NCBI RefSeq assembly: GCF_038024855.1
Contig: NZ_CP139089.1
Span: 2,886,501-2,950,500 of the forward strand
Length of the DNA: 64,000 nt
From: Methylocella tundrae
Lineage (GTDB): Bacteria; Pseudomonadota; Alphaproteobacteria; Rhizobiales; Beijerinckiaceae
Direction of reading: 5' to 3'
Of the stretch, positions 1 to 64,000 are shown piece by piece. The translations under genes were made by a program, and so were the position numbers. The notes beneath the pieces were generated by a model. It did not search any database. It saw only the letters and a list, made by a program, of their open reading frames with translations, and was not told the DNA's origin. Position 1 is the stretch's first letter. Each line of letters begins with the position of its first letter.

Positions 1-101
1 TGCTCGAAGCAAAGGACCTCAAAGGCCGCGCCGATGTGCTCGTGGCGATCACCGAAATTGAGCTGTCGCGCGGTAAGAACCCTCAGACGACCCTGCAGTA
101 G
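1..101 (+). CDS. C-terminal end of a LON substrate-binding-domain protein (partial)
   Basis: The window opens inside a gene read in the frame starting at base 3, with a TAG stop at 99-101. The 32 visible residues run from [20 protein letters not shown] to a polar end. They resemble the last helix of stand-alone LON N-terminal-domain proteins (no ATPase or protease part), which in Rhizobiales often precede a UPF0434/Trm112-like gene. Exactly such a gene follows here after 11 bases, so the two are probably co-transcribed. The catalytic part, if any, is outside the window, so the identity rests on the tail and its neighbour. Confidence 0.5.
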
Positions 102-112
102 AAGGCCCCTTG

Positions 113-328
113 ATGACCGATAAAGCCAGTAAGCCGACCCCTGCGCCCGAGCCCTCGCGCATTGATCCGCGCCTCCTCGAAATTCTCGTCTGTCCGCGCA
201 CCAAGACGACGCTCGAATATGATGCGCAGAACCAGGAATTGATTTCGCGGGCGGCGAAGCTCGCCTATCCGATCCGCGACGGAATCCCGATCATGCTGCC
301 GGAGGAGGCGCGTCCGCTACAGGATTGA
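113..328 (+). CDS. UPF0434 / Trm112-like small zinc-ribbon-type protein
   Basis: This is a 71-residue protein. It carries the family signature near residue 20 ([11 protein letters not shown]), followed by [16 protein letters not shown] close to the C-terminus. These are the hallmarks of UPF0434 proteins, relatives of Trm112, the small activator subunit of tRNA and protein methyltransferases. Only one cysteine of the ancestral zinc site remains, so zinc binding is unlikely. The molecular role in bacteria is not established. A TTG at 110 lies directly before the ATG at 113; the ATG is preferred. It follows the LON-domain gene by 11 bases, a common Rhizobiales pairing. Confidence 0.85.
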
Positions 329-589
329 CCGCCGCCCGTCCCGGTGAGCCGTCGGCGATCGCGAGACCGGCGGAAAGGCCCAGGGCGGCGGCGTTATTTC
401 GATGCGCCAAGGCTCCAGGCCTTTCTGATTGAAGGCGCCTGTCCGCCTCGCCATTGTCGAATGTCGAAAAACAATTTCCAATTTGTTTCAGATCATCATC
501 TATCTTTCCCGCCGACGTTCAAATCAACTTGGCGCAAAGGTCTGCGCGTAGCGAACCGGCGTCTTGCGCGCCGGAATGGAAAGGGGGGA

Positions 590-1678
590 ATGATGATCCG
601 TCGATGGGCTGCCGCCGCCTTGGCGGCGATGATTGCTCTCGCGCCGCCGGCGTCCGCGTGCACCGGCCTGCGCCTCGTCGCAGCGGACGGCGCTGTCGTT
701 CCGGGGCGCACATTGGAATTCGGTTTCGATCTTCAATCGAATGTCGTCGTCATTCCTAAAGGAACTCAGATCACCGGATCGACCCCGGACGGCGCAAAAG
801 GCCTCAGCTACACGACCAGATATGGCATGCTCGGCGCCAATGCCGTCGGCCTGCCGGATATCATCGATGGCATCAACGACCAGGGGCTTTACGTCGGCCT
901 GTTCTACTTCCCCGGCTACGCGTCCTATCCCGAGGCCAGCCCCGAGACGATTGCACGCGGCATGGCGCCTTTCGAATATGGCAACTGGCTGCTCGGCAAT
1001 TTCGCGTCGGTCGAAGAGGTCAAGGCCAATTTCGACAAAGTAGCGCTGCTTCCCGTCGTTCTCGACGCCATCAAACAGGCGCCGCCGGTCCATTTCGTCG
1101 TCCATGACCGTAACGGCAATTCCGTGGTGATCGAGCCGATCGACGGCAAGCTCGTGATCCACGACAATCCGCTCGGCGTCCTCACCAACTCGCCGACGTT
1201 CGATTGGCACATGACCAATCTGCGCAATTACATCAATCTCAGCGTGACGAATGTCCCGCCGGTCGAATTGTCCGACATCAAATTCGCTCAGTTCGGCGAA
1301 GGCACGGGGCTTCATGGCCTGCCGGGCGATTATACGCCCCCCTCGCGGATGGTGCGCGCGGTGGTGTTTTCGCAGTCGGCTCCGCAATCGGCCACCGGAC
1401 CAGACGCGGTGCTCCAGGCCTTTCATCTCCTCAACGCCTTTGACATTCCCGTCGGCTCCGTCCGCGAAAAAAACGGGAATAGCGTCCTGCCGGAATATAC
1501 GCTCTGGACCAGCGTCGCCGACCTCAAGAACCTCAAATGGTATTTCAGGACTTTTGCCGACCAGTCGATCCGCAGCGTCGATCTCGCCACGGCGATTGCC
1601 GCCGCGGGCGGCAAGATCAAAACCATCACGATGGAATCGAAACAACCGGTCGAGGACGTCTCGAAGGATTTGCAATAG
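590..1678 (+). CDS. Secreted linear-amide C-N hydrolase (choloylglycine hydrolase / penicillin V acylase family)
   Basis: This is a 362-residue protein that begins with a clear Sec signal peptide (MIRRW, an alanine-rich core, then PPASA). The first residue after the predicted cleavage site is cysteine (CTGLRL). In this Ntn-hydrolase family that exposed N-terminal Cys is the nucleophile, so export and processing would also activate the enzyme. The family cleaves amide bonds in penicillin V, bile-salt conjugates or acyl-homoserine lactones; the substrate here cannot be told. The open frame extends upstream to 344, but the ATG at 590 is preferred because a GGGGGGAA ribosome site precedes it and it gives the signal peptide. 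The 260 bases upstream hold no other gene. Confidence 0.8.
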   Translation: MMIRRWAAAALAAMIALAPPASACTGLRLVAADGAVVPGRTLEFGFDLQSNVVVIPKGTQITGSTPDGAKGLSYTTRYGMLGANAVGLPDIIDGINDQGLYVGLFYFPGYASYPEASPETIARGMAPFEYGNWLLGNFASVEEVKANFDKVALLPVVLDAIKQAPPVHFVVHDRNGNSVVIEPIDGKLVIHDNPLGVLTNSPTFDWHMTNLRNYINLSVTNVPPVELSDIKFAQFGEGTGLHGLPGDYTPPSRMVRAVVFSQSAPQSATGPDAVLQAFHLLNAFDIPVGSVREKNGNSVLPEYTLWTSVADLKNLKWYFRTFADQSIRSVDLATAIAAAGGKIKTITMESKQPVEDVSKDLQ

Positions 1679-1726
1679 ACTTTGATCCCGGTCTCAACGC
1701 GGGAGCCGGCGCGCGCCGGTCGTTCG

Positions 1727-2401
1727 ATGAAGAAAGTCTGTATTGCGGTCGCCGCGGAATTTTTGATTCTCGGGGCGCTCCTGTTCGGGGCCGCGGGAAC
1801 CTTCGCCTGGCCCGCGGCCTGGGCTTTCCTGATTATCCTCGTCGCAGGCGCGGCGCTGATCACGCGCATGCTCGCCCGCGATGATCCAGCTCTTCTTGAA
1901 GAGCGCCTGCGGCCCCCGATCCAGAGCGGCCAACCGCTCTGGGACAAGGTCATCATGGCGAGTTTCATCGTGCTTTTTATCGCCTGGCTGATCCTGATGG
2001 GTCTCGACGCGGCGCGGTTTGGCTGGTCCATCATGCCGGTCTGGCTGCAATGGATCGGCGCGGCCGGGCTCGCCGTCTCCTTTTGGATTTCATACGCGAC
2101 CTTCGCCGCCAACGCCTTCCTGGCGAATGTCGTGCGCATTCAAACAGAGCGCGGCCAGACAGTCGTCTCGAGCGGCCCCTACGCGGTCATCCGGCATCCG
2201 CTCTACGCCGGCGCTCTGCTTTTCTTCGCATCGACCGCCTTACTGCTCGGCTCGTGGTTCGGGCTCGCAGGGGCGCTCGCGCTCGGCGCCCTGCTGATTC
2301 TCCGCACGCTCCTCGAAGACCGCGAGCTTCATTGTCGCCTCGAAGGCTATGCGGACTATGCGCGGCGCGTTCGTTACAGGTTGCTCCCCCGCGTCTGGTG
2401 A
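1727..2401 (+). CDS. Membrane methyltransferase of the isoprenylcysteine carboxyl methyltransferase-like family
   Basis: This 224-residue protein has about five hydrophobic segments. The C-terminal block runs SSGPYAVIRHPLYAG, then a hydrophobic hairpin, then an acidic ED-E stretch and a GYADYARRVRYRLLP ending. This is the PEMT/ICMT-type fold that binds S-adenosylmethionine at the membrane face, with the R-HP-Y motif as its most conserved part. Bacterial members methylate isoprenoids, phospholipids or unknown acceptors, so the substrate is open. It starts 48 bases after the amidohydrolase and may be transcribed with it. The ATG at 1727 is preferred to an in-frame TTG at 1682. Confidence 0.75.
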   Translation: MKKVCIAVAAEFLILGALLFGAAGTFAWPAAWAFLIILVAGAALITRMLARDDPALLEERLRPPIQSGQPLWDKVIMASFIVLFIAWLILMGLDAARFGWSIMPVWLQWIGAAGLAVSFWISYATFAANAFLANVVRIQTERGQTVVSSGPYAVIRHPLYAGALLFFASTALLLGSWFGLAGALALGALLILRTLLEDRELHCRLEGYADYARRVRYRLLPRVW

Positions 2402-2477
2402 CTTGTGCCCATCCGCTGACTTGACGGGTTCGCCCGAACCCTGCAGGTCATGGCGTCCACTTGGAATGGGTCCCGCC

Positions 2478-3356
2478 ATGCCGCAGTCCGCGCCTACCGC
2501 CGTCGCCGAACTTTTGACGATGCTCGATCTCGAAAAGATCGAAGAGAACATTTTTCGCGGCCGCAGCCCGCAGATCGGCTGGCAGCGCGTGTTTGGCGGG
2601 CTCGTCGTCGCGCAAGCCCTTGTCGCCGCGTCCCGCACTGTCTCCGGCCGGACGCCGCATTCGTTGCATGGCTATTTCCTGTTGGCCGGCGATCCGCAGG
2701 CGCCGATCGTCTACGAGGTCGATCGGCTGCGCGACGGCAAGAGCTTCACAACGCGGCGCTGCAACGCAATCCAGCACGGGCGCGCGATTTTCTCCCTCTC
2801 GGCCTCCTTCCAGACCGAGGAGGAGGGCTTTGAACACGCGGTCGCGATGCCGAACGCGCCAATGCCGGAAACGCTTCCGAGCGAAGCGGAACTGATCGAA
2901 AAGTTCGGCTCGGTCATGCCCGAACCCATCAAGCGCTGGTTCGCCAGCGACCGGGCGATCGAGGCCCGTCCCGTCGATCCCTCGCGCTACGTGCGGCACG
3001 AGCCCGGCGCCCCTGTCCAGGACGTCTGGCTGCGCGCGGCAGGACCGCTGCCCGATGACCCCGCCATTCATCGCGCCGTTCTCGCCTATCTCTCCGACAT
3101 GACCCTGCTCGACACGGCGCTCATCGGTCACGGATATTATGTGTTCGACCCTCGGCTCCAGGTGGCGAGCCTCGATCACGCTTTGTGGTTTCACCGGCCC
3201 TTTCGCGCCGACGAATGGCTGCTCTATGCGCAGGACAGCCCGAATTCGAGCGGCGCCCGGGGGCTGACGCGCGGACTTTTTTTCTCCCGCGAAGGCCGGC
3301 TGGTCGCTTCCGTCATGCAAGAAGGCTTGATCCGTCGCCGGCGCTCCGACGGCTGA
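2478..3356 (+). CDS. tesB: Acyl-CoA thioesterase II
   Basis: This 292-residue protein has two tandem hot-dog domains, as in TesB. The N-terminal domain shows FRGRSPQIGWQRVFGGLVVAQAL. The second shows DMTLLDTAL followed by DHALWFHRPF and ends VASVMQEGLIRRR. The Asp of DMTLLDT and the Gln of MQEGLIR match the catalytic Asp and Gln of the E. coli enzyme. It hydrolyses medium- and long-chain acyl-CoA to free acid and CoA in the cytoplasm. The family normally begins just before the AELLTMLDLE stretch, so the ATG at 2478 is chosen over the ATG at 2466 and over an upstream extension overlapping the previous gene. Confidence 0.9.
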   Translation: MPQSAPTAVAELLTMLDLEKIEENIFRGRSPQIGWQRVFGGLVVAQALVAASRTVSGRTPHSLHGYFLLAGDPQAPIVYEVDRLRDGKSFTTRRCNAIQHGRAIFSLSASFQTEEEGFEHAVAMPNAPMPETLPSEAELIEKFGSVMPEPIKRWFASDRAIEARPVDPSRYVRHEPGAPVQDVWLRAAGPLPDDPAIHRAVLAYLSDMTLLDTALIGHGYYVFDPRLQVASLDHALWFHRPFRADEWLLYAQDSPNSSGARGLTRGLFFSREGRLVASVMQEGLIRRRRSDG

Positions 3357-4174
<818 letters not shown>

Positions 4175-4205
4175 CCCTTCTTTTCAAGACTCGCAGGAGT
4201 ACATA

Positions 4206-5744
4206 ATGAAATTTGCGTTTCCTCCACCGATACGAGCCCGATCGATAGGCCTCGGGCTGCTCATCGCGTGCGCCGCGGCGGGCCTCGCTTTCGCGCAGGA
4301 CGCCGCGCCCGCGGCGGCGGCCGCCGCCCCGGCGCCGATTCCGAACAAGGGCGACACGGCCTGGATGCTCGTTTCCACCGCCCTCGTTCTGATGATGTCT
4401 ATCCCCGGCCTTGCGCTTTTCTACGGCGGCCTGGTGCGCTCCAAAAATATGGCCGCGGTGCTCTCGCAAGTGTTCGCGATCGTCGCGCTCGTGTCGATCA
4501 TCTGGGTCGTCTACGGCTATTCGCTCGCCTTCACCGAAGGATCGCATGCCGCGTTCCCAATCCTCGGCACGGATTGGAACGCATTCATCGGCGGCTTCAG
4601 CAGAGCGTTCCTGAAAGGGGTCGATCCGTCGTCGACGGTCGCGACCTTCTCCAATGGCGTCGTCATTCCTGAATATGTCTATATGGCGTTTCAGATGACC
4701 TTCGCCTGCATCACCCCGGCCTTGATCATCGGCTCTTTCGCCGAGCGCATCAAATTTTCCGCGTTGATCGTGTTCATCGCCCTCTGGGTGACCTTCATCT
4801 ATTTCCCGATCGCCCATGCGGTCTGGTATTGGGCCGGCCCGGACGCCCTCGGCGACGCCGCCAAAGCCCTCGCAGCGGCGAAGGACGACGCCTCTAAGGC
4901 CGCCGCGCAATCCGCGCTCGAGGCGGTGCAGGCCAACGCCGGATATTTCTTCCAGCTCGGCGCGCTTGATTTCGCGGGCGGCACCGTCGTGCATATCAAT
5001 GCGGGCATCGCCGGCTTCGTCGGCTGTCTCGTGATGGGCAAGCGCATCGGCTTCCCGCGCGAAGTCGGTCCGCCCCACTCGGTCACCATGTCGATGATCG
5101 GCGCCTCCCTTCTGTGGGTCGGCTGGTTCGGCTTCAACGCGGGCTCGAACCTCGAGTCGAACGGCACGACGGCGCTCGCCTTCGTCAACACCTTTGTCGC
5201 CACCTCGGCCGCGACGCTGTCGTGGATGCTCGTCGAGTGGGCGCTTAAAGGCAAGCCGTCGCTGCTCGGCATGATCTCCGGCGCGGTCGCCGGCCTCGTC
5301 GCCGTGACCCCGGCGTCCGGATACGCAGGCCCGATGGGATCGATCGTCCTCGGCCTCGCCGTCGGCGCCATCTGCTTCTTCTTTGTCGATTATGTGAAGA
5401 AGTGGTTCGGCTATGACGACTCGCTCGATGTCTTCGGCGTCCATTGCGTCGGCGGCATCGTCGGCGCGATCTCGACCGGCATTCTGGTGGCCCCGGCTCT
5501 CGGCGGCGTCGGCCTCACCGACTACATCAAAGTGCCCGGCACGGGTTCGCCCGGCGATTACGACATGGTGGCGCAGCTGATCATCCAGCTGAAGGCGGTG
5601 GGCTTCACTTTGCTCTGGTCGGGCGTCGGCTCGTTCATCCTCTACAAGCTCGTCGATCTCGTGATCGGGCTCCGGGTCAAGAAAGACGCCGAACTCGAAG
5701 GTCTCGACATCACCTCGCACGGCGAACGCGCCTACAATCCGTAA
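4206..5744 (+). CDS. amtB: Ammonium transporter AmtB
   Basis: This 512-residue Amt/MEP/Rh protein has a signal peptide (a hydrophobic run ending GLAFA), an alanine-proline linker and eleven further membrane spans. The pore histidine pair is visible in HAVWYW and FGVHCVGG. The family signature DFAGGTVVHINAG follows a family-variable extracytoplasmic loop. That loop is longer than in E. coli AmtB: about 30 residues rich in Ala, Lys and Asp between the HAVWYWAGPDA span and DFAGG. It conducts ammonium/ammonia into the cell and is gated by GlnK. A CAGGAG ribosome site lies 8 bases before the start. A strong hairpin terminator follows at 5781. Confidence 0.95.
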   Translation: MKFAFPPPIRARSIGLGLLIACAAAGLAFAQDAAPAAAAAAPAPIPNKGDTAWMLVSTALVLMMSIPGLALFYGGLVRSKNMAAVLSQVFAIVALVSIIWVVYGYSLAFTEGSHAAFPILGTDWNAFIGGFSRAFLKGVDPSSTVATFSNGVVIPEYVYMAFQMTFACITPALIIGSFAERIKFSALIVFIALWVTFIYFPIAHAVWYWAGPDALGDAAKALAAAKDDASKAAAQSALEAVQANAGYFFQLGALDFAGGTVVHINAGIAGFVGCLVMGKRIGFPREVGPPHSVTMSMIGASLLWVGWFGFNAGSNLESNGTTALAFVNTFVATSAATLSWMLVEWALKGKPSLLGMISGAVAGLVAVTPASGYAGPMGSIVLGLAVGAICFFFVDYVKKWFGYDDSLDVFGVHCVGGIVGAISTGILVAPALGGVGLTDYIKVPGTGSPGDYDMVAQLIIQLKAVGFTLLWSGVGSFILYKLVDLVIGLRVKKDAELEGLDITSHGERAYNP

Positions 5745-5780
5745 AATCGCGGAAGCGCTCACGCCGCGTTTTCAAAAATC

Positions 5781-5817
5781 ATCCGCCGGGCCGAAGGGTC
5801 CGGCGGATCTGCTTTTG
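5781..5817 (+). terminator. Rho-independent terminator after amtB
   Basis: A stem of ATCCGCCGG pairing with CCGGCGGAT (5781-5808), with a short GCC/GG inner arm, is followed by a CTGCTTTT tract. It lies 36 bases past the amtB stop and marks the end of the glnK-amtB operon. Confidence 0.75.
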
Positions 5818-5960
5818 CAGCATGGCGCTCCGTTTCCCCGCATCGCCTTGTTCTAAAACTCCGCGACTCTTTGGGGTCATGCTCCGGCGCGAGCGGCGGC
5901 TTTGTCTTGGCGCGCTGAATGCGTTACATAACGCGCCGTCGTCGTCAGCGAGGTTCGCCC

Positions 5961-7607
5961 ATGGCCAGCAGTGAAGTCGCGCAAGCTTTCGCCGCGCTGG
6001 AAGCGCACAAGCTGCAGATCAGCGGGCGCAGGATCTCGGATTTATTCGCCGCCGATCCGCGGCGATTCGCGCGCTTTTCTGTCGCCTTCGACGATCTCCT
6101 GTTTGATTTCTCGAAACACCGCGTCACCGATGAGACGCGAGGGCTGCTGCTCGACCTCGCGCGCGCCGCCAAAGTCGAGGCGCGGCGCGCCGCCCTGTTC
6201 AATGGCGATCCCGTCAATGGCACTGAACATCGCGCGGCCCTGCACATGGCTTTGCGCAATCTCGGCGGCGCGCCGATGCGGGCCGCTGGCGTTGACGTCA
6301 TGCCGCAGGTCATCGCCGAGCGGCGCAAGATGGAAGCCTTCGCCGAGCGGGTGCGCAATGGCGAGATCAGGGCGGCCAATGGCGAACGCTTTACCGACAT
6401 CGTCAACTTCGGCATTGGCGGCTCGGACCTTGGCCCCGCCATGGCGGCGCGCGCGCTCTCGCCTTTCATCGCCGATCACCTCAGCCTGCATTTCGTCGCC
6501 AATGTCGACGGCGCGGATTTCGCCGATACGATGCGGCGCGTCCCTGTCGAGACGACGCTTTTCATCATCTGCTCCAAGACGTTCACGACGCTGGAGACGA
6601 TGACCAACGCCGCGACCGCGCGCAAATATGTCGCGGAAAAGCTTGGAGAGGCGGCGATCGGCGATCATTTCTGCGCCGTCTCGACGCAGCTCGAAAAGAT
6701 CGCCGCCTTCGGCATCGCAAGCGATCGCGTGTTCGGCTTCTGGGATTGGGTCGGCGGGCGCTATTCGGTCTGGTCTGCAATCGCGCTTTCGCTGGCGATC
6801 GGCATCGGCCGCGACAATTTCGAGGATTTTCTGCGCGGCGGCGAGGATATCGACCGGCACTTCATGGAGGCGCCGCTCGATCGCAACATTCCCGTGCTGA
6901 TGGCGCTGCTCGGCGTCTGGTATCGCAATGTGTTTGGCTTTGCGACCCATGCCGTAATCCCCTACGATCAGAGGATGGCGCGCTTTTCCGCCTATCTGCA
7001 ACAGCTCGACATGGAATCGAACGGCAAGTCGGTCGATCTTTCGGGCGCCGCCGTCACGCGCGCCACCGCCCCCGTCATCTGGGGCGAGCCCGGCACCAAT
7101 GGCCAGCACGCTTTCTTTCAGCTGCTGCATCAGGGCACGGAAATCGTGCCGATCGATTTTCTCGTCGCCGCCGAGCCGATCGCGGCCGACGCAAAGCATC
7201 ACGAAATCCTGTTCGCCAACTGCCTCGCGCAGAGCCAGGCGCTGATGCAGGGCCGCTCGCTCGCGGAGGTCGTTTCGCTGCTCGAATCACAAAAGCTGAG
7301 CCCTGACGCGATCAAGGCTCTCGCCCCGCACAAAGTGTTTCAGGGCGACAGGCCGTCGAGCACGTTTCTCTACAGGCAACTGACGCCGCGCACGCTCGGC
7401 CGGCTGATCGCGCTCTATGAGCACAAGGTGTTTGTGCAGGGCGTCATCTGGGACATCAACTCCTTCGATCAATGGGGAGTCGAACTAGGCAAGGAACTGG
7501 CGCTCAAACTCGGCCCCATCGTCTCGGACTCCGGCCTTTCGACGGAAGGCCTCGATTCCTCGACCGCGGGGCTCGTCGAGGCGCGAAGGACTCGCGCGGC
7601 AATGTAG
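5961..7607 (+). CDS. pgi: Glucose-6-phosphate isomerase
   Basis: This is a 548-residue enzyme of normal bacterial length. Both PGI signatures are present: FGFWDWVGGRYSVWSA near residue 260 and FDQWGVELGKELA near residue 505. The sugar-isomerase core begins at FGIGGSDLGPAM. It interconverts glucose 6-phosphate and fructose 6-phosphate in the cytoplasm. The ATG at 5961 (MASSEVAQAF) is preferred to an upstream frame extension at 5919, which has no ribosome site. It stands alone between amtB and a convergent gene. Confidence 0.95.
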   Translation: MASSEVAQAFAALEAHKLQISGRRISDLFAADPRRFARFSVAFDDLLFDFSKHRVTDETRGLLLDLARAAKVEARRAALFNGDPVNGTEHRAALHMALRNLGGAPMRAAGVDVMPQVIAERRKMEAFAERVRNGEIRAANGERFTDIVNFGIGGSDLGPAMAARALSPFIADHLSLHFVANVDGADFADTMRRVPVETTLFIICSKTFTTLETMTNAATARKYVAEKLGEAAIGDHFCAVSTQLEKIAAFGIASDRVFGFWDWVGGRYSVWSAIALSLAIGIGRDNFEDFLRGGEDIDRHFMEAPLDRNIPVLMALLGVWYRNVFGFATHAVIPYDQRMARFSAYLQQLDMESNGKSVDLSGAAVTRATAPVIWGEPGTNGQHAFFQLLHQGTEIVPIDFLVAAEPIAADAKHHEILFANCLAQSQALMQGRSLAEVVSLLESQKLSPDAIKALAPHKVFQGDRPSSTFLYRQLTPRTLGRLIALYEHKVFVQGVIWDINSFDQWGVELGKELALKLGPIVSDSGLSTEGLDSSTAGLVEARRTRAAM

Positions 7608-7642
7608 CGCCGGATCAGCCGTCCGCCTGCAAAAACCCTGCC

Positions 7643-8428
7643 CTAAAGCTTTTTCAGGGCGAGGCTTTTGGCGTCTTTGGGGTCTTTGAGCCAGCTGCCG
7701 TCCGGCTGCAGGTCGAGCTGAGCCGTGTGTCCCTTGCGCGCCCTCAGCACGAGCCGTCCGCCCGCGAGGCGCCAGCCCATCGGATCGAAGATCACAATGC
7801 CTTGATCGCGGCAGGCCGGAGACAAAAAGGCTTTGCCGCCGACGTCGAGGGTCACCATGCAGCCGGTGTCACGCCCGCCCTCGCGCAGGACGGCGTAACG
7901 CCCCGGCACGTCCGCGGAACGAAGCGGGGCGGCTTTGACCGGAGCGGCCGCGGGCGGCGCCGCGTCGAGGCGCAACGCGTCTGGCGCAGCGGCGGCATGC
8001 CCCGGGGCGCTCACAACGAAGGTCAGCCGATAGGTTTCGCCCTGCGTCCCCGTCGCGACAAGGGCGTCATTCTCCATCGTAAAATAGAGCAGAGGAGCGC
8101 CATTGACATCCGCGAGGTCGAGATGCGCGCTGTCCGGTAAACCCCAGGCGACGATATTCGACAGGACCGGCAAGGCGCGCCGGCATCCGGCGGGCATGCC
8201 GATGTAAAAGCCGCCATGTATCTGCTCGCCCCGCAACGTCAGGCGGCAGGTCTTGTTGCTGCCTTCGAGCGACAGTTCCCACTGGCCGAGGACGGCCTGA
8301 GGACTGTCGAGGGTCAGCGCGCAAAGAGGCGAGGCCGATAACGCGAGTCCCCAGCCGGCGAGGCCAAGAAGAAGAGACCGCAGGGGCGGCCCCGCGCGGA
8401 CGGCTTTGTTTTTCAATTTATGGCGCAT
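7643..8428 (-). CDS. Exported protein with two Inh/AprI-like beta-barrel domains
   Basis: This 261-residue protein begins with a basic stretch and a hydrophobic export segment (LLLGLAGWGLALSASPLCA). Two similar modules follow. Residues about 38-115 contain GQWELSLEGSNKTCRLTL with a partner Cys in MPAGC. Residues about 185-261 contain GRYAVLREGGRDTGCMVTL with a partner Cys in LSPAC. Each pattern (GxW/Y, then a Cys pair, then a GWxL-like strand) matches the small Inh/AprI metalloprotease-inhibitor fold, also seen in Omp19-type proteins. An Ala-Pro linker joins them. No protease gene lies nearby, so inhibition of a secreted or host protease is only a family-based guess. The start is the ATG at 8428. 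Confidence 0.7.
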   Translation of the reverse strand: MRHKLKNKAVRAGPPLRSLLLGLAGWGLALSASPLCALTLDSPQAVLGQWELSLEGSNKTCRLTLRGEQIHGGFYIGMPAGCRRALPVLSNIVAWGLPDSAHLDLADVNGAPLLYFTMENDALVATGTQGETYRLTFVVSAPGHAAAAPDALRLDAAPPAAAPVKAAPLRSADVPGRYAVLREGGRDTGCMVTLDVGGKAFLSPACRDQGIVIFDPMGWRLAGGRLVLRARKGHTAQLDLQPDGSWLKDPKDAKSLALKKL

Positions 8429-8697
8429 GATCGCTGATAACGCTCGAGCCGGGTTCGCACAAGAACCGAAAAGACTATAAAGGAAAGCCGCGCGCCGCCA
8501 ATATGGACGGGGCGCTTTGACCCGGTTTGGCCGCGCCGCCCTGCTGGCGAGCCGCAACCGGCGCGGAAATCTTGAGGGATTTGCTAAAAATTTGCCGACA
8601 TTTCGGACAAGATTTTGCGTTACAAAGACGTCGGACAAACACGTTGGGCGGCCGCGTTGATTCGAACTGCATTCATCGCGCGCCGAGGAGATCGCCC

Positions 8698-9516
8698 TTG
8701 ATTCGCCTTGTCGGCCTCGCATTTGCTCTTGGCCTTGGTTTGCAGCTTGGCTTCGCCCCCGCCCGCGCGGAGATCGTGCGCGCGCGCTACGCCGTGAGTT
8801 TGGTCGGACTGCATATTGGCGACGCCGCCGCCGTCGGGTCGTTGGACTCCAACAAATACCGCATTGATTTCAATGCAAAATTGACTGGCGTCGCGGCGCT
8901 GGTCGCCGACGTCAGAATGGCCCTGACCTCGACCGGCTCGATGCGGAGCGGCTCACTCGCGCCCGCGACCTATGCAACGACGTCCGGCAATTCGCAGGAA
9001 ACCCGCACCGTCCGCATGGCGCTCGTCGGCGGCAACGTCAAGGCTGTCGATATTTCCCCGCCCTGGGAGGACAGGGACGGCCGCGTTCCCGTCACGGAAA
9101 GCCATAAGCGCAATGTTCTCGACCCGACCAGCGCCTTCATCATGGCGGTGCCGAACGGCCAGCCGCTCGTCGGCCCATCCGCGTGCAATCGCCGCATCCC
9201 CGTTTACGACGGCTTCGTGCGCTTCGACATCACGCTGATGTATACAGGCACGCGCACCGTTTCGATCCCCGGCTATTCAGGCCCGGTCTCGGTCTGCGCC
9301 GCGCGCTATACGCCGATCGCGGGCCACAAGCGGGATTCGCGTTCGACCCGTTTCATGGCGGAGAACCGGCAGATCCAAGTCTGGCTGGCCCCGGTCGAGG
9401 GCGCCCATGTCGTCGTCCCCCTCCGCGTCGAGCTGATGACGCTCGCCGGCGAAGCGCTCATCGAGGCGGTGGAGTTTTCGGTCGAGCCAAGCAGCGTCAC
9501 CGCCGCGACCCATTAG
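8698..9516 (+). CDS. Periplasmic DUF3108-family protein
   Basis: This 272-residue protein has a signal peptide (RLVGLAFALGLGLQLGF, cleavage near PARAE) followed by a beta-rich domain. The pattern (ARYAVSLVGLHIGDA, then NVLDPTSAFI, then a closing VPLRVELMTLAG) resembles DUF3108 lipoprotein-carrier-like proteins of Rhizobiales. Its function is unknown. The start is read as TTG at 8698 because a GAGGAG ribosome site sits 7 bases upstream and the signal peptide begins right there; the frame further upstream has no such features. Its stop codon TAG coincides with the edge of a palindromic repeat. Confidence 0.7.
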   Translation: MIRLVGLAFALGLGLQLGFAPARAEIVRARYAVSLVGLHIGDAAAVGSLDSNKYRIDFNAKLTGVAALVADVRMALTSTGSMRSGSLAPATYATTSGNSQETRTVRMALVGGNVKAVDISPPWEDRDGRVPVTESHKRNVLDPTSAFIMAVPNGQPLVGPSACNRRIPVYDGFVRFDITLMYTGTRTVSIPGYSGPVSVCAARYTPIAGHKRDSRSTRFMAENRQIQVWLAPVEGAHVVVPLRVELMTLAGEALIEAVEFSVEPSSVTAATH

Positions 9517-9617
9517 AGCATGATGCCGAAAAGTTGCAGACTTTTCGGGCCCACATCATGCGGTGAAACAAAGGCTTAGAGAGCGAAATGCGTTTCCGCT
9601 TGAACGCATTCCGCTCT
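9514..9617. repeat. Palindromic intergenic repeat pair beginning TAGAGC
   Basis: Two dyads sit back to back. At 9518-9561, GCATGATG-CCGAAAAGT is mirrored by ACTTTTCGG and CATCATGC. At 9580-9617, AGAGCG-AAATGCGTT is mirrored by AACGCATT-CCGCTCT. The first matches the general type of REP-like element common in Rhizobiales intergenic DNA. The left edge (TAGAGC) supplies the stop codon of the DUF3108 gene. It could also act as an mRNA hairpin or terminator. Confidence 0.75.
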
Positions 9618-9750
9618 AGACCATCCGTTTTTTTCAAGGCGGCTTGGGCTTCCATCGCCGATCGTTTTTGATGAGGGCGTCAGCTTTGAGCCGGCCATGA
9701 TCCGGGCCGCGACCGCCGCGATATGACGATTCCCTCCAAAGTCTCCGGCA

Positions 9751-10533
9751 TCAGAGATAGGCGCCGCCGGACACCTCGATGCGCTGCCCGTTCACCCAGC
9801 GGTTATCATCAGACAGCAGCGAGGCGATCATCGGCCCGATGTCGTCCGGCAAGCCGGCCCGTCCGAGCGCCGTCTGCGAGGCGACGCTTCGATTGGCCTC
9901 GGGGTTGTCGCGCACCAAGCCGCCGCTAAAGTCGGTCTCGATCGCACCCGGCGCAACCGTGTTGACGGCAATGCCGCGCGCGCCGAGCTCCTTTGCGAGA
10001 TAACGGGTCAGCACTTCGATGGCGCCCTTTGTCGCGGCATAGGCCGAGAGGCCGGGCAGGGTGAAGCGGGCCAGGCCCGAGGAAAGATTCACGATGCGCC
10101 CGCCGTCGGCGATGAGCGGCAGCAGCTTCTGCGTCAGGAAAAACACGCCCTTGAGATTGACGTTGATCAGCCTGTCGAAATCAGCCTCCGTCGTCTGCGC
10201 GAAGGCGGCATGGAGGCCGATTCCCGCGTTATTAACGAGATAATCGAACCTTTCGACGCCGAAGCTTTCCCTCAGTGTCTTCGCCAGCTGCGCGGCAAAG
10301 CCGTCGAAAGACGCGCTGTCGCCGGTGTCGAGCTGCAAGGCGGCGGCCTTTTGGCCGAAGGCCTCGATCGCCGAAACGACGGACTTCGCCTCATCCCGGT
10401 TGGAGTGATAGGTGATGATGACGTCGACGCCTTTGCTGGCGAGGCTCAGCGCGGTATTGCGGCCAAGGCCGCGGCTGGCGCCGGTCACGAGCGCTACTCT
10501 GTTGTGGCGGGCGTCATGTTCGATGGTCGGCAT
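9751..10533 (-). CDS. SDR-family NAD(P)-dependent oxidoreductase
   Basis: This 260-residue classical short-chain dehydrogenase has the cofactor motif TGASRGLG near residue 20, NNAG near 95 and a catalytic Ser followed by YAATK (Tyr and Lys, near 165). The C-terminal end GQRIEVSGGAYL is typical. An Asn or Arg at the end of strand 2 (TYHSNRDEAKS) favours NADPH. The substrate is unknown. The ATG at 10533 follows a GGAGAAAA ribosome site; an upstream frame extension is rejected. It is divergent from an AraC-type regulator across 127 bases, so that regulator is the likely controller. Confidence 0.85.
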   Translation of the reverse strand: MPTIEHDARHNRVALVTGASRGLGRNTALSLASKGVDVIITYHSNRDEAKSVVSAIEAFGQKAAALQLDTGDSASFDGFAAQLAKTLRESFGVERFDYLVNNAGIGLHAAFAQTTEADFDRLINVNLKGVFFLTQKLLPLIADGGRIVNLSSGLARFTLPGLSAYAATKGAIEVLTRYLAKELGARGIAVNTVAPGAIETDFSGGLVRDNPEANRSVASQTALGRAGLPDDIGPMIASLLSDDNRWVNGQRIEVSGGAYL

Positions 10534-10660
10534 TGGCTTTTCTCCGTGAGCTCGTGTGAGGCGCAAGCTACCGCGCCGACTGTCCCTGCTGAATGCCCGG
10601 ATATTTGAATTATTTGCCTAATCCTCCAGCCGCCCTTGGCGTCGGAGCGCGGCAAGCGCT

Positions 10661-11587
10661 ATGTTGGATCGTCCGCGGAGATTTCGCATGTCGTCAGCCT
10701 TGAGGGACGCCGTTCTCGCCTATACCGACACGCGTGCGAGCAGCGGCGCGTTTTACGCAACTGGCGTCGAAGCGCTGATGCTGATGCGATCCGATCGGCC
10801 GACTTCGCCTCGGCACGCGCTCTATAAGCCGGCGTTATGCATTAACGTGCAGGGCGCCAAGCAGGTCATGCTCGGCGATGAGGTTTTTGACTATGGCGAG
10901 CTGCAATATCTGGTGGTCAGCCTGGATTTACCCATTCTCGGGAGGGTGACGCACGCGGCCCCGGGCAAACCTTTCCTTGCCATGGTCATCGAGATCGACG
11001 TCAATCTCATGCGCGAGGTCATGGAGCAGTTCGCCGAGCCGGCAGATCCAATCGCCGCGACTGACCGAAGCCTTGGCGTCTTCGTCGGCGACTTCGGGCC
11101 GCCGCTGATCGACTGCGCATTGCGATTGATGCGCCTGCTGAAGACGCCGCACGCCATCCCGGCGCTCTATCCCTCGATCATGCGGGAATTGTATTATTGG
11201 CTGCTGACCGGCCCTGACGGGGCGGCAATCCGGCGCCTGACGCTGCCCGATAGCCATACCCAACGCATCGCCAGGGCAATCCATGTCATGCGGAAAGAAT
11301 TCGCAAGCCCGGTGCGCATCGAGCGCCTTGCCGCCGTCGCGCATATGAGCCCGTCGTCTTTCCACCACCATTTCAAGGCGATGACCTCGCTGACGCCGCT
11401 GCAATATCAAAAACAGTTAAGGCTGCTCGAAGCCCGCCGCCTCATGCTGGCGGAGGCCGCCAATGCGACGAGCGCCGCCTATCGGGTCGGCTATGAGAGC
11501 GCCTCGCAATTCAGCCGGGAATATGCGCGCATGTTCGGCGCCCCTCCGAGGCGCGACGCCGTCGAATTGCGCTCCCCTCCCGCGTAA
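10661..11587 (+). CDS. AraC-family transcriptional regulator
   Basis: This 308-residue protein has an N-terminal AraC_N (PF06719-like) sensor domain, with stretches such as KPALCINVQGAKQVMLGDE, and a C-terminal double helix-turn-helix (about 205-300). The latter shows RIERLAAVAHMSPSSFHHHF, LTPLQYQK and AYRVGYESASQFSREYARMFG. This sub-family is usually found next to, and controls, oxidoreductase genes, and here it is divergent from an SDR gene. An internal ATG at 10688 is an equally possible start; it would drop nine residues. Confidence 0.85.
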   Translation: MLDRPRRFRMSSALRDAVLAYTDTRASSGAFYATGVEALMLMRSDRPTSPRHALYKPALCINVQGAKQVMLGDEVFDYGELQYLVVSLDLPILGRVTHAAPGKPFLAMVIEIDVNLMREVMEQFAEPADPIAATDRSLGVFVGDFGPPLIDCALRLMRLLKTPHAIPALYPSIMRELYYWLLTGPDGAAIRRLTLPDSHTQRIARAIHVMRKEFASPVRIERLAAVAHMSPSSFHHHFKAMTSLTPLQYQKQLRLLEARRLMLAEAANATSAAYRVGYESASQFSREYARMFGAPPRRDAVELRSPPA

Positions 11588-11624
11588 GGGCGTCGGCGAC
11601 AGCCGTCGCGCCGTTCGAGCCCGA

Positions 11625-14318
11625 TCAATCGCCCTTTTTGGCCAGCGCCGCCTGCGCCGCGGCCAACCTTGCGATCGGCACGCGGAAGGGTGAGCAGGAC
11701 ACATAGCTGAGGCCGATTTTCTCGCAGAAGGCGATCGAATGCGGATCGCCGCCATGTTCGCCGCAAATGCCGAGCTTGATGTCGGGCCGGGTTTTGCGTC
11801 CGCGCTCGGCGGCGATTTCGACGAGTTCGCCGACGCCGTCCTGATCGATCGTGACGAAGGGATCAGCCGGCAGGATGCCTTTCGCCGTGTAGCGCCCAAG
11901 GAATGAGGCGGCGTCGTCGCGCGAAATGCCAAGGCCCGTCTGGGTGAGGTCATTGGTGCCGAAGGAGAAGAACTCCGCCGTCTCGGCGATTTCGGCGGCG
12001 CGCAGGCACGCGCGGGGCAGCTCGATCATCGTGCCGACATGGTAGGGGATGGTTTCCCCCGTCTCTTTCGCCACCGTCTGCGCCATTTGGTCGATCGTCG
12101 CCCGCACCAGATCAAATTCGGCCTTGGCGATGACGAGCGGCACCATGATCTCGGGCGTCACGACTCTGCCGGTCTGCTTTCCGGCGGCGATGGCGCCCTC
12201 GAAGATCGCGCGCGCCTGCATTTCGGCGATCTCGGGGAAGGCGATCGCCAGCCGGCAGCCGCGAAAGCCGAGCATCGGATTGAATTCATGCAATTCGGCG
12301 GCCCGGCGCTTGAGGGCGTCGGCTGAGACGCCCATTGACGCGGCGACCTCTGCGATCTCTTCGTCCGATTGCGGCAGAAACTCGTGCAGCGGCGGATCGA
12401 GCAGGCGGATCGTCACCGGCAGGCCGGACATGATCTCGAACAGCTCGGCGAAATCGCTGCGCTGCATCGGCAAAAGCTTGGCCAAAGCCTTGCGCCGTCC
12501 GGCCTCATCATCGGCGAGGATCATCTCGCGCACCGCGATGATGCGGTCGCCCTCGAAGAACATATGCTCCGTCCGGCAGAGCCCGATGCCTTCGGCGCCG
12601 AACTGGCGCGCAATCCGGGCGTCCTGCGGCGTCTCTGCGTTGGCGCGCACGGCCATCCGGCGGATCGCGTCGGCCCAGCCCATCAGCGCCTGAAATTCGC
12701 CGGAGAGCTCGGGTTTTTGCATGGCGATTTCGCCCTGGAGCACCTGGCCCGCCGCTCCGTCGATCGTGATGATGTCGCCTTTCGAGAACTCGACGCCGGC
12801 CGCCGTCATCTTCTCGGTCTTGTAATCGATGCGGATTGTTCCGGCGCCGGAGACGCAGGGCTTGCCCATGCCGCGCGCCACCACGGCCGCATGGGAGGTC
12901 ATGCCGCCGCGCGTCGTCAGAATGCCCTCGGCGACATTCATGCCGTGAATGTCGTCCGGGCTCGTCTCTATGCGTACGAGGATCACGGCTTTGCCCGCGG
13001 CCTTCGCCGTCTCGGCGTCTTCGGAACTGAAGACGATCTCGCCGCTCGCAGCGCCCGGCGAAGCCGGCAGGCCGGTCGCGACGATTTTGCGCTCGGCCTT
13101 TGGGTCAATCGTCGGATGGAGCAACTGGTCGAGCGCGGCCGGATCGATGCGCGCGATCGCTTCTTCGCGGGTGATCAGCCCCTCATTGGCCATTTCGACG
13201 GCGATGCGCAGCGAGGCCTTGGAGGTGCGTTTGCCGGAGCGCGTCTGCAGCATCCAGAGTTTGCCGTTCTCGACGGTGAACTCTATGTCCTGCATGTCGC
13301 GGTAGTGCTTTTCAAGCAGGGCGGTGGTGCGCCGGAATTCGGCGAAGGCCTCCGGCAGCGCCGCCTCCATCGAGGGCTTCTCCGAACGGGCCGCGATGCG
13401 CGCGGCCTCGGTGATGTTCTGCGGCGTGCGGATGCCAGCGACGACATCCTCCCCTTGCGCGTTGATGAGAAATTCGCCGTAGAGCAGGTTCTCGCCCGTC
13501 GAGGGATCGCGGGTGAAGGCGACGCCCGTCGCGGAGGTCTCGCCCATATTGCCGAAAACCATCGCCTGCACATTGACGGCGGTGCCCCAGCTCGCGGGAA
13601 TGCCGTTCAACCGCCGGTATGTTTCGGCGCGGGGATTCATCCAGGAGCCGAAGACGGCGCCGATCGCGCCCCAAAGCTGCGCTTTCGGGTCCTGCGGGAA
13701 GGGCTCGGCCAGCATTTCGGCGACCTTCGCCTTATAATCGGCGATCACTTCCTTCCAGTCCGCCGCATCGAGATCCGTGTCGAGCGTCGCGTCCTTGCGG
13801 TCCTTGAAGCTATCGAGGATCGTCTCGAATTCGTGGTGATCGATATTGAGCACGACATTCGAATACATCTGGATGAAGCGGCGATAGGAATCATAGGCGA
13901 AACGCGCATTGCCCGAACTCTGCGCCAGCGCCTCGACGGTGACGTCGTTGAGGCCGAGGTTCAGCACGGTGTCCATCATGCCCGGCATGGAGGCCCTCGC
14001 CCCGGAGCGGACCGAAACGAGCAGCGGATTGACCGGATCTCCAAAGACATGGCCAGCGATGGCGCCGGTCGCCTCGAGCGCCGCGTTCACATCGGCTTCG
14101 AGTTCGGGCGGGTAGCTCTTCCCGTTCTTGTAGAAATAGGTGCAGACTTCCGTCGTAATGGTGAAGCCGGGGGGCACGGGAAGGCCGAGATTGGCCATCT
14201 CGGCGAGGTTTGCGCCCTTGCCGCCGAGAAGGTCGCGCATTTTGGTCGTCCCTTCGGCCTTGCCGCCGCCGAACGCGTAAACCCATTTCGTCTTCCGCGT
14301 GCTGCTTTCTGTCGTCAA
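11625..14318 (-). CDS. ppdK: Pyruvate, phosphate dikinase
   Basis: This 897-residue enzyme has the full three-part layout. The N-terminal nucleotide-binding domain begins WVYAFGGGKAEG and DLLGGKGANLAEM. The swivelling phosphohistidine domain has TRGGMTSHAAVVARGMGKPC (the His after TS is phosphorylated). The C-terminal PEP/pyruvate barrel shows GLCRTEHMFF and ends ICGEHGGDP. It interconverts pyruvate + ATP + Pi and PEP + AMP + PPi. With ppc further along the window it supplies the PEP-oxaloacetate node used in methylotrophic C1 assimilation and gluconeogenesis. The start is a TTG (14316-14318) behind a GGGGG ribosome site. Confidence 0.95.
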   Translation of the reverse strand: MTTESSTRKTKWVYAFGGGKAEGTTKMRDLLGGKGANLAEMANLGLPVPPGFTITTEVCTYFYKNGKSYPPELEADVNAALEATGAIAGHVFGDPVNPLLVSVRSGARASMPGMMDTVLNLGLNDVTVEALAQSSGNARFAYDSYRRFIQMYSNVVLNIDHHEFETILDSFKDRKDATLDTDLDAADWKEVIADYKAKVAEMLAEPFPQDPKAQLWGAIGAVFGSWMNPRAETYRRLNGIPASWGTAVNVQAMVFGNMGETSATGVAFTRDPSTGENLLYGEFLINAQGEDVVAGIRTPQNITEAARIAARSEKPSMEAALPEAFAEFRRTTALLEKHYRDMQDIEFTVENGKLWMLQTRSGKRTSKASLRIAVEMANEGLITREEAIARIDPAALDQLLHPTIDPKAERKIVATGLPASPGAASGEIVFSSEDAETAKAAGKAVILVRIETSPDDIHGMNVAEGILTTRGGMTSHAAVVARGMGKPCVSGAGTIRIDYKTEKMTAAGVEFSKGDIITIDGAAGQVLQGEIAMQKPELSGEFQALMGWADAIRRMAVRANAETPQDARIARQFGAEGIGLCRTEHMFFEGDRIIAVREMILADDEAGRRKALAKLLPMQRSDFAELFEIMSGLPVTIRLLDPPLHEFLPQSDEEIAEVAASMGVSADALKRRAAELHEFNPMLGFRGCRLAIAFPEIAEMQARAIFEGAIAAGKQTGRVVTPEIMVPLVIAKAEFDLVRATIDQMAQTVAKETGETIPYHVGTMIELPRACLRAAEIAETAEFFSFGTNDLTQTGLGISRDDAASFLGRYTAKGILPADPFVTIDQDGVGELVEIAAERGRKTRPDIKLGICGEHGGDPHSIAFCEKIGLSYVSCSPFRVPIARLAAAQAALAKKGD

Positions 14319-14839
14319 GATCTCAACCCCCGGCTGATGCGCCTGTCTTGCTCTGCTTAAGCCTTGCTGAGTCTAAAGCTCTCGCGCGCTCAAGGAAAGC
14401 CAGCCAAATCTCCTAAATTTGATTTAGCGCCGAAAATTTCTCTGCGCTCTGATGTTCCTCGTCCGTTCCCGCGGCGGCTCTGCCTGTTGCGCGCCGCGCT
14501 CTTTGCAAGCTTTCCGACATTTCACGCGCCCAAATCCGACGCTGCGTCAGCGTTGGCGCGCCCGCCGGGAGCGCGAATGGCCGTCCGCATGAAATGGAAC
14601 GGTTTTCGCAACCCGATCACAAAACGTCCGAATTGGCTCGAATCGAACAGACTCAAATCATCACCGACGATGGCCGGCGTTTGCGGGAAGAGTCTGGCTC
14701 CGGTCTCGAAGCCTCATGCGGAAATGGTCATCAATAATCACTAAGGGTGTGAACCTGCCGGGCTCCCGTCGCGGCTGCGCCGGAGCGGCGGTTCCGGGGC
14801 CGGCGCCCTCTGTTCGCGCCCTGAGCGGGGATCGAAGGC
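14319..14839. other. Divergent intergenic region between ppdK and the AAA+ gene
   Basis: These 521 bases contain no gene that can be supported. The one longer plus-strand frame (14364-14744) encodes a low-complexity, arginine-rich peptide without ribosome site or family resemblance. Promoters for the two divergent genes must lie here, but no confident -35/-10 pair was recognised. Confidence 0.5.
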
Positions 14840-16546
14840 ATGATGAAAGTCCAGATTGAGCGGCCTTATATCGAAGCGATGATCGGCGAGTTTCCCGACC
14901 TCGCCGCCCTCAAGGAGCAGTTGCGCTTCGGCGACAGGGTCGAAGTGGCGTTCAGCCAATTGTCCGACGCCCAGATTGGCCTCCTTGGCGAGCTTTACCG
15001 CAAGGCGGGCCCGGACATGCAGATCCGCGCGGCGCAATTGTCGACGTTGCGCCAGACCCTCAATGACAAGGGCGTGCGCTTCGGTCCGAACGATCTCGAA
15101 ATGGTGCTCCCCGCGATCGTCCGCTATCTGCTCGCCGACGCTATTCGCGGATGGGTGTTCACGGCGAATGTCGCGACCAAGCCCTTGCCTTACGTGATAA
15201 CGCGGCTTGACTATACGCCGGCTTCGAATGAGGAAGCCGGCAGGCTCTTTATCGAACTGAAGGCCAACGCCAAAGGCGCGGTGGCGGTCAATACCGTGCG
15301 CGTGAGCAGCAATGACATCGACGGCAAGACCATTGGGGAAATCTTCGCGGCGAAGGGCTTTCTGAAGGAAACGCCGGAACTGATCGCCGCTTACGACGAG
15401 ACGATTGATCGCTATTTCGACTGGCGCGCCCGGTACGGCGGACAATTTTCGGCGCGCGGCACGGGGTTTTATGCGGAGGATCCGAATTCCTCGCATCGCG
15501 AGATGGATTGGTCGCGCAAGGACATTGTGGTGTTGTCAACCACCGGGTCGCCGGCCCGGCTGGTCAATGACGAAAGCATTTTGACCAATCGCGCCCTCAC
15601 TCTCGACGTTCCGGGCGAAATCCTGACGCCCTATCTGCGCAAGGCTTCAAAGAGCAGCAAGTTCGACGCCGAAGACGAGGTCAAGGAGTTGCAGGACGCA
15701 TTGCCGGCGGGGCTGTTCACCAAGATCCCGGTGCATGGCTTTGTGCTGATGTTTCATCTCGAACTGCATCATTACATCTGGGTCCATGTGGACGACATGG
15801 AGCCCTATGAATACAAGCCCGCCCTGAAGCAGAAGCTCGTTCTGCCGCCCGAACAAACCGATCTCATCGACATACTGACCGCCGAAATGGATGTGCTGAT
15901 GGACGATATCGTGGCGGGAAAATCAGGCGGCACCACGGTGTTGTGCGCCGGCCCGCCCGGCGTCGGCAAGACCCTGACCGCGGAGGTCTATTCGGAGATC
16001 ATCAGGCGTCCGCTCTACCGCGTCCACTCAGGCCAGCTCGGCCTCAATGTGGCGGCCATGGAAAGCGCCCTCAAGGAGGTGTTGACGCGCGCGCAGCGCT
16101 GGGGCGCCGTGATGCTGATCGACGAGGCCGACGTCTACATCAAGAAACGCGACAACGACATGACCATGAACGCGGTGGTCGGCGTCTTTCTGAGGGTGCT
16201 GGAATATTTCAACGGGCTGTTGTTTCTGACCACCAACCGCATCGACGATATCGACGAGGCGATTGTTTCCCGTTGCATCGCCCTCATCAAATATTATCCG
16301 CCGGACACGGATGCTCGGCGCAAGATCTGGCGCGTGATGGTCGACCAGTTCGCACTCGACGTCGACGATGAGCTGATCGCGCGGCTGGTTGATCTTTTTC
16401 CGGCGGCGACGGGGCGCGACATCAAGGGCCTCGCCAAGCTGGTCGGAAAATTCTGTCATCAAAAGAGGGAAAAGCCGTCGCTCGAAGCCTTCCGGCGCTG
16501 CTCCATCTTTCGCGGCATGGACATGATGGAGGCGTCGGCCGCCTGA
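14840..16546 (+). CDS. Orphan AAA+ ATPase with an uncharacterised N-terminal domain
   Basis: This is a 568-residue protein. Residues 1 to about 335 form a domain of unknown function with no recognised motifs. Residues about 340-550 form one AAA+ module. Walker A is GPPGVGKT at 371-378, Walker B is VMLIDEAD at about 424-431, sensor 1 is TTNR near 465, and a likely arginine finger sits in SRC near 478. The module looks like the FtsH/CDC48-type classical clade (SGQLG, LFLTTNRIDDIDEA), yet no protease, membrane span or second AAA domain is attached. It probably remodels a protein partner. It stands alone: ppdK is divergent and the next gene is convergent at 8 bases. Confidence 0.75.
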   Translation: MMKVQIERPYIEAMIGEFPDLAALKEQLRFGDRVEVAFSQLSDAQIGLLGELYRKAGPDMQIRAAQLSTLRQTLNDKGVRFGPNDLEMVLPAIVRYLLADAIRGWVFTANVATKPLPYVITRLDYTPASNEEAGRLFIELKANAKGAVAVNTVRVSSNDIDGKTIGEIFAAKGFLKETPELIAAYDETIDRYFDWRARYGGQFSARGTGFYAEDPNSSHREMDWSRKDIVVLSTTGSPARLVNDESILTNRALTLDVPGEILTPYLRKASKSSKFDAEDEVKELQDALPAGLFTKIPVHGFVLMFHLELHHYIWVHVDDMEPYEYKPALKQKLVLPPEQTDLIDILTAEMDVLMDDIVAGKSGGTTVLCAGPPGVGKTLTAEVYSEIIRRPLYRVHSGQLGLNVAAMESALKEVLTRAQRWGAVMLIDEADVYIKKRDNDMTMNAVVGVFLRVLEYFNGLLFLTTNRIDDIDEAIVSRCIALIKYYPPDTDARRKIWRVMVDQFALDVDDELIARLVDLFPAATGRDIKGLAKLVGKFCHQKREKPSLEAFRRCSIFRGMDMMEASAA

Positions 16547-16553
16547 GCGCCGG

Positions 16554-18134
<1,581 letters not shown>

Positions 18135-18351
18135 TCAGAAAGCGCGTTCAATAAAGTGAAATGAACGTCATTGCAAACATTGGATATGCAAATTGCGCCT
18201 TGTAATCATGCTGTAATCGAAATTGAGTCTCTCGACACGGACAATAATCGTCAGAGTGATGACGATCTGAATTCGTATCAGACCATCTCGACAATGGCAG
18301 GATCGTTCGCCGAACACTTCGAGATCTGCGGATCAGGCTGCGGGTTGGAGA

Positions 18352-19260
18352 TCAGCCTCGATCCGCTTCACCGCCTTCACGCTTGGCTTTGCGCGCTGCG
18401 GCGCGAGGCGCGGCGAAGACGTCGGACATCGCTGTTTCGCCGGCGGCGAGCTCGATGATCTCGGCTGTGATCTCATCCTGACGTACAAGGCGCTGTCTCG
18501 CCTGCAATGCGGCAAGCTGGCGCTCGATCTGCCGTCGCGCCGAAGCCATCGCCTCCATTCGCGCCTCGTTCTCGGCCGCGAAGGCGTGCAGCGCGGCGTT
18601 GCAAAGCTGCGCATGCATGTAATCCGCGGTCAGTCCGGAAAGAAGCGTCGTCGCGGGGAGGTTGAGGAGGGGGCAGTTCCTGTCGCGGGGTGGCGGAAAT
18701 ACGGACAAATCCATGGGAAAGAGGCGGCGCCGTTCAACATGCACGCCGCCGCCCGGCCGCCATTGGCTGAAGACGGCGTCGAGCCGGTCGATCTCTGCCG
18801 TCGCGATCTTTCCGTAGAGCGCCTCGGTGATGCAGTCCGCAAGTTTCGGGATGCCGTCGGTATGCGCGGGCATGGCGCTTTTCCAGCCGGCGTTGACGCC
18901 TCGTTCAGCGCCGAGGGTCGCGCCGCGCGAGCCGATCAGAAAAAGGTCGGAGGCCGAAAGATCAGCGCCCGCGGCGTCGAATACGCGCTCGCTAAAGGCG
19001 CCGGCAAATCCCTGTTCCGCGCAAAACAGCACGAGCGCTGGCCGGCCCGATGCGCGCGCGATTGACGCCGGCGGCGGCGCCAACGCGACGACGCGGCCGA
19101 TCGCGGCGGCGATGGTCGCCGCATAGCTGTCGACGGCAAGCAATTGGCGGCGGGCCTGCTGCGCGCGCGCCGCGGCGATGCCGCGCATCGCATTGACCAC
19201 GGCGCCGAGCTGGCGCATGCCCTCGATACGGGCGCTGATTTCGGCGAGCCGTTCGGTCAT
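18352..19260 (-). CDS. atpG: N-type ATPase gamma subunit
   Basis: This 302-residue protein is the central-stalk gamma subunit and the last gene of the operon. The N-terminal helix ([35 protein letters not shown]) and the C-terminal helix ([19 protein letters not shown]) form the rotor coiled coil, while the middle region is divergent from F-type gamma, as in N-ATPases. It would couple the c ring to alpha3beta3. Its ATG overlaps the atpA stop by four bases (ATGA). It carries a short basic C-terminal tail. After it, 262 bases separate the operon from the CoA-transferase gene. Confidence 0.85.
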
Positions 19261-20807
19261 GGCGCGCCCGCCGCTTTCACCGGCGGCGTGATGGACTGAA
19301 CATAATGTTGCAGCGTCTGCAGCAGCGCCTGCTTGTGCGCTTCATCGAGCGTCCCGGTCTCCTCGATGAGCCGCACGGCGTCCGGCGCGCCGCGGCCGAG
19401 CGCATCGGCGAGGCCTTGCCGGAACGCGGGGACGATTGCTACGGGAAGCTTGTCCAGCAGGCCGGATTGAATGGAGAGGATCAGCGCGACTTCGTCTGCC
19501 AGCCGCAGCGGCGCGTGCTGGGGCTGTGCGAGAATGGCGCGGATGCGCGCGCCGCGCGTCAGCTGGGCGCGCACGCGCGTGTCGGGCATGCCGCCGAAGC
19601 GGGTGAACATCTCGAGTTCGAGAAACTGGGCGTAGTCGAGGCGCAGCATCTCGGCGGCTTCGCGCAGCGCGCGCGCCTGCGTCTTGCCGCCGACGCGGCT
19701 GACGCTGACGCCGACGTCGACGGCCGGCTTCTGCCCTTCATGAAAGAGCTTCGCGTCGAGCACGATCTGACCATCCGTGATCGAGATGAGATTGGTCGGG
19801 ATATAGGCGCTGAGATTGCCCGCGTCTGTCTCCGCGATCGGCAGCGCCGTCAGCGAGCCGCCGCCCTTTTCCTTGGAGAGCTTGGCCGCGCGCTCCAGCA
19901 GCCGCGCATGAACATAGAACACGTCGCCGGGATAGGCCTCGCGCCCCGGCGACTGACGCGTCAGCAACGCAATCTCGCGGTGGGTCGCCGCATGTTTCGA
20001 CAGATCGTCGATGACGATCAGGGCATGCTGACCGCGGTCGCGGAAATATTCAGCCATTGTGAAGCCGGCGAACGGCGCGATCCATTGCAGCCCCGGCGAG
20101 CTTGCCGGCGGCGCGACGACGATGATGCAGCGTTCCGGCGCTCCGCTCGCCGTGATTGCGTCAATAGCGCGGCGGACGCTTGAACTTTTCTGGCCGACCG
20201 CGACATAGACGCAGATTATGTCGCTCGTCCTTTGATTGATGATCGCGTCGACCGCGATCGTGGTTTTGCCGATGGCGCGGTCGCCGATGATGAGCTCGCG
20301 CTGCCCGCGCCCGAGTGCAAACAGCGCATCGACGACAACGAGGCCGGTCTGGACCGGCTCGGTCACGAGATCGCGGTCGATGATCGCGGGGGCGGGACGC
20401 TCGATCGGCTCCAGCGCTTCGGCCGCGATCGGCCCCTTGCCGTCGAGCGGCCGGCCGAGCGGATCAATGATGCGGCCAAGCAGCGCCGGCCCCACCGGCA
20501 CGCGCACGACATCGCCGCCGGCGCGCACGGCGTCGCCCGCCTCGATGGCGTCCGCTTCGTCGAGCAGCACGCAGCCGACGCGATCGCGCTCGAGCACCTG
20601 CGCGAAACCATATTGCCCCTTGTCGAAGCGCAAAAGCTCATCGAGGCCGACGTTGGGCAGGCCGGAGATGAGGGCGATGCCGTCGCCGACTTCCTCGACG
20701 CGGCCGATCGCGTCGGCTTGGGGGCCAAGCTTCGCGGCGCCGAGTTTTTCGCTCGCGCCTTCGAGCCAGCGGTCGGCTTGCGCATCGGCGTCAGATTCTG
20801 TTGTCAT
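19257..20807 (-). CDS. atpA: N-type ATPase alpha subunit
   Basis: This 516-residue F1-alpha-like subunit has a P-loop GDRAIGKT near residue 175, the DDLSKHA block, and SREAYPG-type features written here as [24 protein letters not shown]. The short N-terminus replaces the usual delta-contact helix, fitting an operon without a separate delta gene. It forms the non-catalytic nucleotide sites of the alpha3beta3 head. Its start overlaps the end of atpF by 17 bases, and it is followed by atpG with an ATGA overlap. The separate F-type ATP synthase operon expected for growth is not in this window. Confidence 0.92.
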
Positions 20808-21534
20808 GCGTCAAATCCGCGAGAATGCGATCGAGGTCGGAGCGCCAGCTATTGTTGACGACGAGTTGAGGGCCGCGCAGTTCGAGTCCTGCGATCAAAC
20901 CGGGGTCCGCCCTGAAGACGATCCGGGGCTGCGCGCCGAGCGCTTCCGTGATCAGCTTGCGGTAGCGCTCCTCCTCTGTGGGGTCGAGCGGCGCCGCGCT
21001 GATCGCCTCGAGCGTCACGCCATCGGCGGCGACCGCCTGCCGAGTTGCATCGGGCAGGTCGCGAATCTCTTTCAGCAGCCAGTCCAGAAAGGCGGCGCGC
21101 GCCGCTGCTCCATCGAGCCGCGCGACAAGGCGTCCGGCGATTTCGACGGCTAGACGGCTCGCTCGATCGGCGAATGCTTTTTCCGCCAGGGCCTGCTCTT
21201 TTTGCATCGCGGCGCGCGCCGCCGCCTGCTGGGATTCGGCCTCCGTCGCTGCCGCCTGCAGGCGCGCCGCCCGCTCGCGCTCGCCCTCTTCGTGCGCGGC
21301 GGCAAGGACCGTCTCGCGTTCTTGCGCGAAGCCGGCGCGCGTTTTTTCGATGTCCGCGAGCGCCGCGCTCGCCTCATTGCGCTTTGCCTCGGCTTCCGCG
21401 AGAATTTGCTGTGCGGCGGCGCGGCGCTGTTCGATGATCGCCGCGACCGGACGCCAGAAGAAACGCCCAAGCAGCCAGACCAGAATAAGGACGTTGACGG
21501 TCTGGAGGCCAAGCGTCCACCAATCGATGGTCAT
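20791..21534 (-). CDS. atpF: N-type ATPase b subunit with a delta-like C-terminal extension
   Basis: This is a 247-residue protein, far longer than a usual b subunit of about 160. It has one N-terminal membrane helix ([20 protein letters not shown]), then a long alanine/glutamate-rich coiled coil (about 30-150), then a folded tail. The tail contains [28 protein letters not shown] near 205-235. That stretch resembles the C-terminal segment of F1 delta (DPSLIGG-like followed by a VxDxS-like motif), so the peripheral stalk probably uses a fused b-delta protein. The operon contains no atpH, which agrees. It lies 4 bases after atpE. Confidence 0.88.
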
Positions 21535-21538
21535 GACG

Positions 21539-21784
21539 TCATTTCAGCAGCGGGTTGGCGAACAAAAGCAGCAGCGCGATGACGAGGCAGTAGATCGCCA
21601 TCGTCTCGATCATCGCGAGGCCGACAAAGAGCGTGCGGGAAATGGTGTTCGAGGCCTCCGGCTGGCGGGCGATCGCATCCATCGCGGCGGCTACCGCGCG
21701 CCCCTCGGCAAGCGCCGGGCCGATGGCGCCGAAAGAGACCGCGACAGCCGCCGAAACAATGCTGGCAAGGGCTAACCAATTCAT
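21539..21784 (-). CDS. atpE: N-type ATPase c subunit (proteolipid ring)
   Basis: This 81-residue two-helix hairpin has the polar loop ARQPEA at 39-44. The ion-carrying carboxylate is Glu60 in helix 2 (AMIETMAIY), followed by Thr61 and Tyr65 as in Na+-type c subunits. In helix 1 the position equivalent to Gln32 of the Ilyobacter c ring is Glu27 (ALAEG), so each hairpin carries two membrane carboxylates. Whether the ring carries Na+ or H+ cannot be settled by sequence. The start ATG overlaps the atpB stop (ATGA). Confidence 0.93.
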   Translation of the reverse strand: MNWLALASIVSAAVAVSFGAIGPALAEGRAVAAAMDAIARQPEASNTISRTLFVGLAMIETMAIYCLVIALLLLFANPLLK

Positions 21785-22479
21785 GCGGAGGTCCTTTGAT
21801 TTGAGGAATCGTTGGCGGGCTTCCCCTCGCTGACCGCGCCGGCGATGAAGACCATCGCGAGCACCGCGAAGATATAGGCCTGCACCGCTCCGGTGAGGAG
21901 ATCGAGCGCCATCAGGGGGATCGGCACGAGAAGGCCGGCGAGGGACAGGACAATGCCGATGACGAAGACGCCGCTCATCACATTGCCGAACAGGCGCACG
22001 AGCAGGGAGAATGTGCGCGTGAGGCTCTCGACGAAATTGAGCGGGATCATGATCGGGTTCGGCGCGGCGAAAGTGGCAAGATAGCCGCGCAGGCCGCCGG
22101 CGCGCACGCCAAACCAGATCACAGCGACGAAGACGAGGAGCGCGAGCGCGGCGTCGGTCTCGATGTGGGCCGTCGGCGGCTCGACGCCGGGCGCGAGCGA
22201 CGACCAATTGGCGACGAAGATAAAGACGAACAAAGTGCCGATGAAGGCGCGATAGGGCGCCGGCTCGACATTCATCGTGTCGCGGATCTGACTGTCCAAA
22301 GTCTCGACGACGAGCTCCATCGCAGCCTGTGTCGCCGAAGGAACAAGCGACAGCCGGCGCGTGAGGAGAAAGGCGCCGCCGGCGAGGACGACGATAATCG
22401 CCCATGTGACGACGACGCCAGCCGTAATCGGCGCGGGGCCGAGATGAAAGAGCGCAACGCTGGCGAGCGGCGAAGTCAT
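21781..22479 (-). CDS. atpB: N-type ATPase a subunit
   Basis: This 232-residue membrane protein has five or six spans. The key arginine lies in the span ESLTRTFSLLVRLFGNVMSG: Arg of LLVRLFGN corresponds to E. coli aArg210. The terminal span AYIFAVLAMVFIAGAVSEG matches the a-subunit signature. It forms the half-channels opposite the c ring. The start is the ATG at 22479, overlapping the atpR stop (ATGA); the longer open frame upstream is an out-of-frame read through atpR. Length and sequence are more compact than the F-type a subunit. Confidence 0.92.
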   Translation of the reverse strand: MTSPLASVALFHLGPAPITAGVVVTWAIIVVLAGGAFLLTRRLSLVPSATQAAMELVVETLDSQIRDTMNVEPAPYRAFIGTLFVFIFVANWSSLAPGVEPPTAHIETDAALALLVFVAVIWFGVRAGGLRGYLATFAAPNPIMIPLNFVESLTRTFSLLVRLFGNVMSGVFVIGIVLSLAGLLVPIPLMALDLLTGAVQAYIFAVLAMVFIAGAVSEGKPANDSSNQRTSA

Positions 22480-22781
22480 GCAGCCGCCTCTTTGAGCCTG
22501 CGCATGACGAGGGCGCGGCCGATGAGCACGCCGAGCGCCATGGCGAGCAGCGGCGGGGCGCCGTGCAAGCTCGCCAGCGCCAGCGCGCCGCCGAGAAGGA
22601 TGAAGCGGCCGATCGTCAGCGCGACGGCGACCGCCGTATGGCCGCCCGAAGCGAACAGGCGGGCGCTTTGCCAGAGCGCCGCGAAATAGGCAAGGCCAAG
22701 CGCGACGCCGCCTGCGAAATACGCCACGAGGCTGATGACGGTCCCGGCGGCGGGAAGGGTGTCGAACGGCCAGAAGTTCAT
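22476..22781 (-). CDS. atpR: N-type ATPase accessory membrane protein AtpR
   Basis: This 101-residue protein has three hydrophobic helices (TVISLVAYFAGGVALGLAYF; AVAVALTIGRFILLGGALALASL; PLLAMALGVLIGRALVMR). Charged residues lie within or at the ends of the spans (two arginines in GRF and GRA). AtpR is found only in N-ATPase operons and is thought to interact with the c ring during assembly or gating. The assignment rests on its position between atpQ and atpB and on this helix pattern. It overlaps both neighbours by four bases. Confidence 0.8.
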   Translation of the reverse strand: MNFWPFDTLPAAGTVISLVAYFAGGVALGLAYFAALWQSARLFASGGHTAVAVALTIGRFILLGGALALASLHGAPPLLAMALGVLIGRALVMRRLKEAAA

Positions 22782-23070
22782 GCGTCCTTGATCCATTTCC
22801 ACGCGGACCAGCATCCAAGACCCAATCCAAGCATCAGCAGCGGCGCGGTCCAGAATAGGCCCGAGTTGAATTTCTGGTCCAGCCAGCGGCCCGCGAAAAT
22901 GCCGATCAGCATCGGCGTGACGATGATCCAGCCGAGCACGCCGATCTGGGCGAGGCGGCGGGCCACGGAGGGATCGCCCTCGCGCAGCCAGCGCCGATGC
23001 CGCTCGCCGCGCAGCCGGACGCCTTTGACCAGCGGGTCTTCTTCGCCGGGCTCCGGTTCGCGCGCGCTCA

Positions 23071-23071
<1 letters not shown>
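22778..23071 (-). CDS. atpQ: N-type ATPase accessory protein AtpQ (AtpI/AtpZ-like)
   Basis: This 97-residue protein has a charged N-terminal half (residues 1-40, rich in Arg and Glu) and two membrane helices (LGWIIVTPMLIGIFAGRWLD and FWTAPLLMLGLGLGCWSAW). The GIFAGRWLDQKF segment resembles the G-x-x-x-G-x-x-LD motif of AtpI/AtpZ proteins. These help c-ring assembly or carry Mg2+/Ca2+. The ATG at 23071 forms a TGATG overlap with the atpC stop; a GTG one codon earlier is possible. Confidence 0.82.
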
Positions 23072-24959
<1,888 letters not shown>

Positions 24960-25044
24960 TCATCTACTCTGCCGATTTGCCGCGGACATTGATTCCAATC
25001 AAGCCGCGCCGCCGCGCCGATCGCCGATCCAAGCCGCAAACGTG

Positions 25045-26652
25045 TCACATGTGGAGATCATGCAATGTGACGAAGGCCTTCAACAACACACGCGGATCGA
25101 ACTGTCCTTTATAAACGGGCGCTGGTTTTGTATCGAGATCGAGCAGCTTCGAGACCGCCGCCTGTGCGGAACGGACCGAATATTCGACGGTGAAGACCAC
25201 ATCATCAGGCAGTTCCACAAATTGCCCGACGAAGCCGAGATTGCGCCAGCCTTCGGGCGCGACCGCCGGCCGGTCGCCCTTTTCCCGCCGCAGGAACTGG
25301 CTCGTGATGAAGGGCATCATGCAGGGGATAACAACGGTGGTCTCGAGGATGCGGGCGGCCCCGGATTCGATGCGGAGTTGACCGAGGATTTCGGTCATCA
25401 GCTCGCGCCCTGAACAAGCGGCCATCGGTTTACGGACGAAATCGCCGGGCGCATCGACATGAAGTCCATAGCCCCAGAACACATTGACGTCGCGCGGCTG
25501 GCCGATGAAGTGCGGCTGGTGCGGCAGCACGATCGACATGAGCCAGCTCGAATCCGCGAAGGTGATGAGGCCGCCCTCGCCGGGCGTGTTGCCGGTGAAG
25601 TCGCGAATGATGGTGAAGAAGGCCGGATCGCGCTGCGTCGCCGTGAATGAAACCCATTTTGATTCGTCGATGTGATCGGCGAAGGCGGATGGCTTTCCGA
25701 ACTCCGGGCGGCCCTCGGCGATCTTCTCCCAAAGCGTCCAGGCGCCGCCTTCGCGCTTGCCGTTCAAAGCCGGCGGCGCCGTGTTGGAGCCAAGGTCCGA
25801 GGCCTCGGTCATCGAGCCGAGCGTCACGATGACATAGTCCCCGGGGCCGATGGCGATCTCCTCGCTCACGCCCGCCTTCTCGAAGACGACCCGCTCGACC
25901 GCCTTGCCGTCGCCGTCTTCGATAAAACGCAGATCTGTGACTTTTGCGCCGAGCACATAGGAGACGCCGTGCTCGTCCAGCCACGCCTTCAGCGGGCGCA
26001 CAAGCGAATCATACTGGTTATAAACCGTGCGCATGATTCCCTTGAGCTGGTTGAATCCATCTATCATGTGCGCGAAACGCACAAGATAGCGCTTGAATTC
26101 GACCGCGCTGTGCCAGGGCTGGAATGCAAAGGTCGTGCACCACATGAACCAGAAGTTCGTCTCGAAGAAGGAGACGTCGAACTGATCCTTTATGCTGCTG
26201 CGGCCCAACAGCGCCTCGGGTTCGACCGCGAGCCGCTCCAGCGTCAGTATATGCCTCTCACTGAGCCCGAACTCGGGCGAATCGAGCTTGCGTCCGGCGC
26301 GCACGAGGCGAGACTTCGAGCCCGTCCTGATCACCTCGTTCCATTGAAAAATCTCCTGCGTGACGGTCCGGCTCTTGTCGATGGTTGGAATCGACGAGAA
26401 CAGATCATAAGTGCATCGGTATTTGCTCTCCAGCATGCGCCCGCCGCGCGCGACATAGCCGTGTTCGGCCGAGCCCGCCCCATCGAGGCTGCCGCCGAGC
26501 CGGTCGAGTTCTTCGAGGATCGTGATGTTGCGGCCGGGGACATGCCCGTCACGGATGAGGAAGGCGGCGGCCGCGAGAGAAGCGATGCCGCCTCCGATGA
26601 GGTAGATCTTGGCGCCGCTTCGATCGGGGCGACGATTGGCGTCAGGACCCAT
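25045..26652 (-). CDS. ohyA: Oleate hydratase (MCRA family flavoprotein)
   Basis: This is a 535-residue protein. The N-terminal FAD-binding motif is IYLIGGGIASLAAAAFLI (GxGxxS/A-type), followed by LEELDRLGGSLDG. Family blocks include RGGRMLESKYRCTYDLFSSIP, NFWFMWCTTFAFQPWHSAVEFKRY and VFWGYGLHVDAPGDFV. These belong to oleate hydratases, which add water to the cis-9 double bond of unsaturated fatty acids to give 10-hydroxy acids. It probably detoxifies or modifies fatty acids. The ATG at 26652 follows a GGAG ribosome site. It is upstream of the N-ATPase genes on the same strand. Confidence 0.88.
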   Translation of the reverse strand: MGPDANRRPDRSGAKIYLIGGGIASLAAAAFLIRDGHVPGRNITILEELDRLGGSLDGAGSAEHGYVARGGRMLESKYRCTYDLFSSIPTIDKSRTVTQEIFQWNEVIRTGSKSRLVRAGRKLDSPEFGLSERHILTLERLAVEPEALLGRSSIKDQFDVSFFETNFWFMWCTTFAFQPWHSAVEFKRYLVRFAHMIDGFNQLKGIMRTVYNQYDSLVRPLKAWLDEHGVSYVLGAKVTDLRFIEDGDGKAVERVVFEKAGVSEEIAIGPGDYVIVTLGSMTEASDLGSNTAPPALNGKREGGAWTLWEKIAEGRPEFGKPSAFADHIDESKWVSFTATQRDPAFFTIIRDFTGNTPGEGGLITFADSSWLMSIVLPHQPHFIGQPRDVNVFWGYGLHVDAPGDFVRKPMAACSGRELMTEILGQLRIESGAARILETTVVIPCMMPFITSQFLRREKGDRPAVAPEGWRNLGFVGQFVELPDDVVFTVEYSVRSAQAAVSKLLDLDTKPAPVYKGQFDPRVLLKAFVTLHDLHM

Positions 26653-26822
26653 GAGGCGCTCCTGTCTCGACAAGCATTCCAAAATCGCGGCGCGCAATGC
26701 CGAGCCTTGCGGCTCGCCTGCGTGACGTCATGACGGCTTGTATCATCTGGCCTCCTCGATGGACAGCGCGCGCCGCGCATCACGCGCGCCAGCGTCGTCC
26801 AGCGGCCGGCGCCCCAAGGGGG

Positions 26823-27860
26823 TCAGGCCGAGATGATCACCTTCAGCGCATTCGTATCCGCGGCGCGGCCGAATGTGTCATAGGCGTCGAGGATCTGATC
26901 GAGCGCGAATCTGTGCGTGATCAGCCGGGTCGGATCAATTTTCTTTGACTGCACGGTTTTGAGCAGCATGGGCGTCGTCACGGTGTCGACGAGGCGCGTC
27001 GTGATGGTGATGTTTTGCGACCATAGCCGCTCAAGATGCAGATCGACCTTGACGCCATGCACGCCGATATTGGCGATGACCCCGCCCGGCGCGACGATAT
27101 CCTCGCAGATCAGGAAAGTCGCGGGGATGCCGACCGCCTCGATCGCCGTATCGACGCCGATGCCTCCGGTCAGCGCCTTGACTGCTTCGGCCGCCTTGCC
27201 GTCCGCGCTGTTGACCGTCTGCGTCGCGCCGAACTGGCGCGCGATCCCGAGGCGGCCATCATCGAGGTCGATCATGATGATTTCGGCGGGAGAATAGAAT
27301 TGCGCGGTCAGCAGCGCGGCAAGGCCGATCGGTCCAGCGCCGACGATCGCGACGCTTGATCCCGGCGCGACCTTGCCATTGAGGACGCCGCATTCGAAGC
27401 CGGTCGGCAGAATGTCGCTCAGCATCACCAGCGCTTCCTCGTCGGCTCCGGCGGGGATCGGATAGAGGCTCGTATCGGCGTGCGGCGTGCGGACATATTC
27501 GGCTTGCGTGCCGTCGATTTCATTGCCGAGGATCCAGCCGCCGGTCGTGCAATGGGAGTACATGCCCCGCCGGCAGTAGTCGCATTTGCCGCAGGCCGAT
27601 ATGCAGGAAATCAGAACCCGGTCGCCCGGCTTGAAGGCGATGACGCCCGCGCCGACGCTGTCGATGACGCCAACCCCTTCATGGCCGAGGATGCGGCCGG
27701 GAGCGCAGGTCGCGACATCCCCCTTGAGGATGTGCAGATCGGTGCCGCAGATCGTCGTTTTGACGATTTTGACGATCGCGTCGCCCGGAGCCTTGATTTC
27801 GGGCTTCGGGCGGTCTTCCAGGGCTTTCTTGCCGGGTCCCTGATAAACGAGCGCTTTCAT
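26823..27860 (-). CDS. Zinc-dependent alcohol dehydrogenase family protein
   Basis: This 345-residue medium-chain dehydrogenase has the catalytic-zinc motif CGTDLHILKG and GHEGVGVIDSVG. The four structural-zinc cysteines lie in CISACGKCDYCRRGMYSHC. The NAD motif GAGPIGLAA is followed by an Asp-rich strand end (MIDLDD), which favours NAD over NADP. Sequence blocks such as CTTGGWILGNEIDGTQAEYVR resemble the IPDC/Tdh-like alcohol dehydrogenases of alphaproteobacteria. The alcohol substrate is unknown. The ATG follows GGAGAAG. A near-consensus FixK-like site about 90 bases upstream suggests induction at low oxygen. Confidence 0.87.
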   Translation of the reverse strand: MKALVYQGPGKKALEDRPKPEIKAPGDAIVKIVKTTICGTDLHILKGDVATCAPGRILGHEGVGVIDSVGAGVIAFKPGDRVLISCISACGKCDYCRRGMYSHCTTGGWILGNEIDGTQAEYVRTPHADTSLYPIPAGADEEALVMLSDILPTGFECGVLNGKVAPGSSVAIVGAGPIGLAALLTAQFYSPAEIIMIDLDDGRLGIARQFGATQTVNSADGKAAEAVKALTGGIGVDTAIEAVGIPATFLICEDIVAPGGVIANIGVHGVKVDLHLERLWSQNITITTRLVDTVTTPMLLKTVQSKKIDPTRLITHRFALDQILDAYDTFGRAADTNALKVIISA

Positions 27861-27943
27861 AATCTTCTCCAATCGTTGTCCGCGTCTGGCGCTTCTTGCC
27901 GTCTCGCTGGCGGGCAATGCAGCATGGGCGGATGGCGGGCGCC

Positions 27944-27957
27944 ATGACCTCGGTCAA
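27944..27957. promoter_or_regulatory. Near-consensus FixK/FNR-type site between the alcohol dehydrogenase and fixL
   Basis: ATGACCTCGGTCAA differs at one base from the FixK box TTG(A/C)-N6-(T/G)CAA, with A for the first T. It is centred about 90 bases before the dehydrogenase start and about 50-130 before fixL, depending on the fixL start. FixK encoded nearby would be the protein that binds. Confidence 0.35.
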
Positions 27958-28001
27958 GGCGGGGGCCGAGCGCCGAACGTTGGATTGCTCCAGAGGCGGC
28001 G

Positions 28002-29984
28002 ATGTGCTCCAAACCGCAATTCCACCGGCGCGACGGGAATGATAAGCTTGTTTCGGCGGTGAATCTAAACGTGGATTCCTTTATGCGCGCGAACAATGAC
28101 ATTCCCTCGGGGGATCGGTCTCCGGGCGCAGAGGCGTTGCAGCGCGCCGTGGAAGCGGCGGACATCGGCGTCTGGCGATGGAACCCCTTGACCGGCGCGG
28201 TTGACCTTTCCGCTCAAGCGGCGGTTCTGCTTGGGCGCCGTTCGAGCGCCCCGCTCGACTTTGCGGACTTCCTCGACTTGATCCACCTGATGGACAGGGC
28301 CGTCGCGCAAGACGCGCTGCAGGAGAGCGTCAGGACATTCAAAGGCTTCGACTTCGACTTCAGGACGGCCTCGCCGGCCGCGGCCGGCAGCTGGCTGAGA
28401 GCGCGGGGGCGCATCGGGGGCGGCGAGGGCGGCCCCATCGAGGCGCATGGGGTTCTGATCGACGCCGGCCGCCAGAAATTGGAGGAGGAGGCGAAGGACC
28501 GCCTCGCCGCGATCGTGACCGCGTCCGACGACGCCATCGTCGGCGAGACGATGGACGGCGTCATCACGGACTGGAACCGGGGCGCCGAAGCGATCCTCGG
28601 CTATGCGGCCGAAGAGATGATCGGCGAGACGATGGCGGCGCTTCTTCCTGAGGGGCATGAGGGCGAGACGTTTGCCCTTTTGGAGCGGATCAGGCGTGGC
28701 GAGCGGATCGAGCACTATGAAACCCTGCGCCGGCGCAGGGACGGCGAGATCATCGACGTATCGCTCACCGTCTCCCCGGTATTCGACGGATCAGGGCGCC
28801 TTCTCGGGGTCGCGAAAGTCGGGCGCGACATTACGAGGGCGAAACGGGAGCGGATGGCGCTGCTGGAGCGTGAAGCGCATCTGCGCTCCGTTCTCGACAC
28901 AGCGCCGGACGCGATGATCGTCATCGACAGCCGGGGCATGATGCGATCCTTCAGCTCCACGGCGGAGCGGCTGTTTGGCTATACGGCCGAAGAAATACTC
29001 GGCCGGAACGTCAGCATTTTGATGCCTTCGCCCTATCGCGAACAACATGATTCGTATCTCGACCGTTACGTTGCGACGGGCGAACGGCGCGTCATCGGCC
29101 TCGGCCGCGTCGTCGTCGGACTGCGCCGCGACGGCTCGACCTTTCCAATGGAGCTGTCGGTCGGCGAAATGCGGTCGGGCGACAGCCGTTTCTTTACCGG
29201 CTTCGTGCGCGATCTCACCGAGAGGCAGGAGACCCAGCAGCGGCTGCAGGATCTGCAGTCCGCGCTTGTCCACATTTCGCGTTTTACAGCAATGGGCGAG
29301 ATGGCCTCGACCCTCGCGCATGAGTTGAACCAGCCGTTGACGGCGATCGCCAGCTATCTGAACGGCTGCCGGCGCCTGCTCGACGGAAAGGAAAACCCGA
29401 AAGCGGCGATGATCCGCGACGCCATCGAGCGCGCGGCCGACCAGGCTCTGCGCGCCGGCCAGATCATCCGGCGGCTGCGTCAATTCGTGTCCCGCGGCGA
29501 AAGCGAGCGGCAGGTCGAAAGTCTCGCCAAGCTGATCGAGGAGGCGAGCGCGCTGGCGCTCGTCGGCATCAAGGAAACCGGCGTTCGCGTCGCCTTTTCA
29601 TTCGATCCGCGCGTCGCCTTCGTACTGGTGGACAAGATCCAGATTCAGCAAGTCATCTTGAACCTGATGCGAAACGCCATCGAGGCGATGCAGGAAACCA
29701 CCCGGCGCGATCTCATTATCTCCACGGCTGAATTCGACGATGGCATGGTCGAGGTCAGCGTCGCCGATACGGGACCCGGCATTGCCGAGGAGATCGCCTC
29801 TCAGCTGTTTCAACCCTTCGTCACCACCAAGCCCGACGGCATGGGAATCGGTCTTTCCATCTCGCGGACGATCATCGAAGCGCATGGCGGGCGGCTATGG
29901 GTCGAACCCAATCCCGAGGGCGGCACGATCTTCCGCCTCACGCTCAAGGCGCTGAGCCATGAGGAGCTGAACGATGGCCAGTGA
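28002..29984 (+). CDS. fixL: Oxygen-sensing heme-PAS histidine kinase FixL
   Basis: This 660-residue kinase shows no membrane span. PAS-like modules occupy about 45-160, 165-280 and 290-410, followed by a HisKA/HATPase_c core. The third PAS carries the FixL heme pocket: QHDSYLDRY, then, twenty residues after its His (349), Arg369 in [10 protein letters not shown]. This spacing is the same as between the heme-ligand His200 and Arg220 of Bradyrhizobium FixL. Phospho-acceptor His440 lies in [10 protein letters not shown], and ATP motifs [16 protein letters not shown] and [10 protein letters not shown] follow. It should be inhibited by O2 and phosphorylate FixJ. The ATG at 28083 is an alternative start. 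It overlaps fixJ by 11 bases. Confidence 0.92.
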
Positions 29985-30594
29985 TCCTGTGGTTCACCTG
30001 ATCGACGATGACGACGGGGTGCGCCAGGCGCTGGCCTTTCTGCTGACGGCCTCGGGCTTCGCCGTCAGGGTTCACGAGTCGGCGGCGGCCTTTCTCGACG
30101 CCATAGCGACCGTGCAACCGGGTTGCGTCATCACCGACGTCCGAATGCCGGGCATGGACGGGCTGGAGCTTCAGCGCCAGTTGAAGGCGAGGCGCCTTGG
30201 CCTGCCGGTTATCATTATGACCGGCCACGGCGACGTGCCGCTCGCCGTCGAGGCGATGAAAGCGGGCGCCATTGATTTCCTCGAAAAGCCGTTCGATGAC
30301 GAATCGCTTCTGACGGCGGTCCGCATCGCGCTCGACCGTCACGCCCGCAACGCCCGCCGCGACGACGAAGTGACGACGGCGAGGGCAAAGCTCGCCAGCC
30401 TGTCGGCGCGCGAACTCGAGGTGCTGGACGGCCTCGTCGCCGGGCAACCCAACAAGACGATCGCTTACGATCTGAACATCAGCGCTCGCACGGTCGAGGT
30501 CCATCGCGCCAATGTAATGACCAAAATGGGCGCGTCCAGCCTGTCGGAACTGGTGCGGATGGTGTTCGTGGTCCGATCCGCTCCCGTGGACTGA
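29974..30594 (+). CDS. fixJ: Response regulator FixJ
   Basis: This 206-residue protein has a receiver domain (1-120) and a LuxR/GerE-type helix-turn-helix (about 140-200). The phospho-acceptor is Asp55 in [12 protein letters not shown], with acidic residues DDDD near 11-14 and the conserved Lys in FLEKPFDD. The output helix reads [22 protein letters not shown]. It is coupled to fixL by an 11-base overlap. The FixL-FixJ pair is expected to activate fixK, encoded 0.8 kb downstream. A hairpin follows its stop. Confidence 0.93.
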
Positions 30595-30600
30595 CGCGTG

Positions 30601-30628
30601 AGGCGGCTCGAACGCCGGCCGCCTGTTT
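30601..30628 (+). terminator. Likely intrinsic terminator after fixJ
   Basis: AGGCGGC (30601-30607) pairs with GCCGCCT (30618-30624) across a ten-base loop, followed by GTTT. The T tract is short, so termination may be partial. It separates fixLJ from the FixK-box-driven receiver gene. Confidence 0.5.
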
Positions 30629-30644
30629 AGAACGGCTCTTGGGG

Positions 30645-30658
30645 TTGCGCTGAATCAA
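30645..30658. promoter_or_regulatory. FixK box upstream of the receiver gene
   Basis: TTGCGCTGAATCAA fits TTG(A/C)-N6-(T/G)CAA exactly. Its centre is about 97 bases before the chosen start at 30749. A class II arrangement (centre at -41.5) would put the transcript start near 30693, giving a leader of about 55 bases. This supports the shorter reading of the gene. Confidence 0.6.
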
Positions 30659-30748
30659 GGCGCGGCGACGCCGTCTGCCGCTACCATTTCCATCATGAAT
30701 CAGATTTTTACGCGATGTAGCGGCTCGTGGGACGCTGGAGCTTCATCT

Positions 30749-31138
30749 ATGCCTGACCGCGAGCATCTCGTCCTGATCGCCGATGACGACCAGGGGGTGC
30801 GCGATGCGCTTCAATTCGCGCTCAGGCTCGAAGGCGTCAATGTGCATGCTCACAGGGACGGCGTCGAACTGCTGGCCGACATCGATCTGCCTCGCGCCGG
30901 CTGCGTCATCCTGGACGATGGCATGCCGCATATGGACGGCTTCGAATTGCTGAGGCGTCTTCGTGCGCGCAACATACGGCTGCCCGCGATCCTTCTCACC
31001 AATCATGCGACGGCGGGGCTTCGCGCGCGGGCCGGCGCCGCCGGCGTCCAGTTCGTTCTCGAAAAACCCTTGCTCGACAATGCCTTGGTCGACAGCGTCC
31101 TCACCATCCTTGGCGAGGACGACGGGGTCGCGCCCTAG
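30749..31138 (+). CDS. Receiver-only response regulator in the fix island
   Basis: This 129-residue single receiver domain has no output domain. It begins EHLVLIADDDQGVRDALQFAL, has the phospho-acceptor region GCVILDDGMPHMDG, a Thr-containing LLTNHATAG and the conserved Lys in FVLEKPLLDN. The ATG at 30749 is chosen because GGAG lies 8 bases upstream; an ATG at 30695 would sit at the predicted transcript start. Between fixJ and fixK, and behind a FixK box, it may act as a phosphate sink or feedback element on FixL, like FixT in principle, though it is not homologous to FixT. The function is inferred only from position. Confidence 0.8.
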   Translation: MPDREHLVLIADDDQGVRDALQFALRLEGVNVHAHRDGVELLADIDLPRAGCVILDDGMPHMDGFELLRRLRARNIRLPAILLTNHATAGLRARAGAAGVQFVLEKPLLDNALVDSVLTILGEDDGVAP

Positions 31139-31371
31139 CTTGAGCACCAGCCCGCAAGCGGAAGCCGTTTTGGACGGCGTCATGCTCTAACTTATTGATG
31201 AGAAACGAATTTGAGACTTTTGACGGGATCGCGGCGCGATTGCGTCCAAAGTCGTCCGGCTTTCGTCCAGGCCGGGCGCTACGTAGAAGCCCGTAGGACC
31301 AAACCCGATATTCGCGCCGCCGGCTTGGCGCTACACGAGACGCACGGTCTTTTTCAAGACAGGAGCTCTCG

Positions 31372-32073
31372 ATGCCAGCCTCTCTTTCGATCTCTGCCGA
31401 TCACAGATTTGCGGCGGTTCACGCCGCTCCTTCGCGGCTCGCGTGGGCGATCCCATCCGCCGAAAGGCGCGATGGCGGCTTCGCTCAGGCGGGGCAACTG
31501 CTGCATTTTTTGCCCGACGCCGAAATTTACGCGGATGGCTGCGACAACGTCTCTTTCTACAAGGTGGTGAGCGGCGTCGTGCGGACCTGTAAGTTCAGGA
31601 GCGACGGCCGTCGGCAAATCGACGCTTTCTATCTCCCAGGAGACATGTTCGGTTTCGAGACGGGCGCCGAGCATCGGCTTTCCGCCGAAGCGGTCAGTGA
31701 ATGCGCGGTGGCCTCCTATCGTTGGCGCGGTCTTGACGCGATCGCCTCCGCCGACGATTGGACGGCGCGGCAGTTTCTCTCCTATGCGCTGCAGAACCTG
31801 CGGCGCGCCCAGGAGCACTCTCTCGTGCTCGGGCGGCGCAGCGCGTCCCAGAAAGTCGCCGCTTTTCTGATCGACATGGCGGACCGCGGGCCTGCGGGCC
31901 AAACGATAGATCTCGCTATGGCGCGCCAGGATATGGCGGACTATCTGGGACTGACCATCGAGACGGTGTCGCGGACGCTGTCCCAGCTCGAGCGCGAGGG
32001 CTTGATCTCTTTGCCGTCGGCCCGCCGCATCTGCATCACGAATCGCATCGCGCTCCATCGTCTCAGTTCATAA
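31372..32073 (+). CDS. fixK: Crp/Fnr-family regulator FixK
   Basis: This 233-residue protein has a cyclic-nucleotide-binding-like barrel (about 40-140) and a C-terminal winged helix with DMADYLGLTIETVSRTLSQLEREG. The recognition helix (ETVSRTLSQLE) is the FNR/FixK type, which reads TTGA-N6-TCAA-like sites. The N-terminal cysteine cluster of oxygen-sensing FNR is absent, so oxygen information must come from FixLJ, as for FixK. The start has a strong AGGAG 7 bases upstream. Probable targets visible here are the receiver gene, phaC and possibly the alcohol dehydrogenase. Confidence 0.9.
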   Translation: MPASLSISADHRFAAVHAAPSRLAWAIPSAERRDGGFAQAGQLLHFLPDAEIYADGCDNVSFYKVVSGVVRTCKFRSDGRRQIDAFYLPGDMFGFETGAEHRLSAEAVSECAVASYRWRGLDAIASADDWTARQFLSYALQNLRRAQEHSLVLGRRSASQKVAAFLIDMADRGPAGQTIDLAMARQDMADYLGLTIETVSRTLSQLEREGLISLPSARRICITNRIALHRLSS

Positions 32074-32115
32074 CGCCCGCAAGCAGGGGGCAACGCCGCA
32101 CACGCAGGCTTGTCT

Positions 32116-32129
32116 TTGCACTGCAACAA
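32116..32129. promoter_or_regulatory. FixK-like site upstream of phaC
   Basis: TTGCACTGCAACAA has one mismatch to TTG(A/C)-N6-(T/G)CAA, with A at the eleventh position. Its centre lies 61 bases before the phaC ATG, which fits activation from -41.5 with a 20-base leader. It lies just after fixK. Confidence 0.4.
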
Positions 32130-32183
32130 TTTTGCTTTACGCTCCAAGAGCGAAGTTAATCTCAAGAGCGAACGGGTTGCGCG

Positions 32184-33950
32184 ATGAACCAGGAGCTTTT
32201 CCGGCCGCTTCAGCCTGCTGCGCCGGCGCAGAGCCCGGTTGCCGCTTTGCCGGAGAAGGCGGCTTTCGGAGCGAGGGAGCTCGACGGCATTCTCCATGCG
32301 GCGGAAGGCAATGTATCGGGCGGCATGTCCCTCATTGCGCCGTGGCTCGCATTCATGGACTGGGGCGCGCATCTCGCAAACGCTCCGATGCGGCGTCTGG
32401 AACTCGCAAGGGCGGCTGCGCATCAGTGGCGGCGCCTCGCGTTCGCGGACGGCGGCGCGACCTCGATCGTTCCGCCGCCGACGGATCATCGCTTTGGCGA
32501 TGCTGCGTGGCGCAAGCCGCCTTTCAATATGTTCGCAAACGCGTTCCTGCTGGCCGAGGAATGGTGGGCGATGGCGGCGAGTGGGCCTGCCGGGGTCGAC
32601 CGCGGCAACCAGCGCGTCGTATCCTTCGCGGTGCGCCAGCTCCTCGACGTGTTCTCGCCCTCGAACTTTCCCTGGATCAATCCGGAAGTCATTCGGGCTA
32701 CGAAGGACACAAATGGCGGCAACTTTGTCGCCGGGGCCGTCCACCTTCTGACCGATCTGCAGGAATCCGTGTCGGGCCGCCCCTGCGGCCCGGACGAACT
32801 CCGCATCGGGCGCGATCTCGCAGCGACGCCGGGCAAGGTCGTGTTTCGCAACGATCTGATCGAACTGATCCAATACGCGCCGACGACGGCCGAGGTCCGG
32901 CGCGAACCGGTGCTGATCGTTCCGGCCTGGATCATGAAATATTATATTCTGGATCTTTCGCCGGAAAATTCGCTGATCCGCAATCTTGTCGCACAGGGGC
33001 ACACTGTCTTCGCCATTTCCTGGCGCAATCCAGGCCCCGAATTCAGAAACGCCACGCTCGACGATTACCGCGCCAAGGGAGTCATAGCGGCGCTCGACGC
33101 CGTGAGCGACATTTGCCAGGGCGCCAAGATCCACGCCTGCGGCTATTGCCTCGGCGGCACGATTCTTTCGATCGCCGCGGCGGCGATGGCGCGCGACGGA
33201 GACGACCGGCTGGCGAGCGTCACGATGTTCTGCGCGCAGACGGACTTTACCGAGGCTGGCGAGCTGCAGCTGTTCATCACAGAGGACCAGCTGGCTTTTC
33301 TCGACGACGTCATGCGGGCGCAAGGCTACCTCGACAGCCGCCAGATGTCCGGGGCCTTCCGGCTGCTGCGCTCCAACGATCTGATCTGGTCGCGCTTGAT
33401 CAAAATCTACCTGATGGGCGAGCGCGACCATCCGAACGATCTCATGGCCTGGAACGCGGACGGCACGCGCATGCCGGCCCGCATGCATGGCGAATATCTG
33501 CGCCGCCTCTTCCTTGACAATGAGCTCGCCGAGGGCCGCTTCACCGTCGGCGGCAAGCCGATTGCGATCAGCGACATCCGCGTTCCGTTGTTCATCGTCG
33601 GCACGGAGACGGACCACATCGCGCCCTGGCGTTCAGTCTACAAGATTCATCTCCTGAACGACGCCGACCTCACATTCGTCCTGACCTCCGGCGGCCACAA
33701 TGCAGGGGTCGTCAGCGAGCCCGGCCACCCGCATCGGCATTTTCGCGTCGGGCATCGCCCGGTCGGCGCGCTTTACATCGGCCCGGATGAATGGCTGGCT
33801 GACGCGGAGCGCCGCGAGGGCTCCTGGTGGCCGGCGTGGTGGAACTGGCTCGACTCTCTTTCCAGCGAGCGCATCGCGCCGTCGGCGACAGGTTCAAAGC
33901 GCTACCCGGCGATCGAAGACGCGCCGGGCCAATATGTTCTCGAACATTGA
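32184..33950 (+). CDS. phaC: Class I polyhydroxyalkanoate synthase
   Basis: This 588-residue enzyme has an N-terminal region (PPFNMFANAFLLAEEWW, FPWINPEVIRAT) typical of class I synthases and an alpha/beta-hydrolase core. The nucleophile is Cys322 in the lipase-like box GYCLGGT, the Asp lies in GTETDHIAPW and the general-base His in TSGGHNAGVV. It polymerises (R)-3-hydroxybutyryl-CoA into storage granules. It is followed after 7 bases by a MaoC-phosphate acetyltransferase fusion on the same strand and preceded by fixK. This suggests that carbon storage is induced when oxygen limits respiration. Confidence 0.93.
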   Translation: MNQELFRPLQPAAPAQSPVAALPEKAAFGARELDGILHAAEGNVSGGMSLIAPWLAFMDWGAHLANAPMRRLELARAAAHQWRRLAFADGGATSIVPPPTDHRFGDAAWRKPPFNMFANAFLLAEEWWAMAASGPAGVDRGNQRVVSFAVRQLLDVFSPSNFPWINPEVIRATKDTNGGNFVAGAVHLLTDLQESVSGRPCGPDELRIGRDLAATPGKVVFRNDLIELIQYAPTTAEVRREPVLIVPAWIMKYYILDLSPENSLIRNLVAQGHTVFAISWRNPGPEFRNATLDDYRAKGVIAALDAVSDICQGAKIHACGYCLGGTILSIAAAAMARDGDDRLASVTMFCAQTDFTEAGELQLFITEDQLAFLDDVMRAQGYLDSRQMSGAFRLLRSNDLIWSRLIKIYLMGERDHPNDLMAWNADGTRMPARMHGEYLRRLFLDNELAEGRFTVGGKPIAISDIRVPLFIVGTETDHIAPWRSVYKIHLLNDADLTFVLTSGGHNAGVVSEPGHPHRHFRVGHRPVGALYIGPDEWLADAERREGSWWPAWWNWLDSLSSERIAPSATGSKRYPAIEDAPGQYVLEH

Positions 33951-33957
33951 GCCCCAG

Positions 33958-35367
33958 ATGACCTCCGCGTCCGACGCCCAGATGATCGAAAATCGCACTT
34001 TCGACGAGCTTGCGGTCGGCGACAGCGCCAGCCTCTCGCATACGGTGACGCAGCAGGACATTGATCTCTTCGCGGTCGTTTCGGGCGACGTCAATCCGGC
34101 CCATATGGATCCTGCCTACGCCAAGACCGATATGTTTCATCGGATCATCGCGCATGGCATGCTGGGGGCGAGCCTGATCTCGACCGTTCTTGGCACGGAG
34201 CTGCCGGGGCCGGGGACGATCTATCTCGGTCAGGATCTGCGCTTCCTTCGGCCCGTCAGCATTGGCGACACGATCACGACGTCCGTCACCGTCGCGGAAA
34301 AGCATCCGGAAAAAGGAAATCTGGTTCTCGATTGCCGCTGCCTCAATCAGAACGGCGAGCTTGTCATCAGCGGCGTCGCTCACGTGCGCGCGCCGACGGA
34401 AAAGGTGCGTCGGCAGCGGATAGAACTCCCCGATGTGCGGCTCAGCCGGCATGAACGCTTCCACGCGCTCCTTGCCGCGACGGAGGGCTTGGAGCCCGCC
34501 GTGACGGCGGTGGCCCACCCTTGCGACGCCAACGCGATCGGCGCGGCGGTGGAGGCGGCTCATGCTGGCCTCATTACGCCGATCCTGGTCGGACCCAAAG
34601 CCAAGATCCTGAAGGCGGCGGAGGCGGCCAAGGTCGATATTTCGGCGTTCCGGCTCGTTGACGCGCCGCACAGCGTCGCCGCCGCGGCCGCCGCCGTGGC
34701 GCTGGTGCGGGACGGCGAAGCGGCCCTCCTGATGAAGGGCTCGCTGCACACCGACGAATTGCTCCACGCCGTTCTGGCGCCCGACAGCGGACTTGGCACA
34801 GGGCGCAGGCTCAGCCACGTCTATCTCATAGACGCGCCGGGATATCCGCGCCCGCTTCTTTTGACCGACGCCGCGGTGAACATCGCGCCCGATCTCGACC
34901 AGAAACGCGACATCGTGCAAAACGCCGTCGACCTCGCGCATATCATTGGCATCGAGAAGCCGCGGGTCGCCGTGCTTTCGGCCGTCGAGACGGTCAATTC
35001 GAAGCTGCGGTCGACCGTCGACGCCGCCGCGCTTTGCAAGATGGCCGAGCGCGGACAGATCACGGGCGCGTTCGTCGACGGGCCGCTCGCCTTCGACAAC
35101 GCCATCAGTCCCGAAGCGGCCGCCGAAAAAGGGATCGTCTCCAATGTGGCGGGCTGCGCGGACATACTGGTCGCGCCCGATCTCGAGGCGGGCAATATGC
35201 TGGCGAAGCAACTGACCTTCCTCGGCGGCGCCGACGCCGCCGGCATCGTTCTCGGCGCGCGGGTTCCGATCATCCTCACGAGCCGCGCCGATTCGGAGCG
35301 GACCCGCATCGCCTCCTGCGCCGTCGCCGCGCTCATCGCCCATCGTAAAAAGTCGGCGGCCCCCTGA
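33958..35367 (+). CDS. Bifunctional MaoC-type enoyl-CoA hydratase / phosphate acyltransferase
   Basis: This 469-residue fusion has a MaoC hot-dog domain at residues about 10-145. The (R)-hydratase signature is FAVVSGDVNPAHMDPAYA, followed by IAHGMLG. Residues about 165-465 form a PTA/PTB phosphate acyltransferase domain, with AHPCDANAIGAAVEAA, LLMKGSLHTDELLHAVL and NVAGCADILVAPDLEAGNMLAKQL. The first half would supply or remove (R)-3-hydroxyacyl-CoA and the second converts acyl-CoA to acyl phosphate. No acetate or butyrate kinase gene is adjacent. The start at 33958 follows family alignment; an ATG at 33934 would overlap phaC. Confidence 0.85.
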   Translation: MTSASDAQMIENRTFDELAVGDSASLSHTVTQQDIDLFAVVSGDVNPAHMDPAYAKTDMFHRIIAHGMLGASLISTVLGTELPGPGTIYLGQDLRFLRPVSIGDTITTSVTVAEKHPEKGNLVLDCRCLNQNGELVISGVAHVRAPTEKVRRQRIELPDVRLSRHERFHALLAATEGLEPAVTAVAHPCDANAIGAAVEAAHAGLITPILVGPKAKILKAAEAAKVDISAFRLVDAPHSVAAAAAAVALVRDGEAALLMKGSLHTDELLHAVLAPDSGLGTGRRLSHVYLIDAPGYPRPLLLTDAAVNIAPDLDQKRDIVQNAVDLAHIIGIEKPRVAVLSAVETVNSKLRSTVDAAALCKMAERGQITGAFVDGPLAFDNAISPEAAAEKGIVSNVAGCADILVAPDLEAGNMLAKQLTFLGGADAAGIVLGARVPIILTSRADSERTRIASCAVAALIAHRKKSAAP

Positions 35368-35427
35368 GGACATCGACGGGCAGAGATGCACGGTCGATGC
35401 GTCGGGGGTAACCAGCCAGAACGGCAT

Positions 35428-36942
35428 TCAGCCTTTCAGGAACATGCGATAGGCGGGATTATCCGTCTCCTCCTCGAAAGGATAGCCGAGGCTGGCGATA
35501 CGCTCTTCAAAGCGCGCCCTGTCCGCTTGCGGCGCCTGCACGCCGACCAATACGCGGCCATAATCGGCGCCGTGGTTGCGATAATGGAATAAAGTGATGT
35601 TCCAGTCCGCGCCAAGACAGTCGAGAAATTTGCGTAGCGCGCCGGGCCGTTCGGGAAACTCAAAGCGCAGGATCACCTCGTCGCTGAGGCCAGGGGCGCC
35701 GCCGCCGACCATATAGCGGACATGGAGCTTTGCGGTTTCATCGGCGCTGATGTCGAGCACGCCATAGCCGGCCTTTTTCAATTGCTCGATCACGACGCCT
35801 TTTTCGCTTTTCGCCTCGGCCAGCTTCAGACCGACGAAAACATGAGCCTTTTCGCCGCCGGCGTAGCGGTAATTGAACTCGGTGATGGTGCGGCTGCCGA
35901 GAATCTCGACGAAGCGGCGATAGCTGCCTCGTTGTTCGGGGATCGTCACGCCGAGCAGGATCTCGCGCGCTTCGCCCACTTCCGCGCGCTCGGCGACATG
36001 CCGCAGCCGGTCGAAATTCATATTGGCGCCGCTGTTGATCGCGATGAGCGCGCCGGTCCGTTGCGGGTTCTTCAGCGCATAGGCCTTGAGCCCGGCAAGG
36101 GACAGCGCGCCGGCCGGCTCGGCGATGACGCGCATGTCCTCGAAAATATCCTTGATCGCGGCGCACATTTCGTCGGTGTCGGCGAGCAGCACGTCATCGA
36201 GCAGCTTGCGGCAGAGACGGAACGTCTCGACGCCCGCCTGGCGAACCGCGACGCCATCCGCGAAAAGGCCGACGCGATCGAGGATGACGCGCTCGCCGGC
36301 GTCGATGGCGGCTTTCATTGATGCGGCGTCGACCGGCTCGACGCCGATCACCTGCGTCTCGGGCCGCAGGAACTTCACATAGGACGCGACGCCCGCGGCA
36401 AGGCCCCCGCCGCCGATCGGCACAAAGATCGCTTCGATCGGGTCCGGATGCTGCTGCAAGATCTCCATGCCGATCGTGCCCTGGCCCGCGATGACGTCCG
36501 GATCGTCGAAGGGATGCAGGAACGTCAGGCCATGCTCCTTCTCAAGACTCTTTGCGTGGGCGTAGGCCTCGTCGAAGGCGTCGCCGTAGAGCACCACATT
36601 GCCGCCCCAATAGCGGACGGCGTCGATCTTGATCGGAGGCGTTGTCACGGGCATGACGATCGTCGCCGCTATGCCGAGGCGCTGAGCCGACAAGGCAACG
36701 CCTTGCGCGTGATTGCCGGCCGAGGCGCAGATGACGCCGGCCGCGCGCGCCTCGGCTGACAGCCTTGCGATGCGATTATAGGCCCCTCGAATTTTGAAGG
36801 AGAAGACGGGCTGCAAATCCTCACGTTTCAGAAGGGCCGGGCAGCCCAGCCTCTGGCTGAGCCGGGTCATGCGTTCGAGCGGCGTCACCGACGCGACGTC
36901 ATAGACGCGCGCGTCGAGGATTTTACGGACGTAATCGGTCAC
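35428..36942 (-). CDS. ilvA: Threonine ammonia-lyase, biosynthetic type
   Basis: This 504-residue PLP enzyme has the cofactor lysine in PVFSFKIRGAYNRI, the phosphate-binding GGGGLAAG loop and ASAGNHAQGVA. Two C-terminal ACT-like regulatory domains (from about residue 325) mark the long biosynthetic form inhibited by isoleucine: EQRGSYRRFVEILG and RFEFPERPGALRKFLD. It deaminates threonine to 2-oxobutyrate, the first step to isoleucine. The start is GTG (36940-36942) behind GAGG. It is convergent with the PTA fusion and lies downstream of ppc on the same strand, with a 70-base gap. Confidence 0.93.
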   Translation of the reverse strand: MTDYVRKILDARVYDVASVTPLERMTRLSQRLGCPALLKREDLQPVFSFKIRGAYNRIARLSAEARAAGVICASAGNHAQGVALSAQRLGIAATIVMPVTTPPIKIDAVRYWGGNVVLYGDAFDEAYAHAKSLEKEHGLTFLHPFDDPDVIAGQGTIGMEILQQHPDPIEAIFVPIGGGGLAAGVASYVKFLRPETQVIGVEPVDAASMKAAIDAGERVILDRVGLFADGVAVRQAGVETFRLCRKLLDDVLLADTDEMCAAIKDIFEDMRVIAEPAGALSLAGLKAYALKNPQRTGALIAINSGANMNFDRLRHVAERAEVGEAREILLGVTIPEQRGSYRRFVEILGSRTITEFNYRYAGGEKAHVFVGLKLAEAKSEKGVVIEQLKKAGYGVLDISADETAKLHVRYMVGGGAPGLSDEVILRFEFPERPGALRKFLDCLGADWNITLFHYRNHGADYGRVLVGVQAPQADRARFEERIASLGYPFEEETDNPAYRMFLKG

Positions 36943-37012
36943 TGTTTGGCCTCAAGGGGGCAGGGCGCAGCTCCCGGCGGAGCCGCGTTCAGCGTGAGGC
37001 GAGGATCGTGGT

Positions 37013-39784
37013 TCAGCCGGTATTGCGCAAGCCCGCCGCTATGCCGTTAATGGTGATGAGGATCGAGCGCAAGGTCTTGTCGTCGTGGTCGCCGCCGCGC
37101 CAGCGCCGCAGCAGCTCCACCTGCAGATGGTTCAAAGGCGCGATGTAGGGAAAGCGGTGCTTGATCGCGCCGGCGAGAGCCGGATTATCGGCGAGCCGCG
37201 TCGTCGCGCCGGTAATCTCGTTCAGCGCCTTCGTCGTGCGCCGCCATTCATGGTCGAGGGAAGCGAAGACGGCGTGCGCGAGTTCCTGATCCGGCACCAG
37301 CTCCGCATAGCGTTTGGCGATCCCCATGTCGGCCTTGGCGAGCACCATGTCCATGTTCGACAAAAGCGCGCGGAAGAATGGCCATTCGGCGTTCATGCGC
37401 TGGAGCAGCGCCATCTTTTCCTTAGGCGCGCCGGCGATGAAATGCTCGACCGCCGAACCGAATCCGAACCAGCCCGGAAGATTAAGGCGCGCCTGACCCC
37501 AGGAAAAGCTCCACGGAATCGCCCGCAGATCTTCGATCCGCCGCGTCGATTTGCGCGAGGCCGGACGCGAGCCGATGTTGAGTTCGGCGATCTCGGCGAT
37601 CGGCGTCGCGGTGAAGAAGTAATCGACAAAGCGGGGATTGTCGTAGATCACTGCGCGGAAGGCCTTCATGCTGGCTTGCGAAAGCTCCGCCGCCGCGTCG
37701 AGAAACGCCTGCGGGACCGCGCCCGCCGACGGCAATAGGGTCGCCTCAAGGGTCGCCGCGACAAGGGCCTCGAGGTTGAGCAGCCCGATTTCCGGATTTG
37801 CGTATTTGGACGAAATGACTTCGCCCTGTTCGGTCAGCCTGATCTGTCCATTGACCGTCCTTGGCGGCTGCGCGAGGATTGCCTGATAGCTCGGGCCGCC
37901 GCCGCGTCCGACGGTGCCGCCGCGTCCGTGGAAAAGGCGAAGCGCGACGCCCTGATGCTGCTCGAACAATTTGGCGAGAGCGGTGGAGGCGCGGTAAAGC
38001 TCCCAATTACTGGTGAAGAAGCCGCCATCCTTGTTGCTGTCGGAATAGCCGAGCATGATCTCCTGCTCCGCGCCGGAGGCGCGCACCAGATCGGCGACGC
38101 CCGGCAGCACATAGAAGGCGCGCATGATGGCTTCGGCGTTGCGCAGATCCTCGATCGTCTCGAACAGCGGAACGATCATGAGTTCGGCTGAAGCGCCGGC
38201 GTCGCCAAGGACGCCATGCATCATGCCGCATTCTTTTTGCAGAATCAGAACCTCCAGAAGGTCGCTGACCGTCTCGGTATGGCTGATGATGTAATGCACC
38301 ACGGCGCGAGCGCCGAAAGACTGACGCGCGTCGCGCGCGGACTCGAAGATCTCAAGCTCCTCTTCCGTGCGGGGCGAATAGGCGACGCCCGGAACGCGCA
38401 GCGGCCGCGGATCGCGCAAAAGGTCGACGAGGAGCTTTTGCCTCTGCGCTTCATCGAGCGCGGAGTAATCGTCAACCACTCGCGCGACGCGCAAAAGCTC
38501 CTTCAGCGTTTCGTCGTGCCGGTCGGAGCTTTGGCGCAGATCGACCGAGGCTAGGTGGAAGCCGAACACGTCGACGGCGCGGCGCAGCGGCCCGAGCCGG
38601 GCGGGAACCAGGGCTGCGGCATGATTGGCGCGAAGCGAAGCCTCGACGATGGCGAGATCGGCCTGCAGTTCGCCGGCGTCCGCGTAAGGTTCGCCCGGCG
38701 GAACGGCGTGCCGCAGAGCCTCGCCGCCCGTCAGCAGCAAAAGCGTGGCGGCGAGCCTTGAATAGATGCCGATCAGGGCGCGGCGATAAGGCTCGTCCTC
38801 GCGCTGCGGATTTTCGTCTCCGGAGCGGTCCGCCAGATCCCGAAGCTCGGGCGTGCAGCCAAACAGCTTCCCCGAAATCGAAAGTTCGCCGCCAAGTTCG
38901 TGAATCTCGCGCAGATAATAGCGCAGCGCCGCGTCGCATTGGCGTCTGAGGGCGAGTTCAAGCGTCGAGGCGTTGACGTTGGGATTGCCGTCGCGGTCGC
39001 CGCCGATCCATGAGCCCATGCGGAAGAAGCATCCGACCGGCGCGCCGCCGAGATGATCCTCGAGTTCGGCGTAAAGGCGCGGAATCTGCCGCAGGAAGGT
39101 CGTGTTGTAAAAGCCGAGCGCGTTTTCGATCTCGTCGCGGACGGTCAGCCGCGCATAGCGCAAAAGGCGGGTCTGCCAGAGCTGCGCGATTCTGGCGCGC
39201 AGCAGAAGTTCATTCTGCTTGCGCTCGCGCTGGCCTTTGATGCTTTCCCGGGCGAGGAGAAGCTGGGCGACTGAACGCTCGGCGTCGAGCAGGCTCTTGC
39301 GCTGAACTTCCGTCGGGTGGGCGGTCAATACGGGAGAGATGACGCTGCGCCCGATCGCCCCGGCGATTGTCTCCGGCGCGATGGCCGCGGCCGAGAGGCG
39401 CTCGAACGTCTTGGCGAGCGTGCCGCCCTCGTGAAGGTGCGGCTCCTTTTCGGCCTGTTCGGCGCGCCGGCGGATATTGTGGCGATCCTCGGCGATATTG
39501 GCGAGATGGGCGAAATAGGTGAACGCCCGTATCACCGCCATCGCCTGTTCCGACGTCAGCCCATGCAGCAATTCGTTCAGTTTGCGTTCGACCTCGAGGT
39601 CGGCATCGCGCTGGAAGGCGACGCTCAGACGGCGAATAGTCTCGATGCGCTCGAACGTGTCTTCGCCTTCCTGCTCGCGAATGGTTTCGCCGAGCAATTG
39701 GCCGAGCAGACGAATGTCGTCGATGAGCGGGCGCTCGATTGCGGCCGCCCCATTCGCCGAAACTGGATCGATAGCTTTCGTCAT
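37013..39784 (-). CDS. ppc: Phosphoenolpyruvate carboxylase
   Basis: This 923-residue enzyme is of bacterial size. The catalytic His is in [14 protein letters not shown]. The PEP/bicarbonate loop blocks are [11 protein letters not shown] and [15 protein letters not shown]. The C-terminal aspartate-site region ends [18 protein letters not shown]. It fixes bicarbonate onto PEP to give oxaloacetate, refilling the TCA cycle. In serine-cycle methylotrophs it supplies C4 for C1 assimilation. With ppdK in the same window it covers pyruvate to PEP to oxaloacetate. It starts at an ATG (39782-39784). Confidence 0.95.
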
Positions 39785-40127
39785 CAGGGCCTCATTTTAG
39801 GGTAAAGCTACGCCGTCTCTGGCGCGTCAGATGGGGCGAAGGGAGCGCGACGCTCACTTTTCGAATGGCTTAAGGCGGGGCTTGGCTGTTTCCTCAGCGA
39901 ATATTGGCGTGTCGGCTTTTCCGGCGCGCGCGCGGGCGGCTCTCTCGTTGCAGCAAATAGGGCGCCACTTGAGCCGGCGCGCCGGCGGCGGCGCACTCCA
40001 GTGTCCAGGCGGCGATACGCTCGATTGACAAAAGCCGCGATCCTCCGAGAATGAACCTAAGAGCAAGACAATCCAAACCGCTGCTGGATCGCCGTTTCGG
40101 CGACCCGCGGATGGAGGAAGCGCCGCC
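39785..40127. other. Divergent intergenic region between ppc and the EF-G-like gene
   Basis: These 343 bases should hold the promoters of both divergent genes. The long minus-strand frame that crosses it (39854-40612) is the complement of the EF-G-like coding region and is not a gene. No distinct regulatory element was recognised. Confidence 0.5.
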
Positions 40128-42062
40128 ATGACAGGTTCTGTCCCGAAGGCCGCTGCTGGACCGCGCTCAATTGCGCTTATAGGCCCCCAAGGCGCCGGCA
40201 AGTCCACTTTATTCGACGCGCTCCTGCTCGCGGCGGGGGCGCCGGCAAAGCGCCAGACGGACGTGCGCGGGCGCCCTGGCTCCGAGGCGAGGCTTGGCCA
40301 TTGCGCCTTTCTCGGCGAGCGCTGGTCGATTCTCGATTGCGCCGGTTCGGTGGAATTTGCTTTTGAAACGTCCGCCGCGCTGATGGCGGTCGATCTTGCG
40401 GTGGTTGTCTGCGAACCGACGACCGAGCGCATCTCGAATCTGCCGTTGCTCCTGAAATCGCTCGAAGAGCACAACCTGCCGCATCTCATCTTCATCAACA
40501 AGATAGATACGCTCGCGGGCTCGTTCCAGGATGCGATCGCGGCGTTGCAGACGCATTCGACGCGTCCGCTGCTGGCGCGCCAGCTGCCGATCCGCGCCGG
40601 CGACGCCGTCATCGGCTATATCGACGTCGTGACCGGGCGCGCCTACCGCTATGGCGAGAAACAGAGCGTCGAGCCGATCGAACTGCCGCCGCAGATGCGC
40701 GAACCCGAAAAGCAGGCGTTGACGGGCCTTACCGAAACGTTGGCGGATCAGGATGACGCCTTGATGGAGAAGCTCCTCGAAGACGTCACGCCGACGCCGG
40801 AGGAGCTTTATCAGCACTTGCGCAAAGACCAGGCGAAAGGCTCGATCGTCGAAGTGCTGATCGGCGCGGCGAGCCGCGGGCATGGCGTCTATCGCTTGTG
40901 GAAAGCCTTGCGTCACGACGTGCCGACGGCGATTGAGACGGCGCAGCGGCGCGGCGTTCCGGCTGGTGACCAGCCGGCGGTTCAGATTTTCAAGACGGTG
41001 CAGGCTGGCAAGCTCTGCTACGGCCGCGTCTGGCGCGGCGCCCTGCGCGATGGCGCGACGCTCGATGGCGTCCGTGTCGGCGGCATCTACCGCTTCGCCG
41101 GCGCGGAATCGGTTCGCGCGCCAGAAGCCGACGCCGGGGAGCTTGTTGCGCTCGGCCGCCTCGACGGGGTGGCGACCGGCGCGTTTCTCGGCGGCGCGCA
41201 GATGGAGCCCTTCCCCGAGCCGCCGCCGCCGGTCTATGAACTCGCCGTGACGACGAAGGATCGAAAGGATGACGTCAAGCTTTCCGCCGCTCTGCAAAAG
41301 CTTGTCCAGGACGATCCTTCGCTCAGCATCGAGCATCGCCCCGAGACGGGCGAGACGGTGCTAAGGGGGCAGGGCGAGATCCATCTCAATGCGGCGATCG
41401 AGCGCCTTTCCTCGGTTTATAATGTTCTCGTTACGGTCAGCGCGCCGAAAATCGCCTATAAAGAGACGATCCGGCGCGCGGTGTCGCAGCATGGCCGGGT
41501 GAAACGCCAGACCGGCGGCCACGGTCAGTTCGCCGACGTGAAGCTCGAGGTAGAACCGCGCCCGCGCGGCGCAGGCTTCCTGTTTACGGATAAGATCGTC
41601 GGCGGCTCCGTGCCGAGGAACTATATTCCCGCGGTGCGCGAAGCCGCCGAAGAGGCGATGCAGAAGGGCCCGCTCGGCTATCCGGTGGTCGACGTCGGGG
41701 TGACCCTTGTCGATGGCGGCTTCCACGCGGTTGACAGCTCCGATATGGCGTTCAGGACGGCGACGCGCATCGCGATCGCGGAAGCTTTGGCGAAGGCCGA
41801 GCCTGTGTTGCTGGAGCCGGTCGACCACATAACGGTCAGCGTGCCAAATGCCTTCACGGCCGCCGCGCAACGCTTGCTGAGCGGGCGCCGCGGCCAAATC
41901 ATGGGCTATACCGAAAAGCCCGGCTGGCCCGGCTGGGACGATGTCGAGGCGCTGGCTCCCGCCGCCGAGCTGCATGACTTCATCATGGATCTGCGCTCGG
42001 ATACGATGGGCCTTGGCGCTTACCGCCGCCGGTTCGACCATCTCTCGGAGGCGCGGCGGTAA
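40128..42062 (+). CDS. Elongation factor G-like protein with altered G domain
   Basis: This 644-residue relative of FusA has domain order G domain (1-250), domain II (about 265-350), domain III (370-450, RGQGEIHLNAAIERL), domain IV (KETIRRAVSQHGRVKRQTGGHGQFADVKLE) and domain V (to the end, RRGQIMGYTEKPG). The P loop GPQGAGKS (19-26) and the guanine motif NKID are kept. The switch I RGITI motif is missing, and the DTPGH motif reads DCAGS, so the catalytic His is Ser. It is also about 50 residues shorter than EF-G. It is unlikely to be the main translocase. A ribosome-associated stress or recycling role is possible. Confidence 0.82.
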   Translation: MTGSVPKAAAGPRSIALIGPQGAGKSTLFDALLLAAGAPAKRQTDVRGRPGSEARLGHCAFLGERWSILDCAGSVEFAFETSAALMAVDLAVVVCEPTTERISNLPLLLKSLEEHNLPHLIFINKIDTLAGSFQDAIAALQTHSTRPLLARQLPIRAGDAVIGYIDVVTGRAYRYGEKQSVEPIELPPQMREPEKQALTGLTETLADQDDALMEKLLEDVTPTPEELYQHLRKDQAKGSIVEVLIGAASRGHGVYRLWKALRHDVPTAIETAQRRGVPAGDQPAVQIFKTVQAGKLCYGRVWRGALRDGATLDGVRVGGIYRFAGAESVRAPEADAGELVALGRLDGVATGAFLGGAQMEPFPEPPPPVYELAVTTKDRKDDVKLSAALQKLVQDDPSLSIEHRPETGETVLRGQGEIHLNAAIERLSSVYNVLVTVSAPKIAYKETIRRAVSQHGRVKRQTGGHGQFADVKLEVEPRPRGAGFLFTDKIVGGSVPRNYIPAVREAAEEAMQKGPLGYPVVDVGVTLVDGGFHAVDSSDMAFRTATRIAIAEALAKAEPVLLEPVDHITVSVPNAFTAAAQRLLSGRRGQIMGYTEKPGWPGWDDVEALAPAAELHDFIMDLRSDTMGLGAYRRRFDHLSEARR

Positions 42063-42431
42063 ATTCGTCGCGCAGGGCCGGCGGTTTGGCGAAAAGCTCG
42101 CCAGCCGTCGCCGTCAGAGCCGCCGCGACCTTTCCAGTTGTCCTTGCAAGATGCATCGACGCGAGACTGCGGGTCGAGAAAGGCGCGCATCGCTGCGCTG
42201 ACCGGCGGAATTTCAATCTTGCGGCCGAGATCGGCCCCCTGACGCTCTCTGAAGCTGGCCGAGCGCTGCATGCCAAAAGCCGCGCCGGTTTCTTCAAGCG
42301 AGCGTTGATCGGCTAAAAGCCCGCGCATCAAACTAAAGGGAACAGCACATTTTCCAATTATATGCATTTGGAAAACGGTCTAGTTTTCGCCCGCCCGCTC
42401 CGCCGCCCGGAGCAGAACAGACAGGACTCTC
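42063..42431. other. Intergenic region before the tautomerase gene
   Basis: This region is 369 bases long. Frames on both strands here are short, lack ribosome sites and match nothing recognisable. A perfect inverted repeat at 42350-42375 (listed separately) is the only clear signal. Confidence 0.5.
42350..42375. promoter_or_regulatory. Perfect 8-10-8 inverted repeat, likely operator
   Basis: TTTTCCAA and TTGGAAAA are exact mirror arms around the ten-base AT-rich core TTATATGCAT. The element ends 56 bases before the tautomerase ATG. Size, symmetry and position fit a binding site for a dimeric repressor or a LysR/HxlR-type regulator. No regulator gene is adjacent. The poor T tract and the position before rather than after a gene argue against a terminator. 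Confidence 0.5.
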
Positions 42432-42821
42432 ATGCCTCTTTTACGATTTGACCTCGTCGAAGGCCGCTCCGACGAAAGCCTCGCCGCCCTTCTCGATGCG
42501 GCCCATGCAGCCATGCTTGATGCGTTCCACGTGCCCGCGGACGACCGCTATCAGATCGTTAACGAGCATCCAGCCTCTCGCATGGTCATTAAGGATACGG
42601 GTCTTGGGATTGCCAGAACCGCCAATGTCGTGGTTGTCCAGGTAACGACTCGCCCGCGCCCTCAGGCGCAGAAGGTCGACTTCTACGCCCGTCTTGCCCG
42701 TTATCTGCATGAGCGCTGCGGCGTCGATCCGGCGGACCTCATGGTGTCCTGCGTCGAGAACACTGACGAGGACTGGTCGTTTGGTCACGGGCGAGCGCAA
42801 TTCCTCACCGGCGAGTTGTGA
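42432..42821 (+). CDS. Tautomerase-superfamily protein
   Basis: This 129-residue protein begins Met-Pro-Leu-Leu-Arg, so removal of Met would expose the catalytic N-terminal proline of the 4-oxalocrotonate tautomerase superfamily. The middle (DDRYQIVNEHPASRMV) and the end (VSCVENTDEDWSFGHGRAQF) match the Tautomerase_2 group of fused-hairpin members, about twice the length of 4-OT. The reaction is unknown. It is followed at 26 bases by a convergent reductase gene. It is probably controlled through the upstream dyad. Confidence 0.8.
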   Translation: MPLLRFDLVEGRSDESLAALLDAAHAAMLDAFHVPADDRYQIVNEHPASRMVIKDTGLGIARTANVVVVQVTTRPRPQAQKVDFYARLARYLHERCGVDPADLMVSCVENTDEDWSFGHGRAQFLTGEL

Positions 42822-42847
42822 GGCCACGGGGCGGGCCGGCGGTTCGG

Positions 42848-43843
42848 TCAGCCCGCGGCGCCCTGATCGATGGCGACGACGAGGCGCCCGCGCACGGCTC
42901 CCTCGAGTATTTTCGAGGCGTAGCCGATCGTCTCGTCGAGGCCGATTTGATGCGTCAGGGAATCGAGCCTCCTCGTATCGAGATCGCTCGATAACCGGCG
43001 CCAGGCCTCGAGGCGGTCGGGCATCGGGCGGTAGACGCTGTCGATCCCTGCGAGAGTGACGCCGCGCAGGATGAAGGGCGCGACGGAGCCGGGCAGATCA
43101 AGCCCCTGCGCAAGTCCGCAGGCGGCCGCCGCGCCCCCATAGCGCATGGCCGCGAGGACATTTGCGAGAGTATGGCTGCCGACGCTGTCGATCGCGCCGG
43201 CCCAGCGCTCCTTTTGCAGCGGTTCGCCGGGCGAAGACAGCTTCGCACGGTCGATCACTTCCCCCGCGCCGAGACCTTTCAAATAATCTGCTTCCGCCGC
43301 CCGGCCTGTCGAAGCGACGACGGCATAGCCGAGCTTATGCAACAGCGCGATGGCGATGCCGCCGACGCCCCCCGCCGCGCCGGTGACGAGCACCTCGCCC
43401 TTGTCCGGCGTGACGCCATTATGCTCCAGCGCCATAACACAGAGCATCGCAGTATAACCCGCCGTGCCGATCGCCATTGCCTGACGCGGCGTAAACGCTT
43501 TCGGCAGCGGAATCAGCCAGTCGCTTTTGAGGCGCGCGCGTTCCGCGAGACCGCCCCAATGGACGTCGCCGATGCCAAAGCCATTGACAAGGACGAGATC
43601 GCCGCGCTTGAATTTCGGGCTGCCGCTGTCTTCCACGGCGCCGACGAGGTCAATGCCCGGAACCATAGGAAAATGACGCACCACAGGGAAACGGCCGGTG
43701 ATCGCCAATGCGTCCTTGTAGTTCAGTGTCGAATAGGCCACGCGCACCGTGACGTCCCCGTCCGGCAATTGAGCCTCGTCGAGCTGCGTCAGTTTTGTCG
43801 CGTAAGACCCGCCGGCTTTATCGGTCAGCAAACCCTTGAACAT
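42848..43843 (-). CDS. acuI: Acryloyl-CoA reductase-type MDR oxidoreductase (AcuI/YhdH family)
   Basis: This 331-residue zinc-free medium-chain reductase has STLNYKDALAITGRFPVV near the N-terminus, GIDLVGAVEDS, the cofactor motif TGAAGGVGGIAI and VASTGRAAEADYLKGLGA. The S/T-G-R after the second strand suggests NADPH. These are YhdH/AcuI-family hallmarks. Members reduce acryloyl-CoA to propionyl-CoA, a detoxification step linked to 3-hydroxypropionate or DMSP breakdown. The ATG at 43843 is preferred over an in-frame start five residues upstream because of an AGGGGAA ribosome site. Confidence 0.82.
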   Translation of the reverse strand: MFKGLLTDKAGGSYATKLTQLDEAQLPDGDVTVRVAYSTLNYKDALAITGRFPVVRHFPMVPGIDLVGAVEDSGSPKFKRGDLVLVNGFGIGDVHWGGLAERARLKSDWLIPLPKAFTPRQAMAIGTAGYTAMLCVMALEHNGVTPDKGEVLVTGAAGGVGGIAIALLHKLGYAVVASTGRAAEADYLKGLGAGEVIDRAKLSSPGEPLQKERWAGAIDSVGSHTLANVLAAMRYGGAAAACGLAQGLDLPGSVAPFILRGVTLAGIDSVYRPMPDRLEAWRRLSSDLDTRRLDSLTHQIGLDETIGYASKILEGAVRGRLVVAIDQGAAG

Positions 43844-43982
43844 GTGTTTCCCCTGCAACGGCGCCGGCTCGCCGAGCCCCGGCGGCCGCAGTTAACATGA
43901 CGAGCGGCATATCAAAGTCAGCGCGGGTATCGCAGCGTTCAACAGGGCGGCGCCGGGAGATAACGGCTTTTCCCCCGTCGCG

Positions 43983-44222
43983 CTATTCGATGACCTCGGT
44001 CGATGGCCGATCATCGCCGTCGGCGCGCTCGGTTTTCCATTTTCCCTTTTCGGTTTCATATTCGATTTCCTCGGTCTCTCCCGGCGTCCTCTGTTCTTCC
44101 GCCACGCGTTTCGCCGCGGCGACAGCAGCGGCATGGCTTGGGAAAGTCTCCGAGTACACGCCATCCAACGTATAGGCCCAGCCTCCATCGTGCTCGACTA
44201 CATGATAGGCAATTTTACTCAT
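43983..44222 (-). CDS. Small DUF2188-family protein
   Basis: This 79-residue protein contains the pattern YHVVEHDGGWAYTLDGVYSE, then SHAAAVAAAKRVAEEQR, that defines DUF2188. This is a small beta-beta-alpha domain of unknown function, often duplicated or stress-associated. A GAGGAG ribosome site lies 8 bases before the ATG. A charged tail (EYETEKGKWKTERADGDDRP) follows. It stands alone on the minus strand. Confidence 0.75.
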   Translation of the reverse strand: MSKIAYHVVEHDGGWAYTLDGVYSETFPSHAAAVAAAKRVAEEQRTPGETEEIEYETEKGKWKTERADGDDRPSTEVIE

Positions 44223-44311
44223 GTCGTTGCTCCTCTTCGATCCGGAACCACAGGCAGTCTCGCGTGCCGGCCAATCGCTCCCGGCGTTGAAGCGGCAGGG
44301 GATCAGCGGAA

Positions 44312-44578
44312 ATGAACGATGAGCCGTTGCTAACACGCCTCCGCTCCCAACTCAATTCATGGCGCGCCGGGCTGTTTCAAGGCCGCACGGCGCCGTATGG
44401 TGGCGTTTATGGTCTTGCCCGCGCTCAGGCAGCGCGCGCCCGGCTCGCCGGGCAGGTCGCGGGCGCGCACGCAAAAGCCAAATGGGGGAATGATGCTGGA
44501 AAGGAAGCGGCGCCGAAGCCCTTTGCTGAGCCGGACGCGAGCCGGCAGGGCGCTCGTCCTGCCGGAATGTCGCGCTGA
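44312..44578 (+). CDS. Small hypothetical protein upstream of the efflux pair
   Basis: This is an 88-residue frame without a recognised family. It has an N-terminal amphipathic stretch (LLTRLRSQLNSWRAGLF) and an alanine/arginine-rich middle (ARAQAARARLAGQVAGAHAKA), with no signal peptide or membrane span. Its TGA stop overlaps the ATG of the HlyD-type gene (TGATG), suggesting translational coupling. Codon use is GC-rich at third positions, like its neighbours. No typical ribosome site is obvious, so it may be a leader peptide or a chance frame. Confidence 0.4.
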   Translation: MNDEPLLTRLRSQLNSWRAGLFQGRTAPYGGVYGLARAQAARARLAGQVAGAHAKAKWGNDAGKEAAPKPFAEPDASRQGARPAGMSR

Positions 44579-45738
44579 TGGATGACGCGGCGAAAGATCC
44601 GCCACTGTCGCAAGCCCCGGCTGCGGCGCCGCCGCGAGACTCCCGGGCGAGATGGCTTTATCCGCTCCTGCGCGTCATTCTGGTCGCGGCGATTGGCTAT
44701 CTCGCCTGGTTCATCGCGGGACATTGGAACCGCTGGACCGGCGCCGCCCGCTTCGAGACGACCGACGACGCCTACATCGTCGGCGACGTCACGCCGCTCG
44801 CGGCGAAGGTTTCGGGCTATGTGAAGACGGTCGCTGTTGGCGACTATCAGCCCGTGCGCAAAGGTGATCTCATCGTCGAAATCGATCCTTCCGACTACAC
44901 TGCGGCGCTGGAGCAAGCGGAGGCTTCTCGCGCGGCGGCGCAGGCGAGCCTCGATAATCTGGCCAACCAGAAAGACGTGCAGCGGGCCCTTGTTCGTCAG
45001 GCCGAGGCGACGATCGAAGCAACGCAAGCGGACCTCAAGCGCTACCAGCTCGAACAGAAGCGTCAGCAGGAATTGCTGCAAACCCGCATCGCCGGGCTGC
45101 CGCAACTGGCCGAGCAGGCGGACGCCAATGAAAAACGCACCGAGGCGCAACTCCTCCTGAATCAGGCGCAGCTCGATCAGCAAAAGGCCCTTCTCTCCAG
45201 TCTCGACGTCCAGAAGAAACAGCTTGAGGCGCAGTTGCGCGCAGCCGCCGCCGCGGCCGATCTCGCGCACAACAATCTGACCTATACGCGCATCCTTTCG
45301 CCGGCCGATGGATTGGTCGGTCAGCGCCAGGTGCGCCCGGGACAATTCGTCAATGCGGGCGCGCAGGTGATTGCCGTGGTGCCGCTGCCCAACATCTGGG
45401 TGATCGCCAATTACAAGGAAACGCAAATGACGAACATCCGGATTGGAGAGCCGGCGCGCGTTACCGTCGACGCCTTTCCGGATCTGAAGCTGACCGGCCA
45501 TGTCGACAGTTGGTCTCCAGGCACAGGCAGCACATTCGCCCTGCTGCCGCCAGATAATGCGACGGGCAACTTCACTAAAGTCGTCCAGCGCGTTCCGGTG
45601 AAGATCGTGCTCGATCCGAACCCGGCGCTCGGCGCTTTGGTGCGGCCGGGCATGTCCGTCGTCGCCACGATCGATACGAGAAACGGCGAGGGGGCTGGCG
45701 CTGGCGCGGCTATGGCGCCGCCTGCCGCGACCAAGTGA
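44578..45738 (+). CDS. HlyD/EmrA-type membrane fusion protein
   Basis: This 386-residue periplasmic adaptor has one N-terminal membrane helix (LLRVILVAAIGYLAWFIAG) and a biotinyl-lipoyl-like half (TDDAYIVGDVTPLAAKVSGYV). A long coiled-coil hairpin follows (about 105-225, rich in Gln/Ala/Leu), then the second lipoyl half (TRILSPADGLVGQRQVRPGQ) and a beta-barrel. It bridges the inner-membrane transporter encoded next (1-base TGATG overlap) and an outer-membrane channel elsewhere. Substrates are typically hydrophobic drugs or uncouplers. Confidence 0.9.
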   Translation: MDDAAKDPPLSQAPAAAPPRDSRARWLYPLLRVILVAAIGYLAWFIAGHWNRWTGAARFETTDDAYIVGDVTPLAAKVSGYVKTVAVGDYQPVRKGDLIVEIDPSDYTAALEQAEASRAAAQASLDNLANQKDVQRALVRQAEATIEATQADLKRYQLEQKRQQELLQTRIAGLPQLAEQADANEKRTEAQLLLNQAQLDQQKALLSSLDVQKKQLEAQLRAAAAAADLAHNNLTYTRILSPADGLVGQRQVRPGQFVNAGAQVIAVVPLPNIWVIANYKETQMTNIRIGEPARVTVDAFPDLKLTGHVDSWSPGTGSTFALLPPDNATGNFTKVVQRVPVKIVLDPNPALGALVRPGMSVVATIDTRNGEGAGAGAAMAPPAATK

Positions 45739-47312
45739 TGGCCTCTCCTGTTTCGATCGCGTCAGCCGCGCCGCCGCGCCTTCGCGCCGATACGCTGCGC
45801 CCCTATATCGGCATTCTGGGTGTTTTGCTTGGCGCGATGATGAGCACACTTGGCAGCCGCGTCACCACCTTTGGCCTTACCGATCTGCGCGGCGGCCTCC
45901 ATGCCGGCTTCGATGAAGGCGCATGGATCACGACGAGTTTCGGCGTTGGTCAGATGATGAGCGGCGTCGCCTCTCCCTATATGGCGGCCGTCTTCGGCGT
46001 GCGGCGTTTTCTGCTGCTTGGCATCGTGCTGTTCTTCACGACAAGCCTTCTCGCGCCGCTGTCGCCTAATCTAAACGCCTTCCTCGCGGCCCAGTTTCTC
46101 GGCGGCCTCGGCTCCGGCACGTTCATTCCGCTGACCATCAGTTTTATTGTGCGCAGCCTGCCGCCGCGTCTCGTCATCTACGGCGTCGCTGTCTATGCGA
46201 TGAATTCGGAAATGTCGCAGAACATCGGCGCTTCCCTCGAAGGCTGGTTTTCGGACCATCTGTCGTGGGCGTGGATCGACTGGCAGTATTGTTTCGCCCT
46301 GCCACTGATGTTCGGCTGCATCTTTTATGGCGTGCCGCGTGATCCCCCGACGTCGATGTGTTTGCGCGATCTGGATTGGCCGGGGCTCATATACGCCGGG
46401 TTCGGCTTCGCGCTGCTCTACGCTGGTCTCGATCAAGGCAACAGGCTGGACTGGACCAACAATGGCCTCGTCAACGGCTTTTTGATTTCAGGCGCGCTGC
46501 TAACGATGTTCTTCGTCGTCAGGGAACTCATCGCGGCGCGTCCCTTCATCAACATACGGCTGATGGCCCGCGAAAACCTGTTGCTTCTCATGGCTCTCCT
46601 GGCCGGCTATCGCTTCATCATCCTCTCGACAGCCTACATCATCCCGAACTATTTGCAGACCGTGCAAAATTTCCGGGAGCTTCAGGTAGGAGCCGTGTTG
46701 CTTTGGATCGCCCTGCCGCAGTTCGCCATCGTCCTGCTGCTTGGCGCCTTGCTGAAACGCGCCGACGCGCGTCTCGTGCTGGCGTTCGGCACCGCCTTGA
46801 TTGGCGCCGCCTGCCTGATGGCGACCAACCTCACAAGCGAGTGGGCGACCGATGACTTCCTCCCCTCGCAGATCCTGCAGGCGATTGGTCAATCATTCGC
46901 GCTGACCGCGTTGATTGTCTTGATCGTTCGTTCGATCAATCCGGCGGACGCTTTGACGATCGGCAGCCTGATGCAGATGAGCCGTCTGTTCGGCGGCGAG
47001 ATCGGCACCGCTTTCATGCAGACTTTCGTCAGGATCCGCGAACAGATCCACTCCAATCTCGTCGGCGCGCATGTCGACGGGTTGGCGGCGTTAACGATTG
47101 AGCGCCTCGCGGCCTATCGCGCCGCCGTCGGCGCGCGCACGGCCGACCTCGAGGAGACGGCCGCGCGGGCGACCAAACTTCTCGCGGCGAACGTTGCTCA
47201 ACAGGCTTCCGTGCTCGCCTATATCGACGGCTTTCTGGCCGCCGCGGCCGGCGCTTTCGCCTGCCTTATTCTCGTCGCGCTGCTACGCCGACAGCCGCCC
47301 TCGCCATTTTGA
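45738..47312 (+). CDS. DHA2-family MFS multidrug transporter (EmrB/QacA type)
   Basis: This 524-residue protein is predicted to have fourteen membrane spans. It has the opening LGVLLGAMMSTLGSRVTTFGLTDLRGGL, where EmrB has its ALDxTIVNVALP motif, and GLGSGTFIPLTISFIV in place of motif C. The early Asp motif is altered (STLGSRVTTFGL), as in the FusB- and aromatic-acid-like branch found in proteobacteria. It is a proton-coupled exporter working with the preceding HlyD protein. The ATG at 45738 overlaps the adaptor stop by one base; a GTG at 45735 is possible. Confidence 0.88.
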   Translation: MASPVSIASAAPPRLRADTLRPYIGILGVLLGAMMSTLGSRVTTFGLTDLRGGLHAGFDEGAWITTSFGVGQMMSGVASPYMAAVFGVRRFLLLGIVLFFTTSLLAPLSPNLNAFLAAQFLGGLGSGTFIPLTISFIVRSLPPRLVIYGVAVYAMNSEMSQNIGASLEGWFSDHLSWAWIDWQYCFALPLMFGCIFYGVPRDPPTSMCLRDLDWPGLIYAGFGFALLYAGLDQGNRLDWTNNGLVNGFLISGALLTMFFVVRELIAARPFINIRLMARENLLLLMALLAGYRFIILSTAYIIPNYLQTVQNFRELQVGAVLLWIALPQFAIVLLLGALLKRADARLVLAFGTALIGAACLMATNLTSEWATDDFLPSQILQAIGQSFALTALIVLIVRSINPADALTIGSLMQMSRLFGGEIGTAFMQTFVRIREQIHSNLVGAHVDGLAALTIERLAAYRAAVGARTADLEETAARATKLLAANVAQQASVLAYIDGFLAAAAGAFACLILVALLRRQPPSPF

Positions 47313-47371
47313 AACGGGGTTTCACGCATGCGAGCCGGCGCATCGCCGCGCTCGCCGGCGCTTTGGATCGC

Positions 47372-48040
47372 TCATTCCGCAGCGCGCCGCAAAGCGCGCT
47401 CAAGCTCGGCGTCGAGATCGCGGCTGACCGCGGCGACCCGTTCGTCGCCAAACTGACCAAAGAGCGTGGAGGGTTTGTCGTATTCAAATGTCGCGCCTCC
47501 CGCCGCGTTCTCATACAGCACAACCCGCAGCGGAGCATAAAGCGCCGCCGGTAGCTCGTGCTGCGTCATCATGGTCGCCGTGAGCGGATTGCCGATTTCA
47601 TATTGCAGCGCCTTGCGGGACCGGCCGGCGCTGCGCAGAAAAGCGCCGTGGTCGCGCTTCAGGAAGATGAAAAGCTCCGCGCCATGCTCCAGCTTTTTGG
47701 CGAGCCCGCTATCGCCATTCGTCAACGCCGCCGCGATCGCCGGATCGATCGGGGGAAGAGCGCCGTCAAGCGCCGCCTCGACTTGCTCGAACGTCTTTGT
47801 CGTCTCGATTTTGACGTGCTCGACCTCTATCACGCGCTCAGTCACGACAGGAGCGGCGAGGGCGGCCTCGATCCCGGTTAGCGTCACGAGGCAGACGGAC
47901 GCCAGCGCGATCATGCGAGATGCCTTCGGCGGACGCTTGGGCGGACGCTTGCCGGGCGCGGCCTTAACGCGATCGGCCGCCGGCTGACGCGAGCGAGTCC
48001 GAAGCCCGGCGGGGCGGCTCGTTTGACCTTCGTTCAGCAT
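47372..48040 (-). CDS. Membrane-anchored DUF302-family protein
   Basis: This is a 222-residue protein. Residues 1-42 are very basic (Arg/Lys/Pro-rich), followed by a hydrophobic helix (MIALASVCLVTLTGIEAALA) that acts as signal or anchor. The remaining domain has KTFEQVEAALDGALP, QYEIGNPLTATMMTQHE, APLRVVLYEN and a YDKPSTLFGQFGDERVAAVSRDLD end. This is the DUF302 fold, found in small exported proteins of unknown function sometimes linked to redox or metal stress. The ATG at 48040 follows GAGAGG; a GTG at 48064 is possible. Confidence 0.72.
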   Translation of the reverse strand: MLNEGQTSRPAGLRTRSRQPAADRVKAAPGKRPPKRPPKASRMIALASVCLVTLTGIEAALAAPVVTERVIEVEHVKIETTKTFEQVEAALDGALPPIDPAIAAALTNGDSGLAKKLEHGAELFIFLKRDHGAFLRSAGRSRKALQYEIGNPLTATMMTQHELPAALYAPLRVVLYENAAGGATFEYDKPSTLFGQFGDERVAAVSRDLDAELERALRRAAE

Positions 48041-48410
48041 GGCCTCTCGCCCCTGGTCGCTCACTCTTATCTCGACAAAATTATATGATCATGATAAGCT
48101 GATTAAGCTGGAAGCGAAACGACGTCAAGGCGCCCATTTCGCAGAATGCCCGCAAACTGAATGTCAGCCTCGACGTTCACCGCGTCCAGTCCTTGGCGCA
48201 GTCTTTCGGCGCCGGCGCCGGGCGACCTTTGCCGACCCTTTGAACCGGTCGATTCATCAGAGAGAGTCCTCGACTGGTTGGACGAGATCCCTGAATTCAC
48301 GCTGGCTCTTTTCGATCGTTCTTATAAATCGAACAATTCAATACAGAAAATGCGTTGGATAGATTAATCATCAGTCATCATATTGGCCGGGACGATTGAG
48401 GATTCCGGCC
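48041..48410. other. Intergenic region between the DUF302 and YeiH genes
   Basis: This divergent region of 370 bases is AT-richer near both ends. A short minus-strand frame at 48103-48300 ends NVEADIQFAGILRNGRLDVVSLPA but has no ribosome site and no recognised family; it may be a gene remnant. No LysR-type regulator, often divergent from yeiH, is present. Confidence 0.45.
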
Positions 48411-49487
48411 ATGAACGCGCCCACCCGACCCGATTTCCACGCTACCCTGCATTCCACGGCTTTGAAGCCGGGCTCCCATCTCGCGCATGTCGCGCCCGCG
48501 CGCACCAGCATCTGGCCGGGCCTGATTCTGGCCGCCGCGATCGCGGGACTTGCCTTCGCGCTGAGGCAATTGCCGGGCCTCTCCGCCTTCAGTCCGATGA
48601 TTCTCGCCATCGTGATCGGCATTGGCTATCGCAATATGATCGGAACTCCGGCGCGTCTCAAAGCGGGCATCGCCTTTTCGCTGCGCCGGATTTTGCGCTT
48701 CGGCATCATACTGCTGGGCCTCCAGTTAACGGCGACGCAGGTGATCGCGGTTGGCGCCAGCGGCGTCAGCGTGATCGCCCTGACGCTCGTCGCCACCTTT
48801 CTGTTCACCAAATGGGCTGGTCAGATCCTCGGCGTCGACCGCAAGCTTGCTGAGCTGATCGCGGCCGGAACCTCGATCTGCGGCGCTTCCGCGGTCATCG
48901 CGACGAACACAGTGACCGGCGCCCATGACGAGGATGTGGCCTATGCGGTCGCCTGCGTCACGGTCTTTGGATCGATCGCGATGGTCGTCTACCCGATGCT
49001 GCCGGCGCTGTTGCACCTTGACCCCCACGCTTATGGCCTATGGGCTGGAAGTTCGATCCATGAGATTGCGCAGGTGGTCGCCGCCGCCTACCAGGATGGC
49101 GAACAGGCGGGCGAGTTCGGCACGATCGCCAAGCTGTCTCGCGTGATGATGCTCGCGCCCCTGGTCATCACTCTTGGCCTCGTCGCTACGCGCCGCGCCC
49201 GCCGCGACGGTCACGGTCACATCCAGGCCAAAGCGCCGATGCCCTGGTTCGTCCTGGGCTTCATCGCGCTCGTCGGCGTCAACAGCATAATAAGCGTCCC
49301 CGGCGAAGCGAAGGCGCCGATCGTCATAGCGACGACTTTTCTTCTCTCAATGGCGCTTGCCGCGATGGGACTCGAAACGGACATCGCCAAGCTGCGGGCA
49401 AAGGGCATTCGTCCCTTCGTGTTGGGCTTTGCCGCTTTTCTCTTCGTCGCATTCTTCAGCTTGATGCTGGTCAAAATGACGACGTGA
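48411..49487 (+). CDS. YeiH-family (UPF0324) putative sulfate/sulfite exporter
   Basis: This 358-residue membrane protein has about ten spans. Family blocks include [34 protein letters not shown], the conserved [21 protein letters not shown] and [17 protein letters not shown]. Members near sulfonate or sulfite genes are proposed to export sulfite or sulfate (TauZ/SuyZ-type), but transport has not been shown for most. Here a sulfite dehydrogenase pair follows on the same strand, which supports a sulfur oxyanion role. The ATG at 48411 follows GAGGA; a TTG at 48396 is less likely. Confidence 0.82.
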
Positions 49488-49538
49488 CGCCCGTCGTGAT
49501 GCTGGACCAAGATCACTATCGCTTCCGGGACTAAAAAT

Positions 49539-49757
49539 GTGTTTATGTCGCAAGATATCTATACGTTTGCTAGGGGTGGTAAAATATACTTTAAGGCCGA
49601 CGGGTTCATCAAAGACCGATTCATGTTTGCAAGCGCGTTCCCGTTTGCGTTGATGCGGCAAGGCGTCGAAGACATGGAAGGCCCTGGTTCAATCGGCTGC
49701 CTCCGACAACGCGCCGCGGCGCGATGCAGGCTGGCTATTCAAACTAAATTTCAATGA
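49539..49757 (+). pseudogene. Possible degraded TfoX_N-like fragment
   Basis: This is a 72-residue frame. Its part FARGGKIYFKADGFIKDRF followed by AFPFALMRQG resembles the core of small TfoX N-terminal-domain proteins (a DGxLYFKAD strand followed by a xRF helix). The family's N-terminal MFGG part is missing and the C-terminal part is unrelated. It has no clear ribosome site and is AT-richer than its neighbours. It is offered as a remnant only; chance similarity is quite possible. Confidence 0.25.
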
Positions 49758-49775
49758 TGGGGAGGAGACGACGCG

Positions 49776-50999
49776 ATGGTCGACCTGCGATTTGGACGAC
49801 GCCAATTCCTCGAACGCGCGAGCGCCCTTGGGGTCATGATCGCCTCAGGATCTTTCGGGGCTTCGGCTGAAACCCTCAATCTTCACTTGCCGGGCCCGCC
49901 GAGCGAGCGCCCCCTGACCAAGGCGTTCCCGCAGAAGGGCGAGATGATCCTGCAACGGACGCGGCCGCCGCTACTCGAGACGCCGTTTTCCGTCTTCGAC
50001 AAGGGCGTTTTCACGCCGAACGACCAGTTTTTTGTGCGCTGGCATCTTGCCGACATACCGGAGTCGATCGACGTGACCTCGTTCCGTCTCTCCGTCAAAG
50101 GTCTGGTGAACCAGGAGCTGTCGCTGAGCCTTAGCGAAATTCTCGCGCTGCCGCGGTTTGAGATCGCGGCCGTCAATCAATGTTCGGGCAACTCGCGCGG
50201 ATTTTTCCAGCCACGCGTTCCGGGCGGCCAATGGGGCCACGGCGCCATGGGCAACGCCAAATGGACAGGCGTCCGGCTGCGCGACGTATTGGACAGAGCT
50301 GGCGTCAGGGCCGGGGCCGTTCAGGTGCGCTTCAGGGGGCTCGAAGAAGGCGTGCTGCCGGCGACGCCGGATTTTATGAAGTCGCTCGACATCGATCATG
50401 CGCGCGATGGCGAGGTCATGATCGCTTATCTCATGAACGGCGAACAGCTGCCGATTCTCAACGGCTTTCCGCTCCGGCTAATCGTGCCCGGCTGGTATTC
50501 GACTTATTGGATCAAGATGCTCAGCTCGATAGAAGTGCTCGGCGAGCCTGACGAAAACTTCTGGATGAAGACGGCCTATCGGATCCCCGACACGCCAGGC
50601 GCCAATGTCAAGCCTGGGGAAAAGGGATTCAAGACCGTTCCCATCAGCAGGATGGTTCCGCGCTCCTTCATCACAAACCTTTCCGCCGGCGCCACGATAG
50701 AAGCGGGCAAGCCGACATTGGTTCGCGGTCTTGCGTTCGGCGGCGACTCGGGCGTCGCGAGCGTCGACTTTTCGGCGGATGGCGGGACAAGCTGGACGCC
50801 GGCGACGCTGGGTACGGACGAAGGGCAATACAGCTTCAGGCTCTGGCAGATCAACTTCACTGCGGCGGAGCGGGGGCCGCGGATGCTGATGGTGCGGACG
50901 ACGAACAAAGCTGGCCTTACGCAGCCGCCGCTTCCGACCTGGAATCCGGGCGGCTACATGCTGAACGTCATTGAATCGACGCCGATCACCGTCTCTTAA
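49776..50999 (+). CDS. sorA: Sulfite dehydrogenase (cytochrome c), molybdopterin subunit SorA
   Basis: This 407-residue protein starts with a twin-arginine-type export signal (FGRRQFLERASALGVMIASG). It has the sulfite-oxidase molybdenum domain with ligand Cys136 in NQCSGNSRGFF, the sulfite-pocket region GYWSTYW-like (PGWYSTYWIKMLSS), and a C-terminal Mo-co dimerisation domain (about 290-400). No heme b5 domain is present, as in SorA. It oxidises sulfite to sulfate in the periplasm and passes electrons to the SorB cytochrome encoded next. A strong GGGGAGGAG ribosome site precedes it. Confidence 0.92.
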   Translation: MVDLRFGRRQFLERASALGVMIASGSFGASAETLNLHLPGPPSERPLTKAFPQKGEMILQRTRPPLLETPFSVFDKGVFTPNDQFFVRWHLADIPESIDVTSFRLSVKGLVNQELSLSLSEILALPRFEIAAVNQCSGNSRGFFQPRVPGGQWGHGAMGNAKWTGVRLRDVLDRAGVRAGAVQVRFRGLEEGVLPATPDFMKSLDIDHARDGEVMIAYLMNGEQLPILNGFPLRLIVPGWYSTYWIKMLSSIEVLGEPDENFWMKTAYRIPDTPGANVKPGEKGFKTVPISRMVPRSFITNLSAGATIEAGKPTLVRGLAFGGDSGVASVDFSADGGTSWTPATLGTDEGQYSFRLWQINFTAAERGPRMLMVRTTNKAGLTQPPLPTWNPGGYMLNVIESTPITVS

Positions 51000-51018
51000 A
51001 GGTAGGAAGGGTTTGCCC

Positions 51019-51366
51019 ATGATCACGCAGATCTTCGCCGCGGTTGCGCTTTGCGCCTCGGTCGGCTGCTCCGTCGCGGCGGAATCGGAAACCACCGTTT
51101 CGGCCGCCGGCGTCACGCTGAAAAGCGTCTCCGTGACTTTTCCCGAAAGCGATCGTCGCTTTCCGGGTGGAGCGAACGCGAAGGCGATTAACAGCAATTG
51201 CCTGATATGCCACTCGAGCGGCATGGTGCTCTACCAGCCTCGGCTTTCGCCAACCGCGTGGGGGGAAGAAGTCGCGAAGATGCGGAAGACCTACGGGGCG
51301 CCGGCCCCTGATGAGAGCGTCGCCGCGATCGTCGACTATCTTTCCGGGCTTGACCCCCAGGACTAG
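51019..51366 (+). CDS. sorB: Sulfite dehydrogenase cytochrome c subunit SorB
   Basis: This 115-residue protein has a Sec signal peptide (ITQIFAAVALCASVGCSVAA) and one heme c site, CLICH (Cys61, Cys64, His65). A methionine four residues later (SGMVLYQ) or further along could be the sixth ligand. The end SVAAIVDYLSGL is the usual C-terminal helix. It accepts electrons from SorA and hands them to the respiratory chain. It lies 19 bases after sorA. Its TAG stop is the edge of a palindromic repeat. Confidence 0.9.
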   Translation: MITQIFAAVALCASVGCSVAAESETTVSAAGVTLKSVSVTFPESDRRFPGGANAKAINSNCLICHSSGMVLYQPRLSPTAWGEEVAKMRKTYGAPAPDESVAAIVDYLSGLDPQD

Positions 51367-51399
51367 AGCGCTCTCCGATCGAATGGAGTCATTCGATCG
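51364..51399. repeat. Palindromic TAGAGC repeat, short copy
   Basis: TAGAGCGCTC is followed by a perfect dyad: CGATCGAATG, a GAGT loop, then CATTCGATCG (51376-51399). The same dyad recurs at 52209-52232. It begins at the sorB stop codon. Confidence 0.8.
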
Positions 51400-51731
51400 A
51401 TCTGACCGGCCTCGCTTCCTGTGCATCAGCGCGGCTTTAATGCGCTTCCGTATTATTCGCGCTTTAATCGGCTGCGGCTGTTTTTGCCGGCTGTTGTCAT
51501 CGCGATTATTGTATTGCGATCGAGAAAGGACCGGAGAGCGAAGCGGGATTCCTTTGCCGCTCGCCCTCCGGCAAGGCGCCCGGGAGGAAAGGCGCCAAGT
51601 CGTTGTCTGCCTATGCGAGGGCTGCGTAAGCCCAGACTATTCAATCATCCCGCGCTGGCGCGCCGCTGCGCCAGATACCGATCGGACGCGCAACGAACGA
51701 TGAAGCGTCAAAAAAAGTCGCGCTCCGGTGG
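51400..51731. other. Convergent intergenic region, no gene seen
   Basis: These 332 bases lie between sorB and the convergent hemoglobin gene. Open frames exist on both strands but encode arginine- and proline-rich peptides with no ribosome site, and none resembles a known protein. Confidence 0.5.
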
Positions 51732-52148
51732 TCAGTCCTGGTTTCGACACCCCTCGGCGGCCCGAGTAAAATGACGCATTAGCCGATCCGCGGTCTGTGA
51801 ACCGAGACCAACCTTGGCAATCGCCTTCGTCATGCAGGCGAGCCAAAGATCCCGCTCCTTGCGGCCGATCGGAACATGCGCATGCATCTCTCGAAGATGC
51901 GCATGCCCATATTTCTGCACGTAATATTGCGGACCACCGAGAAAACCGGACAGGAAGTTAAATTGCTCGATTCGAGAATGGGCGACGCCGTGTCCCCGCA
52001 GATGAAGCAGATGTAGTTCCTTCGCCTCCGGGTCCGTCTCGACAATGTCGTAGAACGTCTCGACCAGCCGACGAATTTCCTCCTCGCCACCCATACTCTC
52101 ATAGAGCGATTGCATTTGCCTCAGAGCGCGCACAAACGGATCCTCCAT
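51732..52148 (-). CDS. Group II truncated hemoglobin
   Basis: This 138-residue globin has SLYESMGGEEEIRRLVETFYDIVETDPEAK, FLSGFLGGPQYYVQKYGHAHLREMHAHVPIG and ERDLWLACMTKA. The proximal heme His is in the LREMHAHVPIG stretch, and the Trp of DLWLACM is the G8 Trp of group II. Group II members bind O2 tightly and are linked to redox or reactive-nitrogen protection. It sits downstream of the dimethylamine monooxygenase genes on the same strand, but a repeat of over 100 bases lies between. Confidence 0.88.
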   Translation of the reverse strand: MEDPFVRALRQMQSLYESMGGEEEIRRLVETFYDIVETDPEAKELHLLHLRGHGVAHSRIEQFNFLSGFLGGPQYYVQKYGHAHLREMHAHVPIGRKERDLWLACMTKAIAKVGLGSQTADRLMRHFTRAAEGCRNQD

Positions 52149-52195
52149 CGACGATCGGCGGGTTTTTCGATAAGCCGTAACGTCGCCTTGGGCCG

Positions 52196-52313
52196 CTAGA
52201 GCGCTTACCGATCGAATGGAGTCATTCGATCGCTCAGAAATCGCTCCAGCTTCAAAAGCTTGAGCATATTCTTCTCGATCAGATCGAACCGATCTGATCG
52301 GAATATGCTCTAG
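52196..52313. repeat. Composite palindromic repeat flanked by CTAGAGC / GCTCTAG
   Basis: Two dyads sit inside. At 52209-52232, CGATCGAATG and CATTCGATCG enclose GAGT. At 52262-52310, GAGCATATTC pairs with GAATATGCTC, and inside it CGATCAGATCG pairs with CGATCTGATCG. The outer ends are mirror images (CTAGAGC and GCTCTAG). The right end supplies the stop codon of dmmC on the minus strand. The large hairpin could stabilise or terminate the dmm transcript. Confidence 0.82.
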
Positions 52314-53365
52314 AGCTCCGCCTGCTCTGAGTGGGTTCCGCTCGACAACGCGGCGCCGTCATCGAAAGGCGCGAGATAATCGACGACCATTTTGCGAAAG
52401 CGGGTCAGCCCTTTGTAATCTTCAAGCTCCGGACGAAGATCGCGCAGCACGCGATGCAGGCGCTTGCGCCATTTATCGACTTTTGCGATATCGCCGACGC
52501 TGATCAGATAGCAGCGGATTCCGAACAGAATGGCGTTTGAGCGCGGCAGACGGAAAAGGGTCTGCAATTCAACGCGCAGAAACACCTTGTCGGCGACGTT
52601 TTCAGGGGTGACGGTCGTACGGTCCGGTCCCCACAGGGGATAATTTTCCGGGCTGGTGTCGAGCCTCGGATTGATGGTCATCGTCCAGTTCAATCTGCGC
52701 ACCGGCTGGCCATATTGAAGCCGCAAGAGGAATTTCAGCGCGCGGTCGAAGACGCCGATCTGATGCGCGAGCGGAACCGGTCCGTGCCATTCGTGAAACG
52801 TCATGCCGATGTTGAATTCGAGCGACCAGTCAGCCTGCGTCGTGACCATTCCGCCGTCGACGAATAAATTGTCGTCGCGCTGGTCCTGCAGGGTGAAGTC
52901 GCCCTGCGCCTGGCGCGTGATATATTCGAACGGTTCGCAGGGGAGCGTCGCCTCATCGCCAAAGGTGAATGTTTGCTTCAGTCCGAGCGGGCGATTCTCC
53001 CAGGTCCAGCGGGCTCCATCCTTGGTGAGAGAGAAGTCCTGGGGGTAATCCCTGGCGAAGCTCTCCATGATGAGCTCCAGCGTGTCCCACTGAGCCGCCA
53101 TCATATGCGGCAGCACCTTGCAACGGCCCGGATCCTCCTGCAGCACCAGGGCCCTCTCCCGGCATTCCGCTACATAGTGTTCGTCAATGTCGAACAGATG
53201 GTCGAGAGCCGGCGTCGCCCCGCCCCTGACATGAGGCTCGATGTTGACCGAGTACATGTAGGCGTCTTCGGGGAACGGGAACGGAAAGCGCAGGATGGCC
53301 TCGTCGCTGTTGCAAAAGGCGAAGTCGCGCCGGAATGTCTCAGTCGGTTTGAACCGCGTGTTCAT
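52310..53365 (-). CDS. dmmC: Dimethylamine monooxygenase heme subunit (DUF3445 family)
   Basis: This is a 351-residue protein of the DUF3445 / heme-dependent oxidative N-demethylase family. Visible blocks are FPFPFPEDAYMYSVNIEPH, HMMAAQWDTLELIMESFARDYP, EFNIGMTFHEWHGPVPLAHQ and LFVRVELQTLFRLPRS-like (FLRVELQTLFRLPRSNAILFGIRCYL). The family uses heme in a PAS-like fold to hydroxylate dimethylamine, giving monomethylamine and formaldehyde. It is the last gene of the cluster, after the reductase and the DmmA-like gene. Subunit letters follow gene order and may differ between authors. The ATG at 53365 follows GGAGAAA. Confidence 0.82.
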   Translation of the reverse strand: MNTRFKPTETFRRDFAFCNSDEAILRFPFPFPEDAYMYSVNIEPHVRGGATPALDHLFDIDEHYVAECRERALVLQEDPGRCKVLPHMMAAQWDTLELIMESFARDYPQDFSLTKDGARWTWENRPLGLKQTFTFGDEATLPCEPFEYITRQAQGDFTLQDQRDDNLFVDGGMVTTQADWSLEFNIGMTFHEWHGPVPLAHQIGVFDRALKFLLRLQYGQPVRRLNWTMTINPRLDTSPENYPLWGPDRTTVTPENVADKVFLRVELQTLFRLPRSNAILFGIRCYLISVGDIAKVDKWRKRLHRVLRDLRPELEDYKGLTRFRKMVVDYLAPFDDGAALSSGTHSEQAEL

Positions 53366-53452
53366 CAATTTCTCCGCTTCATTTCGCTGATGTTGGCGCG
53401 CTTGCGTTCACATCATTGGCGTTTCAAACGGCCGAACCGGCGCTCCGCCGTG

Positions 53453-54418
53453 CTATAGATCGAGGATGAGGCTGTTGGTTTTCGCCCTCGAGACGCAAAT
53501 CATGATTGACCGGTTCGATGCGTGCTCCCCGGCGTCAAGAAAATGATCGCGATGATCCGGCTCTCCCTCGATCACGCTCGTCAAGCACTCGCCACAGGCG
53601 CCGCCGCGACACAGGCAGGCAGGCTCAAGGCCGGCTTCCTCAATCGCTTCGAGCAGCGTCTGATCGTCGCGAACACTGACTTTGAGGCCGGAGCGCTGCA
53701 AGATCGCGATGAACGGAACGCCGCCGGCGTGTGCGCCGCCGAACGATTCAGAGTGAAGCTTCGACTTCGGCCATCCATGGTCTCGCGCGGCGGCGAGCGC
53801 CATCGTCATCAGGCCTTCAGGACCGCAGGTATAAAGATGCGTTCCCAGAGGTTGCGATGTGAGCGCTGCTGAAAGATCGAACGCCGCCGAAGCCGGATGA
53901 ATATGGATGTTCGAGGCATCGAAGCAGGATAGAATGCTCTCGAAGACCGACACTTCCTCATCCCGGCAAAAGTGGTGCAGCTCGAACGGCGCTCCGTCTT
54001 GTTTCAACGCCGTCATATAAGCAAGAAAAGGCGTCACGCCGATGCCGCCGCTGACCATCAGATGTTTCTGCGCGATACGCGATATGGGGAACAGATTGCC
54101 CGGCTCGTGCGCGGCGACGATATGCCCTGTCTCGACGGCCTCATGCAGAAAGGCGGACCCTCCCCGCGATTGAGCGACCCGGCGCACAATGATGGCGAGG
54201 TGACTGCGATCAGCCGGCGCGGAGACGATCGAATAAGCGTTCTTCCAGCGCCGGCCGCCGCCCTGCAGCGTCAAGCGAAGATGAGCGCCGGGGCCCGCTG
54301 GCGGAAGTTCGCCGCCATCCGCGGCCTCAAAAACGAAGCGTTTCAGCAAAGGCGAGATTGGCTCGGCCTCGCGAACCCTCAAGGCAAGGTGCTCCACGAA
54401 TTGATCAGCGCCGTTCAT
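53453..54418 (-). CDS. dmmB: Dimethylamine monooxygenase reductase subunit (flavin / 2Fe-2S)
   Basis: This 321-residue phthalate-dioxygenase-reductase-type protein has a flavin barrel (1-100) with NAYSIVSAP, an NAD(P) domain (100-225) with MVSGGIGVTPFLAYMTAL and TCGPEGLM, and a C-terminal plant-type ferredoxin. The ferredoxin reads CLCRGGACGECL with a fourth Cys in SIMICVSRA, giving the C-x4-C-x2-C-x(n)-C cluster pattern. It should move electrons from NAD(P)H to the DUF3445 heme subunit encoded next. Its ATG overlaps the upstream gene stop (ATGA). Confidence 0.88.
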   Translation of the reverse strand: MNGADQFVEHLALRVREAEPISPLLKRFVFEAADGGELPPAGPGAHLRLTLQGGGRRWKNAYSIVSAPADRSHLAIIVRRVAQSRGGSAFLHEAVETGHIVAAHEPGNLFPISRIAQKHLMVSGGIGVTPFLAYMTALKQDGAPFELHHFCRDEEVSVFESILSCFDASNIHIHPASAAFDLSAALTSQPLGTHLYTCGPEGLMTMALAAARDHGWPKSKLHSESFGGAHAGGVPFIAILQRSGLKVSVRDDQTLLEAIEEAGLEPACLCRGGACGECLTSVIEGEPDHRDHFLDAGEHASNRSIMICVSRAKTNSLILDL

Positions 54419-55020
54419 GGAAATGCCTCTTCAATTGAAGGGAGCTCGCCGGGGGATTCGGCGTCAACCTGCACCCCCATGAAGGCCGCGAGCCGCCGCG
54501 AAAAATGATCGCGGACGAGCAGATGCGCGCCACAGCCGCTGCAGGCGACAATATTGGTCGCGACGTTTTCTGTGAAAGCGCGGCAGTGGACGCAATAGAC
54601 GCGCCGCCGTTCCGATCCGGCGTGGGTCAAGTGATATTCGCCATCATCCATGCCCGAGGAGCGCGCGAGCTTCGCGACGTCCCAGACGAAGGCTTCGAGC
54701 CCGACCGCATACAGGCGAAAGCCCATCCGTTCGCGCGCCAGACGATGGGGGAGCGCATCGAGCAACTGCGTCGTCGATCGGAAGCTACGCGAGATTGCGT
54801 TTAGCTCGGGCAGCGGAGATTGGGCGATCCTGCTGTCGCCGAGCGCGGACCAGAACTCGACTCTCGCATTGCCAGGCAAGGACGCCAGCAATTCGGCGCC
54901 TGGCGCCATCGCGTGATCGGCCGCGATAAGATGACTTCGTCCAGTCGGATCGATCGCCAAGGCCTCATATACAGGCCGACTGACTATGCCGGAAACAAGC
55001 ACTTCAAACTCCTTGACCAT
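54415..55020 (-). CDS. dmmA: DmmA-like subunit of dimethylamine monooxygenase
   Basis: This is a 201-residue protein. The N-terminal part (1-130) resembles a small reductase-like or adaptor domain without motifs. The C-terminal part has two C-x-x-C pairs, CVHC and CSGC, eighteen residues apart, in RRVYCVHCRAFTENV and IVACSGCGAHLLVRDHFSRR. This metal-knuckle pattern is that of DmmA C-terminal domains. Gene order and overlap with the reductase support the assignment. The start is taken as the ATG at 55020; a TTG at 55053 with an overly close AGGTGG is less likely. It lies 51 bases after tdm. Confidence 0.78.
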   Translation of the reverse strand: MVKEFEVLVSGIVSRPVYEALAIDPTGRSHLIAADHAMAPGAELLASLPGNARVEFWSALGDSRIAQSPLPELNAISRSFRSTTQLLDALPHRLARERMGFRLYAVGLEAFVWDVAKLARSSGMDDGEYHLTHAGSERRRVYCVHCRAFTENVATNIVACSGCGAHLLVRDHFSRRLAAFMGVQVDAESPGELPSIEEAFP

Positions 55021-55071
55021 CGCGCCAATGGCGACAAACCAAAACAGCCGCAATCCACCTCAGCGGCGCAT

Positions 55072-57378
55072 TTAAGCCCTCACCCGGGATTTATCGGGAT
55101 TGTAATGGGGGAAACGCGTGACTGTCGCCTTCAGCCGCTTCTGTTGTCCGTCCAGCTTCCCGATTTCGACAGGTGTTCCGATCGCGGCGTACGCCATATC
55201 CAACCGCGCCAGCGCGATCGTCTTTGCAAGCTTCGGCGAGCGCGTCGCGCTTGTGACGACGCCGACCTGGGCGCGTCCCACATGGACTGGATCGCCGTGG
55301 CCGACGTGTTCATTTCCCGCGATGTCGAGACCGACGAGTTGACGGACCGGGTGCGCGCGGCGCCGGGCGAGCGCTTCGGAGCCGACATAGGACTCCAGCT
55401 TCTCCGCCGGGACCGAAAAGCCAATGCCCGCTTCAAACGGATCGGTCTGATCGCAGAATTCGAAATGGGCGAAGATCAGACCGGCCTCGATGCGCACCAT
55501 ATCGAGCGCGGCGAAGCCGAACGGCGCGAGTCCATAGGGTTCGCCGGCCGCAACGATGGCGTCCCACACCTTTGGCCCGGAATCGGGATGGCACCAGATC
55601 TCATAGCCAAGTTCGCCCGTATAGCCTGTGCGGGACACGAGCACCGGAGCGTTCGCTATCTTGCCGATGGTGAAGCGGAACCATTTGAGTTCGTCAATTG
55701 AAGGCTGATGCGGCGGCGTCGCCAGAACTTCCCGTAGAATGTCGCGGGATCTTGGCCCTTGCAGGGCGACGTTATGGAGTTGATCCGTCGACGACTTGAC
55801 CCACGCGCGCAGCCCTTGCTCCGCAGCCAGCTGACGCAGCCAGACGCCGCAATAATCGTCGCCGCAGACGAGGCGAAAATTATTCTCGCCCAGGCGGAAG
55901 ACTGTGCCATCGTCGATCATGCCGCCATGCTCGTAGCAAAGAGCGGTATAGACGACCTGCCCGACCGCGAGCTTGCGGATGTTACGCGTGACGGCGCTCT
56001 GAAGCAGGGCTTCGGCGTCGGGGCCGGTGATCTCGAATTTGCGCAACGCGGAAAGATCCATCAAGGCTGCGCGCTCGCGGCAAGCCCAATATTCCGCAAC
56101 AGGTCCGGCGGCGGCAAAGCATTGCGGCATCCAGAAGCCGCGGTATTCGATGAAGCCGCGCGTCAGCGCCGAGGTTCTTGAATGAAAGCCGGACTCGCGC
56201 GTCAGTTTCGGCGGCGCATCGGGTGTCATGCGGTGTGCTATCCCTTTGGAAAAGTTGGAGGCGGCGTCATAGACCCGGACGTGGATGTCGGTCGGCGCCC
56301 AGCCGTTGGCGGGGTCAATGTCATCGGCGCAGGAAGATGAGGCGCAGACGAGATCGGTCAGAGCGCGGAGCAGCACGTAGTCGCCCGGCCGCGACCAGGG
56401 TTCGTCCATCCCGATGCTGTTGTCGTGGGAGACGAATGTGTTGTAGAAAAAATTGACGGCCGGCCATCCGCGGCGGGGCCTGACGCCAAAAGCCGCGAGC
56501 GCCGCATTGAAATTATCAGTGCAGTTGCCATGCCCTGGATAGCCCATATCGTCGTAATATTTTGAATTGCAGGCCAGCATGAAGGTGTCGTGTCTGCCCA
56601 CAGTGTCGCGCACGACTTCGACCAGTGGCCCCATGTCCTGATCAAAATATTTCGAATAGAGACCGGGCCCAGGCGTAGCGGAGCCCATCAGCGTGCGCGT
56701 CGTCGTTGGATCAATGGCGAGTTCGCGTCCGTCTGCGAGAGCCTTGGAGTCGAAGGCGAGAAAGTCAGAACATTGACGCCCCTCGACGTCGATGATCTGA
56801 ATATATTCGCCAGCCGCGACGCGATAGCCGCTGGCCGTCGCGGCCTTCACGCGCAGATCAAGCCTTGGCGTTGCGAGGGGGGGTGGAAGCGCGGCGGCGC
56901 GGTCGTGCGGCGACTGGATATTGATCCGCAGCTCGGTCGGCGCATCTTGCTCGTCCGGCCGCATGCGGTCGCCCGGAGCCGCAAGGAGGCAGCGCATGTC
57001 GGCCGGCGCCTTGAAGCGGACGCTGGCGCCGGCCACGCTTTCACGGCCGAACAACAACGTCGTTTCCAGCAGCTCCGCATCTGCTCGCGCCGCTAGAAAG
57101 GCGCGGGCGAGTTCGGCGTCGGCGCCACAGGCGGTGACGCATTCATCACCGCCGAAGGTCAGCGTCGCAGCATCAGCGAAGTGGCTGCTCAGAACCGGCC
57201 TATCCGAGGCGACAAAAAGTTGACCGATCTGACGGCCTTCAGGATCGATGATTGTCGCCTCGTCGCCAGCGCGGAGGACGAAGGCGGCTGCGCCACCGCC
57301 CGGTGCGCAAAGCAGCCGCGATCGCGGCCGCAACCCTTTAGCTGAGACGTCAAGCGAGCGCGTTACTTCGAGATTCAT
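55072..57378 (-). CDS. tdm: Trimethylamine-N-oxide demethylase
   Basis: This 768-residue two-part enzyme has an N-terminal DUF1989-type region (about 20-395). Its probable metal cysteines are Cys270, Cys286, Cys345 and Cys350, in MLACNSKYYDDM, GHGNCTDNF and VCASSSCADD. A C-terminal GcvT/aminomethyltransferase domain follows (about 400-760; YRGFWMPQCF, RTGYTGELGYEIW, GFAALDMVRIEAGLIF). The first part splits TMAO into dimethylamine and formaldehyde, and the second is thought to pass formaldehyde to tetrahydrofolate. This architecture is the one characterised in Methylocella silvestris. It sits between tmm and dmmA on one strand. Confidence 0.9.
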   Translation of the reverse strand: MNLEVTRSLDVSAKGLRPRSRLLCAPGGGAAAFVLRAGDEATIIDPEGRQIGQLFVASDRPVLSSHFADAATLTFGGDECVTACGADAELARAFLAARADAELLETTLLFGRESVAGASVRFKAPADMRCLLAAPGDRMRPDEQDAPTELRINIQSPHDRAAALPPPLATPRLDLRVKAATASGYRVAAGEYIQIIDVEGRQCSDFLAFDSKALADGRELAIDPTTTRTLMGSATPGPGLYSKYFDQDMGPLVEVVRDTVGRHDTFMLACNSKYYDDMGYPGHGNCTDNFNAALAAFGVRPRRGWPAVNFFYNTFVSHDNSIGMDEPWSRPGDYVLLRALTDLVCASSSCADDIDPANGWAPTDIHVRVYDAASNFSKGIAHRMTPDAPPKLTRESGFHSRTSALTRGFIEYRGFWMPQCFAAAGPVAEYWACRERAALMDLSALRKFEITGPDAEALLQSAVTRNIRKLAVGQVVYTALCYEHGGMIDDGTVFRLGENNFRLVCGDDYCGVWLRQLAAEQGLRAWVKSSTDQLHNVALQGPRSRDILREVLATPPHQPSIDELKWFRFTIGKIANAPVLVSRTGYTGELGYEIWCHPDSGPKVWDAIVAAGEPYGLAPFGFAALDMVRIEAGLIFAHFEFCDQTDPFEAGIGFSVPAEKLESYVGSEALARRRAHPVRQLVGLDIAGNEHVGHGDPVHVGRAQVGVVTSATRSPKLAKTIALARLDMAYAAIGTPVEIGKLDGQQKRLKATVTRFPHYNPDKSRVRA

Positions 57379-57445
57379 TGTTACGCCCTATTCATTGGCG
57401 GCGGTTCACACTGCGTTAGCTCGTTCGAGCTGAAGCGCGCGCCGC

Positions 57446-58813
<1,368 letters not shown>

Positions 58814-58855
58814 TTATTCAAAACTGTGGTTGATCATAGACGTTGGCGAACCCGT

Positions 58856-59992
58856 TCAGCGTGGAGACCGCTCGCTCAAGGGATGGGTGCGAAGACGAAG
58901 CGGATCGTAGAAGGGCGTTTTGACCACGCGCGCTTTGAAGATTCCGGCGTCGCTCCGGATCTCGAGCTCCGTCCCGAACCCTTTGTGCGCCGGCTCAACA
59001 TGCGCCAGGGCGATCGAACGCATCAGATGCTGGCTGTATGTGCTGCTGTTGACGATGCCGGTCTGCTTGCCGCCTTTGAAGATCTGTGCGCCGGGCTCGA
59101 TGGCCTCGTGATGATCGATCTCGATTCCGACTTGCGCAACGCGCTTCTGTCCGCGTCGGCGCGAGAGAGCGTCCTTGCCGCGGAACGAAGGCTTGTCGAG
59201 ATCAACCGTCCAGTCGACGCCGACTTCCCATGGCGTGGTGTCGCCCTCTGGCATGTCATAAGGGAAGAACAAAAGGCCGCCCTCGACGCGCACGATGTCA
59301 AGACAGGCCCAGGAGACGGCCATCGCGCCGAAAGGCTTTCCGGCGTCGAGAATGGAGTCCCAGATGAAGACGGCGTCTGCGGCCCTGCAGAAGACTTCAT
59401 AACCGCGCTCACCCGAATAGCCGCCCCGCGCGATCGAAACGTCGCGGCCAAACAGAGTGGTTTTCCGGTGCTCGAAATAGCGCAGGTCGGCGAGGTTCAT
59501 GGGTGTATGGGGCGCAAGAATGTCGAGCGCCTTCGGTCCTTGAAGCGACAGAATATGCGTATCGTTGTCTTTGCGGAAATGCACTTCCCGCCCAGCGGCG
59601 ATGCTCGGCAGAACATCCTCGAGTGCGCCGCCGCCGTGCGAAATCCGATAGGCGTCCGGACCGTCGCAATAAATCAGAACGTCGTCGATCAAAGAGCCGT
59701 TATCGTCGACGATATTGCTGAGCGCCGATGTGCCCGGCTTAATTTTTGTGATGTCGGAGGTAAGCATCTCGTTCAGCGCGCTGAGCGCGTCCCTCCCGGA
59801 CACGTCGATGAGGCGCAGGGCCGTCACATCGAACAGGCCTGCGCTGGTTCGCACGGTTGTCGTCTCAACGTAAGGATCTGTAGCGTAGAGCTGCGGGATG
59901 GGCATGTCGTTCCAGGACGACTCGAATTTGGTCCCGAGTTGCCGGTGGCGTTCATTCAACACGGATTGGCGGGAATAGACATGGGTGTTCAT
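58856..59992 (-). CDS. GcvT-family aminomethyltransferase-like protein of the methylamine cluster
   Basis: This 378-residue single-domain GcvT relative has TSAGLFDVTALRLIDVSGRDAL, ILSLQGPKALDIL, GGYSGERGYEVFC, ACLDIVRVEGGLLFFPYDM and an end with STYSQHLMRSIALAHVE. Such proteins bind tetrahydrofolate. In dimethylamine clusters of marine bacteria a GcvT-like DmmD accompanies DmmABC and is thought to channel formaldehyde to methylene-tetrahydrofolate. The same job is likely here, for the DMA step or alongside Tdm. The ATG at 59992 (MNTHVYSRQ) is preferred. It lies between the permease and tmm. Confidence 0.82.
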   Translation of the reverse strand: MNTHVYSRQSVLNERHRQLGTKFESSWNDMPIPQLYATDPYVETTTVRTSAGLFDVTALRLIDVSGRDALSALNEMLTSDITKIKPGTSALSNIVDDNGSLIDDVLIYCDGPDAYRISHGGGALEDVLPSIAAGREVHFRKDNDTHILSLQGPKALDILAPHTPMNLADLRYFEHRKTTLFGRDVSIARGGYSGERGYEVFCRAADAVFIWDSILDAGKPFGAMAVSWACLDIVRVEGGLLFFPYDMPEGDTTPWEVGVDWTVDLDKPSFRGKDALSRRRGQKRVAQVGIEIDHHEAIEPGAQIFKGGKQTGIVNSSTYSQHLMRSIALAHVEPAHKGFGTELEIRSDAGIFKARVVKTPFYDPLRLRTHPLSERSPR

Positions 59993-60083
59993 CGAAGAGC
60001 GTCCCTTGATGCATTCCATTGAAGTTGGAAGCGTGTTTTTGAGAGAGCCGCGCCCGCACCGGAACGATTCGGGCGCGGAAGGT

Positions 60084-61802
60084 TTAGAGCTGGAAGAACC
60101 AGTTGGCGGCGAGCAAGACGACGACGCCGGCGATCAGCGTCAAATAGGGAAGAAAGCCGGCTTTCTTCGTCACAATCGTTTTTCCGTCGCCGATTTGAAG
60201 ATCCTCAAAGGTCTCGTGCGGGAACTTGCCGCCGTCCTGGACATAGTGCCGGTAGAGAAAAACGGGGATGATGAGCGCCGCCGTGCCGAGGCCGGCCCAT
60301 AGCGCCACCGGATTCCAGACTTTCGCGCCGGCGCCCATGAATATGACGTTGACGAAGGCGAAGACCGCGCCGAGCCCGATGATCCAGGAGGGCGCTTTGT
60401 ATGGGCGCGGAACATGCCCCGAATCGATCCGGTGGAGCCAGCCGGAATTGAGATTGAGGAAGTTGAAGATGATGTAGCCGCAGTTAGACACCGCGAGGAT
60501 GAAGAAGAAGCTCGTGGCGTCGGCGCAGGCGATGGCGAGGAGGATCAAATTGAAGGTCAGATCGGTCCACATCGCGCGCGTCGGCGCGCCATGCTCGTTG
60601 ACATGGCTGAGGTAGCGGGGCAGCCAGCCATCGACCGATCCCTGATAGAGCGTGCGCGACGATCCGGCCATCGCGGTCATGATTGAGAGAATGAGAGCCA
60701 GTATCATCAGCATCACAAGGATGCTCTCGACAAATTTGCCGCCGCCGACCATATGCGCCATGGCCTGGGCGACGCCGGAGCCGTCGACGATCGCCGGATC
60801 GAGCATTCCGTTTAGGCCGAGTACGCCCTGGAATGTGAACGGCACCAGGATGAACAGGGCCATGCAAAGAAGGCCGGAATAAAAGATCGCTTTGAATGTA
60901 TCCTTCGAAGGGTCGCGAAATTCGCTCGTGTAGCAGACAGCGGTTTCAAATCCATAGGTCGACCACGCGGCGATGAACATGCCGCCGAGGGCGAGAGTCC
61001 AACCCGGTATGTTCCAGCTTCCTGGTTCTGGCGCCGAGGCGGCCGCGAGTGGAACGAGCGGAGAGAAGTTACTCCAGTCCACTTTGCCGGTAAGAAGCGG
61101 AACCACACCGACGACGACCATTGGTATGATGACAGTCAGGCCAATCCATTTCTGGACATTCGCCGTGCCGAGAATGCCGCGGTGCTGAATCGCGAAAACC
61201 ATCAACATCAAGACGGCGCCGACAAAGAACGCCGCATTGAACGAGAAGCTGACCGGGCCGATTGAGTGCGTGAACGCCGTCCAGTTGCGAATATCCGGCG
61301 TCAGCGCCGCAACCGCCGCCGCAGCCTTGTCGGCGTCGGACCCGGAGATGCTCGCGCCATGCGTTGCGAGCCATTGCGCGACTTCCGGTCCACTTGCCAG
61401 CGGGACGGGAGCCAGCGCGTTCAAGATGTAGGCCGCGGCAATTGAGCAACCAAGAGAGAGCACAGGGCTCCAGGCGAACCAGTTGCACCACACGGAGAGC
61501 GGAGCGACCAATTTCGAGTAGCGGACCCATGCCGCAGCGCCGTAGATCGAGGCGCCGCCGGATTTGTTCGGGAACAGGCCCGCTATTTCCGCATAGGTAA
61601 ATGACTGAAGGAAGCCGAGGACGATCGAAACCGTCCATATGAGAAAGGCGAGCTTCCCGGTCGTTCCGGCGATGCCGCCAATGGAGAAGAGGACGAGGGC
61701 CGGGACGCCGCTCGCTACCCAGAAGGCGCCGGTCCAGTTGATAGATCGGTGAAGCTTTCCTTCAGCCTCGCTGCCGAGTGACGTCTCGACGATGCTTGTC
61801 AT
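60084..61802 (-). CDS. APC-superfamily permease, probable TMAO/methylamine transporter
   Basis: This 572-residue membrane protein has twelve or more spans. Amino-acid-permease features include ALVLFSIGGIAGTTGKLAFLIWTVSIVLGF, AEIAGLFPNKSGGASIYGAAAWVRYSKLVAPLSVW and GWTLALGGMFIAAWSTYGFETAVCYTSEFRDPSKDT. A TMAO permease of this type has been described from the tmm-tdm locus of Methylocella. Because it is the first gene of the cluster here, TMAO or a methylamine is the likely substrate. A very strong GGAGGAG ribosome site lies just upstream of the ATG. A promoter candidate is about 80 bases further up. Confidence 0.82.
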   Translation of the reverse strand: MTSIVETSLGSEAEGKLHRSINWTGAFWVASGVPALVLFSIGGIAGTTGKLAFLIWTVSIVLGFLQSFTYAEIAGLFPNKSGGASIYGAAAWVRYSKLVAPLSVWCNWFAWSPVLSLGCSIAAAYILNALAPVPLASGPEVAQWLATHGASISGSDADKAAAAVAALTPDIRNWTAFTHSIGPVSFSFNAAFFVGAVLMLMVFAIQHRGILGTANVQKWIGLTVIIPMVVVGVVPLLTGKVDWSNFSPLVPLAAASAPEPGSWNIPGWTLALGGMFIAAWSTYGFETAVCYTSEFRDPSKDTFKAIFYSGLLCMALFILVPFTFQGVLGLNGMLDPAIVDGSGVAQAMAHMVGGGKFVESILVMLMILALILSIMTAMAGSSRTLYQGSVDGWLPRYLSHVNEHGAPTRAMWTDLTFNLILLAIACADATSFFFILAVSNCGYIIFNFLNLNSGWLHRIDSGHVPRPYKAPSWIIGLGAVFAFVNVIFMGAGAKVWNPVALWAGLGTAALIIPVFLYRHYVQDGGKFPHETFEDLQIGDGKTIVTKKAGFLPYLTLIAGVVVLLAANWFFQL

Positions 61803-62751
61803 TCCCTCTCCTCCTTCGCGATTTCGATTCTTGTCGGCGTAGAGCTGCGGCCTAAGAGCACAGGTTTGGCGACGCTCGATTTAGACAGCGGTTAAACCGA
61901 ATGTCAAAATAATTTCTTCGTAAGAAACCACTTTGAGCAGTATGCCTATAATGCAGTGTCATCGCCTATCAAATGAGCAAAGACATGAAAGCCATAGAGA
62001 GGTTGTGACAGGAGGTGTTATCCGACAGGCAAGCGTATAACGCTGCCAACGCTACGAAATGGGGTAGCTGGATACATAGGAGAGCAGTATCGTGATCGCC
62101 GTATGGCGACGCGATTATTCACTGCAGCAGAAGCGCGAGATTCTTAGAGAGTGTGTATGCGCTATATGAGACATGGATAAAACAAGATGGACTTGATTTA
62201 TCTGCGGCCGCACAGCGGAAAATAAGCAATTGACAGAAGCTCGTGGCTCGAACGCCCGCTTCCAGTGGCGACCTGTCGCCACCGCCCGCTTTTATACTCT
62301 TGGATCGTCCCTCCAGACGTCTTGATTATGGTCCTGTTTAATTCGCCTCGGTGCATCGGCGCAATGGTGCCGATTGGCACTATCGAAGCCGGCAGATAGT
62401 GATAGGCGCCGTCTCCTCCTCCTTCATCCTCCATCCCCGCGCGCAGACGGGATCGCGCCGATCGAGCGACGACAAGCGAGGGAGCCAGTCTGGAACTCGG
62501 GCAGTCCGCACCGGGCATGCGCTTTGCTTGGCGACCGATCCGCTGGCTGATAGACGCGGACGGGGCAGACCGCCGTTGAAGACGCCGCCGTCGCGGCACG
62601 GAGGCGAAGGAACGTCACAAAAGGCTTGTGTTTTTAGTGTCCCCGGCGCGGGTGACAAGCTTTGTAGGCTCAAGATCCGGACGCCGTTGCAAATCCTTTG
62701 CGTTTTGGCTTTTGTCCCGGCAAGCTCTATCTCATTCTATGGATTGGACGC
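61803..62751. other. Long AT-richer divergent region between the permease and the LuxR-type gene
   Basis: These 949 bases contain no supported gene. Short frames on both strands (for example minus 62198-62434) match nothing recognised. The stretch 61900-62200 is clearly AT-richer than the rest of the window, which hints at a regulatory zone or an acquired remnant. It holds the promoter candidate at 61879-61907. No inverted-repeat ends or transposase piece was seen. Confidence 0.5.
61879..61907 (-). promoter_or_regulatory. Promoter candidate with embedded dyad for the TMA/TMAO/DMA cluster
   Basis: Read on the minus strand, TTGACA (61907-61902) is followed after 17 bases by CTAAAT (61884-61879). 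The -35 is perfect; the -10 is weak. The spacer contains the perfect palindrome CGGTTTAACCG (61889-61899), suited to an operator. The predicted transcript start would be roughly 70 bases before the permease ATG. A regulator bound in the spacer would block or, if it distorts DNA, activate. Confidence 0.4.
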
Positions 62752-63834
62752 ATGTCGCAATCGGCGGAATACGCGATGAGCAGTCATGTTGAGAAATCGC
62801 CGTTGCTTCGCTTCGATGACGAAGAATGGTTTCGGCGGCTTGGCGGGGTCGCGAGATCGATCGGGACGGACGGATTTCATCGAGAACTGATAGATCTATT
62901 TGGCGCCAGCATTCGACATGAATCGAGCTGGATCATCCGTTATTCACGAGTTGCGCCGCCTGATGTTATATATACCCATAATGTCTCCGATGAGACCGTC
63001 GATATCTATAATGAACAATGCTCGGGCGTCGATCCATTTTCACAGTATTGGAAAAGCAATGGCAGCCCTGGAGTTTTGACGCTCTCAGAACTGAAAAATT
63101 CAAGCGCGGAATCGATAATCTATAGCAGAATATTCCAGGCGGCGGCCAATGTGTCTGACGAGATGGGAATGTTCTTCTCGACTGTTGGACATTGCTGCTT
63201 TGGCCTTTTCCTTGAGCGCGAAAAGGGTCATTTTTCAAAGGCCGACGTGCAGCGCGCCCAGCTGATATTTCCGGCCCTCGAAGGATATCACCGGGCTCAT
63301 CTCGGATGGCTGTTCAACGATCTTCGGCACACGAACGATACCGAAATAAAGGGCTTCATAAAGCGGCCCACATTGATTCAGGATCGCTTCGGCGTCGAGG
63401 TGTATTCCAATGAATCCTGGAATCAGGCGGTTGCCTCGGACGCATCCATCATGTCGACGGTCGCCACGCTGTTCGCCGGGTCGAGCCCTCAGACGCGTCT
63501 CCTGAAGGACTTTGTTCTTAAGTCGGAAGTGTTCGACAGGGATTTCCCACTGGCGCCGGGAGGGAGAATGTTCGTCCTCGAACCGCAGTCATCGTCCCGC
63601 GACGAGCCCGACTATATCAGCCGGATCGCCAGTATTTTGCACATCTTCACGCCACGCGAGCGCGAGATTTTGACCTTGATCATGAGAGGCCAAAATACCG
63701 GCCAGATCGCTCAGAAACTGGAGATCAGCAAGGGAACGATCAAGAATTGCAGGCTTCGCATTTACCGGAAGGCGGATGTCGTCTCGGAACGCGCGCTCGT
63801 CAAGAAGTTCACGCCGATTTTCCAGTCGCTCTGA
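62752..63834 (+). CDS. LuxR-type transcriptional regulator
   Basis: This 360-residue protein ends in a LuxR/GerE helix-turn-helix: FTPREREILTLIMRGQNTGQIAQKLEISKGTIKNCRLRIYRKADV. The N-terminal three quarters have no recognised domain. They lack the receiver Asp motif and the autoinducer-pocket WYDPW-like motif, so the signal is unknown. Being divergent from the permease-tmm-tdm-dmm cluster, it is the obvious candidate regulator. The start is uncertain: the ATG at 62752 is chosen, and an ATG at 62776 is possible. Codons are less GC-rich than in most genes of the window, hinting at a different history. Confidence 0.82.
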   Translation: MSQSAEYAMSSHVEKSPLLRFDDEEWFRRLGGVARSIGTDGFHRELIDLFGASIRHESSWIIRYSRVAPPDVIYTHNVSDETVDIYNEQCSGVDPFSQYWKSNGSPGVLTLSELKNSSAESIIYSRIFQAAANVSDEMGMFFSTVGHCCFGLFLEREKGHFSKADVQRAQLIFPALEGYHRAHLGWLFNDLRHTNDTEIKGFIKRPTLIQDRFGVEVYSNESWNQAVASDASIMSTVATLFAGSSPQTRLLKDFVLKSEVFDRDFPLAPGGRMFVLEPQSSSRDEPDYISRIASILHIFTPREREILTLIMRGQNTGQIAQKLEISKGTIKNCRLRIYRKADVVSERALVKKFTPIFQSL

Positions 63835-64000
63835 CTTTCCCGCCGCAGATCAAGCGAACCTGCGTATTTTCAACCCAATCGCGGGAGCCACACGCCGGGC
63901 GCGCGATTCGGACAAATGCAATCGCCGATCCTCGGACGCCCGGATGACCAGCCGATCAGCGGACATCTCATTCGATCGCTGCCGCGCCCATGAGCCCCGC

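Follow-up and report, generated by a model that had tools for sequence, protein, structure and literature searches.

Gene content and organization of the locus

The analyzed window, a 64,000-nucleotide stretch of the Methylocella tundrae genome (contig NZ_CP139089.1), contains seven open reading frames that all lie on the minus strand, from 61802 to 52310, and profile searches gave a family match for each of the encoded proteins. The first gene, tmoP (60084..61802), encodes an APC-superfamily permease of the TMAO permease type (NF053774, 895.4 bits with a cut-off of 690; PF13520). It is followed by a stand-alone GcvT-like gene, a dmmD homolog (58856..59992, or from an alternative start at 60019; PF01571, 204 bits, and GCV_T_C), by tmm (57446..58801), encoding a flavin-dependent trimethylamine monooxygenase (NF058570, 841 bits, cut-off 675), and by tdm (55072..57378), encoding a TMAO demethylase with DUF1989 and GcvT parts (NF053776, 1292 bits, cut-off 1100). 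The last three genes are dmmA (54415..55053, starting at TTG 55053 or ATG 55020; PF22289 and PF22290; NF041259, 116 bits, cut-off 60), dmmB (53453..54418), encoding a flavin/NAD(P) reductase with a 2Fe-2S domain (PF00970, PF00175, PF00111, and PF22290), and dmmC (52310..53365), encoding a heme-dependent N-demethylase alpha-type subunit (PF11927, 242 bits, cut-off 25).

A preliminary description of this DNA had listed seven same-strand genes in this order, with junctions ranging from a 4-base overlap to a 91-base gap. The reading frames and family matches agree with the order, and the re-measured junctions give the same range. The tmoP-dmmD gap is 91 bp if dmmD starts at ATG 59992 and 64 bp if it starts at ATG 60019; dmmD and tmm (ATG 58801) are separated by 54 bp, and tmm and tdm by 67 bp. 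The tdm-dmmA gap is 51 bp (ATG 55020) or 18 bp (TTG 55053), dmmA and dmmB overlap by four bases (ATGA), and dmmB-dmmC are 87 bp (ATG 53365) or 84 bp (TTG 53368) apart. From the shared strand and gaps of at most 91 bp, we infer that the seven genes form one operon with a single transcript. The dmmC stop codon and the DNA just behind it hold nested inverted repeats (52259..52313; 13-nt arms 92% complementary, 11-nt arms 100%) that could mark the transcript end and are absent from the terminator list of our scan; no Rfam family matched at gathering cut-offs within 51000-64000.

Upstream of the tmoP start by 110 bp lies a palindrome, TTTCTT-N3-AAGAAA (61913..61927), a putative operator and the sole site of the 64-kb window within two mismatches. 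It is abutted by a minus-strand -35-like hexamer, TTGACA (61902..61907), followed by only a weak -10 element; this promoter was missed by the consensus promoter scan. The palindrome is a conserved block in congeners, and TTTTGAC is kept in all four aligned promoters. On the plus strand, divergent from tmoP, is a gene for a LuxR-type protein (62752..63834; GerE, PF00196), a second candidate regulator.

Protein identities and predicted activities

TmoP, Tmm, and Tdm each score above their NCBIfam equivalog cut-offs and so belong to those families. DmmA is above its domain-model cut-off and DmmC matches PDB 5lte, a solved heme-dependent oxidative N-demethylase, without gaps over 336 residues (E 1e-147); together these scores rule out chance assignment. 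In Tdm, PF09347 spans residues 177-344 and PF01571 residues 399-654, and its structure match is PDB 9q59 ("trimethylamine N-oxide demethylase", E 5e-264). Tmm matches PDB 8b2d (E 5e-213) and 6kbw ("Trimethylamine monooxygenase", E 3e-201). At E 0.001, no protein of the genome other than DmmC matches PF11927. DmmB is above no NCBIfam cut-off and carries flavin, NAD, and 2Fe-2S domains; dmmA, dmmB, and dmmC are adjacent, in order, each with its domain signature, which identifies them as DmmABC. The GcvT-like gene, left unnamed in the preliminary description, falls under the cut-offs of all eight NCBIfam models that it matched. It is a DmmD homolog of the Msil_3605 type, with 80% identity to, and the same neighbors as, the M. 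silvestris-like copy.

By analogy with these homologs, Tmm would oxidize TMA to TMAO and Tdm would split TMAO into DMA and formaldehyde. DmmABC, consisting of the heme protein DmmC, the reductase DmmB, and the accessory protein DmmA, would convert DMA to MMA and formaldehyde with NADPH and O2, as extrapolated from R. pomeroyi DmmABC (PMC5520151). Import and all three conversions, as originally proposed, are thus each covered by close family members. To call the locus a self-contained oxidative route is looser wording: the steps are covered, but formaldehyde must still reach folate, and the Tdm step is reportedly O2-independent, as the title of the 2016 work by Zhu has it. Transfer of the one-carbon unit to tetrahydrofolate would be the likely task of DmmD and of the GcvT portion of Tdm. 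MMA would enter the N-methylglutamate pathway; the enzymes for it had been expected outside the window, and they are indeed encoded elsewhere in the same genome, in two copies.

The family match of the permease agrees with TMAO import, but its role may not be restricted to TMAO. TmoP scored above its cut-off in 16 genomes, four of which (G021, G049, G061, and G136) have neither a Tmm match, at a threshold of E 1e-100, nor a Tdm protein scoring above the Tdm cut-off. Three of the four possess dmmA, and in G021 and G061 tmoP-dmmD is divergent from dmmABC with neither tmm nor tdm present, which would fit a permease mainly for DMA or several methylamines and an equivalog label that is too narrow. 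Against this, G136 is just 88% complete, and a permease null mutant of M. silvestris is reported to have lost growth on TMAO (the 2014 work by Zhu). We regard the DMA-centered alternative as the less likely one; the cargo of TmoP may be wider than TMAO, so that the protein would take up TMAO and perhaps DMA too.

Gene order and orthology

All seven genes are also found in the M. silvestris-like genome G076, where the proteins are 69-90% identical to those of the window. In G076 and in G040, also M. silvestris-like, dmmABC lies upstream of tmoP and divergent from it, as it does in G021 and G061. In the window, dmmABC follows tdm on the strand of tmoP-dmmD-tmm-tdm. The preliminary description had correctly placed the heme monooxygenase genes directly behind tdm; among the 97 loci compared, that arrangement is confined to M. 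tundrae. A second isolate of the species is represented by G144 (the same as L002; Tdm 98% identical).

In phylogenetic trees of TmoP, DmmC, Tdm, Tmm, DmmA, and DmmB, the window protein groups with its M. silvestris-like counterparts (support 0.955-1.0). In the DmmD tree, the window protein is nearer to those of G021, G061, and G136 than to the M. silvestris-like copies, with modest support (0.82), and the clade that includes the M. silvestris-like copy and these three has a support of 0.817. Because the genes are orthologous to the M. silvestris-like copies, local rearrangement is favored over import, and the DmmA, DmmB, and DmmC trees rule out a foreign source for dmmABC. Compared with their M. 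silvestris-like counterparts, Tmm is 90% identical and Tdm 75%; in Tdm, identity falls to 47% over residues 1-170, with 84% and 81% in the remainder. A recombined Tdm was ruled out by its clean tree and by the confinement of divergence to residues 1-170, and we take the low identity to reflect faster change of the N-terminus. The locus is very probably a methylated-amine catabolic operon with a derived local rearrangement of gene order, in which dmmABC, ancestrally divergent from tmoP, would have relocated behind tdm, where its expression probably relies on the tmoP promoter.

Two or more transcripts, with dmmABC under its own promoter behind tdm, would be the alternative. In its favor, dmmABC of the sister species is preceded by a separate upstream region that faces tmoP, the 51-91 bp between genes offer some space for promoters, and the promoter scan gave a weak match (55128-55099) within the last part of tdm. 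Such matches numbered six in 11 kb with 2.8 expected (sd 1.5), and single ones thus carry little weight; moreover, there is no palindrome within two mismatches between tdm and dmmA. Separate transcription appears unlikely to us, and one transcript from the tmoP promoter remains the preferred reading.

A palindrome common to the tmoP and mgsA promoters

The N-methylglutamate genes form a 9.7-kb mgs-gmaS-mgd block that is present twice in the genome, inverted and 99.7% identical. The exact palindrome occurs at two sites in the genome, before tmoP and before mgsA of one block. Block copy A, in the ancestral place, lacks the near palindrome, and its sole site, with one mismatch, is 263 bp upstream. 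Of the 22 mgsA copies sampled, 18 have the palindrome, within two mismatches, ahead of the gene, whereas dinucleotide shuffles gave a mean of 0.42 and a maximum of 3; five of the 18 had been sampled because of an exact site. For loci chosen for gmaS and an XRE gene, not for the palindrome, it is found in 12/16 copies. It is absent upstream of mgsB (0/20), mgsC (0/21), gmaS (0/24), soxB (0/13), and soxA (0/8).

At the TMA/DMA genes, the comparison covered the window together with L125-L141, 17 loci of the family; 10 of these loci have a site with at most two mismatches, and the four exact ones are all from Methylocella. Some two-mismatch sites at these loci may be due to chance, as the shuffle control covers the mgsA set. 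In G076 the tmoP-dmmA interval carries an exact palindrome as well as a one-mismatch site on the dmmA side, and another one-mismatch site precedes dmmD, more than the single site of the window. No site within two mismatches was found at the TMA/DMA loci of eight genomes (G175, G008, G049, G133, G002, G005, G093, and G029), all of which hold the XRE-cupin protein described below. Among 40 genomes selected because they have no gmaS, six also contain exact palindromes, at seven sites in total. The common site suggests that the tmoP and mgsA operons likely form a shared regulon.

Candidate regulators of the proposed shared regulon

Beside the block with the palindrome-bearing mgsA is a gene for a PuuR-like XRE-cupin protein, with HTH_3 (PF01381, residues 40-92) and Cupin_2 (PF07883, 156-211) domains both above cut-offs, which places it in the XRE-cupin class. 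Its best NCBIfam match is PuuR, at 50.9 bits, far under the equivalog cut-off of 211, and it is not PuuR itself. PuuR is the XRE-cupin regulator of the gamma-glutamyl-putrescine pathway, in which gamma-glutamylation resembles the role of gmaS. The XRE-cupin gene is found in 32/34 genomes with gmaS versus 3/165 without (Fisher 3.6e-31, kinship ignored). The palindrome lies upstream of the XRE gene itself in only 3/25 cases; in G076 an exact palindrome is 3.7 kb from the XRE gene, and in G040 the two are on different contigs.

We consider the palindrome the probable site of this regulator. Read by the XRE-cupin protein at both tmoP and mgsA, it would put both halves of the pathway under one switch, a candidate regulon for which we judge the chances to be about even. 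Of comparable standing is a broader proposal for the Beijerinckiaceae, in which the gmaS-linked XRE-cupin protein would bind TTTCYT-N3-ARGAAA and sense a product of the MMA pathway, with gamma-glutamylmethylamide and N-methylglutamate as candidate signals. Its target would be mgsA and, in Methylocella, also tmoP (and dmmA or dmmD), and the move of dmmABC behind tdm in M. tundrae would have ended the separate control of dmmABC.

Alternatively, the LuxR-type protein could regulate the operon, with the palindrome as its site, and the XRE-cupin protein could have another role. Nine genomes have a match to the LuxR protein, and in eight of them the homolog adjoins this gene set; of the 80 loci retrieved with Tdm, nine carry it. 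In addition to the window and L127, LuxR loci with a near palindrome are L012 and L017 (one mismatch) and L024, L031, L129, L132, L133, and L141 (two mismatches), but five others (L021, L032, L035, L128, and L130) have none within two mismatches. The predicted sensor domain resembles the ligand-binding domain of VqsR (PDB 5xhx), and there is a precedent in DmfR, a LuxR-family activator that controls dimethylformamide use in Paracoccus aminophilus (PMC4543880). However, both tmoP and mgsA carry the palindrome in the M. silvestris-like genomes, which have no LuxR match at E 1e-25, and the palindrome also precedes mgsA in genomes without a LuxR match. Control by LuxR thus seems improbable, and the XRE-cupin protein remains our favored candidate.

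Comparison with known systems

M. tundrae has a one-strand version of a known pathway. The tdm, tmm, dmmD, tmoP, and dmmABC genes of M. silvestris BL2, which we take to be Msil_3603-3609, are the same seven genes with the same palindrome in the tmoP promoter. The M. silvestris-like arrangement differs in the divergence of dmmABC from tmoP, the extra one-mismatch site before dmmD, and the missing LuxR match. According to PMC5520151, Msil_3605 is dmmD and Msil_3607-3609 are dmmABC, which M. silvestris needs for growth on DMA. The gene set is therefore already known for Methylocella, and the chemistry from M. silvestris and Ruegeria (PMC5520151). The dmmDABC genes of Ruegeria pomeroyi and Paracoccus aminophilus encode the same four-protein DMA system, of which dmmABC alone gave active enzyme in E. 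coli (PMC5520151). There dmmD adjoins dmmABC, whereas in M. tundrae dmmD lies between tmoP and tmm.

The comparison with the sister species points to a promoter site and a probable regulator through which soil methylotrophs would join the use of TMA, DMA, and MMA. An XRE gene has already been noted near such clusters in Rhodobacteraceae (PMC7574528). In Ruegeria pomeroyi, TMA catabolism is controlled by TmaR (AraC type) and TmoR (GntR type), the master regulator TmaR answers to MMA catabolites, and one regulator switches the TMA, DMA, and MMA genes together, according to PMC13390433, which does not mention a binding site, motif, palindrome, inverted repeat, or footprint. The candidate in Methylocella is an XRE-cupin protein, in contrast to the AraC-type TmaR. 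If our proposal is correct, the whole chain from TMA to ammonium would be set by its last stage, and soil methylotrophs would use an XRE-cupin protein unrelated to TmaR for the same job, on a defined palindrome.

Organization and gene order of the cluster

Seven open reading frames, all on the minus strand, occupy 61802 to 52310 and follow the order proposed in the preliminary description; family scans identify their products as TmoP, DmmD (a stand-alone GcvT protein), Tmm, Tdm, DmmA, DmmB, and DmmC. The spacing also agrees with that description, from a 4-base dmmA-dmmB overlap up to 91 bp, varying with start choice. Solved relatives are available for Tmm (6kbw), Tdm (9q59), and DmmC (5lte). 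The genome containing the window (G000) is 4.42 Mb in three contigs, with the window spanning C3:2886501-2950500; in a second M. tundrae genome (isolate 2, G144), the order is unchanged and the seven proteins are 98 to 100% identical. Compared with the M. silvestris-like copy, Tdm (55072-57378) has only 47% identity over residues 1 to 170 and 81 to 84% over the remainder. Behind dmmC, on the same strand, lies a truncated (bacterial-type) globin gene (51732-52148), separated from dmmC by nested inverted repeats (52149-52330); besides M. tundrae isolate 2, a similar globin is found near the cluster in two loci (L009, 47%; L016, 51%).

Excerpts of the published work on these genes report that M. 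silvestris requires dmmABC (Msil_3607-3609) for growth on DMA as nitrogen source, and that Ruegeria dmmABC yields DMA monooxygenase when in E. coli (Lidbury et al. 2017, PMC5520151). DmmD probably conjugates formaldehyde to tetrahydrofolate (Lidbury et al. 2017, PMC5520151); according to the same excerpts, Ruegeria needs dmmD to grow on TMA, TMAO, and DMA, and the gene is not essential in M. silvestris, where the DmmD homolog is Msil_3605 (PMC5520151). Paracoccus dmmDABC mutants have been reported (Dziewit et al. 2015, PMC4543880). Four genomes of the family (G021, G049, G061, and G136) encode TmoP but have no match to either Tmm or Tdm; three of the four carry dmmABC, and the TmoP-type permease may therefore import DMA.

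Gene order was compared across 97 loci, 80 obtained via Tdm (the best 80 of 283) and 17 fetched. Among these, the order of the window is found only in L002 and L127, both from M. tundrae isolate 2, a count that is a lower bound since many loci end at a contig end or flank. In six loci (L012, L017, L020, L024, L135, and L139), the complete set of seven genes shares a single strand but is arranged differently. In the M. silvestris-like genomes G076 and G040, and also in G021 and G061, dmmABC and tmoP are divergently oriented. In trees of TmoP, DmmC, Tdm, Tmm, DmmA, and DmmB, the proteins of the window and G144 are sister to those of G076/G040; in the DmmD tree, the protein of the window joins G021/G061/G136 first (support 0.82). 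The simplest reading of these sequence comparisons is that dmmABC would have shifted from a divergent position to the operon end within the M. tundrae line. The pathway is a known one, its gene order derived and compact and its chemistry ordinary for Methylocella.

A palindrome shared by tmoP and mgsA

Upstream of tmoP, the sequence GTTTCTT-N3-AAGAAA-N-T-N-TTTTGAC is invariant across four aligned Methylocella promoters whose surroundings are much changed. It contains a palindrome, TTTCTT-N3-AAGAAA, a putative operator at 61913-61927, 110 bp before tmoP and adjoining TTGACA (61907-61902); nowhere else in the 64-kb window is there a site within two mismatches.

The enzymes for MMA use had been expected outside the window, and gmaS is indeed found twice elsewhere in the genome. 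The N-methylglutamate block mgsABC-gmaS-mgd is present as two copies (C3:2565048-2574725 and C3:2810526-2820204) that are 99.73% identical over 9,679 bp, inverted relative to each other, and approximately 236 kb apart. The gmaS gene and the soxA- and soxB-type subunits were assigned from family matches over cut-offs; the mgs names rest on matches to related models only. Copy A has M. silvestris-like neighbors on either side. Copy B alone has both an exact palindrome and a gene for an XRE-cupin protein directly upstream.

Among 19 genomes searched, the exact palindrome occurs at 14 sites in eight: at tmoP and mgsA copy B in G000; at tmoP and mgsA in G144; between tmoP and dmmA and at mgsA in G076 and G040, the latter with a further site at a periplasmic binding protein gene; at mgsA and approximately 400 bp before gmaS in G136; between the XRE gene and mgsA in G008; between the XRE gene and a periplasmic binding protein gene in G103; and in G021. 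Eleven of the 14 sites are at tmoP, mgsA, or gmaS, although they are not independent, since G000 and G144 belong to the same species and G076 resembles G040. All eight genomes have gmaS, as do seven of the remaining 11 (four lack it). Forty further genomes, chosen for lacking gmaS, contain seven sites in six genomes, indicating a background for the bare motif of approximately 0.2 per genome; the expectation from composition only is 0.02 in G000. A reversed-pattern control gave no site in G000, G144, G076, or G040 and one each in G103 and G172; with one mismatch allowed, G000 has eight palindrome sites versus four for the control.

The upstream 300 bp of N-methylglutamate genes were then scanned for the motif read from the tmoP promoters, allowing up to two mismatches and leaving out rows whose upstream sequence was shorter than 200 bp. 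The motif was found upstream of mgsA in 18 of 22 loci, five of them (L143, L160, L162, L167, and L168) preselected for an already known exact site, against a mean of 0.42 and a maximum of 3 in 60 rounds of dinucleotide shuffling. Within the same distance and mismatch limits it was absent upstream of mgsB (0/20), mgsC (0/21), gmaS (0/24), soxB (0/13), and soxA (0/8), and present upstream of the XRE gene in 3/25. The mgsA loci chosen for gmaS plus the XRE gene gave 12 of 16; the four lacking the palindrome (L170, L172, L176, and L187) all belong to these 16, and in L176 and L187 the MgsA copy is a distant one (37-39%). Copy A of G000 scored as a match solely via a one-mismatch site 263 bp upstream.

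Across the 18 TMA/DMA loci of the family (the window and L125-L141), a site differing from the palindrome at no more than two positions precedes some gene of the set in 10, a raw count, the shuffle control applying to the mgsA upstream set. The window, L125, L126, and L127 have the exact form, and L129, L131, L132, L133, L140, and L141 have two mismatches; none within this limit was found in L128, L130, or L134-L139. Among nine loci from the Tdm-found set, again counted raw, the site differs by one base in L012, L016, and L017 and by two in L020, L024, and L031; L021, L032, and L035 have no site within two mismatches.

The periplasmic binding protein gene behind the palindrome in G103 (L164:5736) and G040 (L163:1036) is of the ABC-transporter kind (Peripla_BP_5), and in G103 it lies beside the XRE-cupin gene; it is a possible third regulon member.

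Candidate regulators

The XRE-cupin gene (C3:2809799-2810449) encodes HTH_3 and Cupin_2 domains, and PuuR is the top curated match, far under the cut-off. Of 199 genomes of the family, 35 encode this protein at E 1e-30 and 34 have gmaS over the cut-off; both occur together in 32 (Fisher 3.6e-31, treating these related genomes as independent). Two genomes (G129 and G160) have gmaS without the XRE-cupin protein, and three have the reverse, with the least similar copies (38-45%). TmoP, Tmm, Tdm, or DmmA is encoded in 19 genomes, each of which also carries the XRE-cupin protein and gmaS. The XRE-cupin gene shares a contig with gmaS, tdm, dmmA, or tmoP, at a distance of no more than 10 kb, in 25 of 35 genomes. 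In six of 35 its contig has none of these genes; three of the six lack gmaS, and another is G144, where the gene adjoins mgsA on a short contig.

A LuxR-type regulator is encoded at 62752-63834; at E 1e-25, nine of the 199 genomes have a homolog. The homolog lies beside the tmoP/dmm/tmm set in eight of these (44-100% identity); the ninth (G133, 29%) is located elsewhere, and at this threshold both M. silvestris-like genomes lack a match. In an AlphaFold2 model (68 sequences, pLDDT 84), the N-terminal domain resembles the ligand-binding domain of VqsR (5xhx_B, E 4e-9, TM 0.83 by target length). The LuxR-type protein may add TMA- or DMA-specific control.

In the open-access literature searched, we did not find a description for this group of either the mgsA-shared palindrome or the gmaS-linked XRE-cupin regulator. 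Together, the palindrome common to tmoP and mgsA and this candidate regulator offer a testable model in which one switch would govern TMA, DMA, and MMA use. Near such clusters in Rhodobacteraceae, XRE-family, FadR-family, and GlxA-family genes are reported in an excerpt of PMC7574528.
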